This document shows, in pieces, positions 1 to 64,000 of a DNA stretch of 64,000 nucleotides (positions are counted from its first letter, which is position 1; every line of letters starts with the position of its first letter). Below the pieces are notes generated by a model. That model saw only the letters and a program-made list of their open reading frames with translations, searched no databases and was not told the DNA's origin. The position numbers and the translations under genes were made by a program. Origin of the DNA: Halomonas sp. 1513 (GTDB lineage Bacteria; Pseudomonadota; Gammaproteobacteria; Pseudomonadales; Halomonadaceae); the NCBI GenBank assembly GCA_001971685.1, contig CP019326.1, forward strand, positions 2,542,001 through 2,606,000. The letters are read 5' to 3'.

Positions 1-1189
1 GGATCAGCTCGCGGGCAGTGGCGCCGTTATCCGGAAACAGGCTGACCCCCAGGCTTGCCGTGACGTGCACTTCACGCCCTTCGAGCAGGAACGGCCGCGA
101 GAAGCTGTCGAGCACCTTCTCAACCAGCTGCAGCACGTCGTTGCTGGCACGCAGGTGCGGGAAGGCCAACACGAATTCGTCGCTGCCGAACCGCGACAGC
201 AGATCCGAACCGCGCTGGCAGTAGCGCAGGCGCTTGGCGACCATCGACAGCAGCAGGTCCCCCTGCTCGTACCCCTTGGCGTCGTTGATCTCGGCGAAGC
301 GATCGAGATCGACGAACAGCACCGCCAGGTAGTCGCCGTGGCGTTTAGCCGAGACGATGAACTCACCCAGCTCGCGCTCGAAGGTGTGGCGGTTGGGAAG
401 CTGGGTCAGCGCATCGTAGCGGGTCACGTACTCCAGCTCTCGCCGCGCCTCCTTCTGCTCGGAGAGGTCGACATCGACGCAGAACATCAGCGGGTCGTCA
501 GTGTGCTCGGCCAGCATCAGGTGCTGGGAGAAAACCGCCACCGGCATGCCGGCCTTATTCTTGAGCTCGAGCTCGGCGGCGGGGATCTCGATGCCTTTCT
601 CGACCCAGTCATGGTGCGCCGCAATCACCCCGTCACGCATGAAATCGGGGATGATCAGATCCTCCAGCAGCTGCCCTTGCGCCTCTTCGGGCAGATACCC
701 ATAGAGCTTGGTGCTGGCATCGTTCCAGTAGATCACCCGGCGCCGGCTGTCGTAGCCCTGCACGGCCACCTTGGGCAGGCTCTCGAGCAGCGCGCGAAAG
801 CGCAGTTCGCTCTCGCTGTGGCGCTGCTGGGCCAGCACCAGCGCATGATGATCGGCCAGCATGATGGCGGCGTCGTTGCTGTCGCCGGCGGCATTCGGCG
901 AGCCTGATGGCTGATCATGGCGCCTCTCGTCGGGCGCTTGCTGCTGAGCTGAACGCCGCCGCTCCCACCACCAGCCCAGCCCCAGCGCGACCGCAGCGCT
1001 GGCAGCCAGCAGCGCTGGCAGCCAGGCGACGTTACCCGTGCCGATCAATAGCAGCATCGCGGCAAAGGCGGTGAACGACAGCACTGCCACACCCAGCAGC
1101 CGTCCCGCCTGCGATCGTTGTCGCTTGTACAAGATGTACTCCCTTGCAGCGCTTCCCGTATGCCCCACGGGTCGTCGCATCAATTTCAT
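1..1189 (-). CDS. PAS-GGDEF diguanylate cyclase family protein (C-terminus beyond the window)
   Basis: Membrane-anchored c-di-GMP signalling protein. Read on the minus strand from an ATG at 1189, preceded by AGGA 7 nt upstream. The N-terminus has two closely spaced hydrophobic segments (roughly residues 30-70), then a PAS domain (about residues 115-240, with RRRVIYWNDAS and GYLPEE), then a GGDEF domain starting at YDALTQLPNR. The active-site loop reads RFGSDEFVLAF, so the signature is GSDEF rather than GGDEF; cyclase activity may survive, since the second Gly and the acidic pair are only partly changed. The frame is open to position 1, so the protein continues and could carry an EAL domain beyond the window. 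It is divergent from the dioxygenase gene at 1444. Confidence 0.85.
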   Translation of the reverse strand, partial: MKLMRRPVGHTGSAAREYILYKRQRSQAGRLLGVAVLSFTAFAAMLLLIGTGNVAWLPALLAASAAVALGLGWWWERRRSAQQQAPDERRHDQPSGSPNAAGDSNDAAIMLADHHALVLAQQRHSESELRFRALLESLPKVAVQGYDSRRRVIYWNDASTKLYGYLPEEAQGQLLEDLIIPDFMRDGVIAAHHDWVEKGIEIPAAELELKNKAGMPVAVFSQHLMLAEHTDDPLMFCVDVDLSEQKEARRELEYVTRYDALTQLPNRHTFERELGEFIVSAKRHGDYLAVLFVDLDRFAEINDAKGYEQGDLLLSMVAKRLRYCQRGSDLLSRFGSDEFVLAFPHLRASNDVLQLVEKVLDSFSRPFLLEGREVHVTASLGVSLFPDNGATARELI

Positions 1190-1345
1190 GAGCCAATCCT
1201 ACATTGCTTCGCCTCCTTGCGCAGCGGCTACCCCTCCGCAGATCCGAATTTCGTCAATGAGTTAGCACATTACACCCTGACTAACTGACCTAATAGTAGC
1301 CACCTATGCGCGATATGACGAAATTTCTACACAGACCAGGTTTTA

Positions 1346-1375
1346 TTGACATTATTTTTCATTTGTTTTCATTCT
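1346..1375 (+). promoter_or_regulatory. candidate sigma70-type promoter for the dioxygenase gene
   Basis: The 254-bp gap 1190-1443 is AT-rich compared with its surroundings. A perfect TTGACA lies at 1346-1351, followed 17-18 bp later by a weak -10 (CATTCT, 1370-1375). The start codon of the next gene is about 70 bp downstream. The -35 is convincing, the -10 is not. Confidence 0.35.
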
Positions 1376-1443
1376 GTTTCGTGTAGTACCCAACCCACGC
1401 CGCGCCATCCCGGTTCGGCATACGATTCAGAAAGGAAACGACC

Positions 1444-2238
1444 ATGAAACAGGAAAGCCTCAAGCACGGTTACGACGTCACCAGCATGCCTTTCGACTTT
1501 GCGCGCAGCTACTGGCAGCCCGCGGTACACAGTGAGCTGGCCGCGCAGCACTGGAGCGTCACGGACGTTCGCGAACAGATCGACCTGCCGGCCTGGCAGG
1601 GCTATCTCGCCGACCTGCCCCGCGACCCCTATGTCAACCAGCGCTGGAAGCGCATGGCCTGGCTGATGCTCAACGATCGTGACGAGGTCGAGGTGATGGG
1701 CGAGTGCCCGATGGCACAGGGCGGCATGTTCAATGATGCCGATAGCATGGCCGACGTGCTGCGCTACTACCCCAGCCTGGAGACCTCCTTCGTCGAGCGT
1801 AACGACGTCAAGGCTTTCGTCAAGGCGTGGGCCAAGCTGTGGGGCATTGGCGCCCGTGAACCGATCCTGATGCAGATCACCGGCATGCGCGGCAGCGAGC
1901 CGCTGGATCCGCTTCAGGGCCAGGGCATCCACTCCGACGGCTGCAAGCACCTGAGCATCATGGTCGTGAGCCGCGACAACGTCAGCGGGGCCAACAGCCT
2001 GCTGTTTGCCGACAAGGCCGGTACCCAACCGCTGACCAAGCAGGTACTGACACCGGGCGATGTACTGCATATCCGCGACGACAAGCTGTTCCACGGCGCC
2101 GACGGCATGACCCAGGATGATCAAGAGCAGCCCTATGAGCGCTTTATCATCATCATCAACAGCCGCTTCATCGACGCCTTCCAGAACAAGATGCTGCGTC
2201 GACACTTCCCGGATGCGGTGCTCAACGAAGGCCACTGA
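1444..2238 (+). CDS. 2-oxoglutarate/Fe(II)-dependent dioxygenase, amino-acid-hydroxylase type
   Basis: Predicted soluble non-haem iron oxygenase of 264 aa, similar to the 2OG-Fe(II) oxygenase family that includes L-isoleucine 4-hydroxylases and BsmA (PF10014-like). The iron-binding triad is visible: His163 and Asp165 in GIHSDG and a distal His217 in LFHGAD; Arg233 (YERFIII) is placed to bind the 2-oxoglutarate carboxylate. The start is supported by AAAGGAAA 6 nt upstream. It stands alone: a divergent GGDEF gene lies upstream and a convergent yceI gene downstream. The family is known to hydroxylate free aliphatic amino acids, but the substrate here cannot be read from sequence. A compatible-solute or signalling role is possible but not shown. 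Confidence 0.8.
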   Translation: MKQESLKHGYDVTSMPFDFARSYWQPAVHSELAAQHWSVTDVREQIDLPAWQGYLADLPRDPYVNQRWKRMAWLMLNDRDEVEVMGECPMAQGGMFNDADSMADVLRYYPSLETSFVERNDVKAFVKAWAKLWGIGAREPILMQITGMRGSEPLDPLQGQGIHSDGCKHLSIMVVSRDNVSGANSLLFADKAGTQPLTKQVLTPGDVLHIRDDKLFHGADGMTQDDQEQPYERFIIIINSRFIDAFQNKMLRRHFPDAVLNEGH

Positions 2239-2283
2239 CCGCTGACCCGCTAGCCAGGCTGGTTCCCGACGCATAAGCTCCCA

Positions 2284-2304
2284 AAGCCGGCTCAGCGCCG
2301 GCTT
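2284..2304 (+). terminator. hairpin downstream of the dioxygenase gene
   Basis: Perfect 8-bp stem AAGCCGGC / GCCGGCTT with a 5-nt loop, 45 bp after the stop codon. The T-tract is very short (TT then ATTGC), so it is a weak intrinsic terminator. Confidence 0.5.
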
Positions 2305-2359
2305 ATTGCATGCCGGCCTGGCGAGCGGGAATGGCGATCTCGACATCCCTCATTGCAAA

Positions 2360-2384
2360 CGCCCCGGTGCTATGCACCGGGGCG
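2360..2384 (-). terminator. terminator of the cytochrome b561-yceI unit
   Basis: Perfect 11-bp stem CGCCCCGGTGC / GCACCGGGGCG with a 3-nt loop. On the minus strand it is followed by TTTG. It sits 27 bp past the yceI stop and faces the dioxygenase terminator from the opposite side. Confidence 0.65.
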
Positions 2385-2411
2385 TATTAGATCGGATCTT
2401 GGGGATCAGGG

Positions 2412-2996
2412 TTACTGACGAATGCCCTCGAAGGTCACGTACAGCTCGAGCTCGTGCATCGACTCGGGGAAGTCACTCATGTCGATGCCATAATCCTCGA
2501 GGGTCAGCATGGTCGAACCCTCGAAGCCGGCACGATAGGCGCCCCACGGATCTTCCCCCTCACCCATCAGCGTCACCGGCATCTCGATCTCGCGGGTTTC
2601 GCCCTTGAGCGTGAGCTCGCCGGTCAACACGCCCTCACCGTCGTCACCCGGTTCGAAGCCGGTGGTAACGAAGCTCGCCTCGGGGTACTGGTCGGCGTCG
2701 AGGAAGTCGTCGCTAAGAATGTGACGATCGCGCTCGGCGTGGTTGGTATCGAGGCTGGTGACATCGACGTCGAGTGACACGCTGGAGGCCTCGAGATCGT
2801 CCGGGTCATAGCTGAACTCACCGCTGAAGTCGCGGAAGCTGCCGAGGATGTAGGAGTAGCCGAGGTGGTTGATCTTGAACTGCACGAAAGCGTGCTGGCC
2901 CTCGATGTCGATCACATAGTCGTCGGCCTGGGCCTGGCTCAGCGGTACCAGCGCAGCGGCGCCAAGAGCGGTCAGCAGTGCGGTCTTCTTCAACAT
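2412..2996 (-). CDS. yceI: YceI family periplasmic protein
   Basis: Secreted lipocalin-like YceI domain protein of 194 aa. Members of this beta-barrel family bind isoprenoid or long-chain lipids and are often base- or salt-inducible. The start at 2996 is preferred because it begins a clean signal peptide (MLKKTALLTALGAAAL..., cleavage near AQA-DD) and has GGAGA 8 nt upstream; a longer frame to 3056 lacks these. Family features include YVIDIEGQHAFVQF near the mature N-terminus and DRHILSDDFLDADQYP in the middle. It follows a cytochrome b561 gene by 28 bp, the same yceJ-yceI pairing known in E. coli, which suggests a shared membrane quinone-linked function. Confidence 0.9.
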   Translation of the reverse strand: MLKKTALLTALGAAALVPLSQAQADDYVIDIEGQHAFVQFKINHLGYSYILGSFRDFSGEFSYDPDDLEASSVSLDVDVTSLDTNHAERDRHILSDDFLDADQYPEASFVTTGFEPGDDGEGVLTGELTLKGETREIEMPVTLMGEGEDPWGAYRAGFEGSTMLTLEDYGIDMSDFPESMHELELYVTFEGIRQ

Positions 2997-3024
2997 TCCA
3001 ATGTCTCCGTTGCGTATTGCCCGC

Positions 3025-3594
3025 TCACTTGGCGGGAAGCTTGGGTTGGCCGACACGCGGGCGCAGCATGCGCACCAGGGTATCGTGCCGGTCGATGAAG
3101 TGGTGTTTGCAGGCAGCCAGGGCGTGGCCGCCGGCCAAGATCATCAGCGCCAGGGCGCTATACCAGTGGATATCGCCCGCCACGCTGGCCTGATTGGGCA
3201 AGCCGTGAAGGATGGCAGGCGCTTCGAACCAGCCGAACACGCTGATGCCGCGCCCGTTGGCTGTGGAGATCATATAGCCGCTGATCAACACCACCATCAG
3301 TAACACGTACAGCAGGATATGCCCGGCGTGAGCCGCCATGCGCTCTAGGCGATGTCCCTGTGCCTGCGGCGTAGGCTGGATGAGGCGCCAGGCGACTCGC
3401 AGCAGCGTTGCCAGCAGCAGCAGCACGCCAATCGAACGATGCCACCACGGCCCGAGGTTGTACCAGCTATCGAAATAGCTGAGTCCTGTCATCCACCAGC
3501 CCAGGGCGAACAGGCCGATGATCGTGACCGCACTCAGCCAGTGCAGCAGGATCGCTGCCAGGCCCCACCCCTTGGTGCTGTTGCGCCACATCAT
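3025..3594 (-). CDS. cytochrome b561 family protein (YceJ-like)
   Basis: Four-helix membrane di-haem b-type cytochrome of 189 aa. Hydrophobic helices fall at about residues 14-33, 45-65, 85-105 and 140-160. Conserved histidines for haem ligation are visible in ILLHWLSA (helix 1), WWHRSIG, AHAGHILLY and GDIHWYSA. The ATG at 3594 is chosen because GAGGG lies 6 nt upstream; a second ATG follows immediately at 3591. Family members pass electrons between the quinol pool and periplasmic acceptors, including superoxide in E. coli CybB. It is cotranscribed with yceI downstream. Confidence 0.9.
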   Translation of the reverse strand: MMWRNSTKGWGLAAILLHWLSAVTIIGLFALGWWMTGLSYFDSWYNLGPWWHRSIGVLLLLATLLRVAWRLIQPTPQAQGHRLERMAAHAGHILLYVLLMVVLISGYMISTANGRGISVFGWFEAPAILHGLPNQASVAGDIHWYSALALMILAGGHALAACKHHFIDRHDTLVRMLRPRVGQPKLPAK

Positions 3595-3665
3595 GCGATC
3601 CCTCGTGATGATCCGGAAATACCATGGGATCACCTTAGCGGCTTATCGCCGCCGACACAGCGACA

Positions 3666-3692
3666 CTGCGGTGAATGCATCATTCACCGCAG
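3666..3692 (-). terminator. hairpin after the DJ-1/PfpI gene
   Basis: Perfect 12-bp stem (CTGCGGTGAATG / CATTCACCGCAG) with a 3-nt loop, 14 bp beyond the stop codon at 3706. There is no T-tract on the minus strand, so termination efficiency is uncertain. It may instead act as an mRNA-stabilising 3' stem. Confidence 0.45.
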
Positions 3693-3705
3693 AGAAACGG
3701 TCATC

Positions 3706-4392
3706 TCAGCGGCTTGCCAACTGCTCCAGCAGCAGGGCGGCGGTGGGCGCGCTGGAGGCGGGATTCTGGCCGGTCACCAGCAGGCCATCCTGGACCTGAT
3801 AGGGGGCGAAATCATCCACGCTGCGCAGATAGTCGGCACCCAGGCGCTTGAGCTCGTCTTCGAGAAGGTGCGGCACCACCTGGCTGAGCCCCACGGCGTC
3901 CTCCTCGCTGTTGGCAAAGCCCGTGACCCGCTTGCCCTTGACCAGCGGCTCGCCGCTGGCGGCCTTGGCCTTGAGCAGCACCGTGGGGGCGTGGCATACC
4001 GCGCCCACCGGCTTGTCGGCGGCGATGAAGTCCTCGATCAGGCGCAGCGAATCGGGGTTGTCGGTGAGGTCCCACAGCGGACCGTGGCCGCCGGGATAGA
4101 AGACGGCGTCATAATCGGCCGGATTGACCGCATCCAGCCGCAGGGTGCTGGCCAGCTGAGCCTTGGCATCGTGATCGGACTCGAAGCGCCGGGTCTCGGC
4201 GGTAAGGGCGTCTTCCTGGGTCGAGTTGGGGTCTACCGGCGGCTGGCCGCCCTTGGGCGAGGCCAGGGTCACCTCGGCGCCAGCGTCCTTGAAAACATAG
4301 TAGGGTGCGGCAAATTCCTCGAGCCAGAACCCGGTCTTGTGCCCGCTATCACCCATGGCGTCGTGCGAGGTCAGTACCATCAAAATCTTCAT
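3706..4392 (-). CDS. DJ-1/PfpI family protein, type 1 glutamine amidotransferase fold (Hsp31-like)
   Basis: Cytosolic protein of 228 aa. The nucleophile elbow reads GAVCHAP (Cys133 with His134), and Glu25/Glu26 in FWLEEF provide the acidic partner typical of the family. The length and the inserted GHKTGFWLEEFAAPY segment match the Hsp31/GATase1 branch rather than short YajL/DJ-1. Members act as chaperones, methylglyoxal-detoxifying glyoxalase III enzymes or protein deglycases. The start at 4392 has GGAGGGAAAC just upstream. It is a single-gene unit between ackA and the cytochrome b561 gene. Confidence 0.85.
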   Translation of the reverse strand: MKILMVLTSHDAMGDSGHKTGFWLEEFAAPYYVFKDAGAEVTLASPKGGQPPVDPNSTQEDALTAETRRFESDHDAKAQLASTLRLDAVNPADYDAVFYPGGHGPLWDLTDNPDSLRLIEDFIAADKPVGAVCHAPTVLLKAKAASGEPLVKGKRVTGFANSEEDAVGLSQVVPHLLEDELKRLGADYLRSVDDFAPYQVQDGLLVTGQNPASSAPTAALLLEQLASR

Positions 4393-4479
4393 TGTTTCCC
4401 TCCTGGAACGAATGCGAACTCGCTGAATAGATGGCGCCACACCCTCAAGGTTCAACCCCGCGTGACGAATTAGCGCGGG

Positions 4480-5685
4480 TTATGGTTCAGAGGCCAGCAG
4501 CGCCTGGGTCTGCCAGGCGATCATGCGCGCCTCGTCGGTGGCCAGCACCCAGAGCCCAAGGTGGCTCTCGGCGCCGGCGATCGAGGTGGCATGGACTCGA
4601 TTGGCCGCGGCATCGAGGCGCGCGCCGAGCCAGCGGCACCCATCGATAATGGCAGCCCGAACCGGGTCGGCACGCTCGCCGATGCCCGCCGTGAACACCA
4701 GGTGATCGAGTCCACCAAGCGCCGCCGCCAGACTGCCGATTTCGCGCACCACGCGATACACGAACAGCTCGACGGCGAGCTGGGCGGCCGGCTCACTGCT
4801 GGCCAGCAGCTCGCGCATGTCGGCACTGATAGCCGAGACACCCAGCAGTCCGGCCTCGCGGTAGAGCAGCCGCTCGACCTCGCCGGCGCTCATGCCGCAC
4901 TGCTGGATCAGGTGCAGCACCAGGCCAGGGTCGAGGCTGCCGCTGCGAGTGCCCATCATCAGTCCATCCAGTGCGGTGAAGCCCATGCTCGAGGCCAGGC
5001 TGCGCCCGTCGGCAACGGCACACAGGCTGGCGCCACTGCCCAGGTGGGCGATGACCACACGCCCCGCGGGCCGTCCGTCCAGCTCCTCATTGAGTCGTCG
5101 GCTGACATAGTCGTAGCTGAGCCCGTGGAAGCCGTAGCGGCGCATGCCGGCATCGTGAAACCGCTGCGGCAGCGCAAAGCGCTGAGCCAGCGCCGGCTGC
5201 CCGGCGTGAAAGGCAGTGTCGAAGCAGGCGACTTGCACTAAGTCGGGACAGCGTTCGGCCAGCGCGCTGACCGGCGCCAGGCAGTGAGGTTGGTGTAACG
5301 GCGCCAGCGGGCTGAGCCCATCCAGCGCCGTCAGGACCCCGGCATCGAGGCGCGTCGCCTCACGGTAGTCCACCCCGCCGTGGACCACGCGATGCCCCAC
5401 CGCGGCAATACGCTGCCAGCCGACCTGCGCCTCCAGCCAGTCGAGCAGATAGCTCAGCGCCGCCGCCTGCTGGTCGTCAGCGTGGCCACCGCCCAGTGAC
5501 AGCGAGTGTTCCTCGGCGAGGCGGTGCGGCCCCGCCTCGAGCTGCCAGCGCGGGGCGGCGCCCAGCCCACTGATCTGTCCGCTCAGCACCACCGGCAGGG
5601 CATCGGGCGAGCCGTTCGCTCGCGCCTCGAACAGCGCGAACTTGAGGCTCGACGATCCGCTGTTGAGCACCAGCACCAGGCTCAT
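4480..5685 (-). CDS. ackA: acetate kinase
   Basis: Cytosolic ASKHA-fold kinase (401 aa, normal family length) interconverting acetyl-phosphate plus ADP and acetate plus ATP. Visible motifs are the N-terminal LNSGSSSLKF phosphate loop, the RVVHGG substrate region, FHGLSYDYVS, the catalytic HLGSGASL segment, and FTAGIGE near the C-terminus. Its ATG overlaps the stop codon of the MaoC-Pta gene by 4 bp (ATGA), so translation is probably coupled. Together the two genes form an acyl-CoA to acyl-phosphate to carboxylate plus ATP branch. Confidence 0.95.
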   Translation of the reverse strand: MSLVLVLNSGSSSLKFALFEARANGSPDALPVVLSGQISGLGAAPRWQLEAGPHRLAEEHSLSLGGGHADDQQAAALSYLLDWLEAQVGWQRIAAVGHRVVHGGVDYREATRLDAGVLTALDGLSPLAPLHQPHCLAPVSALAERCPDLVQVACFDTAFHAGQPALAQRFALPQRFHDAGMRRYGFHGLSYDYVSRRLNEELDGRPAGRVVIAHLGSGASLCAVADGRSLASSMGFTALDGLMMGTRSGSLDPGLVLHLIQQCGMSAGEVERLLYREAGLLGVSAISADMRELLASSEPAAQLAVELFVYRVVREIGSLAAALGGLDHLVFTAGIGERADPVRAAIIDGCRWLGARLDAAANRVHATSIAGAESHLGLWVLATDEARMIAWQTQALLASEP

Positions 5686-7100
5686 GACGCCTCCGGCTCA
5701 CGCCGATGCTGCGCTACCAGCAGCGCCAGCGCACAGGAAGCGAGCCGGGTGATGGCGTCGTCGGCGCGGCTGGTCAGCACGATGGGTACCTGGGCTCCCA
5801 TCACCAGGCCGGCACCGCTGGCATCGGCCAGGTGAGTCAGCTGCTTCATCAGCATATTGGCGGCTTCCAGGTCCGGCGCCACCAGGATGTCGGCGCGCCC
5901 GGCTACCGCCGAGTCGATGCCCTTGGTCCTGGCCGCGGCTTCGGAGATGGCGTTGTCGAAGGCCAGCGGCCCGTCGAGCAGGCCGCCGCTGATCTGACCG
6001 CGCTCGGCCATTTTGCACAGCGCGGCGGCGTCCAGGGTCGAGGCCAGTCGCGGGTTGATGGTCTCGATGGCCGAGAGCAGCGCCACCCGCGGCTGCTCGA
6101 TGCCGACCGCATGGGCCAGCTCGATGGCGTTCTGGACGATGTCGCGCTTGACCTCGAGTCCCGGGTCGATATTGATCGCCGCATCGGTGATGAACAGCGG
6201 TCGCGGATAGGTGGGCACGTCGAAGGCCATCACATGGCTCAAACGGCGTCCGGTACGCAGGCCAGCACTGCGCGACACCACCGCCTGCAGCAGTTCATCG
6301 GTGTGCAGTGCGCCCTTCATCAGCGCATTGGCACGCCCCTCGCGAACCAGGGCCACGGCCTGCTCGGCGGCGGCGTGGCTGTGTTGGGTGTTAATCAGTT
6401 CGAAGCCATCGATCACGACCCCGGCGGCTTCCGCGGCAGCGCGGATACGCGCCTCCGGCCCCACCAGCAGCGGCGTGATAAAGCCCTTGTCGGCGGCCTC
6501 CCAGGCGCCCTTGATCGAGACCTCGTCGACCGGGTGCACCACCGCCATGGTCAGCGCCTCGCTGCGCTCGGCGGCATTCAGCAGCTCATGCAGATGCCCA
6601 CGCTCGGCAAGGCGCAGCTGCGGCATCACGGTGCGCCGCCGACGCACCTTCTCGCGCGGCGCTACCACCTCGGCTTCGCCCTCGATGACGCTCTCGCCGT
6701 TCTGGTTGGCGCAGCGGCAGTCGAAGGTGATGCGCGATCGTCGCGCCTCCTTGTCGCGCACCTTGACGCTGACGGTGAGCACATCACCCAGGCGCACCGG
6801 CGCCAGGAAGCGCAGCGACTGCCCGACATACAGGGTGCCAGGCCCCGGCAGTTCGGTGCCCAGCACGGTGGAGATCAGCGCCCCGCCCCACATGCCGTGG
6901 GCGATCACCTCCTGGAAACGCGAACTCTTGGCGTAGTCATCATCGACGTGGGCAGGATTGATGTCGCCGGACATGATGGCGAACAGCTTGATGTCTTCGA
7001 GGGTCAGGCGTTTGTGGATCGAGGCACTGTCGCCGACCTGGATCTCGTCGAAGGTGCGATTCTCGATATCGTCATCGCGGGGGAGTGGCGCATCGCTCAT
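5682..7100 (-). CDS. bifunctional MaoC-like enoyl-CoA hydratase / phosphate acyl(acetyl)transferase
   Basis: Fusion protein of 472 aa. Residues about 10-150 form a MaoC hot-dog domain: GDINPAHVDDDYA holds the Asp/His catalytic pair and is followed by IAHGMWGGAL. Residues about 165-470 form a PTA_PTB domain (MKGALHTDELL, FITDAAINIDPGLEVKRDI, GGLLDGPLAFDNAIS, VPIVLTSRAD). The Pta half resembles the short, phosphobutyryltransferase-like form. Two starts are possible: ATG 7106 overlaps the fabI stop as ATGA, while ATG 7100 has AGGG 7 nt upstream and is used here. The fusion is known from other proteobacteria and probably handles short acyl-CoAs such as crotonyl- or 3-hydroxybutyryl-CoA; the substrate is inferred. 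Confidence 0.9.
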   Translation of the reverse strand: MSDAPLPRDDDIENRTFDEIQVGDSASIHKRLTLEDIKLFAIMSGDINPAHVDDDYAKSSRFQEVIAHGMWGGALISTVLGTELPGPGTLYVGQSLRFLAPVRLGDVLTVSVKVRDKEARRSRITFDCRCANQNGESVIEGEAEVVAPREKVRRRRTVMPQLRLAERGHLHELLNAAERSEALTMAVVHPVDEVSIKGAWEAADKGFITPLLVGPEARIRAAAEAAGVVIDGFELINTQHSHAAAEQAVALVREGRANALMKGALHTDELLQAVVSRSAGLRTGRRLSHVMAFDVPTYPRPLFITDAAINIDPGLEVKRDIVQNAIELAHAVGIEQPRVALLSAIETINPRLASTLDAAALCKMAERGQISGGLLDGPLAFDNAISEAAARTKGIDSAVAGRADILVAPDLEAANMLMKQLTHLADASGAGLVMGAQVPIVLTSRADDAITRLASCALALLVAQHRREPEAS

Positions 7101-7102
7101 GG

Positions 7103-7876
7103 TCATGCCCTGATGTGGTGGCCGGCGTCGACGTAAAGGGTAATACCGGTCTGCGCGGCGCCGGCCGCAGACGCAAGGTAGACCACCGATTGCCCAACCT
7201 CCTCGACGCTGGCCAGGCGACGCAGCGGTGAACGCGTCTCGCCGTCGTGGACCAGGGCATCGAAATCCTTGAGACCGGAGGCGGCACGGGTACGGATCGC
7301 CCCCGGCGACACCGCGTTCACCCGAATCCCGGCCGGCCCCAGCTCGGCGGCCAGGTAGCGGGTCGTAGACTCCAGCGCGGCCTTCACCGGCCCCATCAGG
7401 TTGTAGTTGTCGACCACCTTGTCGGCGCCGTAGTAGGACATGCAGATCAGGCTGCCGCCGTCGTCCATCAGCGGCTCGGCCAGCCGTGCCATGCGGATGA
7501 AGGAGTGGCATGAGAGGTCCATGGCCAGCGCAAAGCCGTCGCGGGAGCAGTCGACCACACGGCCATGCAGATCCTCCAGCGGCGCATAGGCGATGGAGTG
7601 CACCACGAAGTCGAGCCGCCCCCAGCGCTCGGCGGCGCGCTGGAACAGCGCCTCCAGCTGGGCATCGTCCTGCACGTCGCAGCAGATCAGTTCGGGCTCG
7701 CCCAGCTCCGCGGCCAGCGGAGCGACGAAGCGCGCCGCCTTGGGCGAGGCGTAGCTGACGATCTGCTCGGCGCCCGCCGCATGGCAGGCCAGCGCGCAGC
7801 CATAGGCGATACTGTCGCGATTGGCGAGGCCGGTGACGATACCGACCTTGCCCTCCAGGGAAAACGCGTGGCCCAT
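7103..7876 (-). CDS. fabI: enoyl-ACP reductase, FabI type (SDR superfamily)
   Basis: NADH-dependent enoyl reductase of 257 aa. The N-terminus has the divergent FabI-type cofactor motif (GKVGIVTGLANRDSIAYGCA). The catalytic region is SYYGADKVVDNYNLMGPVKAALES, carrying the Tyr-x6-Lys arrangement with MGPxK that separates FabI from ordinary SDRs. The start at 7876 has GAGAGGG 5 nt upstream. It opens an operon with the MaoC-Pta fusion and ackA. A FabI inside an acyl-CoA/acetate operon rather than with fatty-acid genes suggests a specialised reductase; whether it acts on ACP or CoA thioesters cannot be told from sequence. Confidence 0.85.
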   Translation of the reverse strand: MGHAFSLEGKVGIVTGLANRDSIAYGCALACHAAGAEQIVSYASPKAARFVAPLAAELGEPELICCDVQDDAQLEALFQRAAERWGRLDFVVHSIAYAPLEDLHGRVVDCSRDGFALAMDLSCHSFIRMARLAEPLMDDGGSLICMSYYGADKVVDNYNLMGPVKAALESTTRYLAAELGPAGIRVNAVSPGAIRTRAASGLKDFDALVHDGETRSPLRRLASVEEVGQSVVYLASAAGAAQTGITLYVDAGHHIRA

Positions 7877-8063
7877 CTCGACCCTCTCCTTGTCAGTCGC
7901 TGTCCGATGACGGCAGGTGGAATCATTGCGCTGCCGCACTGCAACATAGCCTAGCGGAAGTCGCCGGGTATTGCCCGTTGAGGCCGGCGAGTGCCTCGCC
8001 ACCAGCCCCTGGCGTATGCTGGCATGATCTTGCCACTCCCCTGCACCGATCGACGAGAACGCC

Positions 8064-9269
8064 ATGCCCACACCGCCGCCCTTCCCTGCCGTCCAAGTGT
8101 CCCGCCTGCCCGAGATTCACCTATACGCCGAGGCGATCCAGCGCCTGCCGGCGCTCATCGCAGGCGTCGGCCGGCAGGTACTATTGCTCACCGGTCGACA
8201 TTCGTTCGTCGCTTCGCCGCACTGGCCTGCGCTGCTGGAGGCGTTGAAAGCACGCAACATCGACTGGCGCCACGCCAGCATCGACGGCGAACCCTCCCCG
8301 CAGCGCGTCGATGCGCTGGTCAGCGAGTATCGCGACGCCACTATCGATGTCGTGGTGGCCATCGGCGGAGGCAGCGTGCTGGATGCCGGCAAGGCCGTCG
8401 CGGGCCTGCTCAAGTCGGGCAATTCGGTGATGGACCACCTCGAGGGCGTGGGGCTCGGCTTGGCGTACCAGGGGCCGGTGGTGCCGATGATCGCGGTGCC
8501 GACCACCGCCGGCACCGGCAGCGAGGCGACCAAGAACGCGGTGCTCAGCGTGCAGGGCCGCGACGGCTTCAAGAAGTCGTTTCGCGATGCCCAGCTGGTG
8601 CCGCGCATCGCCCTGGTCGACCCCACGCTACTGGTAGGCTGCCCCAAGCCCCAGCTGGCCGCCAACGCCATGGATGCCCTGACCCAGCTGCTCGAGTCTT
8701 ATGTCTCGCTGAAGGCCAGCCCGTTCACCGATGCCTTGGCCTGGGCCGGCATGGAGGCCCTTCAGCAGGGCCTGTGGGACGCCTGGCGAGCCGATGACGG
8801 ACAGTTCAGCGAGGGCTATACGCGGCTCGCCTACGCTTCGCTGAGCTCCGGCATCACCCTGGCCCAGGCCGGCCTCGGCGCGGTACACGGCCTGGCCTCT
8901 CCGCTCGGCGCCTTCTTCCCGATGCCTCACGGCGCGGTCTGCGGCAGCCTGCTGGCCGAAGCCACTGCCACTAACCTGGCAGCTCTGGAGACGCATGCGC
9001 CAGAGTCGCCGGCAAGGCAGAAATACGCCCAGGTCGGGCGCCTGCTGAGCGGCAATTCTCGACTGGACGACGACGACGCCCGCCAGGCGCTGGTGGCAAC
9101 GCTGCATGACTGGTGCGAACGCCTGGCCATGCCGCGGCTCGGTGAATTCGGCATGCGCGCCGAGGATATTCCACGGGTGGTGGCCAACGCTCGCGGCGGC
9201 AGCATGCAGACCAATCCATGGGTCCTCAGCGACGACGCCCTGTCGGCACTGCTGACCGCGCGCCTTTAG
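8064..9269 (+). CDS. iron-containing alcohol dehydrogenase
   Basis: Group III Fe-dependent alcohol dehydrogenase, 401 aa. The NAD(P)-binding half has AIGGGSVLDAGKAVAGLL and the TTAGTGSEATKNAV loop. The metal ligands are visible as Asp in NAMDALTQLLESY and His residues in GAVHGLASPLGAFFPMPHGAVCG. The substrate is unknown; relatives oxidise butanol, 1,3-propanediol, lactaldehyde or 4-hydroxybutyrate. It is divergent from the fabI-pta-ackA operon across 187 bp, so joint control of short-chain alcohol/aldehyde and acid metabolism is plausible. The 3' end is 12 bp from the convergent gntR gene. Confidence 0.9.
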   Translation: MPTPPPFPAVQVSRLPEIHLYAEAIQRLPALIAGVGRQVLLLTGRHSFVASPHWPALLEALKARNIDWRHASIDGEPSPQRVDALVSEYRDATIDVVVAIGGGSVLDAGKAVAGLLKSGNSVMDHLEGVGLGLAYQGPVVPMIAVPTTAGTGSEATKNAVLSVQGRDGFKKSFRDAQLVPRIALVDPTLLVGCPKPQLAANAMDALTQLLESYVSLKASPFTDALAWAGMEALQQGLWDAWRADDGQFSEGYTRLAYASLSSGITLAQAGLGAVHGLASPLGAFFPMPHGAVCGSLLAEATATNLAALETHAPESPARQKYAQVGRLLSGNSRLDDDDARQALVATLHDWCERLAMPRLGEFGMRAEDIPRVVANARGGSMQTNPWVLSDDALSALLTARL

Positions 9270-9281
9270 TATCCGCGATGC

Positions 9282-10277
9282 TTAGAGCGTTCCGCCAGCC
9301 TCGATGCGGAAGCCGAGGTCGATCACCCGCTGGGTGATCGCAGTGCCCTGGATGCGGGCCAGCAGTTCGCGGGCCGCGGTCTCGCCGATCGCCTCCCGTG
9401 GCGTGACCACGCTGGCCAGCCGCGGCGCCATGACCTGGCCGACGTCGTGGCCATGGAAGCCGGCGATGGCAACCCGCTCGGGCACCGCCACGCCGCGCCG
9501 CAGGCACTCGAAGTAGGCCCCCACCGCGACGTCGTCATTGGTGCAGAACAGTGCGTCGGTCTCGGGATGCTCGGCCAGCAGCTCGGCCATCTGGGCGGCC
9601 CCGACGCTGTAGGAGGAGCGCATCGAGGTGTATAGCGTCAGCGGCGTCAGGCCGTGCTCGCGCATTGCCTGGCTGTAGCCCTGTTCGCGCTGGCGAGTGC
9701 GCTCGTCGAGGCGCACCGCCAAGTAGACGATATGCCGACGGCCGCGACGAATCATCTCGCTGACCATGGCATGCGCCCCCGCCACGTTGTCGTAGCCCAC
9801 CGCCTGATGGAACGGCGCCAGGTAGGTGTCCATGATCTCGACGCTGGGGATCCCGGCGGTCTCGAGCATGCGGCAGGTGCGACGCGTGTGCAGGCTATCC
9901 GACAGGATCACCCCGTCGACGTTGTAGGAGAGCAGCGAGGCCAGGCTGCGCTCTTCCAGCTCCGGGCTATAGCCGTAGTGGGAGAGCATCAGATGGTAGC
10001 CGGCCGGTTCGGTGGCTGCCTCGATGCCCTTGATGACGTCGGCGAAGACCTGGTTGGTCAGCGACGGCACCATCACGCCGATGGCCCGGCTGGTCGACTT
10101 GGAGAGGATGTCCGGCGCGCGATTGGGAATGTAGCCGAGCTCCTCGGCCACTGCGAATATCTGCTCCCGCAGCCCTTCGGACACCGTCTGAGGATCACGC
10201 AGGCAGCGACTGACGGTCATCTTGGTCGCCCCGACGCGGTCGGCGATATCCTGAAGTGTTGGTCGTCTCTTTTTCAC
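9282..10277 (-). CDS. gntR: LacI-family transcriptional repressor of gluconate metabolism
   Basis: 331 aa, normal LacI-family length. The N-terminal helix-turn-helix is TLQDIADRVGATKMTVSRCL with the hinge helix AILSKSTSRAIG-like segment at about residues 55-68. The periplasmic-binding-protein-like effector domain runs to the C-terminus (VMVPSLTNQVFADVIKGIE, VDGVILSDS, FCTNDDVAVGA). The sequence closely follows the GntR (gluconate) type. Assignment is strengthened by gluconokinase 63 bp upstream on the same strand and by a GntR-like palindrome in front of the transporter genes. Gluconate is the expected inducer. Confidence 0.88.
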   Translation of the reverse strand: MKKRRPTLQDIADRVGATKMTVSRCLRDPQTVSEGLREQIFAVAEELGYIPNRAPDILSKSTSRAIGVMVPSLTNQVFADVIKGIEAATEPAGYHLMLSHYGYSPELEERSLASLLSYNVDGVILSDSLHTRRTCRMLETAGIPSVEIMDTYLAPFHQAVGYDNVAGAHAMVSEMIRRGRRHIVYLAVRLDERTRQREQGYSQAMREHGLTPLTLYTSMRSSYSVGAAQMAELLAEHPETDALFCTNDDVAVGAYFECLRRGVAVPERVAIAGFHGHDVGQVMAPRLASVVTPREAIGETAARELLARIQGTAITQRVIDLGFRIEAGGTL

Positions 10278-10340
10278 GGGACCCTGATTAGCGGCAGTGA
10301 TGGCAAAGGCCGCCCACCTTAGCCAATATGCAGGTGAAAA

Positions 10341-10859
10341 TCATGCCTGTCGTGACGGGCTATTCAGCCATGCGAGCGCCTGATCCACCATGGCGTCGGG
10401 CGGCTGACTGACTGCCACCCAGAACGCCTCATCTCTGGCCGGCGGCTCAAGATCAGCCAACTGGCTGTCCAGCATCGCCTCGCCGCTGAAGAAATGCCCC
10501 TCGCGTGCGCAGAGCCGCTCACGTAGCACTGCACGACTAGCGTCTAGATAGATGATCGCCAATGCCGGGTCTCCCCCTCGCAAGATATTGCGATAGCGGG
10601 CCTTAAGCGCCGAGCAGCCGATCACCACCGAGCGGCCTGTGCGATGATAATCGGCAAAGAACCCCGCCAGGGTCGTCAACCAACCCTGACGGTCCTGATC
10701 ATTCAGCGGCGTGCCGCGTGCCATCTTGGCGATGTTGGCCGCCGAGTGATGGTCATCGCCGTCGATGAAGTCCGCACTCAAGCGCTCCGCCAGCAGGCGT
10801 CCCACATGGGACTTACCCGACCCTGACACGCCCATGACCAAAATACGATAAGACGTCAT
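10341..10859 (-). CDS. gntK: gluconokinase
   Basis: Thermoresistant-type gluconate kinase of 172 aa, phosphorylating gluconate to 6-phosphogluconate. The P-loop GVSGSGKS occupies residues 10-17. IDGDDHHSAANIAKMARGTPLNDQDRQGWL is the characteristic substrate region of this family, followed by VVIGCSALKARYRNILR and the lid region CAREGHFF. The ATG at 10859 lies 17 bp after the TRAP large permease gene, so it is cotranscribed with the transporter. Its product feeds the Entner-Doudoroff and pentose phosphate routes. Confidence 0.95.
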   Translation of the reverse strand: MTSYRILVMGVSGSGKSHVGRLLAERLSADFIDGDDHHSAANIAKMARGTPLNDQDRQGWLTTLAGFFADYHRTGRSVVIGCSALKARYRNILRGGDPALAIIYLDASRAVLRERLCAREGHFFSGEAMLDSQLADLEPPARDEAFWVAVSQPPDAMVDQALAWLNSPSRQA

Positions 10860-10876
10860 GACTGCGCGATCCTGTA

Positions 10877-12160
10877 TCAGTTGCCGCGCACGGCGGTGAG
10901 GTCGGGCAGCCAGGTCACCAGGCCGGGGAAGGCGATCAGGATCACCGCCATGATCAGCAGGGTGGCGTAGTAGGGCAGCATCGCCTTGACCAGCTGCTCC
11001 ATGGTCACCTTGCCCACCCCGCAGCCGACGTACAGGCAGGTGCCCACCGGCGGGGTCAGCAGCCCGATGCCGAGAATGAACGCCATCAAGACGCCGAAGT
11101 AGACCGGGTCGATGCCCACCGAGGTGACGATCGGCGTCAGCATCGGCGCCATGATCACCATCGCCGGGGTCAGGTCCATCACGAAGCCCACCAGCAGCAG
11201 CAGGCCGGCGACGATCAGCAGCAGCCAGAACGGGTCCTGGGTGATCGACTGCACCTGCATGACCAGCGTCTGCGGCACCATATTGATGGTCAGGAACCAG
11301 GCGATCACCGTGGCGAAGGCCAGCAGCAACAGCACCATGCCGGTCAGCCGCGCGGTGCGGATCAGCATGCCCCACAGCTCGCGGACGTGGAACTCGCGGT
11401 AGACCACCAGCGAGATGGTCAGCGAGTAGAGCAGCGCCACCACCGCCGCCTCGGTGGCGGTAAAGATGCCGCCGATGATGCCGCCGATCACGATCACCGG
11501 CAGCACCAGGGCCAGCCAGGCGGCCTTGAACGCCTGCCACAGCGGGCCGAGGCGGAACTTGCGGGTCTGCCCGGCGCCGCCGAAGCTGGCCATGATGAAG
11601 GTGGTCACCATCAGCCCGAAGCCGATCATCACGCCGGGCACGATGCCGGCGATGAACAGCCGGCTGATCGAGGTCTCGGTGACGATGCCGTAGAGGATCA
11701 GCGGGATCGACGGCGGGATGATGATGCCGATCACCGAGGAGACGGTGTTGATCGCCGTGGCCTGGGGCGCCGAGTAGCCCTGCTGCTTCATCGACGGGAT
11801 CATCATCGAGCCGGTGGCGGCGGTGTCGGCCACCGCCGAGCCGCTGATGCCGCCGAAGAACATCGAGCCGGTGATCGCCACCTGGCCAAGCCCGCCACGC
11901 ACGAAGCCGACCAGGGTGCCGGCCAGCTCCATCAGCCGCCGGGCGATGCCGCCGGCGCTCATTACCTCGCCGACCAGAATGAAGAACGGGATCGCCAGCA
12001 GCGGGAAGTTGTTGACCCCGCGCACCGACTGTTCGATCAGGATCGACAGCGGGATATCCGAGATCACCGCCATCACCACCGCGGCGATCCCCAGGCCGAA
12101 GGCGATCGGCAGGCCCAGCGCCAGGGAGGCAAACAGGATGCCGAGAAAGATCCAGAGCAT
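10877..12160 (-). CDS. TRAP transporter large permease, DctM-like (gluconate uptake)
   Basis: Integral membrane protein of 427 aa with about 12-13 hydrophobic segments, the usual DctM length. Family motifs include VRGVNNFPLLAIPFFILVGEVM near the N-terminus, GSMFFGGISGSAVADTAATG and IGIIIPPSIPLILYG. It forms the Na+-coupled translocation channel with the small permease encoded 12 bp upstream and the binding protein at 12810. Gluconate as substrate is inferred from the linked gntK and gntR genes. Many halophiles use Na+-driven TRAP systems where enterics use GntT-type permeases. Confidence 0.92.
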   Translation of the reverse strand: MLWIFLGILFASLALGLPIAFGLGIAAVVMAVISDIPLSILIEQSVRGVNNFPLLAIPFFILVGEVMSAGGIARRLMELAGTLVGFVRGGLGQVAITGSMFFGGISGSAVADTAATGSMMIPSMKQQGYSAPQATAINTVSSVIGIIIPPSIPLILYGIVTETSISRLFIAGIVPGVMIGFGLMVTTFIMASFGGAGQTRKFRLGPLWQAFKAAWLALVLPVIVIGGIIGGIFTATEAAVVALLYSLTISLVVYREFHVRELWGMLIRTARLTGMVLLLLAFATVIAWFLTINMVPQTLVMQVQSITQDPFWLLLIVAGLLLLVGFVMDLTPAMVIMAPMLTPIVTSVGIDPVYFGVLMAFILGIGLLTPPVGTCLYVGCGVGKVTMEQLVKAMLPYYATLLIMAVILIAFPGLVTWLPDLTAVRGN

Positions 12161-12172
12161 GACAGAGGCCTC

Positions 12173-12739
12173 CTAGCGAGCGCCGAGCATCAGTTGACCG
12201 GCACGCCAGGCGCGCCAGATCGCCACGGCGGCGATGAAGGCGGCGCACAGCACCAGCGAGATATTGATCAGGTTCCAGGGCACGCCGAGGATCGCGGTGC
12301 GCCCGGTGGAGCGGGACAGCACGAAGTAACCGCCGGTCATGATCACGGACATCAGGGCGGTGATCAGCAGGTGCTGGACCAGGTAGAGGGCGTAGGCGGC
12401 GCGCTGCGGGAGCTTGCGCAGCAGCAGGTCGACGGCGATATGCTCGAAGCGTGCGAAGGCCGCCGCGGCGCCGACGAAGATCAGCCAGATGAACAGCATG
12501 CGCGCCAGCTCGTCGGCCCACGGCAGCGAGCGGTTGAGCAGCGAACGGCCGATGACGTTGGCCGATACCGAGACGATCAGCGCCACCAGCAGGGTGGCAA
12601 TCAGGTGCTCCATGCCGACGGTCAGCCAGCGGAAGATCGCCGGGCCGCGGCGCTGCTGGGTATCGATCTCCAGCGGCTTGCGGCGCGGGTCGTCGAGAAA
12701 TTCCGACGGGTCCGGGGGCGGTGAGTGAGGGGTATCCAT
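12173..12739 (-). CDS. TRAP transporter small permease, DctQ-like
   Basis: 188-aa membrane protein with four transmembrane helices (about residues 40-62, 75-95, 115-137 and 155-175). The conserved DctQ stretch is LPWADELARMLFIWLIFVGAAAAF. The ATG at 12739 is chosen because GGAG lies 5 nt upstream and no conserved sequence precedes it. It has a longer, proline-rich cytoplasmic N-terminus (about 40 residues) than the shortest family members. It lies between the binding protein and large permease genes. Confidence 0.9.
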   Translation of the reverse strand: MDTPHSPPPDPSEFLDDPRRKPLEIDTQQRRGPAIFRWLTVGMEHLIATLLVALIVSVSANVIGRSLLNRSLPWADELARMLFIWLIFVGAAAAFARFEHIAVDLLLRKLPQRAAYALYLVQHLLITALMSVIMTGGYFVLSRSTGRTAILGVPWNLINISLVLCAAFIAAVAIWRAWRAGQLMLGAR

Positions 12740-12809
12740 AGGCGCTCCAAGGGCAGACAGACGCAACGCGGGCCAACCACTGGCCCGCGTCTCTCTTGGT
12801 ACTGCGATA

Positions 12810-13886
12810 TCAGTCGTTCATGGTGTCTGCGACGATCTGCTGGATCTCGGCGACTAGGTCCTCACCGATGCGCGGTGCCCACTCCTCGTAGACCGGCTGC
12901 ACGGCGTCCTGGAAGGCGGCGATCTGGTCGTCGTCGAGGCGCGAGATCTGCATGCCGCGCTCCTCGAGCTGATCGCGGGACCAGTCGTCATACTCGGTGG
13001 CCAGCTGGATCTCGTACTCGGCGGCTTGCCGCGCGGCCTCCTGGATCAACTCCTGGTACTCGCCGTCGAGGCGATCCCAGGTACGTTCGGAGATCATCTT
13101 GATGAACGGGGTGTAGACGTGGCGGGTCTCGGAGCCGTAGTCCTGCACTTCGTGGAAGTTGGAGGTGAGGATGGTGCTCCAGGGGTTCTCCTGGCCGTCG
13201 ACCACGCCCTGCTCCATGGCCGAGAACAGCTCGCCGAAGGCCATCGGCGTGGGGTTGGCGCCGAGGGTTTCCCAGATTGCCAGGTGCACCGGGTTCTCCA
13301 TGGTGCGCACCGACAGGCCGCGCACATCGAGCCCGGCCACATCGTCGGGGGACTCCACGGGCCGCGCGCTGTTGGAGAGCTGGCGGAAGCCGTTCTCGGA
13401 GAACGCCAGAGCCTTGATGCCGGTGCCGTCGAAGCCGTCGAGCATCGACTGGGCGACCTCGCTATTGAGTACCGCGATGGCCGCCTCGCGGGTCGGCAGC
13501 AGGAACGGCAGGTCGAATACCGCCAGCTCCTCGACGTAGGTGGTGGCCGGCGAGCTCGACGGATAGGTCATGTCCAGCGAGCCGGTCTGCAGCATCTCCA
13601 TCATCTGCACGTCGTCGCCGAGCTGGCTGTTGGGGAAGATATTGACGCTGATCCGCCCTTCGCTGCGCTGGTCGAGGATGTCGGCAAAGTACTGGCTGGA
13701 AAGATACTGCGGCGAGGTTTCGGCCAGACCAATCCCCATGCGCAGCGTGACGCTGCCGTGATCGCCGACCGTATCACCCTCGATGGCGGGAGGGTCGGAC
13801 AACTCGGGGGATTGGGCGTGGGCGAGGCTTACAGAGAGCGTGGCCGCGCCGGCCAGTGTGAGCGTGGTGCGCCAGATGGGTGTCAT
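12810..13886 (-). CDS. TRAP transporter substrate-binding protein, DctP family
   Basis: Periplasmic solute receptor of 358 aa. A signal peptide (MTPIWRTTLTLAGAATLSVS..., cleavage after AHA) begins at ATG 13886, which has GGAG 9 nt upstream; an in-frame ATG at 13901 lacks spacing. DctP features are GRISVNIFPNSQLGDD, MMEMLQTGSLDMTY, GIKALAFSENGFRQLSN and the VDGQENPWSTI segment, with the usual basic residue near GLDVRGLSVRTMEN for carboxylate binding. First gene of the transporter-gntK unit. Gluconate specificity is inferred from context. Confidence 0.92.
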   Translation of the reverse strand: MTPIWRTTLTLAGAATLSVSLAHAQSPELSDPPAIEGDTVGDHGSVTLRMGIGLAETSPQYLSSQYFADILDQRSEGRISVNIFPNSQLGDDVQMMEMLQTGSLDMTYPSSSPATTYVEELAVFDLPFLLPTREAAIAVLNSEVAQSMLDGFDGTGIKALAFSENGFRQLSNSARPVESPDDVAGLDVRGLSVRTMENPVHLAIWETLGANPTPMAFGELFSAMEQGVVDGQENPWSTILTSNFHEVQDYGSETRHVYTPFIKMISERTWDRLDGEYQELIQEAARQAAEYEIQLATEYDDWSRDQLEERGMQISRLDDDQIAAFQDAVQPVYEEWAPRIGEDLVAEIQQIVADTMND

Positions 13887-14268
13887 AGCGTGAGTCTCCA
13901 ATGTGCATTGCTTTGTTGTAGTGACCAGCTACCGAGTGTCGCGTTGGCCTCGGCAAGTGGCCAGGAACCGGCCCTGTGTCGGCATCGAGTGGGCGCAACC
14001 CGATGAGGGGTGCGACAGGACGAAACGACACGGCAACGGCTCAGGAAACGTTACTCGGCAAATCGTTTTATCGCGTAATGTTACCGGTAACTCTCGCCAT
14101 TCAAACTAGTGGCACCTCTTATCCCTGTCAATTGCCAAGCCGATAAGTGGCGCTAGACCTTAGTCGCACTCGTGTAAATCAACGACCCGCGACGCCGCGT
14201 TGACATGGAGTTCATGCAGATCGGCTACGCTATTAAAGCAATGCCGTAGCCAGCCATAAGGAGCTTGC
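13887..14268. other. divergent intergenic region between the TRAP operon and the cytochrome b561 gene
   Basis: 382 bp without a convincing gene. It holds the GntR-type palindrome at 14080-14091 in an AT-richer stretch (14040-14110). A TTGACA at 14200-14205 is followed 20 bp later by TACGCT (14226-14231), a poor-spaced promoter candidate for the cytochrome b561 gene. I see no small ORF with a credible ribosome binding site. Confidence 0.5.
14078..14093 (-). promoter_or_regulatory. candidate GntR operator upstream of the TRAP/gntK operon
   Basis: ATGTTACCGGTAACTC contains the perfect 12-bp palindrome GTTACCGGTAAC (14080-14091). It closely matches the E. coli GntR operator type ATGTTACC-N-GTAACAT as I recall it. 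It lies about 195 bp upstream of the dctP start. With gntR and gntK in the same cluster, it is the most likely repressor site. Confidence 0.6.
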
Positions 14269-14826
14269 ATGACAGATCGCTACGCCTTCCCCCACCGACT
14301 GCTTCACTGGGGCGTTGCCGCCGTGCTGCTGTTCTCGCTGGCCAGCGGCCTGACGCTGGGGTTTCTCGGTTTCGAGGGTGCCATGGAGCGCCTCGGGCGG
14401 GCCGGAACGGATATGCTCTATACCCTGCACAAGACCGCCGGCGTGATGATGCTGGGGCTGATGACGGCGAGACTGATCACCCGACTGATCTTCGTGGTAC
14501 CGCTGCATGATCCACCGCTGCCGCCCTTTCAGCGCATCTTGAGCACCACGGTTCACCACCTGCTCTACCTGGCGCTGCTGAGCATGCCGGTACTGGGCTG
14601 GCTGGCCACCGCGGCCGGCGGCTTTCCGGTGCAGTTCTTCCAGTTCAACCTGCCGGGGTTGATCGGCGAGAATGAGGCACTCTCACAGCAACTGTTCATG
14701 TGGCACGGCTGGCTCGGCTGGGTCATTCTTGGCCTGGTGGTACTCCACGTCAGCGGGGCGCTCTATCACTGGCTGGTGCGTCGTGACGGCGTGATGACAC
14801 GCATGAGCCTGTTCGAGGAGCCTTAG
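14269..14826 (+). CDS. cytochrome b561 family protein
   Basis: Four-helix di-haem membrane cytochrome, 185 aa, with AAGGAG 5 nt before the start. Likely haem histidines are seen in PHRLLHWG (helix 1), TLHKTAG (helix 2), TVHHLLYLAL (helix 3) and MWHGWLGW / LHVSGALYHW (helix 4). It is distinct from the YceJ-like copy at 3025. The next gene, a ChaN-type haem-binding protein, begins at the very next base after this stop codon, so the two are cotranscribed and probably work together in envelope haem or electron transfer. Confidence 0.88.
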   Translation: MTDRYAFPHRLLHWGVAAVLLFSLASGLTLGFLGFEGAMERLGRAGTDMLYTLHKTAGVMMLGLMTARLITRLIFVVPLHDPPLPPFQRILSTTVHHLLYLALLSMPVLGWLATAAGGFPVQFFQFNLPGLIGENEALSQQLFMWHGWLGWVILGLVVLHVSGALYHWLVRRDGVMTRMSLFEEP

Positions 14827-15984
14827 ATGCCACTCTGCCGCCTGCCTGTGTCCGCGCTGCTGCTCGCCGCGAGTGTCTTGACGTCGCCGTCGGTCCTCGC
14901 CGAGACCTGCCCGGTACCGGGTGAGTGGCGACTCGATGATGGTCGCCAGGCCTCGAATAGCAGCATGATGGGCCGGCTCGCCGACCAGCAGGTGGTGCTG
15001 CTCGGCGAGCAGCATGATCGGCTGGCGCACCACCGCTGGCAGTTGCACACGCTCTCGGCGCTGCATGGCCATCGTGACGACCTGCTGATCGGCCTGGAGA
15101 TGCTGCCGCGGGAATCGCAGCCCGCGCTCGATGCCTGGGTCGGCGGCGAGCTAAGTGAAGCGCAGTTTCTGGAGCAGAGCGGCTGGCACCAGCACTGGGG
15201 TCACGACCCGGCGCTGTATCTGCCGATCCTGCACTTTGCGCGCATGCAGCAGATCCCGCTGGTGGCCTTGAACATCCTGCCCGAGTTGCGCCAGCGCCTG
15301 TCCAGCGACGGCTGGGACAGCGTCCCTGCCGAGGAGCGCCATCACCTCACGCCGCCCGCCGCACCGGCCGAGGCGTATCGCGAGCAGCTCGAAGCGGTAT
15401 TCGCCCAACATCCCCGGGGCAACGACGCGGGGGATGGCCTCGCGCGCTTCATCGCCGCCCAGCTGGCCTGGGACCGGGCCATGGCCGTGGGGATTGCCGA
15501 CGCCCTCGCCCGGCGGGCCGACGGCGAAGCCCCACTGATGGTGGGGCTCGTCGGCCAGGGGCACCTGGCCTATGGTCATGGCGTACCCCACCAGCTCCTG
15601 GACCTGGGTGTCGAGGCTCAACAGACCCTGCTGCCCTGGCATCCCGATGGCCAGTGCGACCCTCCGGCGGGCCTGGCCGATGCCCTGTATACGCTGGGCG
15701 ACGAGGAGGACTTCGAGCCCGCGCCGCCGCCGCGCCTTGGCGTGATGATCGAGACCCACGACGATGGCGTGCTGATTCAGGCCGTCGGCGATGACTCCAT
15801 CGCCGAGCGTGCCGGCCTGGTCAACGGCGACGTGATCGTCGAAGCCGCGGGACGCCGGGTGGCGAGCCCCGGCGAGCTGATCGCGGTGATTCGTGAGCAG
15901 CCCCCGGGCACGCTGCTGCCCCTAGGCGTATCGCGGGATGGTAGCCTCGAGGAGGTGCTGGCGCGCTTCCCGGCGCGGCACTGA
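14827..15984 (+). CDS. ChaN family haem-binding protein with C-terminal PDZ domain
   Basis: Secreted 385-aa protein. A signal peptide covers residues 1-25 (cleavage near VLA-ET); no lipobox Cys is seen. Residues about 50-270 form the ChaN domain (VVLLGEQHD, LIGLEMLPRESQPALDAW, FIAAQLAWDRAMAVGIAD, LVGQGHLAYGHGVPHQL). ChaN proteins bind stacked haem at a dimer interface and are linked to iron acquisition. Residues about 300-385 form a PDZ domain (RLGVMIETHDDGVLIQAVGDDSIAERAGLVNGDVIVEAAG). The PDZ end suggests binding to a peptide tail of another envelope protein. It directly abuts the cytochrome b561 gene. Confidence 0.82.
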   Translation: MPLCRLPVSALLLAASVLTSPSVLAETCPVPGEWRLDDGRQASNSSMMGRLADQQVVLLGEQHDRLAHHRWQLHTLSALHGHRDDLLIGLEMLPRESQPALDAWVGGELSEAQFLEQSGWHQHWGHDPALYLPILHFARMQQIPLVALNILPELRQRLSSDGWDSVPAEERHHLTPPAAPAEAYREQLEAVFAQHPRGNDAGDGLARFIAAQLAWDRAMAVGIADALARRADGEAPLMVGLVGQGHLAYGHGVPHQLLDLGVEAQQTLLPWHPDGQCDPPAGLADALYTLGDEEDFEPAPPPRLGVMIETHDDGVLIQAVGDDSIAERAGLVNGDVIVEAAGRRVASPGELIAVIREQPPGTLLPLGVSRDGSLEEVLARFPARH

Positions 15985-15991
15985 GCCGAGC

Positions 15992-17872
15992 ATGGCTGGC
16001 CCTCGGCTAGGCTCCATCGTCGCGCTACTGGCCGGCCTCGGCCTGCTGGTCAGTGCCGTGGCCAGCGCCGACCCACTCCCCCACAAGACCATGCGGCTAT
16101 GGCTCGACCCGGCCACTGCCAGCTTGCGCGGTGAACTCGAGGTCAGCCCCGCGCCCGCCGGCGGCGACATCACGCTGCTGCCGGGCCTCGAGGTCACCCT
16201 GGATGAGCGTGACGGCGAGCAGCGCCGCATCCACTGGCAGGGCCGCCTCGACGCGGCGCAGCAGCAGCGCGGGCTGCGCCTCAGCGAGGCCGGCAGCTTC
16301 CTGCCGGCCAGCGCCGGCTGGTACCCGTCGCTCGTCGACGCGCCCTTCTCGCTGTCGCTGACTCTCACCTTACCCGCCGGCCAGCGCGGCGTCGCCAGCG
16401 GTTCGCTGGTGGGCGACGACAGCGATGACGAGGTTACCCGTGAGCGCTACCGGCATCCGCGCAGCGCCAGCATCGAGGTCGCTGCCGGCCCCTGGCAGCT
16501 AAGCGAACGCGATGTCGGCGGGGTGCGCCTGCGCACGCTGTTCCCCAGCGCCCTTGACGACGCCTTCAGCGAGACCTATCTGGCGCATGCCGCCCGCTAT
16601 CTGGGCATGTTCCAACAGCGCCTCGGCCCCTACCCCTTCGACAGCTTCACCATGGCCGCCACCCCGGCGCCGGTAGGCCTGGCCTTTCCCGGCTTTACGC
16701 TGCTCGGCGAGCGGGTCATCCCGCTGCCCTTTATCCCCCACACCTCGCTGGCCCATGAGCTGATGCACGCCTGGTGGGGCACCGGCGTACGCCTCGATCA
16801 CCGCGCCGGCAACTGGTCGGAGGCGCTGACCACTTACTTGGCCGACTATCACCTCGATGAGCTGCGCGACGAGGCCCTCGAGACCCGCACCCGCTGGCTG
16901 ACCGACCTCGCCGCCCTCCCCGCCGAGCGCGAACGCCCGCTGATCGCCTTTCACGGCGGTCGTGACCCCGCCGCGCGGCTGATCGGCTACCAGCACGGTG
17001 CCATGGTGCTGCACATGCTGCGTCAACAGATCGGCGACGAGGCCTTCGAGCGTGCCCTGCGCCGGCTGGTGGACAGCCATATGTTTCACCAGGCCGGCTG
17101 GGACGACCTGCAGGCCGCCTTCGAGGCGGCCGCCGACACCTCGCTGGATGACTTCTTCGCGGCCTGGCTGCACCAGCCCGGCCGCCCGCGGATCGTGCTC
17201 GACGACGTCCAGCGCTCGCCAGAGGGGGATCAGTGGCGTCTCGAGATCGCACTGCGCCAGCGAGGAGATGCCGCCCCCTGGCCACTGCACCTGCCGCTCG
17301 TCATCGAGACCCAGGGCGGTGAGCTACGGCGTAGCATCGAGATGGACGCGGCCCACCAGCGGGTGAGCCTGGCGCTGCCTGCGCGACCGCTGGGGCTACA
17401 GATCGACCCCGCCCTGGAGGTGTTGCGCACGCTCGGCGACCCGCCCCAGACCCTGCGCGCGCTGATGCTGGCCGGCGATGTCGAGGTGCTCGCAGTCAGC
17501 CCGGGCAGCGAATCACTGGCGCATCAACTGCTTGGCCAGCGGCCCGCGGCAGCACAGGCCGCGGGCCAAGGGGAGCGGTCCCCGCTACAGCTGGTAGTGG
17601 GCCTCGGCGACGACGTCGACCGCTGGCTCGAGGAACACGCAATCGCGGCGGCACCAGAGGTGACCCGGCGCGGCGCGGGACGCATGTGGCACCACCCCGA
17701 CAGGCCCCTGGTCGTCCTCAGCGCCGAGAGCCGGCGCGGCCTCGGCCATCTGGCAGGAGCGCTGCGACACCAGGGCCAATACAGCTATGTGATACAGGAT
17801 GCCGAGGGCGCCACCCTCGATAGCGGCCGCTGGCCCCTCGGCCGCGACCTAGCCTGGGAGTTCGACGACTGA
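15992..17872 (+). CDS. M1-like zinc metallopeptidase, secreted
   Basis: 626-aa protein with a predicted signal peptide (residues 1-26, cleavage near ASA-DP). The gluzincin site is HELMH (residues 255-259), followed by AWWG and by Glu277 in NWSEALTTY. The spacing is 17 residues, one less than the canonical HEXXH-x18-E of M1 enzymes, and no GAMEN motif is evident; this fits the divergent M1-like family rather than aminopeptidase N. The start at 15992 gives the signal peptide at the N-terminus; the ribosome site is weak. The C-terminal part has no recognised domain. It follows the ChaN-PDZ gene by 7 bp. Its last 24 bp overlap the convergent PH-domain gene. Confidence 0.8.
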   Translation: MAGPRLGSIVALLAGLGLLVSAVASADPLPHKTMRLWLDPATASLRGELEVSPAPAGGDITLLPGLEVTLDERDGEQRRIHWQGRLDAAQQQRGLRLSEAGSFLPASAGWYPSLVDAPFSLSLTLTLPAGQRGVASGSLVGDDSDDEVTRERYRHPRSASIEVAAGPWQLSERDVGGVRLRTLFPSALDDAFSETYLAHAARYLGMFQQRLGPYPFDSFTMAATPAPVGLAFPGFTLLGERVIPLPFIPHTSLAHELMHAWWGTGVRLDHRAGNWSEALTTYLADYHLDELRDEALETRTRWLTDLAALPAERERPLIAFHGGRDPAARLIGYQHGAMVLHMLRQQIGDEAFERALRRLVDSHMFHQAGWDDLQAAFEAAADTSLDDFFAAWLHQPGRPRIVLDDVQRSPEGDQWRLEIALRQRGDAAPWPLHLPLVIETQGGELRRSIEMDAAHQRVSLALPARPLGLQIDPALEVLRTLGDPPQTLRALMLAGDVEVLAVSPGSESLAHQLLGQRPAAAQAAGQGERSPLQLVVGLGDDVDRWLEEHAIAAAPEVTRRGAGRMWHHPDRPLVVLSAESRRGLGHLAGALRHQGQYSYVIQDAEGATLDSGRWPLGRDLAWEFDD

Positions 17873-19309
17873 GCCGCGAACATCGGCGGTCAGCAGCTCG
17901 TCGGCCAGCGCCAGCGCCGTGGCGTGCGCGATATACGGCAGCACCACGCGCCCATGGGCAAGGTGAAGATGCAGCGTGGCGAGCCCACGCCGGCGCTGTC
18001 GCCAGCTCTGGCGCACGTCCACGGAGATCGCCTTGTTCAGCGCAAAGACATGGGTGCGCATGCCGAACAAGCCGTGGCGCACCCACAGATAGCCGCCGTC
18101 GCGCGCCCAGCCCTGACAGCGCCAGCGACGCCGCGCGGCGAGTGCCACCAGCACGGCCAGGACGCCGGCCACCGGCAGCCACTGCCAGGCAGGCAGTCCT
18201 TCACCCAGCAGTGCCCCGCCAGCGGCCAGCAGCAGCCCCGCGAGCATGGCGCCTCGCAGTAGCAGCACGCGCAGGTAGTAGCGCGAGACGCCGCGCCACT
18301 CGGCGGGCCAGGTCACGCCTGGCCACAGGTCGGCGATCAGCGCCCGCTGCCTGCCCTGGGTGATGCCGGGCACCACGAAGCGGCGATCCTCATCGATGGC
18401 GCCGCCAAACTGATGGCAGACCAAGTAGCCGCAGCCGAGGAGTCGTCCCAGCCCGGTTTCGACCCATTCGACCACCTGCAGTCGTTCTAGGGAGAGACTC
18501 TGGCGCTGACGCTGCAGCAAGCCACGGGTCTGGATCTGACGCCCGCCGTCCTCGACCAGGCGATACCCAAAGTAGCGCCAGACGCTGGCCATCACCGACA
18601 GCAGCATCAGCAGGGTAAACACCGCCAGCGTACCCAGGGTGGCAATCAGCAGCGGAGAACTCGGCAGCCAGTCGCCAACCGCCAGTGACGGCGCGACATC
18701 GTGCAGCCAGCGCTCCAGCGGCCTGACCAGCGGCGATAGCATCGCCGCGGCCACCACCACCGAACGGCTCGACAGCCCGTGCAGCAGCAGGCCCCTGGCG
18801 GTCACCACATAGCGCGGCGCAGGCACCCCATCCGGCCCTGGCATCACCGGTGACAAGCGTGCGCTGAGCGCCTCGGCCGTGGCCTGGCGAATCCCCGGCA
18901 AGGTAATCCGTGAGGCGTCGCCGGCCAGCGGCACCACCTGCCACTCAACGACCCCGAAGGGCCGCATATGCAGCGGCTGACGGGTGGCGATCTGCTGCAC
19001 ATGGCGCGCCGCGAGCTTGAATTCACGGTGCTCGAACAGCCCCTGGTGCACCACCAGCACGTCCTCTTCGAGCCGAAAGCGAAAGCGTCGGTAGTACTGC
19101 CACGCCAGCAGCAGTGCCACCAGCAGCCCCACGCTCCCGCCCAGCAGCAGCTCGCGCCAGCCAACGGCGTCGAGCAGGGTCAAGCCGGCACCGGCGCCCA
19201 GCAGCAGCGGCAGGTGCTGGCGACCCTGCTCCGCCGCCTGGGTCAGCAAAAGCGAGAGCATTGCCCACGGCGATAGCCGCTGCCACTCGCGGAGCGGTTC
19301 GCGGTTCAC
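17849..19309 (-). CDS. bacterial PH-domain membrane protein, YdbT-like
   Basis: 486-aa membrane protein with repeated bPH2 (PF03703) domains. Hydrophobic helix pairs occur at about residues 35-70, 180-245 and 355-385, each followed by a PH-like segment (FRLEEDVLVVHQGLFEHREFKLAARHVQQI; GGRQIQTRGLLQRQRQSLSLERLQVVEW; LWVRHGLFGMRTHVFALNKAISV). This three-repeat architecture matches YdbT of Bacillus. The preceding gene encodes the single-domain YdbS-like partner and overlaps it by 4 bp. In Bacillus the pair protects against cationic peptides; a role in envelope defence here is an inference. Confidence 0.85.
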   Translation of the reverse strand: MNREPLREWQRLSPWAMLSLLLTQAAEQGRQHLPLLLGAGAGLTLLDAVGWRELLLGGSVGLLVALLLAWQYYRRFRFRLEEDVLVVHQGLFEHREFKLAARHVQQIATRQPLHMRPFGVVEWQVVPLAGDASRITLPGIRQATAEALSARLSPVMPGPDGVPAPRYVVTARGLLLHGLSSRSVVVAAAMLSPLVRPLERWLHDVAPSLAVGDWLPSSPLLIATLGTLAVFTLLMLLSVMASVWRYFGYRLVEDGGRQIQTRGLLQRQRQSLSLERLQVVEWVETGLGRLLGCGYLVCHQFGGAIDEDRRFVVPGITQGRQRALIADLWPGVTWPAEWRGVSRYYLRVLLLRGAMLAGLLLAAGGALLGEGLPAWQWLPVAGVLAVLVALAARRRWRCQGWARDGGYLWVRHGLFGMRTHVFALNKAISVDVRQSWRQRRRGLATLHLHLAHGRVVLPYIAHATALALADELLTADVRGSVVELPG

Positions 19310-19839
19310 GTCGGCGTCTCCCCCGCCGCCCCCGGCAGGCGCTCCAGCAGCTGCTGCTTGAGGGCTTCGGCGCGGGCCGTGGGCAATCCCTCGATCACCA
19401 CATCGGCGCTACGGCCCCCGGCGGTAAAGCACGCCAGTCGCACCAGCCCGAAGCAGCGCTCCAGCGGATTGCTGCGCGTCTCGATATGCTGCAGCCGCGC
19501 CAGTGGCAGCGCCTGCAGCCGCTGCACCAGCAGCCCGCGACGCTGAATGAGGTCGTGCTCGCGCAGCGCGTAGGCGCGCCGTCGCGCCTCGCACCAGGCC
19601 AGCCCCACCCCCAGCAGCCCGGCTCCAGCCACCCCCACCGTCAGCCAGGTACGCCACGCCACGAGCGGTGAATCGCCCAGCGGCACGAGCGCCACTGCCA
19701 GCACCACCACCAGCCAGCTGGCGGCCTTGTGCAGCGCCAGGCAGGGTGCCAGTCGCGGAGACAGGGGATGCAGCGGCGTCTCGGCGAGTCGCGGCCGCGG
19801 CCGCGGCTCGTCGACCGCTGGCGTGGTGTCGTGACTCAT
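19306..19839 (-). CDS. bacterial PH-domain membrane protein, YdbS-like
   Basis: 177-aa protein with two transmembrane helices (about residues 38-80) followed by one bPH2 domain (YALREHDLIQRRGLLVQRLQALPLARLQHIET). The start at 19839 has GGGGG 4 nt upstream and overlaps the stop of the methyltransferase gene as ATGA; its own stop overlaps the YdbT-like start in the same way. The N-terminal 30 residues are rich in Pro and Arg and probably cytoplasmic. Confidence 0.85.
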   Translation of the reverse strand: MSHDTTPAVDEPRPRPRLAETPLHPLSPRLAPCLALHKAASWLVVVLAVALVPLGDSPLVAWRTWLTVGVAGAGLLGVGLAWCEARRRAYALREHDLIQRRGLLVQRLQALPLARLQHIETRSNPLERCFGLVRLACFTAGGRSADVVIEGLPTARAEALKQQLLERLPGAAGETPT

Positions 19840-21089
19840 AGCGCCCCCTGGCGGGATGATGACCGTTGGTCCCCCGGCGGGACCGCCTGGATGAGTATGT
19901 TGCGCGGCGTCACCTGCCGGGGGCAGAAGGTGCCCAGCGTAACGCGATAGCCCGCCTCCTCGAGCATCAGCACGCGATCGAGTACCAGCCACAGCTCCAG
20001 CGGCCGGCGGAACAGCTGACGCACCACTTCCAGGCGCTCTACCGCGGCATGGCGCTGCCAGCCCTGGGCCTCGAGCTCGCTCCAGTCGACCCCTTCCGGC
20101 AGCGTCAGTCCCTTGCACTCAGCGGCCCAGGCGCAGAACTCGGCCAGGGTCGGCGGCATGCGCCCGTAGGCCAGGCTGGGAACCGCCAGGTATTGGTCGC
20201 AGCCGCGCAGCCGGCGCTGCAGCAGGTCGAAGGCCAGCCGCCAGGCGCTACTGCGTCGCCGCTGGCGGCGCACCTGTTGCGGAGCGGTCACGGTTTCCTG
20301 TACTGCCAGGGACAGCGTCTCACGCTCGAGGCTCAGGGCATCCCGCGCCGCCAGGGTACGTCCCATCATCGACAGCGGCCGGTAGTACTCGGCGGCGGTG
20401 CGCTGGTAACAGCACGGCGCCAGCGTTACCCCAGCGCCGCGCTCGACCGCCAGGGCGAGCAGTCTCACGTGCAGATCGCCGCAGGCGTGTAGTGCCGCGA
20501 CCTGGCTCGAGGCGCTAAGCCTATCGGTCGCAGAGGCCGCCATCACGTCCTGCTCGATCATGCTCACCCGGACGCCCTGGCGGCCAGCCAGCCGCTGCCC
20601 CTCCCGGCACAGCGTCGACTGCCACTCCAAGGCCGTGACGGCTTGCCGATGCAGGCCACTCAGCGCGCGTGCCAGATGTCCTTTGCCGGCGCACCACTCC
20701 AGCAGCTGCCTATCCGGTGCCACCCGCACGTGGGGCACGAAGGCCTCGATCTGCTGCCATTTGCGCCCCCCCACATGCACGCCCCAGGCCGCCGGCAGCG
20801 ACACCGGCGACGCCGATAGCGGCGAGAGCTCACACAGCGCCGCGAGCTGCGACAAGGGAAGGTAGTCTGCCAGCGGATGCCGTAGCGCGGCATCAACCGA
20901 GGCGTAGGGGTCATCATCACGCAGGCGCGACAGGCTGCTGGCGTCGAGCCGCATGGCGGCCTCGAACAGCGCCGGCTGGCCCGCCGCCCAGTCGGGGGTA
21001 CGCTGATAGAAAGGCGCGGACTGCCACAGCGACTGCCACTCGCCCAGCAGCATGCTGAGCTTGTCGAAGCGCTCCGCGTGCCGCCTCAC
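19836..21089 (-). CDS. SAM-dependent methyltransferase (Methyltransf_32-like)
   Basis: About 417 aa. A Rossmann-type SAM site is visible in LLEWCAGKGHLARAL and ALEW, and an HACGDLHVRLL segment with a following CCYQR resembles the Methyltransf_32 / METTL25-type family (PF13679). The start is uncertain: a GTG at 21089 with GGGAAAC upstream is preferred because the conserved-looking RRHAERFDKL follows it; the frame stays open to a GTG at 21182. The target is not known; RNA or protein are both possible. It is translationally coupled to the two PH-domain genes. Confidence 0.7.
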   Translation of the reverse strand: MRRHAERFDKLSMLLGEWQSLWQSAPFYQRTPDWAAGQPALFEAAMRLDASSLSRLRDDDPYASVDAALRHPLADYLPLSQLAALCELSPLSASPVSLPAAWGVHVGGRKWQQIEAFVPHVRVAPDRQLLEWCAGKGHLARALSGLHRQAVTALEWQSTLCREGQRLAGRQGVRVSMIEQDVMAASATDRLSASSQVAALHACGDLHVRLLALAVERGAGVTLAPCCYQRTAAEYYRPLSMMGRTLAARDALSLERETLSLAVQETVTAPQQVRRQRRRSSAWRLAFDLLQRRLRGCDQYLAVPSLAYGRMPPTLAEFCAWAAECKGLTLPEGVDWSELEAQGWQRHAAVERLEVVRQLFRRPLELWLVLDRVLMLEEAGYRVTLGTFCPRQVTPRNILIQAVPPGDQRSSSRQGAL

Positions 21090-21390
21090 GTTGGCGTTTC
21101 CCAGCAGCCAAGAGATTGAAGCGACATGACAACTAACCGCTTGTCGACCACGAACATGACTCCTCTGGTATTGCCGCCTCACACCTGCTCTGTAGGCAAT
21201 ATCCTACGCGGCATGTAGGCAAAGTATGACATTGAACGACGCCCCCTGGCGGCCGTCGCAATACCTGCCATGATGGCTGATGGAGGCCGGAAACAGCGAT
21301 GCACTCGCTCGTCAGGCAGTGCCCAATAACACTAACCGCAACAAGGGAACGGGCGGGCCAGCCGCCGGCGGGCCACCCAAGGATGAAGTA
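21090..21390. other. divergent intergenic region before the diguanylate cyclase gene
   Basis: About 300 bp. It contains a direct repeat TGTAGGCAA (near 21191 and 21213) and the short inverted pair GTAGG/CCTAC around 21192-21207, a candidate operator site. A GC-rich potential hairpin lies around 21353-21376. No promoter could be assigned with confidence. Confidence 0.4.
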
Positions 21391-22614
21391 ATGCCGTTCA
21401 CCCTATCCACGCAACCGTCAGGGGCCACATTCACCCCCTGGGCCGAGCTCGATGACCCTCGGCTGGAATCCCGCTATCGCCGAACGACTCTCGCCCAGGA
21501 CGCTTGCCAGATGCAGCATGCCGCCCTGCTTGCCGCGGCACTCTTGCTGCTGTTCGGGTTCGTCGATCACGCCCATGTGGGCAACGGCGCGCCGTTCATA
21601 GGGCTGTTGACGATGCGTGTCATGGTCGCTGCGGCCTGCATCCTACTGGCCATTGCGGTGAGTCGCCAGCCGCGACTGGCGCATCGCCACCTGCCGATCA
21701 ACCTGTTCTGCCTGCTGCTGATCAGCGGCCTGCTGCTGACCATTCCACTTCGCCCCGCTGGCTTCAGCACCCATCTGATCTCGGTCGTGGTGGTGAGCAT
21801 GGCGCTGTACCTGCTGGTGCCCATGCGCCTGCCCTGGGCGCTGGCGTGGAACGCCTACCTGATTACCGGCTTCGCTGCCGCCACCCTGCTCTGGTCACCG
21901 GCCCCAGTAGGGGTACTGACCACCAACCTGCTGCTGCTCGGCGTGGTCAACCTGGTCGGCGGCATCACCCAGCTACGCCTCAATCGACTGCAGCGCCAGC
22001 AGTACCTGTCGCTACAGGAAGAGCGCGACACCAATTGCCGACTGCTGGCGGAAATCGACGAGCGACGGCAGCTCGAGCGACAGCTGCGACACACTGCCAG
22101 CACCGACCCCCTCACCGGTCTACACAATCGTCGCTGCTTCTTCGATCTGGCCGAGCGCGAACTGCGACGTGCTCGGCGCAATGCCACGCCGCTGGCGCTG
22201 TTCATGATCGACATCGACCACTTCAAGCAGCTCAACGACAACCACGGCCACCGTATCGGCGACCAGGCCCTGATCGCGGTGGCCACCGCTTGCCAGGCGG
22301 CACTGCGCGACACCGACATCATCGGCCGCTACGGCGGTGAAGAGTTCGTCGTCGCCCTCCCCGACGCCCCGCTGAGTACCGCCATCGCCATCGCCGAACG
22401 ACTGCGCCAGCAGGTCAACGACCTGCTGCTGCACGCCGGCACAACGCCCCTCAGACTATCGGTCACGGTCGGTATCAGCCTGCTGTACAGCGACGAAACG
22501 AGCCTGGACAATGCCCTGCAGCGTGCCGACCAGGCCCTCTACGCCGGCAAGGCTCGCGGTCGCAATCAGGTAGTGGTCGCTCCGCCGAGCACCCTTAGCG
22601 TGGTGGAAGCCTGA
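21391..22614 (+). CDS. membrane diguanylate cyclase (GGDEF)
   Basis: 407 aa. The N-terminal half has five or six hydrophobic helices (about residues 40-195), forming a 7TM/MASE-like membrane sensor that I cannot assign to a named family. A short coiled linker (LQEERDTNCRLLAEIDERRQLERQLR) leads to a GGDEF domain with TDPLTGLHNRR and the intact active site RYGGEEFVVALP, so c-di-GMP synthesis is expected. No RxxD inhibitory site is present at the usual position before GGEEF (the residues are DTDIIGRYGG). ATG 21391 is chosen for AAGGA 7 nt upstream. Confidence 0.9.
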   Translation: MPFTLSTQPSGATFTPWAELDDPRLESRYRRTTLAQDACQMQHAALLAAALLLLFGFVDHAHVGNGAPFIGLLTMRVMVAAACILLAIAVSRQPRLAHRHLPINLFCLLLISGLLLTIPLRPAGFSTHLISVVVVSMALYLLVPMRLPWALAWNAYLITGFAAATLLWSPAPVGVLTTNLLLLGVVNLVGGITQLRLNRLQRQQYLSLQEERDTNCRLLAEIDERRQLERQLRHTASTDPLTGLHNRRCFFDLAERELRRARRNATPLALFMIDIDHFKQLNDNHGHRIGDQALIAVATACQAALRDTDIIGRYGGEEFVVALPDAPLSTAIAIAERLRQQVNDLLLHAGTTPLRLSVTVGISLLYSDETSLDNALQRADQALYAGKARGRNQVVVAPPSTLSVVEA

Positions 22615-22688
22615 GCGGTGCAGCGAATTTCGCAACCTAGCGCCTGAGTGGTATCGTCGCGATTCTCAACGACATGCCCGGAGGCACC

Positions 22689-23042
22689 ATGAGCGCGAAA
22701 ATCTACTGCACCGCCAGCTTCAAACCCAAGCCCGGCAAGGAAGAAGCCGTGTTCAAGGCGCTGCAGGCACTCGAGCCTAATGCTCACCGCGAAGACGCCT
22801 GCCTGCTCTATACGGTGACTCGTCATATCGACAATCCGTTTGCCCAGGGCAGCAGCTACCCGATCGTCTTTCATGAGATCTGGGCCAACCGCGCCGCCTT
22901 CGAGGCACACTGCCAACGTCGCGAGATCCGTGAGTTCTTCGCCACGCACCTCGATGGCGAGAGTGGCGATATCGAAGACGCCAATGTCTGCGTATACAGC
23001 GATGAACCGCTCGACTACGACGCCCCCCAGCCGTTAGCGTGA
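22689..23042 (+). CDS. antibiotic biosynthesis monooxygenase (ABM) fold protein
   Basis: 117-aa single-domain protein of the dimeric alpha-beta barrel ABM family (PF03992). Typical features are YCTASFKPKPGKEEAVFKAL at the N-terminus, LLYTV in strand 2 and FHEIWANRAAFEAH. GGAGG lies 4 nt before the ATG. Family members include quinol monooxygenase YgiN, haem-degrading enzymes and autoinducer-2 LsrG; the activity here cannot be assigned. It sits 52 bp before the ABC exporter gene on the same strand. Confidence 0.8.
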   Translation: MSAKIYCTASFKPKPGKEEAVFKALQALEPNAHREDACLLYTVTRHIDNPFAQGSSYPIVFHEIWANRAAFEAHCQRREIREFFATHLDGESGDIEDANVCVYSDEPLDYDAPQPLA

Positions 23043-23094
23043 ACGCGTCGCGTCGACTCGCACGCGGCCCAGCGATCACTGAGCCTGCACCGCC

Positions 23095-24900
23095 ATGACC
23101 TCACGCCCTGATCCCCGCATCCTGCTGCGGCTGATTGGCCTGTTGCGCCCTTATCGAGGGCGCCTGGTGCTGGCGGCGCTGACCCTGCTGCTGGCATCGG
23201 GCAGTGTGCTGCTGCTGGGCCAGGGACTGCGCCTGGTGATCGACCAGGGCTTCATGGCGTCCGACAGCGCCAGCCTCAACCGCGCCCTGGTGATGATGCT
23301 GGCGGTGGTCGCCGTGCTGGCCGCAGCCTCGGCGCTGCGCTATTACCTGGTGACCTGGATCGGTGAACGGCTTGCCGCCGACCTGCGCCAGCAGGTCTTT
23401 GACCACCTGCTGACGCTCGAGCCCGGCTTCTTCGAGAGCGCCGAACGTAGCGATCACAGCGCCGGTGAGATCAGCTCGCGCTTGACCGCCGATACCAGCG
23501 TACTGCAAAGCCTGTTTGGTTCATCGGTGTCGATGGCGCTGCGCAACGCAGTGATGCTGGTCGGCGCCGTGGCACTGATGCTGATCACACAGCCTTGGCT
23601 GTCAGCGCTGGCGCTGCTAGGCATCCCTGCCACCCTGCTGCCGATCCTGTGGTTCGGTCGGCGGGTGCGTCGCCTGTCGCGCACGAGCCAGGACCGCGTC
23701 GCCGAACTGGGCCGCTACGCCGGCGAGGCGCTGGGCGGCATTCGCACCCTACAGGCCTTCAACCATCAGGCCATGGATCGACAGGCCTATGCCCGGCGCG
23801 TCGAGGATGCCTTCGGCACCGCACTGGTGCGTACCCGACAGCGGGCCTGGCTCACCGCCATGGCGATGCTGGCCGTGTTTGCCGCGGTGGGGCTGATGCT
23901 GTGGCAGGGTGGCCAGGCCGTCCTGGCGGGCACCATGAGTCCCGGTGAGCTATCGGCGTTCGTGTTCTATGCCGTACTGGCCGCCGGCGCCGTGGCCACC
24001 CTCGCCGAAGTCGCCGGCGACGTCCAGCGCGCGGCCGGCGCCGCCGAGCGGCTGCTAGAACTGCTGGATACGCAGCCCTCCATTCACTCGCCGGCCATCC
24101 CCATGCTGCTGCCCTCTCCCCTGCGCGGCGAGATCGGCCTTCACGAGGTGAGCTTTCGCTACCCGGGACGCGCGACGCCTGCCCTGGATAGCGTGAGCCT
24201 GAACATTGCCGCCGGGGAGCGGGTCGCGCTGGTCGGCCCCTCGGGGGCAGGCAAGAGCACCCTGCTGGCGATGCTGCTGCGCTTCCACGACCCCGATCAT
24301 GGCCACCTGACGCTGGACGGTGTCGATCTCGCGCAGTTGGATCTTCATGCCCTGCGCAGCCAGCTGGGCCTGGTCTCGCAGGAGCCGGTGCTGTTCAGCG
24401 GCAGCGTGGCCGATAACCTGCGCTACGGCCAAGCGGATGCCCCTGTCTCGGCGCTGCACCAAGCCGCGCGGGACGCCAACGCGCTGGCCTTCATCGAAGC
24501 CCTGCCCCAGGGATTCGATACGCTGCTGGGACCGGGTGGCGTTCAGCTTTCCGGCGGCCAACGCCAGCGCCTGGCGATCGCCCGGGCGCTGCTCAAGAAT
24601 CCGCGCGTGCTGCTGCTGGACGAAGCTACCAGCGCGCTGGATGCGGAGAGTGAACGGCTGGTCCAACAGGCACTCGATACGCTGATGGTGGGCCGCACCA
24701 GCCTGGTGATCGCCCATCGTCTGGCCACGGTGGTCTCCGCCGACCGCCTGCTGGTGATGGACAACGGTCGGCTGCTGGCCTCAGGACGTCATCACGAACT
24801 GCTCGCCAGCAGCCCGCTCTACCGCCAACTCGCCGAGCTGCAGTTCGGTCAGTCGACGCCGCCTCCGGGCCAGCCAAGCAAGACCCAACAGCAGCGTTGA
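23095..24900 (+). CDS. ABC exporter, fused permease and ATP-binding protein (MsbA/LmrA type)
   Basis: 601-aa half-transporter expected to act as a homodimer. Six transmembrane helices lie within residues 1-310. The nucleotide-binding domain holds the Walker A GPSGAGKST, Q-loop LGLVSQEP, ABC signature LSGGQRQRLA, Walker B VLLLDEATSALD and switch His in IAHRLATV, all intact. The TMD resembles lipid or drug exporters of the MsbA class. It is not next to lpxK or other lipid A genes, so a name such as msbA is not justified. No partner gene is adjacent. Confidence 0.9.
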   Translation: MTSRPDPRILLRLIGLLRPYRGRLVLAALTLLLASGSVLLLGQGLRLVIDQGFMASDSASLNRALVMMLAVVAVLAAASALRYYLVTWIGERLAADLRQQVFDHLLTLEPGFFESAERSDHSAGEISSRLTADTSVLQSLFGSSVSMALRNAVMLVGAVALMLITQPWLSALALLGIPATLLPILWFGRRVRRLSRTSQDRVAELGRYAGEALGGIRTLQAFNHQAMDRQAYARRVEDAFGTALVRTRQRAWLTAMAMLAVFAAVGLMLWQGGQAVLAGTMSPGELSAFVFYAVLAAGAVATLAEVAGDVQRAAGAAERLLELLDTQPSIHSPAIPMLLPSPLRGEIGLHEVSFRYPGRATPALDSVSLNIAAGERVALVGPSGAGKSTLLAMLLRFHDPDHGHLTLDGVDLAQLDLHALRSQLGLVSQEPVLFSGSVADNLRYGQADAPVSALHQAARDANALAFIEALPQGFDTLLGPGGVQLSGGQRQRLAIARALLKNPRVLLLDEATSALDAESERLVQQALDTLMVGRTSLVIAHRLATVVSADRLLVMDNGRLLASGRHHELLASSPLYRQLAELQFGQSTPPPGQPSKTQQQR

Positions 24901-25266
24901 ACCAAGGTCGCATTGTTTCCGCGCGCCGCGCCTACGACACTGCCTACGTCGACACAGGGCGCACAACCACAACAAGGCGTCTGGTCGAATCAGCGACTCA
25001 ACAAGACAATAAGGTCCCTTCAGGGATCGGGGGTGGACGCCAGCTCACCCCAGGGGAGTACGCCAGCCTCTTCATCTCCCGACCCGCCGTATTTATATTT
25101 CGCGTTTATTCTACCTGCGCCACCACGGCACGGGTCACTCTTGTTTGTTCGTGTCACTGTCCCCAGCAAACGACTCGCTCGCGATCAACGCTCTACCGCC
25201 ATGCGCTCCCAAGCGTCAGACGCCTTGCCGCCTTTGTGCAAGTCGAGCCAACGGTTTTCTACATGC

Positions 25267-25428
25267 ATAAAAAAGGTCCCCCGAAGGGGACCAGGGGAGC
25301 ACGCCAGCTCACTCGGTGTATCACCTCACTGGAGGTGATGTGGGCGCTTCCCCTATCGCAGCGTAATCCTTGTTGTTGGCTGCGACTCAGATGCTGGTGG
25401 GGAAGCGCCGATGTCTATGTGGGTCTGC
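25267..25428 (-). ncRNA. candidate sigma54-dependent structured small RNA
   Basis: Inferred transcript of about 160 nt on the minus strand, from a promoter at 25438-25454 to a strong terminator at 25269-25292. Its predicted fold has a long-range 11-bp stem (GGCGCTTCCCC with GGGGAAGCGCC) enclosing a 7-bp stem (TCGCAGC/GCTGCGA) whose loop holds CAACAACAAGG, and a separate hairpin ATCACCT/AGGTGAT. AACAACAA matches the A-rich AANAANAA motif bound by Hfq/Crc, so a CrcZ-like sequestering RNA is one hypothesis; only one such motif is present, unlike the several in Pseudomonas CrcZ. No known RNA family was recognised. Confidence 0.5.
25269..25292 (-). terminator. strong intrinsic terminator of the small RNA
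   Basis: On the minus strand: GGTCCCC, TTCG loop, GGGGACC, then six T. The stem is perfect, has a UUCG tetraloop and a clean T-tract. No protein gene on the minus strand ends near it, so it must serve an RNA gene or an unannotated transcript. Confidence 0.8.
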
Positions 25429-25437
25429 CCTATACAC

Positions 25438-25454
25438 TGCACAGCCTGCGCCAA
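25438..25454 (-). promoter_or_regulatory. candidate sigma54 promoter for the small RNA
   Basis: On the minus strand the sequence reads TTGGCGCAGGCTGTGCA. The invariant GG (-24) and GC (-12) are separated by exactly 10 bp, as in the consensus TGGCAC-N5-TTGCW. The predicted start is near 25427. A TATAGG hexamer just downstream is a possible alternative sigma70 element. Confidence 0.5.
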
Positions 25455-25518
25455 CTTTTGCGCACACGCTTGTGAATCAATAACTTGAAAATGATTCGCG
25501 TACTGCCCGGGCTGCCTC

Positions 25519-25562
25519 GCCCCGATCCGCCATGCTGCTATGCACCAAACAGGGGCTTTTTT
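25519..25562 (+). terminator. possible plus-strand terminator
   Basis: GCCCC (25519-25523) can pair with GGGGC (25552-25556), directly followed by six T. The 28-nt interval contains a small inner hairpin. The basal stem is only 5 bp, so support is moderate. No plus-strand gene is evident directly upstream. Confidence 0.35.
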
Positions 25563-25743
25563 GGGCCCTTATGCATTACTTCGGCGCATCTGCTGCGTTT
25601 GATACGTCCTCCAGTGCATCTTGCCACGATTGCAGCAGATAGCATTGCCTGACACGGGTGATCGTCAGCCGGGCCAGCGCGTCTAGATTGCCGCCCTTGG
25701 CGCCTTCACGCATGCTATGGGTTTTGTCGCTAGGGAGCATGTC

Positions 25744-26631
25744 ATGTCTGATACTCGTCTCGGCTTTATCGGCATCGGCCTGATGGGCGATCCCATGACG
25801 CGGCGCCTGCTGGCCGCAGGCGTAGATGTCACGGTCTGGAACCGCACCCCGGCCAAGGCCCGCCCGCTGGTCAAGACTGGGGCTCGCGCAGCGAGCTCGA
25901 TCGGCGAGCTGGTCGCCGAGGTCGACACGGTAATGCTGTGCCTGGCCAATACCGCGGTGGTCGAGGACCTGGTCTTCGGCGCCGAGGGCGTGGCGGCACA
26001 CGGCCGCCCCGGGCAATTGCTGATCGACCTCTCCAGCAGTGATCCCCAGGCGACCCGTGATTTCGCCAAGCGGCTCGAGCAGCAGTGCGGCATGCACTGG
26101 GTGGATGCACCGGTCTCGGGCGGAGTGGCCGGCGCCGAGGCCGGCAGCCTGGCCATCATGTGCGGCGGCAGCGAGGCGGATGTCGCCTCGGCACGCCCGC
26201 TGCTGGCGCCGCTGGCGGCACGCATCACGCACATGGGCGCGGTGGGCAGCGGCCAGGTGACCAAGGTCTGCAATCAGATGATCGTCGGCTGCCAGGCCGC
26301 GGTGATCGCCGAGATGGTGGCCCTGGCCGAGGCCAGCGGCGTCGATGCCGGCCGGCTGCCCGAGGCGCTGGCCGGCGGCTTCGCCGACTCCAAGCCGTTC
26401 CAGATCCTCACCCCGCGCATGGCGGCGAGCGACTTTGCCAATCCCGCCTGGCACCTGCGCACCCTGCTCAAGGATCTCGACATGGCCGCGGCCCAGAGCC
26501 AGCGCGCCGGCAGCGCCACGCCAATGAGCGGCCTCGCCGCGCAGCTGCTGCGCGCCCACGCCAACCGCGGCCACGCCGAGCACGACCCGGCGACACTGGT
26601 CGAGGCCTATCGGCAAGCCGAGCAACATTGA
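25744..26631 (+). CDS. NAD(P)-dependent beta-hydroxyacid dehydrogenase (3-hydroxyisobutyrate dehydrogenase family)
   Basis: 295 aa. The N-terminal Rossmann motif is FIGIGLMGDPMTRRLL. The substrate motif VDAPVSGGVAGAEAGSLAIMCGG and the catalytic Lys region GSGQVTKVCNQMIVG are typical of the family. Relatives include 3-hydroxyisobutyrate dehydrogenase, tartronate semialdehyde reductase (GarR) and GLYR-type succinic/glyoxylate reductases; the substrate cannot be chosen from sequence. ATG 25744 has AGGGAG 7 nt upstream. No pathway genes flank it. Confidence 0.88.
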   Translation: MSDTRLGFIGIGLMGDPMTRRLLAAGVDVTVWNRTPAKARPLVKTGARAASSIGELVAEVDTVMLCLANTAVVEDLVFGAEGVAAHGRPGQLLIDLSSSDPQATRDFAKRLEQQCGMHWVDAPVSGGVAGAEAGSLAIMCGGSEADVASARPLLAPLAARITHMGAVGSGQVTKVCNQMIVGCQAAVIAEMVALAEASGVDAGRLPEALAGGFADSKPFQILTPRMAASDFANPAWHLRTLLKDLDMAAAQSQRAGSATPMSGLAAQLLRAHANRGHAEHDPATLVEAYRQAEQH

Positions 26632-26674
26632 TACACTCGTTTGAATACACGATCGATTCCCTAGAGGCGCACCC

Positions 26675-27520
26675 ATGGCGTTTGACTCCACGACTTCCTA
26701 CATTGCCACCGAGGCGCTCAAGCAGGCGGTGAATGCCGCCGTGACCCTGCAGCGCCCGCTGCTGATCAAGGGCGAGCCGGGCACTGGCAAGACCCTGCTG
26801 GCCGAGGAGCTGGCGGCATCGCTGGGCACCCGCCTGATCACCTGGCACATCAAGTCCAGTACCAAGGCGGCCCAGGGCCTGTATGAGTACGACGCAGTGA
26901 GCCGCCTGCGCGACTCCCAGCTCGGTGTCGAAGGCGTGGAGAACGTCGCCAACTACATCAAGCCCGGCAAGCTGTGGGAGGCCTTCACCGCCGACGAGCG
27001 GGTGGTGCTGCTGATCGACGAGATCGACAAGGCCGACATCGAATTTCCCAACGACCTGCTCCAGGAGCTGGATCGCATGGAATTCCATGTCTACGAGACC
27101 GGCGAGACCATCGCCGCTCGCCACCGGCCGATCATCGTCATCACCTCCAACAACGAGAAGGAGTTGCCCGACGCCTTCCTGCGCCGCTGCTTCTTCCACT
27201 ACATCGAGTTCCCCGACCGCGAGACCATGCAGCAGATCGTCGACGTGCATTTCCCCGACATCGCGCCGAAGCTGGTCGGCGAGGCGCTGGAGGTGTTCTT
27301 CGACCTGCGCCAGGCACCGGGGCTGAAGAAGAAGCCCTCCACCTCGGAGCTGGTTGACTGGCTGAAGCTGCTGATGAACGACGACCTGGCCCGGGAGGCG
27401 CTCTACCACCGCGACCCGGTGAAGGCGATTCCCCCCATGGCTGGTGCCCTGGTCAAGAACGAGCAGGATACCCAGCTGCTGGAGCGGCTGGCCTTCATGC
27501 TGCGTCGCAAGGGCCGCTGA
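26675..27520 (+). CDS. MoxR-type AAA+ ATPase
   Basis: 281-aa AAA+ ATPase with Walker A GEPGTGKT (about residues 36-43), Walker B VVLLIDEIDKAD, sensor 1 ITSNNEKELPDAFLRR and arginine finger in the same segment. It pairs with the VWA-domain gene 3 bp downstream, the standard MoxR-VWA arrangement in which the ATPase acts as a chaperone for metal insertion or complex maturation. The closest family appears to be the CoxD/APE2220-like branch. No obvious client oxidoreductase gene is adjacent. Confidence 0.9.
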   Translation: MAFDSTTSYIATEALKQAVNAAVTLQRPLLIKGEPGTGKTLLAEELAASLGTRLITWHIKSSTKAAQGLYEYDAVSRLRDSQLGVEGVENVANYIKPGKLWEAFTADERVVLLIDEIDKADIEFPNDLLQELDRMEFHVYETGETIAARHRPIIVITSNNEKELPDAFLRRCFFHYIEFPDRETMQQIVDVHFPDIAPKLVGEALEVFFDLRQAPGLKKKPSTSELVDWLKLLMNDDLAREALYHRDPVKAIPPMAGALVKNEQDTQLLERLAFMLRRKGR

Positions 27521-27523
27521 GCG

Positions 27524-28702
27524 ATGTTCATCGGCCTGTTCGAGACCCTCAAGCGTGCCGGTGTGCCGGTGTCGCTACGCGAGCTGCTCGACCTTCACGC
27601 CGTGGTCGAACATGGCGTGGTCTTCGCCGACATGCAGGCGTTCTACCAGGTGGCGCGCACCGTGATGGTCAAGGACGAGCGGCACTTCGACCGCTTCGAT
27701 CGCGCCTTTTCCGCCTGGTTCGAGGGGCTCGAGAGCCTCGACGCCGCCATCGAGGCGCTGATTCCCGACGACTGGCTGCGTCGCGAGTTCGAGAAGCAGC
27801 TCTCCGAGGAGGAGAAGGCGCAGATCGAGTCCCTGGGCGGGCTCGAGGAGCTGATCGAGACCTTCAAGAAGCGCCTCGAGGAGCAGAAGGAGCGCCACGC
27901 CGGCGGCAACAAGTGGATCGGCACCGGCGGCACCAGCCCCTTCGGCGCCTACGGCTACAACCCCGAGGGCATGCGCATCGGCCAGGAGGGCTCGCGCCAT
28001 CGCCGGGCGATCAAGGTATGGGACGAGCGCCGCTTCCGCGACTACGACGATTCGCTCGAGCTGGGCACGCGCAATATCAAGATGGCACTGCGCCGGCTGC
28101 GCAAGTTCGCCCGCCAGGGTGCGGCGGAGGAGTTCGACGTCGACGCCACCATCCGCGACACTGCACGAGACGCCGGCCTGCTCAACGTGCGCATGCGCCC
28201 GGAGCGCCACAATGCGGTGAAGGTGCTGCTGTTCCTCGACGTGGGCGGCTCCATGGACGACCACATCCGTGTCTGCGAGGAGCTGTTCTCCGCCGCCCGC
28301 TCCGAGTTCAAGCACCTGGAGCACTACTACTTCCATAACTGCGTGTACGAAGGTGTCTGGCGCAACAACCATCGCCGCACCAGTGAGCGCATTCCCACCA
28401 TGGACGTGTTGCACACCTACGGCAGTGACTATCAGGTGGTGATCGTCGGCGATGCCGCCATGTCGCCCTATGAAGTGACTCACCCCGGCGGCAGCGTGGA
28501 GCACTTCAACGACGAAGCCGGCGGCGTGTGGCTCAAGCGGCTGGCCGCCAAGTTCCCTCGGCTGGCCTGGCTCAACCCCATGCCGCCTCGGGCCTGGGAG
28601 TACACCCACTCCACCCAGTTGATCCGCCAGTTGATCGACGACCGCATGTACCCGATGACGCTGGAAGGACTGGAAAACGCCATGCGCGAGCTGGCTCGCT
28701 GA
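27524..28702 (+). CDS. VWA-domain protein, CoxE-like
   Basis: 392-aa cytosolic protein. The N-terminal half is charged and helical (EEEKAQIESLGGLEELIETFKKRLEEQKERHAGG), followed by a linker rich in Gly (GGTSPFGAYGYNPEG). The C-terminal VWA domain has the MIDAS motif DVGGSMDD and a second metal-site Asp in IVGDAAMSPYE. It is the partner of the MoxR ATPase 3 bp upstream. CoxE homologues help load the Mo/Cu site of CO dehydrogenase, but most MoxR-CoxE-like pairs in proteobacteria, like this one, have no identified client. Confidence 0.88.
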   Translation: MFIGLFETLKRAGVPVSLRELLDLHAVVEHGVVFADMQAFYQVARTVMVKDERHFDRFDRAFSAWFEGLESLDAAIEALIPDDWLRREFEKQLSEEEKAQIESLGGLEELIETFKKRLEEQKERHAGGNKWIGTGGTSPFGAYGYNPEGMRIGQEGSRHRRAIKVWDERRFRDYDDSLELGTRNIKMALRRLRKFARQGAAEEFDVDATIRDTARDAGLLNVRMRPERHNAVKVLLFLDVGGSMDDHIRVCEELFSAARSEFKHLEHYYFHNCVYEGVWRNNHRRTSERIPTMDVLHTYGSDYQVVIVGDAAMSPYEVTHPGGSVEHFNDEAGGVWLKRLAAKFPRLAWLNPMPPRAWEYTHSTQLIRQLIDDRMYPMTLEGLENAMRELAR

Positions 28703-28708
28703 GCAATA

Positions 28709-28784
28709 ATAGCCCCACAGGGCGATAACGCACAATTATAGCCCTTAAAGGTTATTTAGTTGCCAAATAGCCTTTTTCGGCTAT
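28709..28784 (+). promoter_or_regulatory. phased ATAGCC repeats, candidate operator of the SatD-like gene
   Basis: The hexamer ATAGCC occurs at 28709-28714, 28738-28743 and 28767-28772, exactly 29 bp apart each time, and once inverted (GGCTAT, 28779-28784). The third copy also belongs to a dyad GGTTATTT-N7-AAATAGCC (28750-28772). All lie in the 113-bp gap before a protein with a C-terminal helix-turn-helix, which suggests autoregulation. Confidence 0.45.
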
Positions 28785-28815
28785 GATGAAGTCGACCCTT
28801 CCTGGAGCGCTTGCC

Positions 28816-29463
28816 ATGACCCAGCGAATCGCCGTGCTGACCGGCGATGTGATCGACTCACGCAAGATCCAAGATCGTCAGCGGCTCTATGCACTGCTGG
28901 ACCAAACCCTGGCCGGGCTGGCCGCCCGGCATGGCGGACGCAGCGAACGCTTCCGCGGCGATGGCTTCCAGCTGGCCCTGCCCAGGGCCGCAGCCGCCAT
29001 GGAGGTGGCTATCGCCCTGCGTGCGGCGCTGATCGAGCACTCCGAGGCCGACCAGCGCTGGGACGCCCGCATTGCGGTGGCGGTAGGGCCGGCAAGCTGG
29101 CCGGGAAACGGCCGGCTCGCCACGGCGGATAGCGAGCCCTTCGTGCGCTCCGGCCACGACCTGGATGCCCTGGGCGAGGGCAGCTTACACCTGTCGCTGG
29201 CACTGCTCGACGAAACGGACGACGGTAGCCTGGCCCTGTTGACGCGCTACCTGGATGACATGGTGGCAAGCTGGTCGCGCTACTCGGCCGAGGTGGTCAG
29301 GCTCAGCCTGGAGAGCGAGACCTCCCAGCAGGCCATGGCCGATCACCTGGGCATACGCCAGCCCAGCGTGCACAAGCGACTGCGTGCCGCCCGCTGGCCG
29401 CTGCTGGCCGATACCCTGACCTACCTGAACGAGCGGCTGGCGGAAAAGGATAAACGCCGATGA
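28816..29463 (+). CDS. SatD family protein
   Basis: 215 aa. The N-terminal part (AVLTGDVIDSRKIQDR, FRGDGFQLAL) fits the SatD family (PF16264), with a nucleotidyl-cyclase-like strand pattern. The C-terminal 50 residues hold a predicted helix-turn-helix (SQQAMADHLGIRQPSVHKRLRAA), so DNA binding is likely. The ATG at 28816 has GGAG 8 nt upstream. It overlaps the next gene (DUF3307) by 4 bp; this pairing recurs in bacteria. The biological role is unknown. Confidence 0.75.
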   Translation: MTQRIAVLTGDVIDSRKIQDRQRLYALLDQTLAGLAARHGGRSERFRGDGFQLALPRAAAAMEVAIALRAALIEHSEADQRWDARIAVAVGPASWPGNGRLATADSEPFVRSGHDLDALGEGSLHLSLALLDETDDGSLALLTRYLDDMVASWSRYSAEVVRLSLESETSQQAMADHLGIRQPSVHKRLRAARWPLLADTLTYLNERLAEKDKRR

Positions 29464-30218
29464 ACCCTAACGATCTCTCCCTGCTGATGGGGCTGGTGCT
29501 GGCCCACCTCGCCGGCGACTTCCTGCTGCAGCCGCGCCACTGGGTCGACGAGCGGATGCGTCGCCTGCACCGCTCGCACCACCTGCTCTACCACGTGCTG
29601 GTTCACGCCGGGCTGACCGCCCTGGTGCTGATGGTCGCATCCTGGCTGCTGCCGGGTTCCCCCGGCCCGCTGGGAGTGCTCGCCGGTGCCGCGGCGGTAG
29701 CCGCCAGCCACTGGCTGATCGACCTGGGCAAGGCGACGCTGCCCGCCGGCCGGCTGCACTGGTTCCTGCTCGACCAGCTGCTGCACCTGCTGGTGCTGTG
29801 CGCGGTGTGGCTGGCCTGGCTCGGCAGCCTGGCCCCACTCGAAGCGCTCGGCGCCTGGCTGCTCACGCCGACGGTGCTGGGCGTCGCCACCGCCTACCTG
29901 ATCGTGACGCGACCCTTCTCGTTTGCCATCGCCATGCTGATGAAGCGCTGGAGCAGCCAGCTCGAGGATACCGGCACCCTGGCCCGGGCCGGTGCACGCA
30001 TCGGCATGCTGGAACGCCTGCTGGTGCTCTCCCTGGTGCTGCTCGACCAGCTTACCGCGGTGGGCTTCCTGCTCGCCGCCAAGTCGGTGCTACGCTACGG
30101 CGACCTGCGCGAATCGAAGGATCGCAAGCTGACCGAGTATGTGCTGCTGGGTACGCTGGTAAGCGTGGCCTCGACCCTGGTGCTGGGACTGACGCTCAGA
30201 CTGCTGCTGGAGAGCTGA
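29460..30218 (+). CDS. DUF3307 membrane protein
   Basis: 252-aa integral membrane protein with about six helices. The conserved DUF3307 N-terminus is LVLAHLAGDFLLQPRHWVDERM, followed by HRSHHLLYHVLVHAGL and HWLIDLGK, which supply several conserved His and Asp residues that could bind metal. Translation is probably coupled to the SatD-like gene (ATGA overlap). Function unknown. Confidence 0.8.
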   Translation: MNPNDLSLLMGLVLAHLAGDFLLQPRHWVDERMRRLHRSHHLLYHVLVHAGLTALVLMVASWLLPGSPGPLGVLAGAAAVAASHWLIDLGKATLPAGRLHWFLLDQLLHLLVLCAVWLAWLGSLAPLEALGAWLLTPTVLGVATAYLIVTRPFSFAIAMLMKRWSSQLEDTGTLARAGARIGMLERLLVLSLVLLDQLTAVGFLLAAKSVLRYGDLRESKDRKLTEYVLLGTLVSVASTLVLGLTLRLLLES

Positions 30219-30221
30219 ACC

Positions 30222-31169
30222 ATGTGGCGCAAGCGTGTTGCCATTGCTTCCCTGCCCCTGCTCCTCGCCGCCTGTGCGGGGCCGGGCATAGGGCCGGAAA
30301 CAGCGCCGGAAACAGGGCCCCTGGAGCCACGCCCCGGCTATGTGGTGGACCACACCCATGTGGCACCTTCCCACAACAGCCGGGTACGGCACCTGGTGAT
30401 GCACTACACGGATGTGGATGAAGCGGAGTCGCTCGCCGTGCTCACCGGCCCCCGGGTCAGCAGCCACTACGTGCTGCCGCTACCGGCACGGGAGCATCGC
30501 GGCCAGCCGCTGGTCTACCAGCTCGTCGACGAGGAGCGCCGCGCCTGGCACGCCGGGGCCAGCGCCTGGAAGCGCCGCACCAACATCAACGATACGTCCA
30601 TCGGCATCGAGATCGTCAATACCGGCCCCGATCGCCCCTACGCCGAGGTGGAGCGGCTGCTGGAGCAGCACCCCGAGGCGGCGGTAGAGATCGGTTGGGC
30701 ACCCTACCCCGAGGCACAGATCCAGGCGCTGATCGCCCTGTCGCGGGATATCATCGAGCGCCACAATATTCATCCCACCGACGTGGTGGCCCACTCGGAC
30801 ATCTCGCCGACGCGCAAGATCGACCCGGGCCCGGCGTTTCCCTGGCATGCACTATACGAAGCGGGTATCGGCGTATGGCCCGAAGAGGCCAGCGTGGCAC
30901 GCTATCGCGACCGCTTCGACCAGGCGCTGCCCGAGCTCTCCACGCTGCAGGCGGCGCTCCAGGCCTGGGGCTATCCGCTTGAGGTCAACGACGCACTGGA
31001 TTCACAGACTCGCGCGGTACTGCGCGCCTTCCAGATGCGCTTTCGCCCCACCGACTATCGCGGCCGGCCCGATGCCGAGAGCGCCGCGATCCTCTGGGCA
31101 CTGCTGGAAAGATATCGCCCGTCGGCGCTGGATAGCCTCGATCAGCCGCTACGCGACGGAGCGCTGTAG
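30222..31169 (+). CDS. N-acetylmuramoyl-L-alanine amidase, AmiD-type lipoprotein
   Basis: 315-aa outer-membrane lipoprotein with lipobox LLAAC (Cys near residue 19). Residues about 55-215 form an amidase_2/PGRP domain: zinc ligands are expected at His in VMHYTD, the later His of VVAHSDISPTRKIDPGP and the Asp of KIDPG. Residues about 240-310 form a peptidoglycan-binding domain (LQAALQAWGYPLEVNDALDSQTRAVLRAFQMRF). It cleaves the MurNAc to L-Ala bond in anhydro-muropeptide turnover, in the same recycling route as AmpG encoded at 43149. The start is 3 bp after the DUF3307 stop. Confidence 0.9.
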   Translation: MWRKRVAIASLPLLLAACAGPGIGPETAPETGPLEPRPGYVVDHTHVAPSHNSRVRHLVMHYTDVDEAESLAVLTGPRVSSHYVLPLPAREHRGQPLVYQLVDEERRAWHAGASAWKRRTNINDTSIGIEIVNTGPDRPYAEVERLLEQHPEAAVEIGWAPYPEAQIQALIALSRDIIERHNIHPTDVVAHSDISPTRKIDPGPAFPWHALYEAGIGVWPEEASVARYRDRFDQALPELSTLQAALQAWGYPLEVNDALDSQTRAVLRAFQMRFRPTDYRGRPDAESAAILWALLERYRPSALDSLDQPLRDGAL

Positions 31170-31177
31170 GCGTAAAG

Positions 31178-31217
31178 AGCCCCCCCTACCCGACCAGAAC
31201 GGTTCGGGGCAGAGGGC
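31178..31217 (-). terminator. hairpin between convergent amidase and lipoprotein genes
   Basis: AGCCC pairs with GGGCT around a second stem CCCGA-CC / GG-TTCGGG. Little T-tract is present on either strand (TCTTT on the minus strand). Probably a shared, weak bidirectional terminator. Confidence 0.35.
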
Positions 31218-31233
31218 TGAAGCTGGCCACAGA

Positions 31234-31683
31234 CTACATGGTCGACAGCCGCTCGGCGTCGTCGACGCCCGACATGCGCACCAGCGCCAGCGCTTCGTCG
31301 AGGCTCTCGACCCGCTCGGCCAGCAGCAACTCATGGTCGAGGTCGACCGGCTTGCCGAGGTGTTCGGCCAGCATCAACTCCAGCGTCGCCAGGTCGAGGC
31401 CGTCCTCGAACGGCATGCTGTCGACCCGCGCCTGGGTGTGGTCACTGGGCAGGTAGATGGTGCCGTTGGAGAAGTCCACGGCGTAGGCCACCGCACCAGG
31501 TATGATGAAGAACAGCAGCCCTACCCCATTGGCCAGCGCAATCCGCGGGTCGATGTCACCGCTGGTTTGGCCCTTGCGCTCCGGGTGCAGCAGCGTACCG
31601 CAGCCGGCCAGGGCCAGCACAGCGCTGGCCACCACCAGCCTCGTCAGCCAGCGCCGCGCGCCGGCCTGTGTGGTTGTTGTCAT
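31234..31683 (-). CDS. small lipoprotein of the YceK/YidQ-like type
   Basis: 149 aa. The start at 31683 gives a signal peptide with lipobox LALAGC (Cys near residue 27). After the Cys comes CGTLLHPERKGQ and a hydrophobic stretch (ANGVGLLFFIIPGAVAYAVDFSNGTIYLP) that resembles the core of YceK/YidQ (DUF1375) lipoproteins. The C-terminal 50 residues are acidic and not conserved in that family as I know it. No function is known. Confidence 0.65.
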   Translation of the reverse strand: MTTTTQAGARRWLTRLVVASAVLALAGCGTLLHPERKGQTSGDIDPRIALANGVGLLFFIIPGAVAYAVDFSNGTIYLPSDHTQARVDSMPFEDGLDLATLELMLAEHLGKPVDLDHELLLAERVESLDEALALVRMSGVDDAERLSTM

Positions 31684-31841
31684 GACGATATTACCCCCTG
31701 CATTATCGTCGTAAAGCCTACCACAGTCCTGGTGTCTGCGCCGGGCGACGCCCGTGGCGCCGTTCAGGTCGCGCTCGCGATTGGCGGTGGGCAACCGGGC
31801 TGCTAGCGTGACCCAGAAATACGCAAGCCATGAGGAAGCGC

Positions 31842-32435
31842 ATGTCGTCCATCACCCTGAGCACCTGCCAAGGTCATGCCATCGCCCCGCATCTCGACGC
31901 CTTGGCAAGGCTGCGAATCCGCGTGTTTCGCGACTTCCCCTACCTCTACGACGGCGACCTCGCCTACGAGGCCGACTACCTGGCCCGCTATGCCGAGTGC
32001 CCGCGCAGCCTGTTCGTGCTGGCCTTCGACGCCGACACCCTGGTGGGCGCTGCCACCGGCATGCCGCTGGCCGACGACCTGGACGAGTTCCGCGCCCCGT
32101 TCGAACAGGCCGGCTTCGATATCGGCAGTGTTTTCTACTATGGCGAGTCGGTGCTGCTACCCCGCTACCGCGGTCGCGGCATCGGCAAGGCGTTCATGGC
32201 CGAGCGGGAAGCGCATGCCCGCGGCGAAGGCTTTGCCAGCGCCGCCTTCTGCGCCGTGGAACGCCCCGACGACCACCCGTTGAAGCCACACGACTACGTG
32301 CCACTGCACGGCTTCTGGCGCTCGCGGGGCTATGAACGCCACCCTGAACTGGCCACTACCTTTCACTGGAAGGATATCGGTGACGCCGAGGAGACCCACA
32401 AGCCGATGGTGTTCTGGCTCAAGTCGCTGAGGTGA
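31842..32435 (+). CDS. GNAT family N-acetyltransferase
   Basis: 197 aa. The acetyl-CoA site is the ESVLLPRYRGRGIGKAFM segment (Q/RxxGxG/A pattern RGRGIG). Adjacent YYGESV and a CAVERPDDHPLKPHDYVPLHGFWRSRGY stretch suggest a small-molecule acceptor. ATG 31842 is preferred over 31830 because AGGA lies 6 nt upstream. Substrate unknown. It is transcribed alone. Confidence 0.85.
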   Translation: MSSITLSTCQGHAIAPHLDALARLRIRVFRDFPYLYDGDLAYEADYLARYAECPRSLFVLAFDADTLVGAATGMPLADDLDEFRAPFEQAGFDIGSVFYYGESVLLPRYRGRGIGKAFMAEREAHARGEGFASAAFCAVERPDDHPLKPHDYVPLHGFWRSRGYERHPELATTFHWKDIGDAEETHKPMVFWLKSLR

Positions 32436-32525
32436 CACCCAGATCAATCGCCCTGGCTTTGTCGCTCGGGGCTAATCCGTCGACAGGGCTACGAGGAGGC
32501 GCTGTAAACCATCCCTGGGCGCTTC

Positions 32526-32545
32526 CGATGCCATCCATGGCATCG
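32526..32545. repeat. 20-bp perfect palindrome upstream of proS
   Basis: CGATGCCAT and ATGGCATCG are perfect 9-bp arms separated by CC. It is 70 bp upstream of the proS -35 element. It could be a protein-binding site, or part of a short minus-strand ORF. Confidence 0.5.
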
Positions 32546-32617
32546 ACACCTCCTCTTCGCCCTGTCCCCGGCGCCCCTCGCTAACGCGGCTTATTCTCTT
32601 CGTGTCAGCATGCGCTT

Positions 32618-32646
32618 TTGCCGCCACACACGCTTGACCGTACAAT
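32618..32646 (+). promoter_or_regulatory. proS: sigma70 promoter of proS
   Basis: TTGCCG (32618-32623) and TACAAT (32641-32646) with the optimal 17-bp spacer, 4/6 and 5/6 matches. The predicted start is near 32653, giving a leader of about 63 nt before the proS ATG. Confidence 0.6.
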
Positions 32647-32715
32647 GCCCCAAACGCCGCCGCCGCGGCACGCCGACTCATGTCACGCCCCATGCTGGAA
32701 GGAAACGCCGGACCC

Positions 32716-34437
32716 ATGCGCGCCACCCAACTGCTGCTCTCGACCCTCAAGGAAACCCCCGCCGACGCCGAAGTGATCAGCCATCAGCTGATGCTGCGTG
32801 CCGGCATGATCCGCCGCCTCACCTCCGGCCTCTACACCTGGCTGCCGCTGGGCCTGCGCACCCTGCGCAAGGTCGAGCGTATCGTGCGCGAGGAGATGGA
32901 CCGCGCCGGCGCCCAGGAAGTGCTGATGCCGGCGGTGCAGCCCGCCGAGCTGTGGCAGGAGTCGGGTCGCTGGGAGCAGTACGGCCCCGAGCTGCTGCGC
33001 CTCAAGGATCGTCACCAGCGCGACTACTGCGTCGGGCCGACCCACGAAGAGGTGATCACCGACCTGGTGCGCCGCGAGATCAACAGCTACAAGCAGCTGC
33101 CCGCCAACTTCTACCAGATCCAGACCAAGTTCCGCGACGAGATTCGGCCGCGTTTCGGCGTGATGCGCTCCCGCGAGTTCATCATGAAGGACGCCTACTC
33201 CTTCCACGTCGATGAAGCCTCGCTGCTCGACACCTACCAGGCGATGTATGACGCCTACGTGCGCATCTTCACCCGCCTGGGGCTCGACTTCCGCCCGGTG
33301 CTGGCCGACAACGGCTCGATCGGCGGCACCGGCTCCCACGAGTTCCACGTGCTGGCCGACTCCGGCGAGGACGATATCGTGTTCTCCACCGAGTCCGACT
33401 ACGCCGCCAACATCGAGAAGGCCGAGGCGCTGCCGGCAGCGCTCGGCACCGCCCCCGAGCGCGCCGCGCCCAGTGAGGAGCTGCGCCTGGTCGATACCCC
33501 CAACGCGCGTACCATCGCCACCCTGGTGGAGCAGCACGGCCTGCCCATCGAGAAGACCATCAAGACGCTGATGGTCGAGGCCGCCGAGGGTGGCCTGATC
33601 GCCCTGCTGGTACGCGGCGACCACGAACTCAACGAGATCAAGGCCGAGAACCTGGCGGAGGTGGCCGCGCCGCTGCGCATGGCCACGGAGGAGGAAATCC
33701 GCGCTGCCGTGGGCGCCGGCCCCGGCTCGCTGGGGCCAGTCAACCTCGACATGCCGATCATCATCGACCGCTCGGTGGCGCTGATGAGCGATTTCGGTGC
33801 CGGCGCCAATGTCGACGGCAAGCACTATTTCGGCATCAACTGGGAGCGCGACGTGGCGCTGCCCAAGGTCGCCGACCTGCGCAACGTGGTCGAAGGCGAC
33901 CCCTCGCCGGACGGCAAGGGCACGCTTGCCATCAAGCGTGGCATCGAAGTCGGCCATGTCTTCCAGCTCGGCAGGAAATACTCCGAGGCGATGAACGCCA
34001 CCGTGCTCGATGACAACGGCAAGGCGGTCCACCCGTGGATGGGCTGCTACGGTATCGGCGTGACGCGGGTAGTGGCTTCGGCCATCGAGCAGAACCACGA
34101 CGCCGGCGGTATCATCTGGCCCGACGCCATCGCCCCCTTCGAGGTGATGCTGGTGCCGATGAACGCCCACAAGTCGGAGCGCGTGCGCGAGACCAGCGAG
34201 CGCCTCTACGCCGAGCTCAGCGCCGCCGGCCTCGACGTGCTGCTCGACGACCGCGACACCCGCCCCGGGGTCAAGTTCGCCGATCAGGAGTTGATCGGTA
34301 TCCCCCACCGGCTGGTGATCGGCGACCGCAGCCTCGACAACGGCGAGCTCGAGTACAAGGGCCGCCGTGACGACGCCCCGACCATGGTCCCGGCCGACCA
34401 GATCCTAGACTTCCTGCGTGAGCAGGTTAGGCGCTAA
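32716..34437 (+). CDS. proS: prolyl-tRNA synthetase (bacterial type, with editing domain)
   Basis: 573-aa class II synthetase charging tRNA-Pro. The start at 32716 gives [19 protein letters not shown], which aligns with E. coli ProS. Class II motifs are visible: motif 1 region [20 protein letters not shown], motif 2 [30 protein letters not shown], and motif 3 near [11 protein letters not shown]. The INS/YbaK editing insert lies at about residues 225-400 ([34 protein letters not shown]). The C-terminal anticodon-binding domain follows. Full length; its last 20 bp overlap the transglycosylase gene. Confidence 0.97.
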
Positions 34438-35011
34438 GCGAACGGCGGCCACGCTGCTGGCGGCCGCGCTGAGCTGTGCGGCAGCCGCGGCGCTGGCCGA
34501 GCCACGCCATGCCGTGACCCCAGGGCTGCGGGCCACCCTCGACGGCGTGCTCGACGACGCCCCGAGTGCGGCCCAGATCTGGGCGTCACGCCAGTGGCTG
34601 AGCGCCATGGAGCCGCGCCTGGCGCGCTTCGTCTCCGACCCGGAGACGCGCATGCGGCTGCTGGAACGCGTCTACCAGGAGGCGCAGCTGGCCGGCCTGG
34701 CCCCCGAGATCGTGCTGGCGGTAATCCAGGTCGAAAGCGCCTTCCAGAAGGAGGCGGTCTCGTCCGCGGGGGCCCTGGGGCTGATGCAGATCATGCCGTT
34801 CTGGGTCGCAGAACTGGGGCGTCCCGCCGACGACCTGTTCGACCCGCTGCTCAACCTGCGCTACGGCTGTACCATACTCGCCCACTACCTTGCCGTGGAG
34901 CGCGGCGACCTGACCCGCGCCCTGGCACGCTACAACGGCAGCCGCGGTGAGACCTGGTACCCCGAGCGGGTGATGCGCGCCTGGAAGCGCAATTGGTGGA
35001 TACAGCGTTAA
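34418..35011 (+). CDS. lytic transglycosylase (SLT domain), secreted
   Basis: 197 aa with a GTG start inside proS and a signal peptide (about residues 1-30). The SLT domain has the catalytic Glu in [14 protein letters not shown], then [23 protein letters not shown] and ARYNGS, the standard family motifs. It cleaves peptidoglycan glycan strands with 1,6-anhydro product formation. The short length means there is no other domain. No strong ribosome site is visible; translation may be coupled to proS. Confidence 0.85.
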
Positions 35012-35061
35012 TCCAGCCGCATGACACTACCCAACTGATACTTCACCATCACTGCTGCCCA

Positions 35062-35067
35062 TATAAT
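35062..35067 (+). promoter_or_regulatory. -10 element ahead of the cupredoxin-c-di-GMP cluster
   Basis: A perfect TATAAT 20 bp before the cupredoxin ATG. No good -35 hexamer lies 17 bp upstream (TACTTC), so an activator may be needed. The leader would be only about 15 nt. Confidence 0.45.
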
Positions 35068-35087
35068 AATCTGATCAGGCACATGCC

Positions 35088-35747
35088 ATGCGCTCTGCTT
35101 TGCTACCTCGGCGGTTAGCGGTGATAGCCTCGACGCTCCTGTTATCCAGCCCTGCCGCCGCCTCGCTTCTCACTGTCAGAGACGCCGCAAGTGGTGAGCT
35201 GCTATCGAACGCGGTGATCGAGGTCCACGTCAGCGGCGAGCCGGGCAGGCCCAGCGTCGACGACGATATCATCCAGCGCGATGCGACCTTCCATCCGCAT
35301 GTCTCGGCCGTGCCGGTGGACAGCCGTATTCGCTTCCCCAATCAGGACAATACACGCCATCACGTCTACTCCTTTTCTCCGGCCAAGACCTTCGATCTCA
35401 ACCTTTTCCTGCGCGATACCCCGCCGCCCATCAGTTTTGATCAGGCTGGCGTCGTGGTGCTCGGCTGCAACATCCATGATCACATGCAGGCCTTCATCGT
35501 GGTCAGCGAAGCAACGCACGTCGGTGTCACCGCGGAGGACGGCAGCTGGCAGGTACCCGACCTGGCCACTGGGGAGCACCGCGTGCGGGTCTGGCACCCG
35601 CGACTCGACGACAGCCACCAGCAGTGGCACGACGTCTCCCTCAACGGACAGCCTCAGCAGGAGGTCCTGCTGACCCTGACGGCCTCAGCCCCGCCGCCCT
35701 CTGAGCCGTCGGCGCTGCAGCAGCGTTTTCGTGATGCCACCCAGTGA
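35088..35747 (+). CDS. periplasmic cupredoxin-domain protein (methylamine-utilisation-like)
   Basis: 219 aa with a signal peptide (about residues 1-25, cleavage near AAA-SL). A plastocyanin-type copper site is visible: His91/His92 in NTRHHVYSF and the C-terminal loop CNIHDHM (Cys127, His130, His132, Met133), giving a type-1 copper ligand set. After residue 140 a carboxypeptidase-regulatory-like strand region follows (VGVTAEDGSWQVPDLATGEHRVRVWHP). Domain order matches proteins annotated as methylamine utilisation protein, but no amine dehydrogenase genes are nearby. It is the first gene of a run with a GGDEF-EAL protein 18 bp downstream. Confidence 0.85.
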   Translation: MRSALLPRRLAVIASTLLLSSPAAASLLTVRDAASGELLSNAVIEVHVSGEPGRPSVDDDIIQRDATFHPHVSAVPVDSRIRFPNQDNTRHHVYSFSPAKTFDLNLFLRDTPPPISFDQAGVVVLGCNIHDHMQAFIVVSEATHVGVTAEDGSWQVPDLATGEHRVRVWHPRLDDSHQQWHDVSLNGQPQQEVLLTLTASAPPPSEPSALQQRFRDATQ

Positions 35748-35765
35748 CGACCCCCGGATGCCGAT

Positions 35766-38063
35766 GTGAGTTTTCGTAGCCGCCTGCTGAGTGTGATGCT
35801 GGTCGTGGTGGTGCTTGCACTCACGGTGACCGGTGGCGCCTTCCTACGCGTGGTGTATCAGGATGCTCTGGCCAAGGGGGAACACGACCTGGAGGTGGGC
35901 GTCAACGTACTCCAGCAAATCCTCGACGAGCGCGGCCATCAACTGCGTAACAACGTGGCGATACTCGCCGACGACTTCGGTTTCAAGAGCGCGGTCGCCA
36001 CCCAGGATACCGATACGCTGCGTACGGTACTGGCCAACCACGGCGACCGTGCAGGGGCCGACATGGTACTGCTCAGCGACCTCGAGGGCAGCCTGCTGGC
36101 CAGCAGCCATCACCCTGCCGGAAGCACGCTGCCGTTCTTCGATCTGCTGGAGCAGGCCCAGCAACAGGGCGCCGGCGTCGATCTCATCGTCGAAGCGGGC
36201 CAGCCCTATGAGTTCGTGCTGCTGCCGGTGCGCGCGCCCAACCTGATCGGCTGGGTGGGCATGGGCTTCTTGATCGATGAGGCGTTGGTTAACGAGATTC
36301 ACGCCCTGACCCGCCTGGACATCAGCGTCATCGCGCAACCCAGCGGAGATAGCCCCTCTTATTTGGTTAGTTCTCGCCCCGACCTGGCCGACCAGGCCGA
36401 GCCGATAGACGCCCAGGCGATCATCGACGACACGGACTACCTGACCCGCGAGCTGGTCCTCAACGTAGCCGGCCCGCAGCAGACCCTCGCCCTGGCTCAG
36501 GTATCCCGCGCCAGCCTGCTGGCCGCCTATCGCGACTTGCAGTGGCAACTGCTGGCCATCGTCGGCTTGATCCTGCTGCTGACGACCGCTGCAGCGGCCT
36601 GGAGCGCCCGCAGCATGAGCCTGCCGCTGACCCGGCTCAGCGATGCTGCGCGGCGCATTGGCCTCGGCCAGCGACTCGAGACGATCGGCGTCTCACCGCG
36701 CGGCGAGATCGGCCTGCTGGCCGATACCTTGCTATCGATGCAGGCCGATATCGACGAACGCGAACGGACGCTGCTGCACCGCTCCCGCCACGACCCTCTG
36801 ACCGACCTGCCCAATCGCAGCAGCGCCCAGGAGTGCATAACGCAGCTGATCGAGCAGGGTCGGCCTTTCTCTCTGCTGCGTCTGGCCGTCGAAAGATTTC
36901 GCGATATCAACGACACCTTCGGCTATGCCCTCGGGGACAGGGTGTTGATCACCCTGGCCCAGCGGCTGGCACAGCTGCCCTCCCCGGGCTTCCAGGCGTT
37001 TCGGCTCGGCGACGACGAATTCCTGCTGCTGGTAGACAACCCGGCGCCGCCCGACGGCTGGCAGGAGCGGCTGCTGCAGGAGCTGAGCGAGCCCATCGAG
37101 CTGGACGCCTCACCGTTTCGCCCATCGCTGTGTGCGGGGGAGTCGCATAGCCCCACCCACGGCGAAGACCCGCATCTGCTGCTGCGGCGGGCCGATATCG
37201 CGCTGGCGTCCGCACGCCGCCAGCGCAGCGCCTGGCGCTGCTACCAGCCTGGGCAGGACGAACAGCACTTTCGCCAGCTGACCCTGATTCGCGACTTGCA
37301 AGCGGCGGCCAGGGACTCCCAGCTATGGATGGCCTATCAACCCAAGATCGAGGCCAGTAGCGGAAAGGTGAGCCAGTTCGAGGCCCTGATGCGCTGGCAG
37401 CATCCCAGCCTGGGATTCATTCCGCCAGACGAGTTCATTACCCTCGCCGAGCGCTCGGGTAACATTCGCCTGCTCAGCCGCTGGATGATCGACAGCGTGT
37501 GTCGCCAGCTCGCCGAGTGGCGGCGCGCCGGACAGATTCAGTCGGTGGCCATCAACCTCTCCGCCGAGGACGTCATCGATCCGCAGCTCGCCGAGCATCT
37601 GCTCAGCGTACTGGCTCACTACGCCCTCGACGTCGAGCAGTTGAGCCTGGAAGTGACCGAGAGCGCCGTGATGCAGGATCCCGCGCTGGCCAATCGCTGC
37701 CTGAGCGAGCTCAGGCAAGCGGGCCTGACGGTGGCGATCGATGACTTCGGCACCGGCTACTCGTCGCTGGCACAGCTCAAGCAGCTGCCCGTGGCCGCCT
37801 TGAAGATCGACAAGTCGTTCGTGATGTCGCTGGATACCCAACCCGACGACGTGGTCATCGTGCGTTCGACCATCGAGCTGGGGCATCGCCTGGGGCTGCG
37901 TGTCGTTGCCGAGGGAGTGGAAACCGCTGCCATCGCCGCCCTCCTTTGCGACTTCGGCTGCGACGAACTGCAAGGGTACCTGTTCGCCAAGCCGCTCCCG
38001 GGCCACGAGGTCACCGCCTGGCTCGACCACTATCACCCCGACGCGACATTCACCTCATCGTGA
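35766..38063 (+). CDS. GGDEF-EAL protein with extracytoplasmic sensor and HAMP
   Basis: 765 aa from a GTG start. Transmembrane helices at about residues 7-28 and 258-280 bracket a periplasmic Cache-like sensor domain of about 230 residues. A HAMP segment follows (residues 280-335), then GGDEF (HDPLTDLPNRSS; active loop RLGDDEFLLLV, GDDEF instead of GGDEF, probably reduced or inactive) and EAL. The EAL domain keeps EALMRW, NLSAED, EVTES, DDFGTGYSSL, KIDKSF and AEGVE, so phosphodiesterase activity is expected. It lies between the cupredoxin and DUF3034 genes, so its periplasmic sensor may respond to them. Confidence 0.9.
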   Translation: MSFRSRLLSVMLVVVVLALTVTGGAFLRVVYQDALAKGEHDLEVGVNVLQQILDERGHQLRNNVAILADDFGFKSAVATQDTDTLRTVLANHGDRAGADMVLLSDLEGSLLASSHHPAGSTLPFFDLLEQAQQQGAGVDLIVEAGQPYEFVLLPVRAPNLIGWVGMGFLIDEALVNEIHALTRLDISVIAQPSGDSPSYLVSSRPDLADQAEPIDAQAIIDDTDYLTRELVLNVAGPQQTLALAQVSRASLLAAYRDLQWQLLAIVGLILLLTTAAAAWSARSMSLPLTRLSDAARRIGLGQRLETIGVSPRGEIGLLADTLLSMQADIDERERTLLHRSRHDPLTDLPNRSSAQECITQLIEQGRPFSLLRLAVERFRDINDTFGYALGDRVLITLAQRLAQLPSPGFQAFRLGDDEFLLLVDNPAPPDGWQERLLQELSEPIELDASPFRPSLCAGESHSPTHGEDPHLLLRRADIALASARRQRSAWRCYQPGQDEQHFRQLTLIRDLQAAARDSQLWMAYQPKIEASSGKVSQFEALMRWQHPSLGFIPPDEFITLAERSGNIRLLSRWMIDSVCRQLAEWRRAGQIQSVAINLSAEDVIDPQLAEHLLSVLAHYALDVEQLSLEVTESAVMQDPALANRCLSELRQAGLTVAIDDFGTGYSSLAQLKQLPVAALKIDKSFVMSLDTQPDDVVIVRSTIELGHRLGLRVVAEGVETAAIAALLCDFGCDELQGYLFAKPLPGHEVTAWLDHYHPDATFTSS

Positions 38064-38076
38064 CCTGGAGGCCTTG

Positions 38077-38925
38077 ATGCGAACGCCCCCCATCCTCCGG
38101 CAGCTTCTGTGCTGCGCCCTGCTCGCGTCGCTGTCTTTCAGCGCAGCCGCCGGCAGCCGTCTGCTCGCCACCGGTGGCGTCGGTCAGATCGAAGGCGCCG
38201 CAGGCGGCGGCCTGTCGCCCTGGGCAGTACTCACAGGCACCGCCAGCAGCGGCGAGGTCAGCCTGACCGCCGTGGGCAGCCGCGCCTGGCTGAGTGACTA
38301 CCGGCTTAGCGTTGGAGGCATCGGCGTCAACGTGCATGACCGCCTGGAGCTGTCACTGGCGCGACAGCGGCTGGCGTTGACCACCCTGGGTGGCGAACTG
38401 GAACAGACCATCGCCGGCGGCAAGCTGCGCCTGTTTGGCGATGTCCTCTATCACCCCTGGGGTATCTGGAGCCTGGGGATTCAGCACAAGTGGCTGGAGG
38501 ATGGCGACCTCGCCCGCGCAGTGGGTGCCACGGACATCCGTGGCACCGATCTCTACCTGAGCGGCAGCAAGCTGTGGTTTGACGCCGTCGCCGGCCGCAA
38601 CCTGTTGACCAACCTCACGCTCAGGCACTCGGCTGCCAATCAGGGCGGGCTGCTTGGCTACGGCGGCGACCAGCACGATGGCGGCTCGCTGCTCGTCGAG
38701 GGCTCGCTGGGCCTGTTCATCACCCCTCGCTGGATCATCGGCACCGAGTACCGACAAAAACCCGACAATCTCTCATTCGCTACCGAGGACGACTGGCAGA
38801 GCCTGTATAGCGCGTACTTTGTCAACAAACAGCTATCCGTCACGGCCGCCTGGCTGGACCTCGGATCCATCGCGGGTCTCGATGGCCAGCGTGGCAGCTA
38901 TGTATCGCTCCAACTGTCATTCTAG
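38077..38925 (+). CDS. DUF3034 family outer-membrane-type protein
   Basis: 282 aa with a signal peptide (about residues 1-24). The sequence is rich in amphipathic beta strands with a C-terminal LQLSF ending, typical of outer-membrane barrels. LLATGGVGQIEGAAGGGLSPWAVLTG, HDRLELSLARQ and LGIQHKW match DUF3034 as I know it. GGAGG lies 5 nt before the ATG at 38077. It follows the GGDEF-EAL gene by 13 bp and precedes the globin gene by 9 bp. No function is established for the family. Confidence 0.75.
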   Translation: MRTPPILRQLLCCALLASLSFSAAAGSRLLATGGVGQIEGAAGGGLSPWAVLTGTASSGEVSLTAVGSRAWLSDYRLSVGGIGVNVHDRLELSLARQRLALTTLGGELEQTIAGGKLRLFGDVLYHPWGIWSLGIQHKWLEDGDLARAVGATDIRGTDLYLSGSKLWFDAVAGRNLLTNLTLRHSAANQGGLLGYGGDQHDGGSLLVEGSLGLFITPRWIIGTEYRQKPDNLSFATEDDWQSLYSAYFVNKQLSVTAAWLDLGSIAGLDGQRGSYVSLQLSF

Positions 38926-38934
38926 GGAAACGTC

Positions 38935-39378
38935 ATGACGATCCGTCGATTCTGCCGCGCGATGCTTCTGAGCACGCTATTGATCATCACAGGATGTAGC
39001 ACTAGCCAACCGTCATCTCCTCAAACGCTCTACGCAGATCTGGGCGCTGAGGCTGGTATCTCGGCGGTCGTCGAGAACCTGATGTATCGCATTGCCGACG
39101 ATCCGGCGATAGTAGGATTCTTCGCCAATACCAATATCGACCACTTCGTCGCCTCGCTGGAGCAGCAGCTATGTGACATAAGCGACGGTCCATGCACCTA
39201 TCAGGGCCCCCCGATGGATCGTGCGCACCAGCATATGGGTCTCGACGACAGCCACTTCAACCGGCTGGTGGAACACCTCGATGCCGCCATGATCGATGAA
39301 AATATCCCACTGCGAACCCGCAATCGGCTATATGCTCGGCTCGCTCCGCTGCACGGCGACATCATGCGTTTGCAATAG
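38935..39378 (+). CDS. lipoprotein truncated haemoglobin (group 1 type)
   Basis: 147 aa. A lipoprotein signal (LLIITGC, Cys21) places it in the envelope, which is unusual for truncated globins. The globin core runs from about residue 32 (LYADLGAEAGISAVVENLM) to the end, with the proximal His in DRAHQHMG (His98 by my alignment) and helix G/H segment SHFNRLVEHLDAAM. By alignment with typical group 1 globins the B10 position is Met50, not the usual Tyr, so the distal pocket may differ. A Cys80/Cys87 pair (LCDISDGPC) could form a disulfide in the periplasm. It is a member of the cupredoxin-c-di-GMP run. Confidence 0.85.
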   Translation: MTIRRFCRAMLLSTLLIITGCSTSQPSSPQTLYADLGAEAGISAVVENLMYRIADDPAIVGFFANTNIDHFVASLEQQLCDISDGPCTYQGPPMDRAHQHMGLDDSHFNRLVEHLDAAMIDENIPLRTRNRLYARLAPLHGDIMRLQ

Positions 39379-39456
39379 CTGCTTGGCTATCGCCGGCGCC
39401 ACGCATCGCTATACTCAGGGTTCAATGGCCCATGACGTACTACGCGAGCAACTTGC

Positions 39457-41511
39457 ATGCACCATTCGCCAGACACCCGTACCTATCGACCGCTGACCCA
39501 GCACCGCCTGATGGCGCTGCTGTTCGGCGCGCTGGGGGTGGGCGTCGCGTTGATCCTGGCGATCAGTTGGCAAGTCTCGCGCCAGGCGGGCCTGGGCAGC
39601 GCCCTGGCCTGGCTGGGCGCCGGTGCCGTGGTGCTGCTGGCGGTGTCACTGCTGTTTCTGCGCGAGCTTAGCCACCAGCGAGAGGCCCAGCAGCACATGG
39701 AGCGCGCCCTGCAGGAATCCCGCCAGCGCCTGCTCGCCCAGCAGCAGGCCTGGCACGAATTGCGCAACCTGCAGCACGAGGCCGGTGACTGTGACTTCTA
39801 CGCCAGCGTGCTGAGTTCGACCGCACGGCTGATGAACGTGCCGCGGGTCAGCATCTGGCTGCTCGGCGACGACACCATGACCTGCCAGGCCAGCCTCGAT
39901 GATGCCCAGGTCGGCGAACAGCTGCCCATCGAGCGCCTCGACGGCTACCTGGGGGCGCTCCGAGAGTCCCCCGGCCTGGCCAGCGTCGAGGCCCAGCACG
40001 ACCCCCGCCTGGCCTGCCTCAGCGACTATCTGGTCAAGCATGGCGTGGTCTCGATGCTCGACGCCGGCGTCTTCGTCGGCGGTGAGCTGCGCGGCATTCT
40101 ATGCTGCGAATCGCTGCTAACGCGGCGCTGGCACGCCGAGGAGGTCAGCTGTCTGATCGCGGTTTCGGGGTTGATCTCGCAGTTCGCCGAGTCGCTGCGC
40201 CGGCGTGCGGCGGAGCAGGACCTGCACCGCTACCTGCACTACGACGACGTCACCGGCCTGCCCACTCTGCGCGGTCTGGACGCGCCACTCGAGCGCCACC
40301 TCGAGGCCGGTCGCTTTCATCTCGGCGTGCTGCGGATCGGCGGGCTCAGCCAGATCAACGAAACCCTCGGCCAGCGCGGTGGCGACCAAGCGCTGAGCCT
40401 GATCGCCCAGCATCTGCAGCGCTATATGGACCAAACGCTATCGGGCATCGACCTGGCGCGACTGCCTTCCAACCGCCTGGTGCTGGTGATGCCGGATACC
40501 AGCCGTGATGTGGCGCATCAGCTGTTGGCGGAACTGCTGGAAACCCTCAACGCTCACCCTTGGTGGGTGGATGACCAGGCGTTCCAGTTGCAGTTCGCCC
40601 TCGGCATTGCCAGCTATCCGGACCACTCCGACAGCGTCGAACAGCTGCTGCAGCGTGCCGAGCTGGCCCTCAAGGAAGCGCGCCATGATACTCGCCACGG
40701 CGTGGCCTTCTACGCCAGCGAGCTGAGCGAGTGGCAGCAGCGACAGAACCTGCTCGAGCGCGAGCTGCGCGAGGCCATCCGCAGCCAGCAATTCTGCCTC
40801 TATCTGCAGCCACAGTTCGACCGCCGGGGAGCCCTGCGGGGCGCCGAGGTGCTGCTTCGTTGGCAGCACCCCGAGCGCGGGCTGATCGGCCCCGGAGACT
40901 TCATCCATGAGGCCGAGCGCAGTGGCCTGATTCGGCCCATTGGCAACTGGGTACTCGAGCAGGCCGGGCAACTGCTGGCCGGTCCGCTGGCCAACACCCA
41001 GCTCGGCCTGTCGGTCAACGTCTCGGTACAGCAGCTGCGCGACGAGGATTTCGTCCCGCGCATCGCCCGCCTGATGAACAAGCACGCCATCGCCCCGGGT
41101 CGCCTGACCCTCGAAGTCGTCGAGTCACTGCTGCTGGCGCCGGGTATCAGCCTGCAGCTCAAGGCGCTGCGCGACCTCGGCGTGGAACTGTCACTCGACG
41201 ACTTCGGCACCGGCTACTCATCGCTGCGCTATCTGCAGGACTTCAGCGTCGATGAAGTCAAGCTCGACAAGGTGTTCATCGACGTCCTGCAGCAGTGCGA
41301 CGATGCCCCACTGGCGCGTTCGATCATTGCCCTGGCCAAGACGCTGCAGCTCAAGCTGGTCGCCGAAGGCGTGGAGACAGCGTTCCAGCTCGAATACCTG
41401 AGCCGCCACGGCGTCGACCTCATTCAGGGCTACCACCTGGCGCGTCCCGAACCGGTCGAGGACTTCGTGACGCGCCTGCAGGCCATCCCCTCACTGGCCG
41501 ATCACGGCTGA
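39457..41511 (+). CDS. membrane GAF-GGDEF-EAL protein
   Basis: 684 aa. Two transmembrane helices (about residues 17-40 and 48-68) are followed by a coiled segment, a GAF domain (about residues 105-245), a degenerate GGDEF domain (YDDVTGLPTLRGL; the active loop is RLPSNRLVLVM, so no cyclase activity) and an EAL domain. The EAL signature reads EVLLRW (EVL instead of EAL), while NVSVQQL, EVVES, DDFGTGYSSL, KLDKVF and AEGVE are kept, so it may still hydrolyse c-di-GMP. It starts 78 bp after the globin gene on the same strand. Confidence 0.88.
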   Translation: MHHSPDTRTYRPLTQHRLMALLFGALGVGVALILAISWQVSRQAGLGSALAWLGAGAVVLLAVSLLFLRELSHQREAQQHMERALQESRQRLLAQQQAWHELRNLQHEAGDCDFYASVLSSTARLMNVPRVSIWLLGDDTMTCQASLDDAQVGEQLPIERLDGYLGALRESPGLASVEAQHDPRLACLSDYLVKHGVVSMLDAGVFVGGELRGILCCESLLTRRWHAEEVSCLIAVSGLISQFAESLRRRAAEQDLHRYLHYDDVTGLPTLRGLDAPLERHLEAGRFHLGVLRIGGLSQINETLGQRGGDQALSLIAQHLQRYMDQTLSGIDLARLPSNRLVLVMPDTSRDVAHQLLAELLETLNAHPWWVDDQAFQLQFALGIASYPDHSDSVEQLLQRAELALKEARHDTRHGVAFYASELSEWQQRQNLLERELREAIRSQQFCLYLQPQFDRRGALRGAEVLLRWQHPERGLIGPGDFIHEAERSGLIRPIGNWVLEQAGQLLAGPLANTQLGLSVNVSVQQLRDEDFVPRIARLMNKHAIAPGRLTLEVVESLLLAPGISLQLKALRDLGVELSLDDFGTGYSSLRYLQDFSVDEVKLDKVFIDVLQQCDDAPLARSIIALAKTLQLKLVAEGVETAFQLEYLSRHGVDLIQGYHLARPEPVEDFVTRLQAIPSLADHG

Positions 41512-41520
41512 GAGGAAAAT

Positions 41521-41547
41521 AAAAAAAGCCGGCCCAGAAGGCCGGCT
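41521..41547 (-). terminator. strong intrinsic terminator of the ccoM-like gene
   Basis: On the minus strand: AGCCGGCC, TTCTG loop, GGCCGGCT, then seven T. The stem is perfect and continues into an AT tail. Plus-strand transcripts from the GGDEF-EAL gene also cross this stem but would lack a T-tract there. It lies 64 bp beyond the ccoM-like stop codon. Confidence 0.8.
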
Positions 41548-41610
41548 ACAGGGGGCATGGCCCCCTACCCTGACGACGCGGTTAAGGACGCGTGCGCCGC
41601 GACGGCGCGG

Positions 41611-41754
41611 CTACTTCGCGTTGCCTTGATCCGATTTGCCGGACTTGCCGTGGCGCTTGTGATCGTGAATCACGAAGCCCACCCAGCCGGCCATGAAAGC
41701 GACCATCAAGCCAACGGTCACCAGTCCAAAGATTACGGCGTCATCCCAGTACAT
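41611..41754 (-). CDS. ccoM: CcoM-like small subunit of cbb3-type cytochrome oxidase
   Basis: 47 codons: start MYWDDAVIFG, a single transmembrane helix containing LVTVGLMVAFMAGW (about residues 9-29), and a basic C-terminal tail (HDHKRHGKSGK). GGGAG is 8 nt before the ATG. The N-out/short-tail layout and TVGLMVAF core resemble, from memory, the 37-residue CcoM subunit of Pseudomonas stutzeri cbb3 oxidase, with a longer C-terminal tail. A FNR box at -41.5 and a -10 element at the right spacing, plus its own strong terminator, show it is a real monocistronic gene. The ccoNOQP genes are not in this window. Confidence 0.75.
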   Translation of the reverse strand: MYWDDAVIFGLVTVGLMVAFMAGWVGFVIHDHKRHGKSGKSDQGNAK

Positions 41755-41786
41755 GGCGTATCTCCCGTGGCGTATGTGATGGTGTC

Positions 41787-41828
41787 ACTCTAGCCATCGG
41801 GACAGGGGGCGGCCCTGACCTGGATCAA
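41787..41828 (-). promoter_or_regulatory. class II FNR/Anr-dependent promoter of the ccoM-like gene
   Basis: On the minus strand TTGATCCAGGTCAG (41828-41815) matches the FNR consensus TTGAT-N4-ATCAA in 8 of 10 positions. A -10 element TAGAGT lies at 41792-41787. The centre-to-centre distance of 32 bp places the FNR site at -41.5 from a start near 41780, the canonical activating position. Confidence 0.7.
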
Positions 41829-41864
41829 GTTTGCGCCGCGACCTGAGCCTAGCGAGCGAGGAAT

Positions 41865-41878
41865 TTGATCCAGATCAG
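41865..41878 (-). promoter_or_regulatory. second FNR/Anr box
   Basis: TTGATCCAGATCAG matches the FNR consensus in 9 of 10 positions (one mismatch at the last base). Its centre is 50 bp from the first box, at about -91.5 of the ccoM-like start, a position used by upstream FNR sites. It lies just past the stop codon of the FKBP gene. Confidence 0.6.
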
Positions 41879-41891
41879 CTTCAGAGGCGGG

Positions 41892-42401
41892 TCAGGGCTG
41901 CTTGCGATCCTCGACCTGAGTGTGATCGACATCGTCGTCAAGCGGATGGCCCTTGGCCAGTTCGGCGCGACTCGCCTCGCGCACGCTGAGCACCTCGAGC
42001 CGGTAGCTGAGTCGCTCGCCGGCCAGCGGGTGGTTGGTATCGATGGTCACGCGTTCCGGCCCCACCTCGACCACGGTGACGATCTGCGGGCCGGCGTCAC
42101 CCTGGGTCTGAAAGCGCATGCCCGGCGCCAGGTCGTCGACCGGAAAGGCGCCACGCGCGACCTCCTGAACCAGGTCGTCACGGCGCAGGCCGTACGCCTC
42201 GGCAGGCATCAGCGTAACGCTGAGTTCGGCGCCCACCGCCTGGCCGTCCAGGGCGCGCTCGAGGCCGGCGACGATATTGTCATGACCGTGCAGGTATTCC
42301 AGTGGCGTACCGCGGGCACGCGAGTCGTCGAGGACCTCGCCGCCGGCGTTGCTGAGTACGTAGTGCAGGCGTACCACGCGCTGGGGAGCGATGGTGCTCA
42401 T
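41892..42401 (-). CDS. FKBP-type peptidyl-prolyl isomerase, SlyD-like
   Basis: 169 aa. The FKBP domain with inserted flap is SlyD-like: LHYVLSNAGGEVLDDSRARGTPLEYLHGHDNIVAGLERALDGQAVG, then the IF domain (VTLMPAEAYGLRRDDLVQEVARGAF) and DTNHPLAGERLSYRLEVLSVREAS. The His-rich metal-binding tail of E. coli SlyD is absent. AGGAG lies 5 nt before the ATG. It lies 42 bp downstream of rfaH on the same strand. Confidence 0.9.
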   Translation of the reverse strand: MSTIAPQRVVRLHYVLSNAGGEVLDDSRARGTPLEYLHGHDNIVAGLERALDGQAVGAELSVTLMPAEAYGLRRDDLVQEVARGAFPVDDLAPGMRFQTQGDAGPQIVTVVEVGPERVTIDTNHPLAGERLSYRLEVLSVREASRAELAKGHPLDDDVDHTQVEDRKQP

Positions 42402-42443
42402 GGCATCTCCTGTGAAACGAAACGGGGGAATGGATGATAGGCC

Positions 42444-42992
42444 TCAACCATCGCGGCGCAGCTGGGCCACCGGCATCTCCAGGCGCTGCTGCTTGTGCAG
42501 CATGGTCAACAGCACGATGGCGCGCTCCTCGCCCTTGTGCGACTCGAACACCGCCTTGAGATCGCGGAAGGGGCCGTCGGTGATCTCGACACTCTCACCG
42601 GCACGGAAGTAGACGTTGACCTGCGGTGCCGCATCGCCGCCCCGCTGCGCCTGATCGCGCAGCAGCTGCACCAGGGCATCATCCACCGCCAGCGGCTCGT
42701 GCCCGAAGCTGACCAGCTTTAGCACGCCGCGCGTGGAGCGAATTGGCCGCCAGTTGCTGGCCAGCCGGTCGAGGCGGATGAACAGATAGTAGGGAAACAG
42801 CGGCTCGGCGACCCACACCAGCTTGTCGCGACGTTTTTTCTGCACCTCGAGGACCGGATGGAAGACCTCGTAGCCCTGATTGTCGAGATGCTCGGCGGCG
42901 CGAAACGATTCACCGCCCTTGCACTGGATGATGTACCAGCGCGGGATGGCATCGGCGGATACGCCACTGGGGTCAGCGTTGAACTCGTGCAT
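42444..42992 (-). CDS. rfaH: transcription antitermination protein RfaH (NusG family)
   Basis: 182 aa. The NGN domain holds RWYIIQCKGGESFRAAEHLDNQGYEVFHP and PLFPYYLFIRLD, and the C-terminal KOW domain is GESVEITDGPFRDLKAVFESHKGEERAIVLL. The specialised length and the VQKKRRDKLVWVAEPLFPYYLFI segment match RfaH rather than housekeeping NusG. It recruits to ops sites in long operons of lipopolysaccharide or capsule genes, which are not in this window. The start at 42992 has AGGAG 4 nt upstream. Confidence 0.9.
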   Translation of the reverse strand: MHEFNADPSGVSADAIPRWYIIQCKGGESFRAAEHLDNQGYEVFHPVLEVQKKRRDKLVWVAEPLFPYYLFIRLDRLASNWRPIRSTRGVLKLVSFGHEPLAVDDALVQLLRDQAQRGGDAAPQVNVYFRAGESVEITDGPFRDLKAVFESHKGEERAIVLLTMLHKQQRLEMPVAQLRRDG

Positions 42993-43148
42993 GGGGCTCC
43001 TGACGGTAACGAACCGAATGTGGCTGGCGTCTGCTCTGCGGCTCTGCAACAATCGCCGCAAGTGTTGCGGCTACCACAGCGATAGTTTATCACTCCTCAC
43101 CGCTGGCTTCCGCCCTGCACCGCGCCCCATGGATCGGAGAAATGACTT

Positions 43149-44516
43149 ATGCCCACGCCACCCGTTCAGCGTAGCTGGCGCGCCGCCCTCGGCATCTACC
43201 TGCGCGCCCCGGTCATCACCATGCTGTTTCTGGGCTTCTCGGCCGGGCTGCCGTTCCTGCTGGTGTTCTCGACGCTGTCGGCCTGGCTGCGCAGCGACGG
43301 GGTGGAAGTGGCCGCCATCGGCTTCTTTTCGTGGATCGGCATCCTCTATTCCATCAAGTTCTTCTGGGCGCCGGTGGTCGACCGTCTGGCGCTGCCGCTG
43401 CTGACGCGGACCTTTGGCCAGCGACGCGGCTGGATGCTGCTGGCCCAGGCGCTGATCGCCGGCGGCCTGATCGGCCTGGCGAGTCTCGACCCGACCCAGA
43501 ACCTGATGGTGGTGGCGGCGTTTGCCCTGCTGGTGGCGTTCGGCTCGGCCACGCAGGACATCGCCATCGACGCCTTTCGCATCGAGTCGGCGCCCGACGA
43601 TATCCAGGCCGCCATGGCCTCGACCTACATCATCGGCTACCGCGGCGGGCTGCTGGCCGCCGGCGCCGGCGCCCTGTATGTGGCGTCGGCCTACTCCTGG
43701 GAGATCGCTTATCTGACCATGGCCGCGCTGGTGGGGGTCGGGGTGATCACGGTGCTGCTCAGGCCGGAACCGGCGCGACTGTCGCTCAATACCCAGCTGA
43801 TCCACGAGCCCCGGGTACGCGCCTTCCTGCGTGCCAGCCGCGGCAAGCCCAAGCCGCTGCGGCGCCTGGGTGCCTGGCTGATCGGTGCGGTGGTCTGCCC
43901 GTTCACCGACTTCTTTACCCGCCACCGGCTCAAGGCACTGTGGCTACTGGTGTTCATCGCGGTGTTTCGGATCAGCGACCTGGCCATGGCCTCGATGGCC
44001 AATCCGTTGTACATCGACCTCGGCTTTTCGCTGGCCACCATCGCCAATGTCACCAACGTGTTCGGCATCGCCATGAGCATCAGCGGCGGGATTCTCGGCG
44101 GGCTGCTGGTGGCACGCTACGGCATCGGACCGATCCTGGTACTCGGCGCCGCGGCGGCGACCCTGACCAACCTGCTGTTCGCCGCCCTGGCCCTGGCCGG
44201 TGAGAGCCTGCCGTTCCTGGTCATGGCGATCATCGGCGACAACCTGGCCAACGGCCTGGCCAGCGCGGTGTTCATCGCCTTTCTCTCGAGCCTGACCTCG
44301 AAGGCCTATACCGCCACCCAGTATGCGCTGTTCTCGTCGCTGATGACCCTGCCGGGCAAGTTCCTGAGCGGCTTCGGCGGCATGGTGGTGGCCGCCGAGG
44401 GCTATGCCACCTTCTTCGTGATCGCCACCGCCCTGGGCCTGCCGGCGATCCTGCTGGCGATCTGGATCAGCCGCGATCGCGACCTGGTCCCCCGGCCGGT
44501 GCCACGCGCCGCCTGA
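43149..44516 (+). CDS. ampG: muropeptide MFS transporter AmpG
   Basis: 455 aa, about 12-14 transmembrane helices. The N-terminus has the conserved GFSAGLPFLLVFSTLSAWLRSDGVEVAAIGFFSWIG pattern and the KFFWAPVVDR loop, then ATQDIAIDAFRIE, all typical of AmpG. It imports anhydro-muropeptides to the cytoplasm for recycling and is linked to AmpC induction. It is divergent from rfaH and convergent with the SEC-C gene 7 bp away. The AmiD-type amidase at 30222 acts on the same turnover pathway. Confidence 0.92.
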   Translation: MPTPPVQRSWRAALGIYLRAPVITMLFLGFSAGLPFLLVFSTLSAWLRSDGVEVAAIGFFSWIGILYSIKFFWAPVVDRLALPLLTRTFGQRRGWMLLAQALIAGGLIGLASLDPTQNLMVVAAFALLVAFGSATQDIAIDAFRIESAPDDIQAAMASTYIIGYRGGLLAAGAGALYVASAYSWEIAYLTMAALVGVGVITVLLRPEPARLSLNTQLIHEPRVRAFLRASRGKPKPLRRLGAWLIGAVVCPFTDFFTRHRLKALWLLVFIAVFRISDLAMASMANPLYIDLGFSLATIANVTNVFGIAMSISGGILGGLLVARYGIGPILVLGAAAATLTNLLFAALALAGESLPFLVMAIIGDNLANGLASAVFIAFLSSLTSKAYTATQYALFSSLMTLPGKFLSGFGGMVVAAEGYATFFVIATALGLPAILLAIWISRDRDLVPRPVPRAA

Positions 44517-44523
44517 GCCAAGG

Positions 44524-46344
44524 CTAGTCGCGCGGCGCCTCGGGGTTACACAGCCAGGCCAGCGCCCCGCGGGTATTGGCCCACTGGTCGCGCATCAGGG
44601 TGCGGTACTGCCACGCCTCGGCGCGGCTGCCCGGTGCCGGCAACCCCGAGGAGGGCAGGCTCACCGCCCGGGCCCGCTCGTTGCACAGCATCTCCAGTAC
44701 GTGGCCGTTGATCGCCTGCGCCTCGCGCAGTGCTTCGCGGGCTTCGTCGAGTCGCTCGAGGCGATACAGCGCCAGCGCGCGCCCCATCATCACCCCCAGC
44801 AGCGGTGTCTCCATGGCTTGATAGCTGACCTCCAGGGCGCGCCGGTCGCTGCCTTCGCGCAGCAGTTGGTCGAGCACCAGCTCACGCAGCCCCAGGCTGT
44901 CCTGGGCATCCAGGGTCAGCAGCCGCTCGGCCAGTTCGCGGGAGTGCTCGCGGGCACCGCGCTCCATGCCTACCACCAGCGCCAGGCCGGTGCGCAGCAG
45001 CACGGCGTTGTCGGCAGCGTCCCATACGAAGGCGCCGTCACCCTCGCCGTCGAGCTGGGTCAGCCAGCGTTCGAGACGCTGCGCCAGCGGCTCGAACAGG
45101 CTCGGTGCCATCCACGGCAGGCTGCCGAAGCGGCTGGTAAGCGCCAGGGTCAGCGCCTGCATCACCTGCGGCGAATCGAGCCACTCGGGGTGGGCGCAAA
45201 GCTCGGCCAGCCAGTCGCCGGCATGGGGCCAAGGGTCGTCCTCGAAGCCCAGCGCCGCCTCTTCGTCGACCAGCACCTGGAAATGCTTCTGCCAGGCGGC
45301 GAACAGGGTGTCCTCGCGGGCACTGCGGTGATACTCGCGGCTGCCATCCGCGGCGGTCACGAAGTCGAGCAGCGGCGCCGTGGGCAGCGCCTCGAGCAGC
45401 GCCTGGAGCGCCGCCAGCGGGTCGGCCAGGTCCTCTTCGGAGTTGACCATCTGCTCGGCCAGCGTGGCGCCGGGATTCTCGGCGAGGTCGGCCAGAAACT
45501 GCAGCTGCTCGGGGTCGAGGTCGCCCTGCCGCGACAGCCGGCGGAACCAGAAGCGCGCCCGTTCGGCCGCCTCCTCGACGTTGCCCTCGTGGAGCAGCAG
45601 CATGGCCTCGATATAGGCCAGGGTCGGCGAGTCGGGGAGCGCCTGCTGAGCGCGCACGAACGCCTCGCGGGCACTGGCCAGGTCATCGTTGTCGAGGTGC
45701 ATCAGGCACAGCCGCTCCAGCGCCACGCCGCGCAGGAACAGCGGGCCGCGGTCGAGCACCTCGTCGAGCAGCGCGGTGCGCTTGCGGTAGAAGCCGCGCT
45801 CCTGGTAGAGATCCACCAGCAGTTCGAAGGCCGGTTCGGCCTGCTCCGGCATCTGTGACCAGTCGGCGCCCTCGAACAGCGCCTCGAGAATCTGCTGGGC
45901 GCGGCCGCGCTGGCCGCTCTCGGCGGCGATCAGGCCGGCCTCGAGCAGCGCCTGGGCAGGCGCATGACCGCTGGCCAGAGCCCCCTTGAGCGACGGCCCC
46001 TTCCACTCGCGCAGCGACAGCATCCACATCAGGTGGCTGGGAATCGGCCCCGGAATGGTCACCGCGCCGCAGCAGTGCTTGGTCTTGCGCCCCGAGTCGC
46101 ACCAGCAGGGCTCGTTGCGCCCCGGGCGCGCCAGCGGCTCACAGGCGAAATCGGCGCGCTCGAGGGGGGTCTGCGACCACAGCTCCGGCGCCAGCGCCTG
46201 AGCCAGCGACAGGTCGCCGCCGACCAGCTCGCGGCCCTCATCCCGGGCCCAGGCCATGAACGACGGATAGTGCTCATTGTCACGAATTGCGCCGAGGGCT
46301 CCCGATGCAAAGCCCAGCAGCTGTTCTACCCATACCGCCAGCAT
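44524..46344 (-). CDS. SEC-C motif protein with TPR-like repeats
   Basis: 606 aa, cytosolic. A SEC-C zinc-binding motif lies near residues 77-95 (RPGRNEPCWCDSGRKTKHCC). The rest is alpha-helical and rich in Leu, Ala and Glu, with TPR-like segments (AREAFVRAQQALPDSPTLAYIEAMLLLHEGNVEEAAERA and others). ATG 46344 is used because GGAG is 6 nt upstream, versus 0 nt for the ATG at 46350. SEC-C motifs bind zinc and sometimes SecB or other proteins. Function unknown; it is downstream of an AarF-like gene from which it is separated by a terminator. Confidence 0.8.
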   Translation of the reverse strand: MLAVWVEQLLGFASGALGAIRDNEHYPSFMAWARDEGRELVGGDLSLAQALAPELWSQTPLERADFACEPLARPGRNEPCWCDSGRKTKHCCGAVTIPGPIPSHLMWMLSLREWKGPSLKGALASGHAPAQALLEAGLIAAESGQRGRAQQILEALFEGADWSQMPEQAEPAFELLVDLYQERGFYRKRTALLDEVLDRGPLFLRGVALERLCLMHLDNDDLASAREAFVRAQQALPDSPTLAYIEAMLLLHEGNVEEAAERARFWFRRLSRQGDLDPEQLQFLADLAENPGATLAEQMVNSEEDLADPLAALQALLEALPTAPLLDFVTAADGSREYHRSAREDTLFAAWQKHFQVLVDEEAALGFEDDPWPHAGDWLAELCAHPEWLDSPQVMQALTLALTSRFGSLPWMAPSLFEPLAQRLERWLTQLDGEGDGAFVWDAADNAVLLRTGLALVVGMERGAREHSRELAERLLTLDAQDSLGLRELVLDQLLREGSDRRALEVSYQAMETPLLGVMMGRALALYRLERLDEAREALREAQAINGHVLEMLCNERARAVSLPSSGLPAPGSRAEAWQYRTLMRDQWANTRGALAWLCNPEAPRD

Positions 46345-46358
46345 CGCCATCTCCGCCG

Positions 46359-46389
46359 AAAAAAATCGCGCTAGTTTAGCACGCTAGCG
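46359..46389 (-). terminator. intrinsic terminator of the AarF-like gene
   Basis: On the minus strand: CGCTAG, 9-nt loop, CTAGCG, CGA, then seven T. The stem is perfect at 6 bp and the T-tract is long. It separates the AarF-like gene from the SEC-C gene. Confidence 0.65.
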
Positions 46390-46398
46390 GACCTGGGC

Positions 46399-47658
46399 TC
46401 ACCCTCCAACGCGACGTCGCCGCGCCCACTCCAGCAGCGGTTCGCTTCGCGCCTGCATGTCGAGACGCGCGCCCAGCCGCACCAGATTCCAGTAGTGGCC
46501 GTTTAGCGCCCGCGACAGCAGCAGGGTATCGGCCGGCGGCTGCAGGCGGTCCATCGCCGCCCACACCCGCGGGCTCAGCTCGCGCAGGCGACGATGCACC
46601 CGCACGTCGCCGAAATCCTGCTCGCCGGGAGCGAACAGCGGGGCCACCGCCTCGGCGGATTCACGGTACAGCGCCAGCGGCGCCCCCTCGCCCTGGCGCC
46701 CGCCCATCTTGAGCAGCGCGGCATCCATGGCCAGGGGGTCGTGCACCAGGGCGGCATCGAGCAGCTCGAGCATCTGCGCCAGGCGCGTCTCAGGCACCGC
46801 GATCACCGCGCCCAGGTCGTAGATCACCAGCCGCCCCTGGTCGTCACAGGCAAAATTGCCGGCGTGGGGGTCGGCGTGCAGTTCGCCGAAGCGAAACAGC
46901 TCCTCGGTGAGCCAGTCGGCGAGCGCCTCGGCGATCTGCTGGCGGGTCGCCGTGGCGGCCTGCTCCAGCTCGCGCAGCGGGGTACCCGGCACATAGTGCA
47001 TGGCCAGCACCCGCGCGCCGCAGTAGTCCATCTCCGGCGCGGGAATCACGATCCGCCGATGGTCGACATAGCGCTGCCGGTAGCGCTCCAAGGCCGCCGC
47101 CTCGGCGCGATAGTCGAGCTCGCCGCGCAGGCTATCGGCGAGCTCCTCGAACAGCGCATCGAGACGCGCCTGGGGGACCTTGAACCAGCGCCCCAGGCGC
47201 ATCATGCGCCGCACCTGGGCCAGGTCGCTCTCCAGCACATCGGCCAGCCCCGGATACTGCACCTTGAGCACCAGGGTTTGCCCCGAGTGGGTCACGGCGC
47301 GGTGCACCTGGCCCATCGAGGCACTGGCGAAGGGACGCTCCTCGACCTCGCGAAAGTGGCTGTCGAGATCGCCATACTGCTCGACCAGGGTGGTGCGGAT
47401 CTGCGCCCAGGGCATCGGCTCGGCCTGGCGCTGCAGGCGCGCCAGCTCGTCGGCCAGGTCGGGCGGCAGCAGGTCGTCCCACTGCGACATGATCTGGGCC
47501 AGCTTCATGGCCGGCCCCTTGAGCTCCGAGAGTCCGGCGAACAGCGCCTCACCCAGCGCCCGCCAGTCGCTATTGCCGCCCAGCCGGCTCTTGAGCATGG
47601 CGCCGCCGGTGCGTGCCCCCAGTCCCAGCAGGCGTCGTGTGCGTCCGCGCTCGCGCAT
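46399..47658 (-). CDS. AarF/ABC1/UbiB family kinase-like protein
   Basis: 419 aa. The family signature KGPAMKLAQIMSQ (KxGQ-like region) is followed by RPFASASMGQVHRA (A-rich nucleotide loop), VLKVQYPG, and the catalytic-like FGELHADPHAGNF and VIYDLGAV (DFG-like). Members are atypical kinases/ATPases supporting ubiquinone synthesis. It is not in a ubi operon, and it lacks the C-terminal transmembrane helices of UbiB, so it is a paralogue. The start at 47658 has AAGG 11 nt upstream; an in-frame ATG at 47679 is an alternative. It is divergent from topB across 97 bp. Confidence 0.85.
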   Translation of the reverse strand: MRERGRTRRLLGLGARTGGAMLKSRLGGNSDWRALGEALFAGLSELKGPAMKLAQIMSQWDDLLPPDLADELARLQRQAEPMPWAQIRTTLVEQYGDLDSHFREVEERPFASASMGQVHRAVTHSGQTLVLKVQYPGLADVLESDLAQVRRMMRLGRWFKVPQARLDALFEELADSLRGELDYRAEAAALERYRQRYVDHRRIVIPAPEMDYCGARVLAMHYVPGTPLRELEQAATATRQQIAEALADWLTEELFRFGELHADPHAGNFACDDQGRLVIYDLGAVIAVPETRLAQMLELLDAALVHDPLAMDAALLKMGGRQGEGAPLALYRESAEAVAPLFAPGEQDFGDVRVHRRLRELSPRVWAAMDRLQPPADTLLLSRALNGHYWNLVRLGARLDMQARSEPLLEWARRRRVGG

Positions 47659-47755
47659 ATCGATACAAACCTTATACATTGAACAAGAAGAGTACACCTG
47701 GCAGCGCCGCCGTGATACTGGAAGAATATCCACTACCGAGTTCGTGAGCCATGTC

Positions 47756-49705
47756 ATGCGCCTGATCATTGCCGAAAAACCCAGCCTGGCCAGGGCCATC
47801 GCCGACGCCCTGCCCGGCAAGCGCCGCAGCGTCGAAGGTAGCATCGAGGTCGGCGACACCACCGTCACCTGGTGTTTCGGCCATCTGCTCGAACAGGCCC
47901 CGCCCGACGCCTACGACCCGCGCTACAAGCAGTGGCGCCTCGACCACCTACCGATCGTGCCGTCGCCCTGGCAGCTGATGCCGCGCCCCAAGGCGCGCGG
48001 CCAGCTGGCGGTAATTCGCCGCCTGCTCAAGGCGGCAAGCGAGGTGGTCCACGCCGGCGACCCGGATCGCGAAGGCCAGCTGCTGGTCCAGGAAGTGATC
48101 GAGCACCTGCGCTGGCGCGGGCCGGTCAAGCGCCTGCTGATCAGCGACCTCAACCGCCCCGCAGTGGCCAAGGCCCTCGGCCGGCTCGAGGACAACGCCC
48201 GCTACCAGCCACTCTACCGTGCCGCTGAGACCCGCGCCCGGGCCGACTGGCTGTACGGTATCAATCTGACCCGCGCCTGGACCCTGACCGGGCGCCAGGC
48301 CGGCCACGACGGGGTGCTCTCGGTGGGCCGGGTACAGACCCCGGTGCTCGGCCTGGTGGTACGCCGCGACCGCGAGATCGCCGACTTCACGCCGCGCCCC
48401 TTCCACGTGCTATGGGCCGATTTCGCCGTCGCCCACGGCCAGGTCCGCGCCTGGTGGCAGCCCGGCGAACAGCACCCCCTCGACGACCAGGGCCGGTTGC
48501 TGGCCCGCGCGCCGGCTGCCGACCTGGCCGCCCGGCTGCCCGGCGCCGAAGGCCGGCTCAGCGAACTCGACAGCCGCGACAAGCGCCAGGCGCCGCCGCT
48601 GCCCTACTCGCTGTCGGCGCTGCAGGTGGATGCCGCGCGGCGCTACAAGTACTCGGCCAAGCAGGTGCTGGACACCTGCCAGGCGCTCTACGAGCGGCAC
48701 ACCCTGATCACCTACCCGCGCTCGGACTGCCGCTACCTGCCGCGCGGCCACCATGCAGCGCTGGCCAGCGCGCTACCGACGCTGTGCCGGGCCGATGCCA
48801 CGCTGGCCGAGTGGTGCCACGGCGCCGACTTCACGCGCCGCGGCCGCGCCTTCGACGATGCCAAGGTGGGCGCCCACCACGCCCTGGCGCCCACCGGCAA
48901 GGTCCCCGACATGAGCCGCCTTTCGGCGCCGGAGGCCAATGTCTACCGGCTGGTGGTACGCAACGTGCTGGCGCAGTTTCACGCCCACCTCGAGACCCGC
49001 GAGGTCAAGGCCTGCTTCGAGGTGCTCGGCGAGCGCTTTGCGGCCAGCGGCAGCGAGGTGCTGGTGGCCGGCTGGAAGCCGCTGTTCACGACCCGCGACG
49101 AGCCCCCGCCGCTGCCCACGCTGGTGCGCGGCGAGCCGGCGCGGGTCACCGCCGCCGCGGTCGAGGACCGCGAGACGCGCCCGCCGGAGCCCTTCAACGA
49201 CGCCAGCCTGATCAAGGCGATGATGAACATCGGCCGCTATGTCGACGACCCGGACGTCAAGCGCACGCTGCGCGAGTCGGACGGCCTGGGTACCGAAGCG
49301 ACCCGCGCCGGCATCATCGAGACGCTGCTCGAGCGCGGCTACCTGGTGCGCGTCAAGAGTGCCCTGCGCGCCAGCCGCACCGGCCACGCGCTGATCGCCT
49401 CGCTGCCCGACCCGGCCACGCGCCCCGAGCGCACCGCGCTGTGGGAGCAGCGGCTGAGCCGCATCGCCGAGGCCGATGATAGCGAACAGGCGTTCCTCGA
49501 CGCGCTGCTCGGCGACCTGCGCAGCCTGCTCGACGCCGCCGACGCCGAGCGCATGCGCCAGGCGCTGGGCAGCGCCCAGGGCGTCGAGGCGCCAGCCCCG
49601 CGGCGTGGCGGCCGCAAGCCGTCGGCGCGGCGCCGCGGCAGCAACGCCGCCGCTGGCAAGACCAGCCGGCGGCGTCGCGGCAAGACCGGCGGAGGAAGCC
49701 AGTGA
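47756..49705 (+). CDS. topB: DNA topoisomerase III
   Basis: 649-aa type IA topoisomerase. The Toprim domain has LIIAEKPSLARAIA and HAGDPDREGQLL (DxDxE). The catalytic Tyr is in TLITYPRSDCRYL. Other family motifs are AETRARADWLYGINLTRA and SVGRVQTPVLGLVV. The C-terminal 45 residues are a low-complexity Arg/Lys/Gly tail (RRGGRKPSARRRGS...) with no zinc fingers, as in E. coli TopB. Start choice: ATG 47756 begins MRLIIAEKPS; a GTG 12 bp upstream is possible. The panE gene overlaps its stop by 4 bp. Confidence 0.95.
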   Translation: MRLIIAEKPSLARAIADALPGKRRSVEGSIEVGDTTVTWCFGHLLEQAPPDAYDPRYKQWRLDHLPIVPSPWQLMPRPKARGQLAVIRRLLKAASEVVHAGDPDREGQLLVQEVIEHLRWRGPVKRLLISDLNRPAVAKALGRLEDNARYQPLYRAAETRARADWLYGINLTRAWTLTGRQAGHDGVLSVGRVQTPVLGLVVRRDREIADFTPRPFHVLWADFAVAHGQVRAWWQPGEQHPLDDQGRLLARAPAADLAARLPGAEGRLSELDSRDKRQAPPLPYSLSALQVDAARRYKYSAKQVLDTCQALYERHTLITYPRSDCRYLPRGHHAALASALPTLCRADATLAEWCHGADFTRRGRAFDDAKVGAHHALAPTGKVPDMSRLSAPEANVYRLVVRNVLAQFHAHLETREVKACFEVLGERFAASGSEVLVAGWKPLFTTRDEPPPLPTLVRGEPARVTAAAVEDRETRPPEPFNDASLIKAMMNIGRYVDDPDVKRTLRESDGLGTEATRAGIIETLLERGYLVRVKSALRASRTGHALIASLPDPATRPERTALWEQRLSRIAEADDSEQAFLDALLGDLRSLLDAADAERMRQALGSAQGVEAPAPRRGGRKPSARRRGSNAAAGKTSRRRRGKTGGGSQ

Positions 49706-50580
49706 CCTCGCCACAGCTGATCGTCGGCCCCGGCTCACTCGGGCGGCTGCTGGCCGTGCGCCTCGCCGGCGTGGCGCCGGTGACCCTGCTCGGGCGCCGC
49801 GCACCGCCCGCCGAGCTGACGCTGACCAGCCCCGAGAGTCACACACTGGTGCGCCAGCTGCCCGGCGCCACGCCAGCCAGCCTGAGTGCGCCGTTTCGCG
49901 GCACCCTGCATCTCACCACCAAGGCGTATGACGGCGAGGCGGCACTGGAGAGCGTGGCCCGCAAACTCGACCCCGCCACCCCGCTGGTACTGTGGCAGAA
50001 CGGCTACGGCGTGCAGCGCACCCTGACCCGGCGCTGGAGCGGCCCGGTACTCTGCGCCACCACCAGCGAGGGGGCCTATGTGACGACTGATGGCGTGGTG
50101 CATGCCGGCCACGGTGAGACCTTCCTCGGCCACCTCGACGGTGCGCATGCCGACCTCGCCGAGCAGTTGGCCGCGCTGCTCAGCCACGCCGGCCTGCGCT
50201 GCCGAGCGGTGAGCGACATTCGTACCCGGCTGTGGCACAAGCTGGCGGTCAATGCCGCCATCAACCCGCTGGTGGCGCGCTGGCGGATTCGCAACGGCCA
50301 ACTGCGCGACCGGCCGTTTCGGCCGCTGGTCGAGGCGCTGCTCGACGAACTCGTGGCGATAATGGCAGCGGAGGGCATTGCGCCCCCCGCCGAGGGCTGG
50401 CACGACCGGGTGTGGCGAGTCATCGAGGGCACCGCCAACAACCGCGCCTCGATGCTCCAGGACGTGCTCGCCGGCCGGCCCACCGAGCGCGAGGCGATCC
50501 TCGGCCCGCTGCTCGCCGCCGCCCGCCGGCACCGGATCGCCGCGCCCAAGCTGGCGGCACTCTACGCCGCCATGCCCTGA
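49702..50580 (+). CDS. panE: ketopantoate reductase-like protein (2-dehydropantoate 2-reductase)
   Basis: 292 aa, GTG start overlapping the topB stop (GTGA), with GGAGG 6 nt upstream. The N-terminus has the glycine-rich NADPH loop IVGPGSLGRLLAVRLAG, followed by TKAYDGEAAL, LWQNGYG and the catalytic-domain segment LWHKLAVNAAINPLVA, all typical of ApbA/PanE. It reduces 2-dehydropantoate to pantoate in coenzyme A synthesis, though the family has many paralogues and this could be one. Confidence 0.88.
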   Translation: MTSPQLIVGPGSLGRLLAVRLAGVAPVTLLGRRAPPAELTLTSPESHTLVRQLPGATPASLSAPFRGTLHLTTKAYDGEAALESVARKLDPATPLVLWQNGYGVQRTLTRRWSGPVLCATTSEGAYVTTDGVVHAGHGETFLGHLDGAHADLAEQLAALLSHAGLRCRAVSDIRTRLWHKLAVNAAINPLVARWRIRNGQLRDRPFRPLVEALLDELVAIMAAEGIAPPAEGWHDRVWRVIEGTANNRASMLQDVLAGRPTEREAILGPLLAAARRHRIAAPKLAALYAAMP

Positions 50581-50592
50581 GCAGGCCGCCGC

Positions 50593-53241
50593 CTAGCCGG
50601 TATTGCGCAGTCCGGCGGCGATCCCCGCCATGGTCACCATCAGCGCCCGCGACAACTCGGGGCTGATCGCCCCGTCGGCGTCGCGGTTACGCTGCAGCAG
50701 TTCGGCCTGCAGGCCGTGCAGCGGGTCGATATAGGGGTTGCGCACCTCGATCGCCTGACGGATCAGCGGGGTGTTCTCGAGCAGCGCCTGCTGGTCGAGG
50801 ATCTCCAGCAGCACGCCCTGCAGCCGGGTGAAACGCTCGCGCAGGTTCATGCCCAGCGCCAGCAGCGCCGGCTCGTCGACCAGGCGCCGCTCGTAGTAGG
50901 CGGTGATCTCGACGTCGCCCTTGGCCAGCAGCATCTCGAGCATGTCGAGGTAGGTACCGAAGAACGGCCATTCGCGACGCATCTCGCGCAGCCGCTCGAG
51001 GCCGCCCTCCTCTTCCAGCCGGGTAATGAAGGCATCGCCGCTGCCCAGCCAGGCCGGCAGCATCAGGCGGGTCTGGGTCCAGGCGAAGATCCACGGAATC
51101 GCACGCAGCGTCTCGACGCCGCCGTCCTGGCGCCGCTTGGTGGGCCGTGAGCCGAGCGGCAGCCGCCCCAGCGCGCCCTCCGGCGTCACCGCGCGGAAAT
51201 AGGGCACGAAGTCGGGATCCTCGCGCACCACCCCGACGTAGCCGCGGTGAGCGATCTCGGCCAGGCGGTCCATCTCCTCGCGCCACTGCGGCTTGGGCGC
51301 CGGTGGCGGCAGCAGGGTCGCCTCGAGCACCGCGCAGGCGTAGATCTCCATCGAACGCAGCGCGATCTCCGGCTGACCGAACTTGAAGCGAATCATCTCG
51401 CCCTGCTCGGTGACCCGCAGGCTGCCGTTCACCGAACCCGGCGGCTGGGAGAGGATCGCCGCATGGGCCGGGCCGCCGCCGCGGCCGACGGTGCCGCCGC
51501 GGCCGTGGAACAGCGTCAGGTCCACGGCGTGCTCCTCGCAGACCTCGACCAGGGTCTCCTGGGCGCGATACTGGGCCCAGGCGGCGGCCAGCTGGCCGGC
51601 GTCCTTGGCCGAGTCGGAGTAGCCGATCATCACCTCCTGGCTATCCCCCACCAGGCGTCGATAGCCGGGCAGCGCCAGCAGCCGGTCGATCACGTCGCCG
51701 GCACGGTTGAGGTCATCGAGGGTCTCGAACAGCGGCGCGATGGGCAGCCGCACGTCGCCGCCGACCTCCTGCATCAGCAGCGCCACGGCCAGCACGTCGG
51801 AGGGCTGCGCCGCCATCGAGATGATGTAGGTGCCCAGCGCCTCGCGCTGCTCCCGGGCGATGACCCGGAAGGTGTCGATCACCTCGCGGGTCTCGGTGGA
51901 GCACTCCCAGCGGCGCGGGATCAGCGGGCGGCGGGATTCGAGTTCAGCGAGCAGGAAATCCTGGCGCTGCTGCTCGTCCCACTCGCGGTAGTGGCCCAGT
52001 TCGAGGAAGTCGGTGAGCTCCTCGAAGACCTGGCTGTGGCGACTCGCCTCCTGACGCACGTCGAGCTTGGTCAGGGTGACGCCGAACACCGCCACCCGGC
52101 GCAGGGTATCCAGCAGGGTGCCGTTGGCGATGGTGTCGAGCCCGACGTCGCATAGCGAGCGGTAGCAGGCCAGCAGCGGTGAATAGAGCTGGTCACGGGT
52201 CTCGATGATCTGCCCGCCCTCATGGCTGCGCCCGTCGAGGCACGCCTTGGCCCAGTCGCGGGTCGCCTCGACCCGCGTGGATAGGCGCTTGAGCAGTGCC
52301 CGATAGGGCTCGGCCTCGTCACCCACCTCGGCCTTGAGCGCACTGTTGGCCTTCCACATCGACAGCTCGGCCTTGAGCTGCTCGAGGTCGCGGAGATACA
52401 GATCGGCGGCCATCCAGCGGCCCAGCAGCAGCACCTCGCGGGTGACCTTGGCCGTCACATTGGGATTGCCGTCGCGGTCGCCGCCCATCCACGAGGCGAA
52501 GCGCAGCGGCGCGGCGTCTAGCGGCAAGCGTTCGCCGGCGGTTTCCAGCAGCAGGCTATCGAGGTCGCGATGGAAGTCGGGCACCGCCTGCCACAGCGAG
52601 TTCTCGATCACCGCAAAGCCCCACTTGGCCTCGTCCACCGGGGTGGGACGCTCGTGGCGAATCTCGTCGGTATGCCAGGCCTGGCTGATCAGCTCCTCGA
52701 GGCGGCCGTGGGCGCGGCTCGACTGCTCGGGATAGTCTGCCGCCGTCTCGATCACCGACAGGCAGTCGTCGATGGCGTCGTACTTCTGGATCAGGGTGCG
52801 CCGTATGACCTCGGTGGGATGGGCGGTGAGCACCAGCTCGACGCGCATTCCGGCCAGGGTCTCGACCAGCTTGCGCGGCGCGTGCCCTTCGGCCTCGGCG
52901 CGGCGCAGCAATTCGCCGAGCACCGGCTGCGAGCCCGGCTTGTAGTCCTCGACCCGGCGGTAGCGGGCGCGGTAGTGCTGCTCGGCGATATTGGCCAGGT
53001 TGAGAAACTGGTTGAAGGCGCGGGTCACCGGCAGCAGGTCGCGGTCGGGCAGCTTGCGCAGGAACTCGATCAGCTCGCGGCGGCTGGGCTGGTCGCCCTG
53101 GCGGCCGCGCTTGGCGAAGCCGCGGATGGTCTCGATCTTGTCGACGAAGGCGCTGCCCTGGTCGTCGGCAATGGTGCGCCCCAGGCTGTCGCCCAGCACA
53201 CGCACGTTGTCACGCAGCGATTCGTGGAGATCATCACTCAT
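50593..53241 (-). CDS. ppc: phosphoenolpyruvate carboxylase
   Basis: 882 aa, normal length. The catalytic His lies in VLTAHPTEVIRR, and the second signature FHGRGGTVGRGGGPAH is intact. GYSDSAKDAG and the LRAIPWIFAWTQTRLMLPAWLG segment are also conserved. The C-terminal end is RNTG, as expected. It forms oxaloacetate from phosphoenolpyruvate and bicarbonate. ATG 53241 has AGGAGG 9 nt upstream and overlaps the mazG stop by 8 bp, so the two are cotranscribed. Confidence 0.97.
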   Translation of the reverse strand: MSDDLHESLRDNVRVLGDSLGRTIADDQGSAFVDKIETIRGFAKRGRQGDQPSRRELIEFLRKLPDRDLLPVTRAFNQFLNLANIAEQHYRARYRRVEDYKPGSQPVLGELLRRAEAEGHAPRKLVETLAGMRVELVLTAHPTEVIRRTLIQKYDAIDDCLSVIETAADYPEQSSRAHGRLEELISQAWHTDEIRHERPTPVDEAKWGFAVIENSLWQAVPDFHRDLDSLLLETAGERLPLDAAPLRFASWMGGDRDGNPNVTAKVTREVLLLGRWMAADLYLRDLEQLKAELSMWKANSALKAEVGDEAEPYRALLKRLSTRVEATRDWAKACLDGRSHEGGQIIETRDQLYSPLLACYRSLCDVGLDTIANGTLLDTLRRVAVFGVTLTKLDVRQEASRHSQVFEELTDFLELGHYREWDEQQRQDFLLAELESRRPLIPRRWECSTETREVIDTFRVIAREQREALGTYIISMAAQPSDVLAVALLMQEVGGDVRLPIAPLFETLDDLNRAGDVIDRLLALPGYRRLVGDSQEVMIGYSDSAKDAGQLAAAWAQYRAQETLVEVCEEHAVDLTLFHGRGGTVGRGGGPAHAAILSQPPGSVNGSLRVTEQGEMIRFKFGQPEIALRSMEIYACAVLEATLLPPPAPKPQWREEMDRLAEIAHRGYVGVVREDPDFVPYFRAVTPEGALGRLPLGSRPTKRRQDGGVETLRAIPWIFAWTQTRLMLPAWLGSGDAFITRLEEEGGLERLREMRREWPFFGTYLDMLEMLLAKGDVEITAYYERRLVDEPALLALGMNLRERFTRLQGVLLEILDQQALLENTPLIRQAIEVRNPYIDPLHGLQAELLQRNRDADGAISPELSRALMVTMAGIAAGLRNTG

Positions 53242-54109
53242 GGGCGGCGCCCTCCTTGCGGTCATCAGGGGTAGCTTCGTGGCGCTTGGCGTCTTGCCAG
53301 TGCGCCTCCATTTCGTCGAGCGTCACCGACGCCGGCTGCTGGCCGCGCGTGGCCAGGGCGGCCTCGACGTGGCGAAAGCGGCGCTCGAACTTGGCATTGG
53401 TGGCACGCAGGCACTGCTCGGGATCGGCCTTGAGGGTCCGCGCCAGGTTGGTCACCGCGAACAGCAGGTCGCCGACTTCTTCGGCGGCGTGGTCGCGGTC
53501 GCCGGCGTCCAGCGCCTCCTCGACCTCGGCCAGCTCCTCACGGATCTTGTCGATCACCCCGCGGCTGTCGGGCCAGTCGAAGCCGACCCGTGCGGCGCGC
53601 TTGGAGAGCTTGGCGGCCCGCGATAGCGCCGGCAGCGTGCGCGGCACGTCGTCGAGCACCGAGACGCTTGCCGCGCCATCGGCGCGGGCGGCGCGCTCCT
53701 CGGCCTTGAGCGACTCCCAGCGGCTGTTGACCTGGCGGGTCTGGACCTGCTCGGCGCTCACCCCGGCAGGGCGCCGCGATGCCAGGCTGCCGTCGGGGAA
53801 GACGTGGGGATGCCGCTGTAGCATCTTGGCGGTCAGGGTATGCACCACGTCGTGGAAGTCGAAACGCCCCTGCTCGGCGCCGAAGCGGGCGTAGTAGACC
53901 ACCTGGAACAGCAGGTCGCCGAGCTCGCCGGGCAGCTCGTCGAAGGCGCGCCGCTCGATGGCGTCGGCGACCTCGTAGGCCTCTTCCAGGGTGTGCGGGA
54001 CGATGCTGTCCCAGTCCTGCTGGAGGTCCCAGGGACAGCCCTGCTGCGGGTCGCGCAGCACCGCCATCAGGCTCAGCAGATCGTCCAGATCGTAGCGTGG
54101 CAGGCTCAT
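53234..54109 (-). CDS. mazG: nucleoside triphosphate pyrophosphohydrolase MazG
   Basis: 291 aa. Two MazG domains are visible: N-terminal with CPWDLQQDWDSIVPHTLEEAYEVADAIE...ELPGELGDLLFQVVYYA, and C-terminal with IREELAEVEEALDAGDRDHAAEEVGDLLFAVTNLAR. The EExxE-12-ExxD metal-binding pattern is present in each. It hydrolyses (d)NTPs and can lower (p)ppGpp effects in E. coli. Its ATG overlaps the relA stop by 4 bp, keeping the relA-mazG order seen in enterics. Confidence 0.95.
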   Translation of the reverse strand: MSLPRYDLDDLLSLMAVLRDPQQGCPWDLQQDWDSIVPHTLEEAYEVADAIERRAFDELPGELGDLLFQVVYYARFGAEQGRFDFHDVVHTLTAKMLQRHPHVFPDGSLASRRPAGVSAEQVQTRQVNSRWESLKAEERAARADGAASVSVLDDVPRTLPALSRAAKLSKRAARVGFDWPDSRGVIDKIREELAEVEEALDAGDRDHAAEEVGDLLFAVTNLARTLKADPEQCLRATNAKFERRFRHVEAALATRGQQPASVTLDEMEAHWQDAKRHEATPDDRKEGAAHE

Positions 54110-56385
54110 GGCTGCGGCCTCCGCTGGCGCCCGTGGCGCGGCTTGCCACCGCTGCGCAGGCGCTTGACGTCGATCACATTGGGCAGCTGCTGAATGCGCG
54201 AGAATAGCCGGCCGAGGGTCTCCAGGCCGTCGACCTCGACGGTGATCGACATCCGCGCGATGCCGTCGTCCTGATCGGTGAGGGTGTTCACCGACAGCAC
54301 GTTGACCCGGTCGTTGCTGAGCACCCCGGTGACGTCGCGCAGCAGCCCGGAACGGTCCCAGGCCTCGATCTCGATATCCACCGGATACTGGGTGCGTGCC
54401 CGCTCGCCCCACTCCACCTCGATCACCCGCTGCGGCTCGTCGAGGCGCAGTTGCAGGATGTTGGGGCAGTCCTGGCGGTGCACGGTCACGCCGCGCCCCT
54501 GGGTGATGAAGCCGACGATCGGCTCGCCGGGCACCGGGTGGCAGCAGTTGGCCATGCTGGTCTTGAGGTTGCCGACCCCGAGCACGGTGATCGCATCGCC
54601 GTCACTCTTGCTCGCGGCGCGCCGCGGCTTGGCCAGCAGCCGGTCGAGCTGCTCCTGGTCATCCGACTCGCCGAACAGCTGCTGGGCCTGGTGGAGCACC
54701 TGGCCGATGCGCAGGTCGCCCGCACCGAGGGCGGCGTACATGTCCTCGACGCTGGTGTAGTTGACCTTGCGCGCCAGGGTGAGGAGATCCATGTCCTCGA
54801 CGTCGAGGCGCTTCATCTCCTTGTCGAACAGCGCCTTGCCCTCTTCGAGGTTCTGGCTGCGCGCCTGCTGCTTGAACCAGGCCTGGATCTTGGCCCGCGC
54901 CCGGGAGGTGCGCACGAAGCCCAGCGAGGGGTTGATCCAGTCGCGGCTGGGGCCACCCTTGGTGGCGGTGAGGATCTCGACCTGCTGGCCGGTCTTGAGC
55001 TTGTAGGTCAGCGGCACGATGCGTCCATTGACCTTGGCGCCGCGGCAGCGATGGCCGATCTCGGTATGCACGCGGTAGGCGAAATCGATGGGCGTGGCGA
55101 CCTTGGGCAGGTCGATGACGTGGCCGTCGGGGGTGAACACATAGATGCGGTCCGGGGCCACGTCGCTGTTCAGCCCCTCGCGCAGATCACCGAAGTCGCC
55201 GACCTCGTCCTGCCACTCGAGCACCTGGCGCAGCCAGGCGATCTTCTCTTCGTAGCTCGAACTCTTGGCCTTGGTGTCGTGGCCCTTGTAGCGCCAGTGG
55301 GCGCATACCCCGAGCTCGGCCTCCTCGTGCATGGCGAAGGTGCGAATCTGGATCTCCAGCACCTTGTTCTCGGGCCCCAGCACCGCGGTGTGCAGCGACT
55401 GGTAGCCGTTCTTCTTGGGGTTGGCGATATAGTCGTCGAACTCGTTGGGCACGTGGTGCCAGCGCGAGTGGACGATACCCAGCGCGGTGTAGCAGTCGGC
55501 CACCTCGGGCACCAGGATACGCACCGCGCGCACGTCGTAGACCTGCGAGAAATCGATGCGCTTGCGCTTCATCTTGCGCCAGATCGAATAGATATGCTTG
55601 GCGCGGCCGTCGACCTGGGTGCGCGAGATGCCCTGGGCCTCGAGCAGCCCCTTGAGGGTCTCGACCACTTCGTGGATATAGCGGTCGCGGTCGAGGCGCT
55701 TCTCGGCCAGCTGCTTGGCGATCGACTTGTAGTCGTCCTCGTGCAGATAGCGGAAGGAGAGATCCTCGAGCTCCCACTTGAGATGGCCGATGCCCAGCCG
55801 GTGGGCCAGCGGCGCGTAGATGTCGAACACTTCACGGGCCACCCGCAGCCGCTTGTCGCGGGTGGCATCCTTGACCTGGCGCAGCGCACAGGTGCGCTCG
55901 GCGATCTTGATCAGCGCCACGCGCACGTCGTCGATCATGGTCACCAGCATCTTGCGCAGGTTGTCCTGCTGGTCATGCTGGGTCATGCCGTGGCTCGGCG
56001 TCTGGTGGCTGATCGCCGCCATCTGCAATACGCCGTCGATCAGCCCGGCCACCTCGCCACCGAAGCGCTTGGCCACCGCCTCGATGCCGATCAGTCCTTC
56101 GCGCACCGCGCGGTAGAGCACCGCCGCCTCGAGCACCTCCTGATCGAGGGTGAGCTCGCCGAGGATATCGGCCATCTCCAGGCCCATGCGAAAACTCGAG
56201 CCGTCGGCCAGCCACGCCTTGTGCGGACGCTCGGCGTCCCTGGCCAGGCGGTCGGCGAGCTCACAGGCTTCGCGCATCTCGCCCACGTCACGCAGGGTGA
56301 CATCCTCCTGCAGGCGGGCCAGCCATTGTGGTATGTCGACCGCCCCGTCGGCGGTCAGCGGCTGGTCTTCACGCACCTTCACCAT
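54106..56385 (-). CDS. relA: GTP pyrophosphokinase RelA
   Basis: 759 aa. The N-terminal pseudo-hydrolase domain lacks the HD motif of SpoT (the equivalent segment reads AAVLYRAVREGLIG), so it is a synthetase-only enzyme. The synthetase domain contains GRAKHIYSIWRKMKRK, YDVRAVRILV and IANPKKNGYQSLHTAVLGPENKVLEIQIRT. TGS, Zn-finger-like (CCHPVPGEPIVG) and C-terminal ACT domains follow. It produces (p)ppGpp on ribosomes under amino-acid starvation. Confidence 0.96.
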   Translation of the reverse strand: MVKVREDQPLTADGAVDIPQWLARLQEDVTLRDVGEMREACELADRLARDAERPHKAWLADGSSFRMGLEMADILGELTLDQEVLEAAVLYRAVREGLIGIEAVAKRFGGEVAGLIDGVLQMAAISHQTPSHGMTQHDQQDNLRKMLVTMIDDVRVALIKIAERTCALRQVKDATRDKRLRVAREVFDIYAPLAHRLGIGHLKWELEDLSFRYLHEDDYKSIAKQLAEKRLDRDRYIHEVVETLKGLLEAQGISRTQVDGRAKHIYSIWRKMKRKRIDFSQVYDVRAVRILVPEVADCYTALGIVHSRWHHVPNEFDDYIANPKKNGYQSLHTAVLGPENKVLEIQIRTFAMHEEAELGVCAHWRYKGHDTKAKSSSYEEKIAWLRQVLEWQDEVGDFGDLREGLNSDVAPDRIYVFTPDGHVIDLPKVATPIDFAYRVHTEIGHRCRGAKVNGRIVPLTYKLKTGQQVEILTATKGGPSRDWINPSLGFVRTSRARAKIQAWFKQQARSQNLEEGKALFDKEMKRLDVEDMDLLTLARKVNYTSVEDMYAALGAGDLRIGQVLHQAQQLFGESDDQEQLDRLLAKPRRAASKSDGDAITVLGVGNLKTSMANCCHPVPGEPIVGFITQGRGVTVHRQDCPNILQLRLDEPQRVIEVEWGERARTQYPVDIEIEAWDRSGLLRDVTGVLSNDRVNVLSVNTLTDQDDGIARMSITVEVDGLETLGRLFSRIQQLPNVIDVKRLRSGGKPRHGRQRRPQP

Positions 56386-56412
56386 GGGGTTGCGTTCCTC
56401 TCGTTGGGTGGC

Positions 56413-57801
56413 TCATCCGCCGCGTTCGAATAGCAGCATGGCTTCCAGATGAGCAGTCTGCGCGAACATGTCGGCCACGGCCGCGCGAGTCATTCGATAA
56501 CCACCTTGCACAAGGCGTGCCGCATCGCGGGCCAGGGTGGCCGGATCGCAGGCGATGTAGAGCAGCTGCGGCACGCCGCTGTCGGCCAGCTCGGCACACA
56601 GGGTGTCGGCACCGTCCCGCGGCGGGTCGAGCACCACCAGGCTCGGCCCCCAGGCCAGCACCTCGCGCACCGCGGCGGCCTGGGTCAGGTCGGCTTGGCG
56701 AGCAGTGACGTTATCCAGGGCGTTATGCCGGGCGTTGGCGGCGAGTCGCTCGACCATCGCCGGATTGCCCTCGACGCCCAGCACCTCGCCGCCGCGGCAG
56801 GCCAGCGCCAGGCTCAGGTTGCCTACCCCGGCGTAGAGGTCGAGTACGCGGGCAGCAGGAGCGGGGGCGAGCCATGCCAGGGCCGTGTCGATGAGACGCT
56901 GATTGACCGCCGCGTTGACCTGCACGAAATCTCCCGGGGCGAACCTCAGGGTCACCTCACGTCCATCGGCCACGATGCGATAGCACAGCTCGGGCTCGGC
57001 ACTCAGCCATTCGAGCCGGGCGTCGTCACGCCCCAGCCACCACGCCAGGCTGACGCCCTGGGCGGCGGCAAAGGCCTGCCAGCGCACGCGGTCGCCGGCG
57101 TGCTCGCGAAGCTGACGCACCACCAGGGTGGCCCCGGCGTCGCTGTCGATGAGTTCGATGTGGCCGACATGGCGCGGCGCCTCCAGGGCCGCCAGCTGGT
57201 GGTGCAGCGGCGCCAGCAGCGCCGCCAGTCGCGGCACCAGAATAGTGCACTGGTGGATGTCGAGCAGGTGATGGCTGCCCTTGGCACGAAAGCCGAGGTG
57301 GATCGCGCCCTGGGCGTCGACCTTGACGCCGAGTCGCGCCCGCCGCCGATAGCCATGGCCATGCGCGGCAAGTACCGCGCTGTTCGCCGGCAGGCTCAGC
57401 CCCTCACGCGCCAGGTGCTCACCGAGCACCGCCAGCTTGTGCTCGCGCTGGCCGGCTTGGTCGAGGTGCTGCAGGTCGCAGCCGCCGCACTGGCCGAAGT
57501 GGCGACACGCCGGGGCGACGCGCTGCTCGGACGCCTCGAGCAGCTCGCGGACGTGGGCCTCATCGTAGCGTTTGCGCTGGCGATGCACCGCCGCCCGAAC
57601 GCGCTCCCCCGGCAGGGCGCGCTCGACGAACAGCGCCTTGCCATCGCTGCGATGGGCTACCCCGCGTCCGTCATGGGCCAGGCGTTCGATCACCACGCTG
57701 TCGCCGTCGGCGACTTCGCGCACCGGCGCCTTGTCGCGCTGCTGCAGTCCCGAGGTGCCCGAGGCGGGGCGCGCCGTGCGGCGCTTGCCGAGCATCGCCA
57801 T
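56413..57801 (-). CDS. rlmD: 23S rRNA (uracil1939-C5)-methyltransferase
   Basis: 462 aa. A TRAM domain (about residues 30-90) is followed by the [4Fe-4S] cysteines CRHFGQCGGC and a fourth Cys near QCTILVP. The SAM domain has LDLYAGVGNLSLAL, and the catalytic Cys lies in YIACDPATLARDA. The start overlaps the cysM stop by one base (TGATG); an ATG 6 bp further in is an alternative. The methyltransferase targets U1939 of 23S rRNA. Confidence 0.95.
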   Translation of the reverse strand: MAMLGKRRTARPASGTSGLQQRDKAPVREVADGDSVVIERLAHDGRGVAHRSDGKALFVERALPGERVRAAVHRQRKRYDEAHVRELLEASEQRVAPACRHFGQCGGCDLQHLDQAGQREHKLAVLGEHLAREGLSLPANSAVLAAHGHGYRRRARLGVKVDAQGAIHLGFRAKGSHHLLDIHQCTILVPRLAALLAPLHHQLAALEAPRHVGHIELIDSDAGATLVVRQLREHAGDRVRWQAFAAAQGVSLAWWLGRDDARLEWLSAEPELCYRIVADGREVTLRFAPGDFVQVNAAVNQRLIDTALAWLAPAPAARVLDLYAGVGNLSLALACRGGEVLGVEGNPAMVERLAANARHNALDNVTARQADLTQAAAVREVLAWGPSLVVLDPPRDGADTLCAELADSGVPQLLYIACDPATLARDAARLVQGGYRMTRAAVADMFAQTAHLEAMLLFERGG

Positions 57802-58697
57802 CAGGCCTCCGGCGCATAGAGGCCGGTGGACAGGTAGCGGTCGCCGCGGTCGCAGACGATGAAGGCGATCACTGCGTTCTCGACCTCCTCGGCGATGCGC
57901 AGCGCGCCGGCCAGCGCCCCGCCGGACGAGACGCCGGCCAGGATGCCCTCCTCGCGGGCCAGCCGGCGCATGTGCACCTCGGCTTCGTGCTGGCCGATGT
58001 CTAGCACGCGGTCGACCCGGCTGGCATCGAAGATGCGCGGCAGGTAGGCCTCCGGCCAGCGGCGAATGCCGGCGATGCTGGCGCCGTCCTCGGGCTGCAG
58101 GCCGACGATCTGCACCGCCGGGTTCTGCTGCTTGAGATACTCGGAGACGCCCATGATGGTGCCGGTGGTGCCCATCGAACTAATGAAATGGGTGATGCTG
58201 CCGTCGGTCTGCTGCCACAGCTCCGGCCCGGTGGTGCGGAAGTGTGCCAGCGGGTTGTCGGGGTTGGCGAACTGATCCAGCGCCTTGCCCTCGCCGCGGG
58301 CGATCATGGTATCGGCGAGATCGCGGGCGCCTTCCATGCCGGCGTCCTTGGACACCGTGATCAGCTTGGCGCCGAACGCCGCCATGGCCTGCTTGCGTTC
58401 GCTGGAGGCGTTATCGGGCATGATCAGGGTCATGCCGTAGCCCTTGATGGCGGCGGCCATGGCCAGCGCGATGCCGGTATTGCCCGAGGTCGCCTCGATC
58501 AGAGTGTCGCCGGGGCGAATCTCGCCGCGGGCTTCGGCCTGCTGAATCATCGATAGCGCCGGGCGGTCCTTGACCGAGCCGGCCGGGTTGTTGCCTTCGA
58601 GCTTGGCCAGCAGGGTGTTGTTGCGCCCCGCGGCAATGCGCTTCAGGCGGACCAGGGGGGTGTTGCCGACCACATCCTCGAGCGTGGGAAAGTGCAT
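57801..58697 (-). CDS. cysM: cysteine synthase B
   Basis: 298 aa PLP enzyme. The Lys Schiff-base region is PAGSVKDRPALSMI, and the substrate loop EATSGNTGIALA and glycine-rich SSMGTTGTIMG are conserved. The CysM branch is indicated by RRWPEAYLPRIFDASRVD and the short C-terminus. It makes cysteine from O-acetylserine and sulfide or thiosulfate. ATG 58697 has AAGGA 8 nt upstream and a TATAAT (58734-58729) further up. Confidence 0.95.
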   Translation of the reverse strand: MHFPTLEDVVGNTPLVRLKRIAAGRNNTLLAKLEGNNPAGSVKDRPALSMIQQAEARGEIRPGDTLIEATSGNTGIALAMAAAIKGYGMTLIMPDNASSERKQAMAAFGAKLITVSKDAGMEGARDLADTMIARGEGKALDQFANPDNPLAHFRTTGPELWQQTDGSITHFISSMGTTGTIMGVSEYLKQQNPAVQIVGLQPEDGASIAGIRRWPEAYLPRIFDASRVDRVLDIGQHEAEVHMRRLAREEGILAGVSSGGALAGALRIAEEVENAVIAFIVCDRGDRYLSTGLYAPEA

Positions 58698-58728
58698 GCG
58701 AAGCGTCCTTCTTAAAGCGTATACAGCG

Positions 58729-58758
58729 ATTATATCCGTGCCCGTCGGTGGGTGACAG
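58729..58758 (-). promoter_or_regulatory. promoter of the cysM-rlmD-relA-mazG-ppc cluster
   Basis: Minus-strand TATAAT at 58734-58729, preceded 18 bp upstream by CTGTCA (58758-58753, 4/6). The predicted leader to cysM is about 25 nt. The same segment carries CATAAT at 58778-58783 on the plus strand, a possible -10 for gacS. Confidence 0.55.
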
Positions 58759-58815
58759 GGATGGACCCGCGGTGTGGCATAATGCGCGCATCGATTGTCG
58801 CGCGGATCCAAGGCC

Positions 58816-61500
<2,685 letters not shown>

Positions 61501-61823
61501 ACGGTGACCACGCCGGCGGCCTGGGCCTGCGCACGGGCACGCCCGGCCAGGACCAGCGAGGGCCGGCCAAGGGCATCATTGACGACCTCGATCTCGGTCC
61601 AGCGCATGCCGTGGCGTAGCCCGGTGCCGAGTGCCTTGAGGAACGCCTCCTTGGCGGCAAAGCGCTTGGCCAGAAAGGCCGCCGGCTGCGGGTGGCGGTG
61701 ATAGCGATCCAGCTCGGCAGGCCCCAGCAGACGCTGCGCGAAGCGCTCGCCGTGGCGCGCCATACCCGCCGCAAAGCGGTCGATACGCGCCAGGTCGTTG
61801 CCGATTCCCAGGATCATGGTGAT

Positions 61824-62615
61824 TCAGCCGTGTGCATGGTCATGGTCATGATCGTGCTCGTCCAGCGCCGCCAGCAGCCCGGCCTCCTGGCCGGCGATCA
61901 CCAGCCGCTTCATCTCGGCCACGGCCTCCTTGAGCCCCACGAAAAGGGCGCGGGCGATGATCGCATGGCCGATGTTGAGCTCATGGATGCCGCCGATCGC
62001 CGCGATGGCTTCGACGTTGTGGTAGTGCAGGCCGTGCCCGGCGTTGACGGTCAGCCCCAGGTCGAGGGCCATCTCGGCCGCCGCGGCGATCCGCGCATGC
62101 TCCTCACGCGCCGCCTGGCCGCTGGCCTCGGCGTAAGCACCGGTGTGCAATTCGATGACCGGCGCGCCGGCCCGCGCCGCGGCCTCGATCTGGGCCGGAT
62201 CAGGATCGATGAACAGCGACACCTCGCAGCCGGCCTCGGCCAGCCGCTGGCAGGCGGCCCGCACCGCCTCGAAACCGCCAACCACGTCCAGACCGCCCTC
62301 GGTGGTCAGCTCCTCGCGCTTCTCCGGCACCAGGCAGACGTGGGCCGGGCGCACCTCCTCGGCCAGCCGAATCATCGCCTCGGTGACCGCCATCTCGAGG
62401 TTCATGCGGGTATTGAGGGTCTCGGCCAACAACCGCACATCGCGCTCCTGGATATGCCGGCGATCCTCGCGCAGGTGCACGGTGATCCCGTCGGCACCGG
62501 CCTCCTCGGCCAGCAGGGCAGCCTGGATGGGGTCCGGATAGCGGGTACCGCGCGCCTGGCGCAGGGTGGCGATATGATCGATATTGACGCCAAGCTGGAT
62601 ACGGGGCGCGTGCAT
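61824..62615 (-). CDS. pdxJ: pyridoxine 5'-phosphate synthase
   Basis: 263 aa. The N-terminus [19 protein letters not shown] and the active-site [19 protein letters not shown] match PdxJ. A C-terminal His-rich tail ([12 protein letters not shown]) is an unusual addition that could bind metal and affect purification or localisation. It condenses 1-deoxyxylulose 5-phosphate and 3-amino-2-oxopropyl phosphate. It lies 60 bp downstream of recO. Confidence 0.96.
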
Positions 62616-62675
62616 AATGGGTCTCCACGGTTGGACGGGTTGAGCATCCGCTGCCGGGACGGCAGCGTTTGGCGA

Positions 62676-63389
62676 TCAGGATGACGCGCGGTGGCGACGC
62701 GCAGCAAGCCGCTGCATCAGCTCGCGCGAACGCAGCGGTCGAGTGCCCAGCAGCGGCGCCAGTGCCGCTCGCGTCACGACCTTGGCAGGGCCGGCCAGCC
62801 CCGGTGCCTCCCACTGGCCGCTGGCCAACAGGCGCAGGGTGCGGCCATCGAGCCCCTGCCCGGCACCCGGCGGGAGCGCCTCGAAGGCGCGCGCCTCGGC
62901 GCGGTAGACGTAGCGGCGCTGGGGGTCGAGCTGGCCATCGCTCAGGTCACGGAACAGCGGCTCGGCATCCAGCAGCTCGAGCAGCGCCAGCTCCAGTCGG
63001 CGCAGCGCGCTGGCCCTAACCTCGGGTCGCGGCAGGGCCTCGAGGGTGGCGCCGTAGAAGGCGAACACCTCACGCCCCGGCAGCTCCAGCGGCAGCACCC
63101 TGGCCAGCAGTTCGTTGGCATACAGCCCGCACAGCAAGCCCTCGCCGGCCAGCAGCGCCGCACTGCCGGTGCTCTCCATCAGCCGCAGCCGCTTGAGCTC
63201 GCCACTGCCGACCCAGGTCACGTGCAGCGGCGCAAACGGCTGCAGGCGGCCCCGCGAGCGGCTCCCCGGGCGCTGCACGCCCTGGGCCACCGCCCTGACC
63301 CGACCGTGACCCAGCGTCAGCAGGTCGACCAGCGCGCTGGTCTCGCGGTACGGCCGCTTGTGGAGCAGGAACGCGGGTTCGGGCTGCAT
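62676..63389 (-). CDS. recO: DNA repair protein RecO
   Basis: 237 aa. The OB-fold N-terminus is PAFLLHKRPYRETSALVDLLTLGHGRVRAVAQGVQRPGSRSRG, followed by the family helical domain (LFCGLYANELL-like: GLLCGLYANELLARVLP, then FAFYGATLEAL-like). The C-terminal zinc finger is absent, as in E. coli. It supports RecFOR loading of RecA. It is 36 bp downstream of era. Confidence 0.93.
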   Translation of the reverse strand: MQPEPAFLLHKRPYRETSALVDLLTLGHGRVRAVAQGVQRPGSRSRGRLQPFAPLHVTWVGSGELKRLRLMESTGSAALLAGEGLLCGLYANELLARVLPLELPGREVFAFYGATLEALPRPEVRASALRRLELALLELLDAEPLFRDLSDGQLDPQRRYVYRAEARAFEALPPGAGQGLDGRTLRLLASGQWEAPGLAGPAKVVTRAALAPLLGTRPLRSRELMQRLAARRHRASS

Positions 63390-63425
63390 GATCGGTCCTT
63401 GGGAAGGCTCAGACGAGCACGCCGC

Positions 63426-64000
63426 TCAGTCCAGGTGGTAGCCCAGGCTCTTCAGCGCACGCTCGTCGTCCGACCAGCCTCGCTTGACCTTGACCCACAG
63501 GTTGAGCATCACCTTGCCGCCCAGCGCGCGCTCCATGTCGAGACGCGCCTCGCGGCCGATGCTCTTGATGCGCTCGCCGTTCTCGCCGATCAGGATCTTC
63601 TTCTGGCCCTGCCGCTCGACCAGGATCAGCGCGCTGATATGCGTGACGCGGTCGGTCTCGCGAAACTCCTCGATCTCCACCGTCATCTGGTACGGCAGCT
63701 CGTCGCCGAGCTGACGCATGACCTTTTCGCGCACCAGCTCGGCGGCCAGGAAGCGCTGGGTACGGTCGGTGACCTGATCATCGGGATAGTAGTGGATGCT
63801 CTCCGGCAGGTGCTTGGCGACCTCGGCCTCGAGCTCCGGCACGTTGCTGCCGTGCTTGGCCGACAGCGGCAGGATCGCCGCGAAGTCGCGCTTGGCGCCG
63901 ACCTCCTCGAGCCACGGCAGCAGGCTGGCCTTGTCCTCCAGCCAGTCGACCTTGTTGACCGCCAGGATCACCGGCGCCTTGACGTGGGTCAGCTTGTCGA
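63426..64000 (-). CDS. era: GTPase Era (C-terminal part; N-terminus beyond the window)
   Basis: The visible 191 codons include the NKVD G4 motif, the SAKHGSN G5 motif and the C-terminal KH domain ([30 protein letters not shown]...[31 protein letters not shown]). The frame is open to the window edge, so P-loop and G2-G3 lie outside. Era binds 16S rRNA and supports 30S maturation. It opens the recO-pdxJ-acpS run. Confidence 0.96.

Follow-up and report, generated by a model that had tools for sequence, protein, structure and literature searches.

In the NspS-MbaA system a membrane c-di-GMP enzyme receives its information from a distinct periplasmic protein, and in YfiBNR an outer-membrane lipoprotein, a periplasmic protein and an inner-membrane c-di-GMP enzyme are encoded in one operon. 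LapD consists of a periplasmic domain, a HAMP domain, a degenerate GGDEF domain and a degenerate EAL domain. In STM1987-ArtI and HmsD-HmsC, according to the excerpts of PMC8846402, a diguanylate cyclase or phosphodiesterase of the membrane is likewise informed by a periplasmic protein separate from it. The P. aeruginosa proteins PA2072/IsmP, PA14_37690 and PA14_53310 are CHASE4-GGDEF/EAL one-component systems, and like the receptor considered here they are inner-membrane c-di-GMP proteins; the excerpts of PMC13277305 tie their periplasmic Cache-like domain to copper, iron or haem. Here we describe a locus of Halomonas sp. 1513 in which the gene of an inner-membrane receptor of the c-di-GMP-degrading type adjoins the gene of a predicted exported cupredoxin.

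Results

A five-gene locus and its surroundings

Five genes on the plus strand occupy positions 35088-41511 of the window, the 64,000-nucleotide stretch of contig CP019326.1 (GCA_001971685.1) that was analysed, with intergenic gaps from gene 1 to gene 5 of 18, 13, 9 and 78 bases (Table 1). Five same-strand genes with small gaps, coding for these types of protein, had been proposed by the sequence-only reading, and coordinates, Pfam, profiles and structure models confirmed the proposal.

Table 1. Features of the locus (positions in the window)
Feature	Position	Strand	Remarks
Gene 1, exported cupredoxin (predicted)	35088..35747	+	proposed periplasmic partner of receptor
Gene 2, dCache_3-HAMP-GGDEF-EAL inner-membrane receptor	35766..38063	+	GTG start; Pfam
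Gene 3, DUF3034 protein, predicted 12-stranded outer-membrane barrel	38077..38925	+	PF11231; AlphaFold2
Gene 4, predicted exported group-1-like truncated globin	38935..39378	+	PF01152; lipobox
Gene 5, GAF-GGDEF-EAL protein, outside module	39457..41511	+	Pfam
Sigma-70-like promoter match, weak (TTCACC-17-AATAAT)	35042..35070	+	upstream of cupredoxin gene
Predicted type-1 copper ligand His91	35358-35360	+	gene 1
Predicted type-1 copper ligand Cys127	35466-35468	+	gene 1
Predicted type-1 copper ligand His130	35475-35477	+	gene 1
Predicted type-1 copper ligand Met133	35484-35486	+	gene 1

The single sigma-70-like match, with 0.7 expected, is no excess over chance. Consensus patterns of known regulator sites showed no clear excess in 113 stretches upstream of the cupredoxin gene, the CpxR-, Fur- and sigma-54-like patterns matching once each. 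Certain 7-mers were over-represented, the highest count being 30 of the 113 stretches versus 2.4 in mononucleotide shuffles, which probably reflects shared ancestry. In several cases, such as L071 and L072 among 11 listed, the assigned start falls within the signal peptide, which shifts the stretch downstream.

Cupredoxin and receptor

With Pfam the gene 1 product gave only a sub-threshold match, to CarboxypepD_reg. A PDB search with its profile hit the cupredoxin domains of NirK (E 5e-6) and amicyanin (E 0.011), and its structure model has the cupredoxin fold (pLDDT 89.3). The His-Cys-His-Met ligand set was kept in 112 of 112 cupredoxins and in 26 of 26 members of a further set. The product is predicted to be a type-1 (blue) copper protein, copper binding being putative. 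It differs from amicyanin, plastocyanin and the C-terminal cupredoxin domains of NirK in having an extra C-terminal part resembling CarboxypepD_reg (the sub-threshold match) and in that its gene adjoins a receptor gene. Databases name its homologues cupredoxin, plastocyanin or 'methylamine utilization protein'.

Pfam divided the gene 2 product into a dCache_3 periplasmic sensor, a HAMP domain, a degenerate GGDEF domain (motif GDDEF) and an EAL domain; dCache_3 was assigned in 25 of 26 receptor members. Nine EAL positions, which we take to be metal- and substrate-binding residues, are intact in genes 2 and 5 and were kept in 109 of 109 EAL receptor homologues. Entry to this set required a match both to the sensor (E < 1e-30) and to a GGDEF-EAL profile, so that it holds no cyclase or kinase forms. 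Earlier, both EAL domains had been read as usable and both GGDEF sites as altered. The former agrees with the nine intact positions; the latter is true of the window, where gene 5 has PSNRL in place of the motif, but fails as a family rule, since [GSA]G[DE]EF is kept in 27 of the 109 receptors. The intact EAL residues make c-di-GMP hydrolysis the likely output here. In the sensor, D70, G72, F73, A76, T84 and R95 were kept in 106-108 of the 109 receptors; apart from Met1 it has no invariant His, Cys or Met, whereas the cupredoxin and the globin keep theirs throughout.

DUF3034 barrel and globin

The gene 3 product matched PF11231 (DUF3034) at E 3.1e-91, with 305.9 bits against a gathering cut-off of 25. 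In its AlphaFold2 model (pLDDT 78.5, pTM 0.76) 12 strands form an even-stranded transmembrane barrel, as expected of an outer-membrane beta-barrel, and the protein has a conserved Gly-rich N-terminal stretch. The nearest solved folds are FapF, KdgM and the COG4313 channel, and the model has its fold in common with the FapF and COG4313 outer-membrane channels (PDB 5o65, 4rl8). A sequence search of the PDB gave no match below E 0.055; the likeness is one of fold only, and FapF is not claimed as a functional relative. On the strength of the model, we predict that DUF3034 is a 12-stranded outer-membrane channel. The word DUF3034 is present once in PMC4255298. The single mention in PMC12548924 stands in a legend otherwise about DUF3037, and that paper was set aside as irrelevant.

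Gene 4 encodes a protein matching PF01152 (Bac_globin, E 2.3e-14) whose best solved relatives are group 1, Mtb HbN-type structures (E 2e-24). Its lipobox, LIITGC with Ser at +2, predicts an exported globin, here a lipoprotein. Not every family member has a lipobox: by a rough rule, 13 of 38 phylum-sample globins show a hydrophobic N terminus only. C80, C87 and H98 were kept in 118 of 118 globins; H98 is at the proximal-His position, and Cys80 and Cys87 likely form a periplasmic disulphide. The HbN-type NO dioxygenase pocket contains a distal Tyr (B10) and a Gln (E11). In an alignment with HbN-type structures E11 falls on L75 of the window globin, a position where all 118 globins have Leu or Phe, and B10 on M50, where Tyr was found in 0 of 31. 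An HbN-type NO dioxygenase is disfavoured by these pocket positions, and because they are apolar here NO is our first-choice gas; the argument is soft, since a Tyr stands one position past B10 in 8 of the 31 globins, that of the window among them.

Four of the five genes are conserved together

Conservation of the gene order outside the Halomonadaceae had been set beforehand as the test of the locus. Of 39 loci sampled from the phylum, 29 hold cupredoxin, receptor, DUF3034 and globin as neighbours. The set occurs in alpha-, beta- and gammaproteobacteria, and two plasmids examined, of Novosphingobium and Caballeronia, also carry it. Three arrangements were observed: co-linear, cupredoxin-receptor divergent from DUF3034-globin, and DUF3034-globin-cupredoxin-receptor. 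These counts argue against a chance assembly and, with the EAL intact in 109 of 109 receptors, support the earlier view of a conserved envelope signalling set with EAL output extending well past the Halomonadaceae. The view did not hold for gene 5 (Pfam: GAF-GGDEF-EAL), which was seen at 2 of the 80 named DUF3034 loci and at none of the 39 in the phylum sample. Five genomes of the genus, its own included, have a close copy, which in 3 of them is linked to the globin; copies were also seen without DUF3034 or globin within 1.5 kb, and we rejected it as a member of the module. The upstream murein transglycosylase (SLT) gene, detected with a profile built on the window copy, was likewise rejected and treated as neighbourhood because it adjoins the set in just 28 of the 80 named and 3 of the 39 phylum loci.

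Among 398 genomes the cupredoxin was counted in 50, the receptor sensor in 49 and both in 48; DUF3034 in 39, the window-type globin clade in 41 and both in 39, kinship being ignored. The bit-score cut-offs (cupredoxin 160, globin 136, sensor 139) were chosen after viewing the score lists and their gap. Raw tallies at E <= 0.001 were higher (cupredoxin 92, globin 141, sensor 392 of 398), since at that level further cupredoxins, further globins and HAMP regions are matched as well, and misses are possible because just the best few candidates per genome were scored. Cupredoxin and sensor were also present in 37 of the 39 DUF3034 genomes; by these profile counts, the DUF3034-globin distribution is nearly nested inside that of cupredoxin-receptor. 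DUF3034 occurred without the sensor in two genomes (G019, G078) and the globin clade without DUF3034 in G154 and G328. In G015, G375, G158 and G142 the counted sensor sits away from the cupredoxin, its motif being divergent in the first two.

A second barrel family and exchanged outputs

An unannotated porin-like protein of ~411 aa adjoins the cupredoxin in 8 of the 12 genomes having cupredoxin without DUF3034. Members of this homologous family lie next to the cupredoxin at 13 of 23 cupredoxin loci apart from DUF3034, all 23 coming from the cupredoxin search, and at an extra locus, L207, found via the barrel. The family was present in 0 of 119 DUF3034 stretches, and its sequence search of the PDB gave nothing up to E 1. 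DUF3034 and this family are not strict alternatives, because five DUF3034 genomes (G126, G213, G216, G340, G348) carry it at another cupredoxin locus. Of the 23 loci, 5 have a barrel but no adjoining receptor and 3 have neither (L171, L176 and L197, the last at a contig start). L178, L193 and L194, receptors of the barrel type, show a weaker sensor motif. Behind the same sensor, with the cupredoxin adjoining, the EAL domain is replaced by a nucleotide cyclase at L195 and L196 and by a histidine kinase at L207. Judged by these loci, the cupredoxin seems tied to the sensor and not to the output, going with the former whatever the latter.

Discussion

Our best explanation, whose chances we judge to be evenly balanced, is that the four genes encode a trans-envelope sensor in which the exported cupredoxin is the periplasmic partner of the dCache_3 EAL receptor, likely informing it of a redox, copper or gas signal. 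The sequence-only reading had named copper, O2 or NO at the envelope as candidate signals. A small molecule would enter through the DUF3034 channel, the globin would bind a gas, NO being the first choice, and electrons or ligand would pass between globin and cupredoxin; loaded or oxidised cupredoxin would then dock on the dCache_3 domain and change EAL activity. The explanation predicts that cupredoxin and dCache_3 bind each other. More tentatively, and with somewhat less than even confidence, we propose a new receptor class in which a cupredoxin is the redox-reading ligand of dCache_3, combined with an interchangeable output (EAL, nucleotide cyclase or histidine kinase) and a likewise interchangeable outer-membrane channel (DUF3034-globin or the ~411-aa porin-like protein) in a relay from outer to inner membrane.

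The DUF3034-globin pair might instead serve uptake or detoxification at the outer membrane, independently of a cupredoxin-receptor copper or redox sensor that shares its habitats. In support, DUF3034 is absent from 11 of the 48 genomes that combine cupredoxin and sensor, G078 has DUF3034-globin alone, and in G126, G142, G213, G225, G246, G261 and G389 the cupredoxin, the receptor or both are elsewhere in the genome. Against two independent modules stand the cupredoxin and sensor of 37 of 39 DUF3034 genomes, the association of the four genes in three arrangements and the porin-like protein beside cupredoxin(-receptor) in 8 of the 12 genomes that lack DUF3034, and we consider this reading somewhat unlikely. 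The set could also serve copper supply or sensing, the barrel admitting copper and the cupredoxin carrying it, so that copper-loaded cupredoxin or passed-on copper sets the receptor, with the globin as a side activity. The likelihood we assign to this, a low one, is not exclusive, because its parts overlap with our best explanation. Against it, none of the His, Cys or Met residues with which the sensor might itself bind copper is invariant, no CueR-like site was found upstream of the cupredoxin with the pattern tried, and copper sensing alone does not explain a globin in 39 of 39 DUF3034 genomes.

Signalling may also run inside-out, the GGDEF-EAL protein binding c-di-GMP and relaying its level to the periplasm to set cupredoxin, globin or channel. 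The layout of periplasmic domain, HAMP, degenerate GGDEF and EAL is that of LapD, and the NCBIfam LapD model is among the gene 2 matches, though far under its cut-off (124.7 versus 1020 bits). LapD-type receptors have a degenerate EAL, whereas the family of the window keeps all nine positions, and the kinase and cyclase outputs at three loci would read outside-in; inside-out control appears quite improbable.

No paper describing the gene set was found in the open-licence literature searched. Globins and GGDEF/EAL counts are handled separately in the excerpts of PMC3770913, and in the expression tables excerpted from PMC8055020 the two terms denote different genes. c-di-GMP enzymes with periplasmic partners have been described, and none was found whose partner is of the copper electron-transfer type; a 2022 review of the stimuli acting on c-di-GMP nowhere uses the word 'copper' in its text. 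If our explanation is true, cupredoxin-based sensing would be new for c-di-GMP, and functions would be gained for DUF3034, the 'methylamine utilization protein' cupredoxins, the exported globin clade with the invariant Cys pair and the porin-like family, because the set spans three classes of proteobacteria.

The proteins of YfiBNR are unrelated to those of the set described here: its lipoprotein binds peptidoglycan, and its output is that of a diguanylate cyclase. In NspS-MbaA the partner is an amino-acid/polyamine-binding or disulphide protein and not a cupredoxin, and no outer-membrane barrel or globin is known to belong to the system. The same applies to STM1987-ArtI and HmsD-HmsC as presented in the excerpts of PMC8846402. 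In PA2072/IsmP, PA14_37690 and PA14_53310 the CHASE4 domain itself binds metal or haem, and the excerpts of PMC13277305 describe no cupredoxin, globin or barrel partner; the receptors of the set described here, in contrast, are mainly of the dCache_3 type and come with partner genes.

Conservation and gene order of the four-gene set

DUF3034 (PF11231) was found in 39 of 398 phylum-wide genomes; none of the 14 control genomes had it. The stretches round every other DUF3034 match made up a phylum sample of 39 loci from 38 genomes, and 80 loci, mostly from Halomonadaceae and Marinobacter, were selected from 314 relatives as a named sample. The ORFs of both were scanned with profiles built from the window's genes. 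The globin followed DUF3034 in 38 of the 39 phylum-sample loci, and all four genes were together in 29. Of these 29 complete loci, 22 had the co-linear order cupredoxin–receptor–DUF3034–globin, extended in two cases by a second receptor; in six the cupredoxin–receptor pair pointed one way and DUF3034–globin the other, and one had the order DUF3034–globin–cupredoxin–receptor. The named sample was complete in 77/80, the remaining three having no receptor above threshold. DUF3034 occurred on 13 plasmid records, and the named examples outside Gammaproteobacteria were plasmid-borne. The two such records examined, from Novosphingobium sp. EMRT-2 (Alphaproteobacteria) and Caballeronia sp. SBC2 (Betaproteobacteria), carried the divergent layout and DUF3034–globin–cupredoxin–receptor, respectively. 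An extra receptor gene lies upstream of the cupredoxin at two sample loci from family f3 (L041:4765-7200 and L042:10051-12447), and a second, apparently decaying DUF3034–globin copy with in-frame stops was seen in genome G078 (L040, about 5190-6320).

The sequence-only reading had proposed a five-gene copper- or gas-sensing module with c-di-GMP output. The set proved to be real and conserved. It is wider, and more clearly defined, than that reading could see, and the fifth gene (GAF-GGDEF-EAL) drops out. It was present in 2/80 named and 0/39 phylum loci. Among 101 family genomes a close copy was found in five of the same genus (own genome included) and was globin-linked in three; DUF3034, globin and cupredoxin were absent within about 1.5 kb of the copy in the other two, as they were at seven more distant fifth-gene loci that we fetched. 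Since the gene is rare at DUF3034 loci and has copies unlinked to the set, we rejected it as a member and regard it as a neighbour. Further downstream, a strong hairpin with a T run follows the 47-aa ORF (Table) on the minus strand.

Features of the window and of the fetched loci (L-numbers)
Feature	Location	Strand	Basis
~411-aa family beside cupredoxin	L159, L163, L164, L165, L166, L168, L169		
~411-aa family beside cupredoxin	L170, L175, L177, L178, L193, L194, L207		
dCache_3-HAMP sensor + nucleotide cyclase, gene after cupredoxin	L195:2080-3846, L196:1727-3616		
dCache_3-HAMP sensor + HisKA-HATPase, beside cupredoxin	L207:3608-5416		
47-aa ORF, single-helix membrane protein, His/Lys-rich tail	window 41611-41754	-	by eye
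NusG-domain protein, RfaH-like by eye	window 42444-43061	-	PF02357, E 1.2e-20

Co-occurrence of the genes

Profile searches for the cupredoxin, the globin and the receptor sensor were run in the same 398 genomes, with thresholds placed at visible score gaps. The cupredoxin was found in 50 genomes and the sensor in 49, with 48 in common; DUF3034 was found in 39 and the globin clade in 41, with 39 in common. Of the DUF3034 genomes, 38/39 had the cupredoxin and 37/39 both cupredoxin and sensor. Fisher p values for co-occurrence ranged from 3e-39 to 2e-58 and are overstated, because related genomes are not independent. Eleven genomes had cupredoxin and sensor without DUF3034, and DUF3034–globin is close to nested inside the cupredoxin–sensor distribution, the exceptions being G019 and G078. 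The counted sensor gene did not adjoin the cupredoxin in four genomes (G015, G375, G158, G142) and was a cyclase in two (G064, G281). Cys-pair-clade globins with a lipobox were also seen at L173:5058-5654 and L174:5249-5695, with DUF3034 neither in the stretch nor detected genome-wide.

Conserved residues

Cupredoxin residues H91, C127, H130 and M133 were kept in 112/112 sequences and in 26/26 further cupredoxins, and globin C80, C87 and H98 in 118/118. In the receptor, nine EAL positions were kept in 109/109 and the GGDEF was canonical in 27/109. Sensor positions D70, G72, F73, A76, T84 and R95 were kept in 106–108 of 109; apart from Met1, no sensor position had His, Cys or Met conserved above 17/26. 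This conservation of ligand residues places the visible metal-binding capacity in the cupredoxin and the globin, not in the receptor. At the position of the E11 Gln of HbN, the Mtb group 1 truncated globin, all 118 globins had Leu or Phe; at that of B10 Tyr, none of 31 had Tyr, which came one position later in eight. By a rough rule, a lipobox was present in 25/38 phylum-sample globins (hydrophobic N terminus only in 13) and in 75/80 named ones (hydrophobic N terminus in four, neither in one). Judged from these N termini, export of the globin seems general and the lipid anchor not.

Changes of barrel and of output

The cupredoxin search gave 23 strong DUF3034-free loci, all of which were fetched, and L207, added through the barrel search, made 24. 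The receptor adjoined the cupredoxin in 16/24 and a ~411-aa porin-like protein in 14/24 (13/23 leaving out L207): both in nine, barrel alone in five, receptor alone in seven and neither in three (L171, L176, L197). Of the seven receptor-only loci, five lie in genomes with DUF3034 elsewhere. The ~411-aa proteins form one family, ten by all-against-all comparison (each pair E 2e-42 or better) and the others by profile. Pfam on the 11 rows of its alignment (A8) gave sub-threshold porin-type models in part of them, and no model above cut-off for the first aligned member. The family was absent from 119/119 DUF3034 stretches, and five DUF3034 genomes (G126, G213, G216, G340, G348) had it at a second cupredoxin locus. 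In the 12 cupredoxin genomes without DUF3034 it stood beside the cupredoxin in eight; the cupredoxin loci of G281 and G233 lay at contig ends, and none was seen in the examined stretches of G158 and G064. A second, gammaproteobacterial sample had the family in 3/274 genomes (E <= 1e-20). One of them, G007, was among those counted above; in G618 it occurs together with a cupredoxin and a kinase; and in G710 no cupredoxin lies within the 7.6 kb examined, a stretch beside a contig end (L206). Genes for 4HB methyl-accepting chemotaxis proteins near the cupredoxin (L160:3353-5092, L162:6128-7900, L068:828-2591) hint at a link to chemotaxis.

The sensor was joined to an output other than EAL at three loci (Table). 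At L207 barrel, cupredoxin and kinase follow one another on one strand; upstream of the barrel is an ORF that looks by eye like a response regulator. The receptors of L195, L196 and L207 keep the sensor positions D, F, T and R, four of the six, and the cupredoxins at these loci keep H-C-H-M. On the other side of the balance, the sensor motif was weaker in the barrel-type EAL receptors of L178, L193 and L194, as it was in L199 and L200, which are unlinked. A constant cupredoxin with a changing receptor output fits, in these three cases (few), what is expected of an input partner.

Proposed mechanism and comparison with known systems

The anatomy, the conservation and the changes of partner and output are observed features of what we propose to be a cupredoxin-coupled receptor; all its contacts and its signal we infer. 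The copper state of the cupredoxin would be read by the dCache_3 domain, which would in turn set EAL activity. The outer-membrane channel, together in the DUF3034 version with the exported globin, may condition what reaches the periplasmic cupredoxin, or how electrons reach it. NO would be the first choice as the globin's ligand, because the Tyr and Gln pocket positions of HbN are apolar here; redox state or copper itself would fit nearly as well. In Caulobacter CC3396 a degenerate GGDEF tunes the EAL by GTP binding, and by analogy the degenerate GGDEF could do so here.

A search of the open-licence PMC literature, with subscription papers mostly outside its reach, listed no paper on the four-gene set, and 'copper' had 0 occurrences in the text of a review of stimuli of c-di-GMP proteins (PMC8846402). 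The nearest precedent is PA14_37690, whose CHASE4 domain binds copper, with PA14_53310, which is under haem control; the accessible part of that paper describes no partner proteins like the cupredoxin, globin or barrel (PMC13277305). HmsC-HmsD and ArtI-STM1987 are enzymes with periplasmic partners (PMC8846402), and the set would be a new form of partner-controlled membrane receptors.
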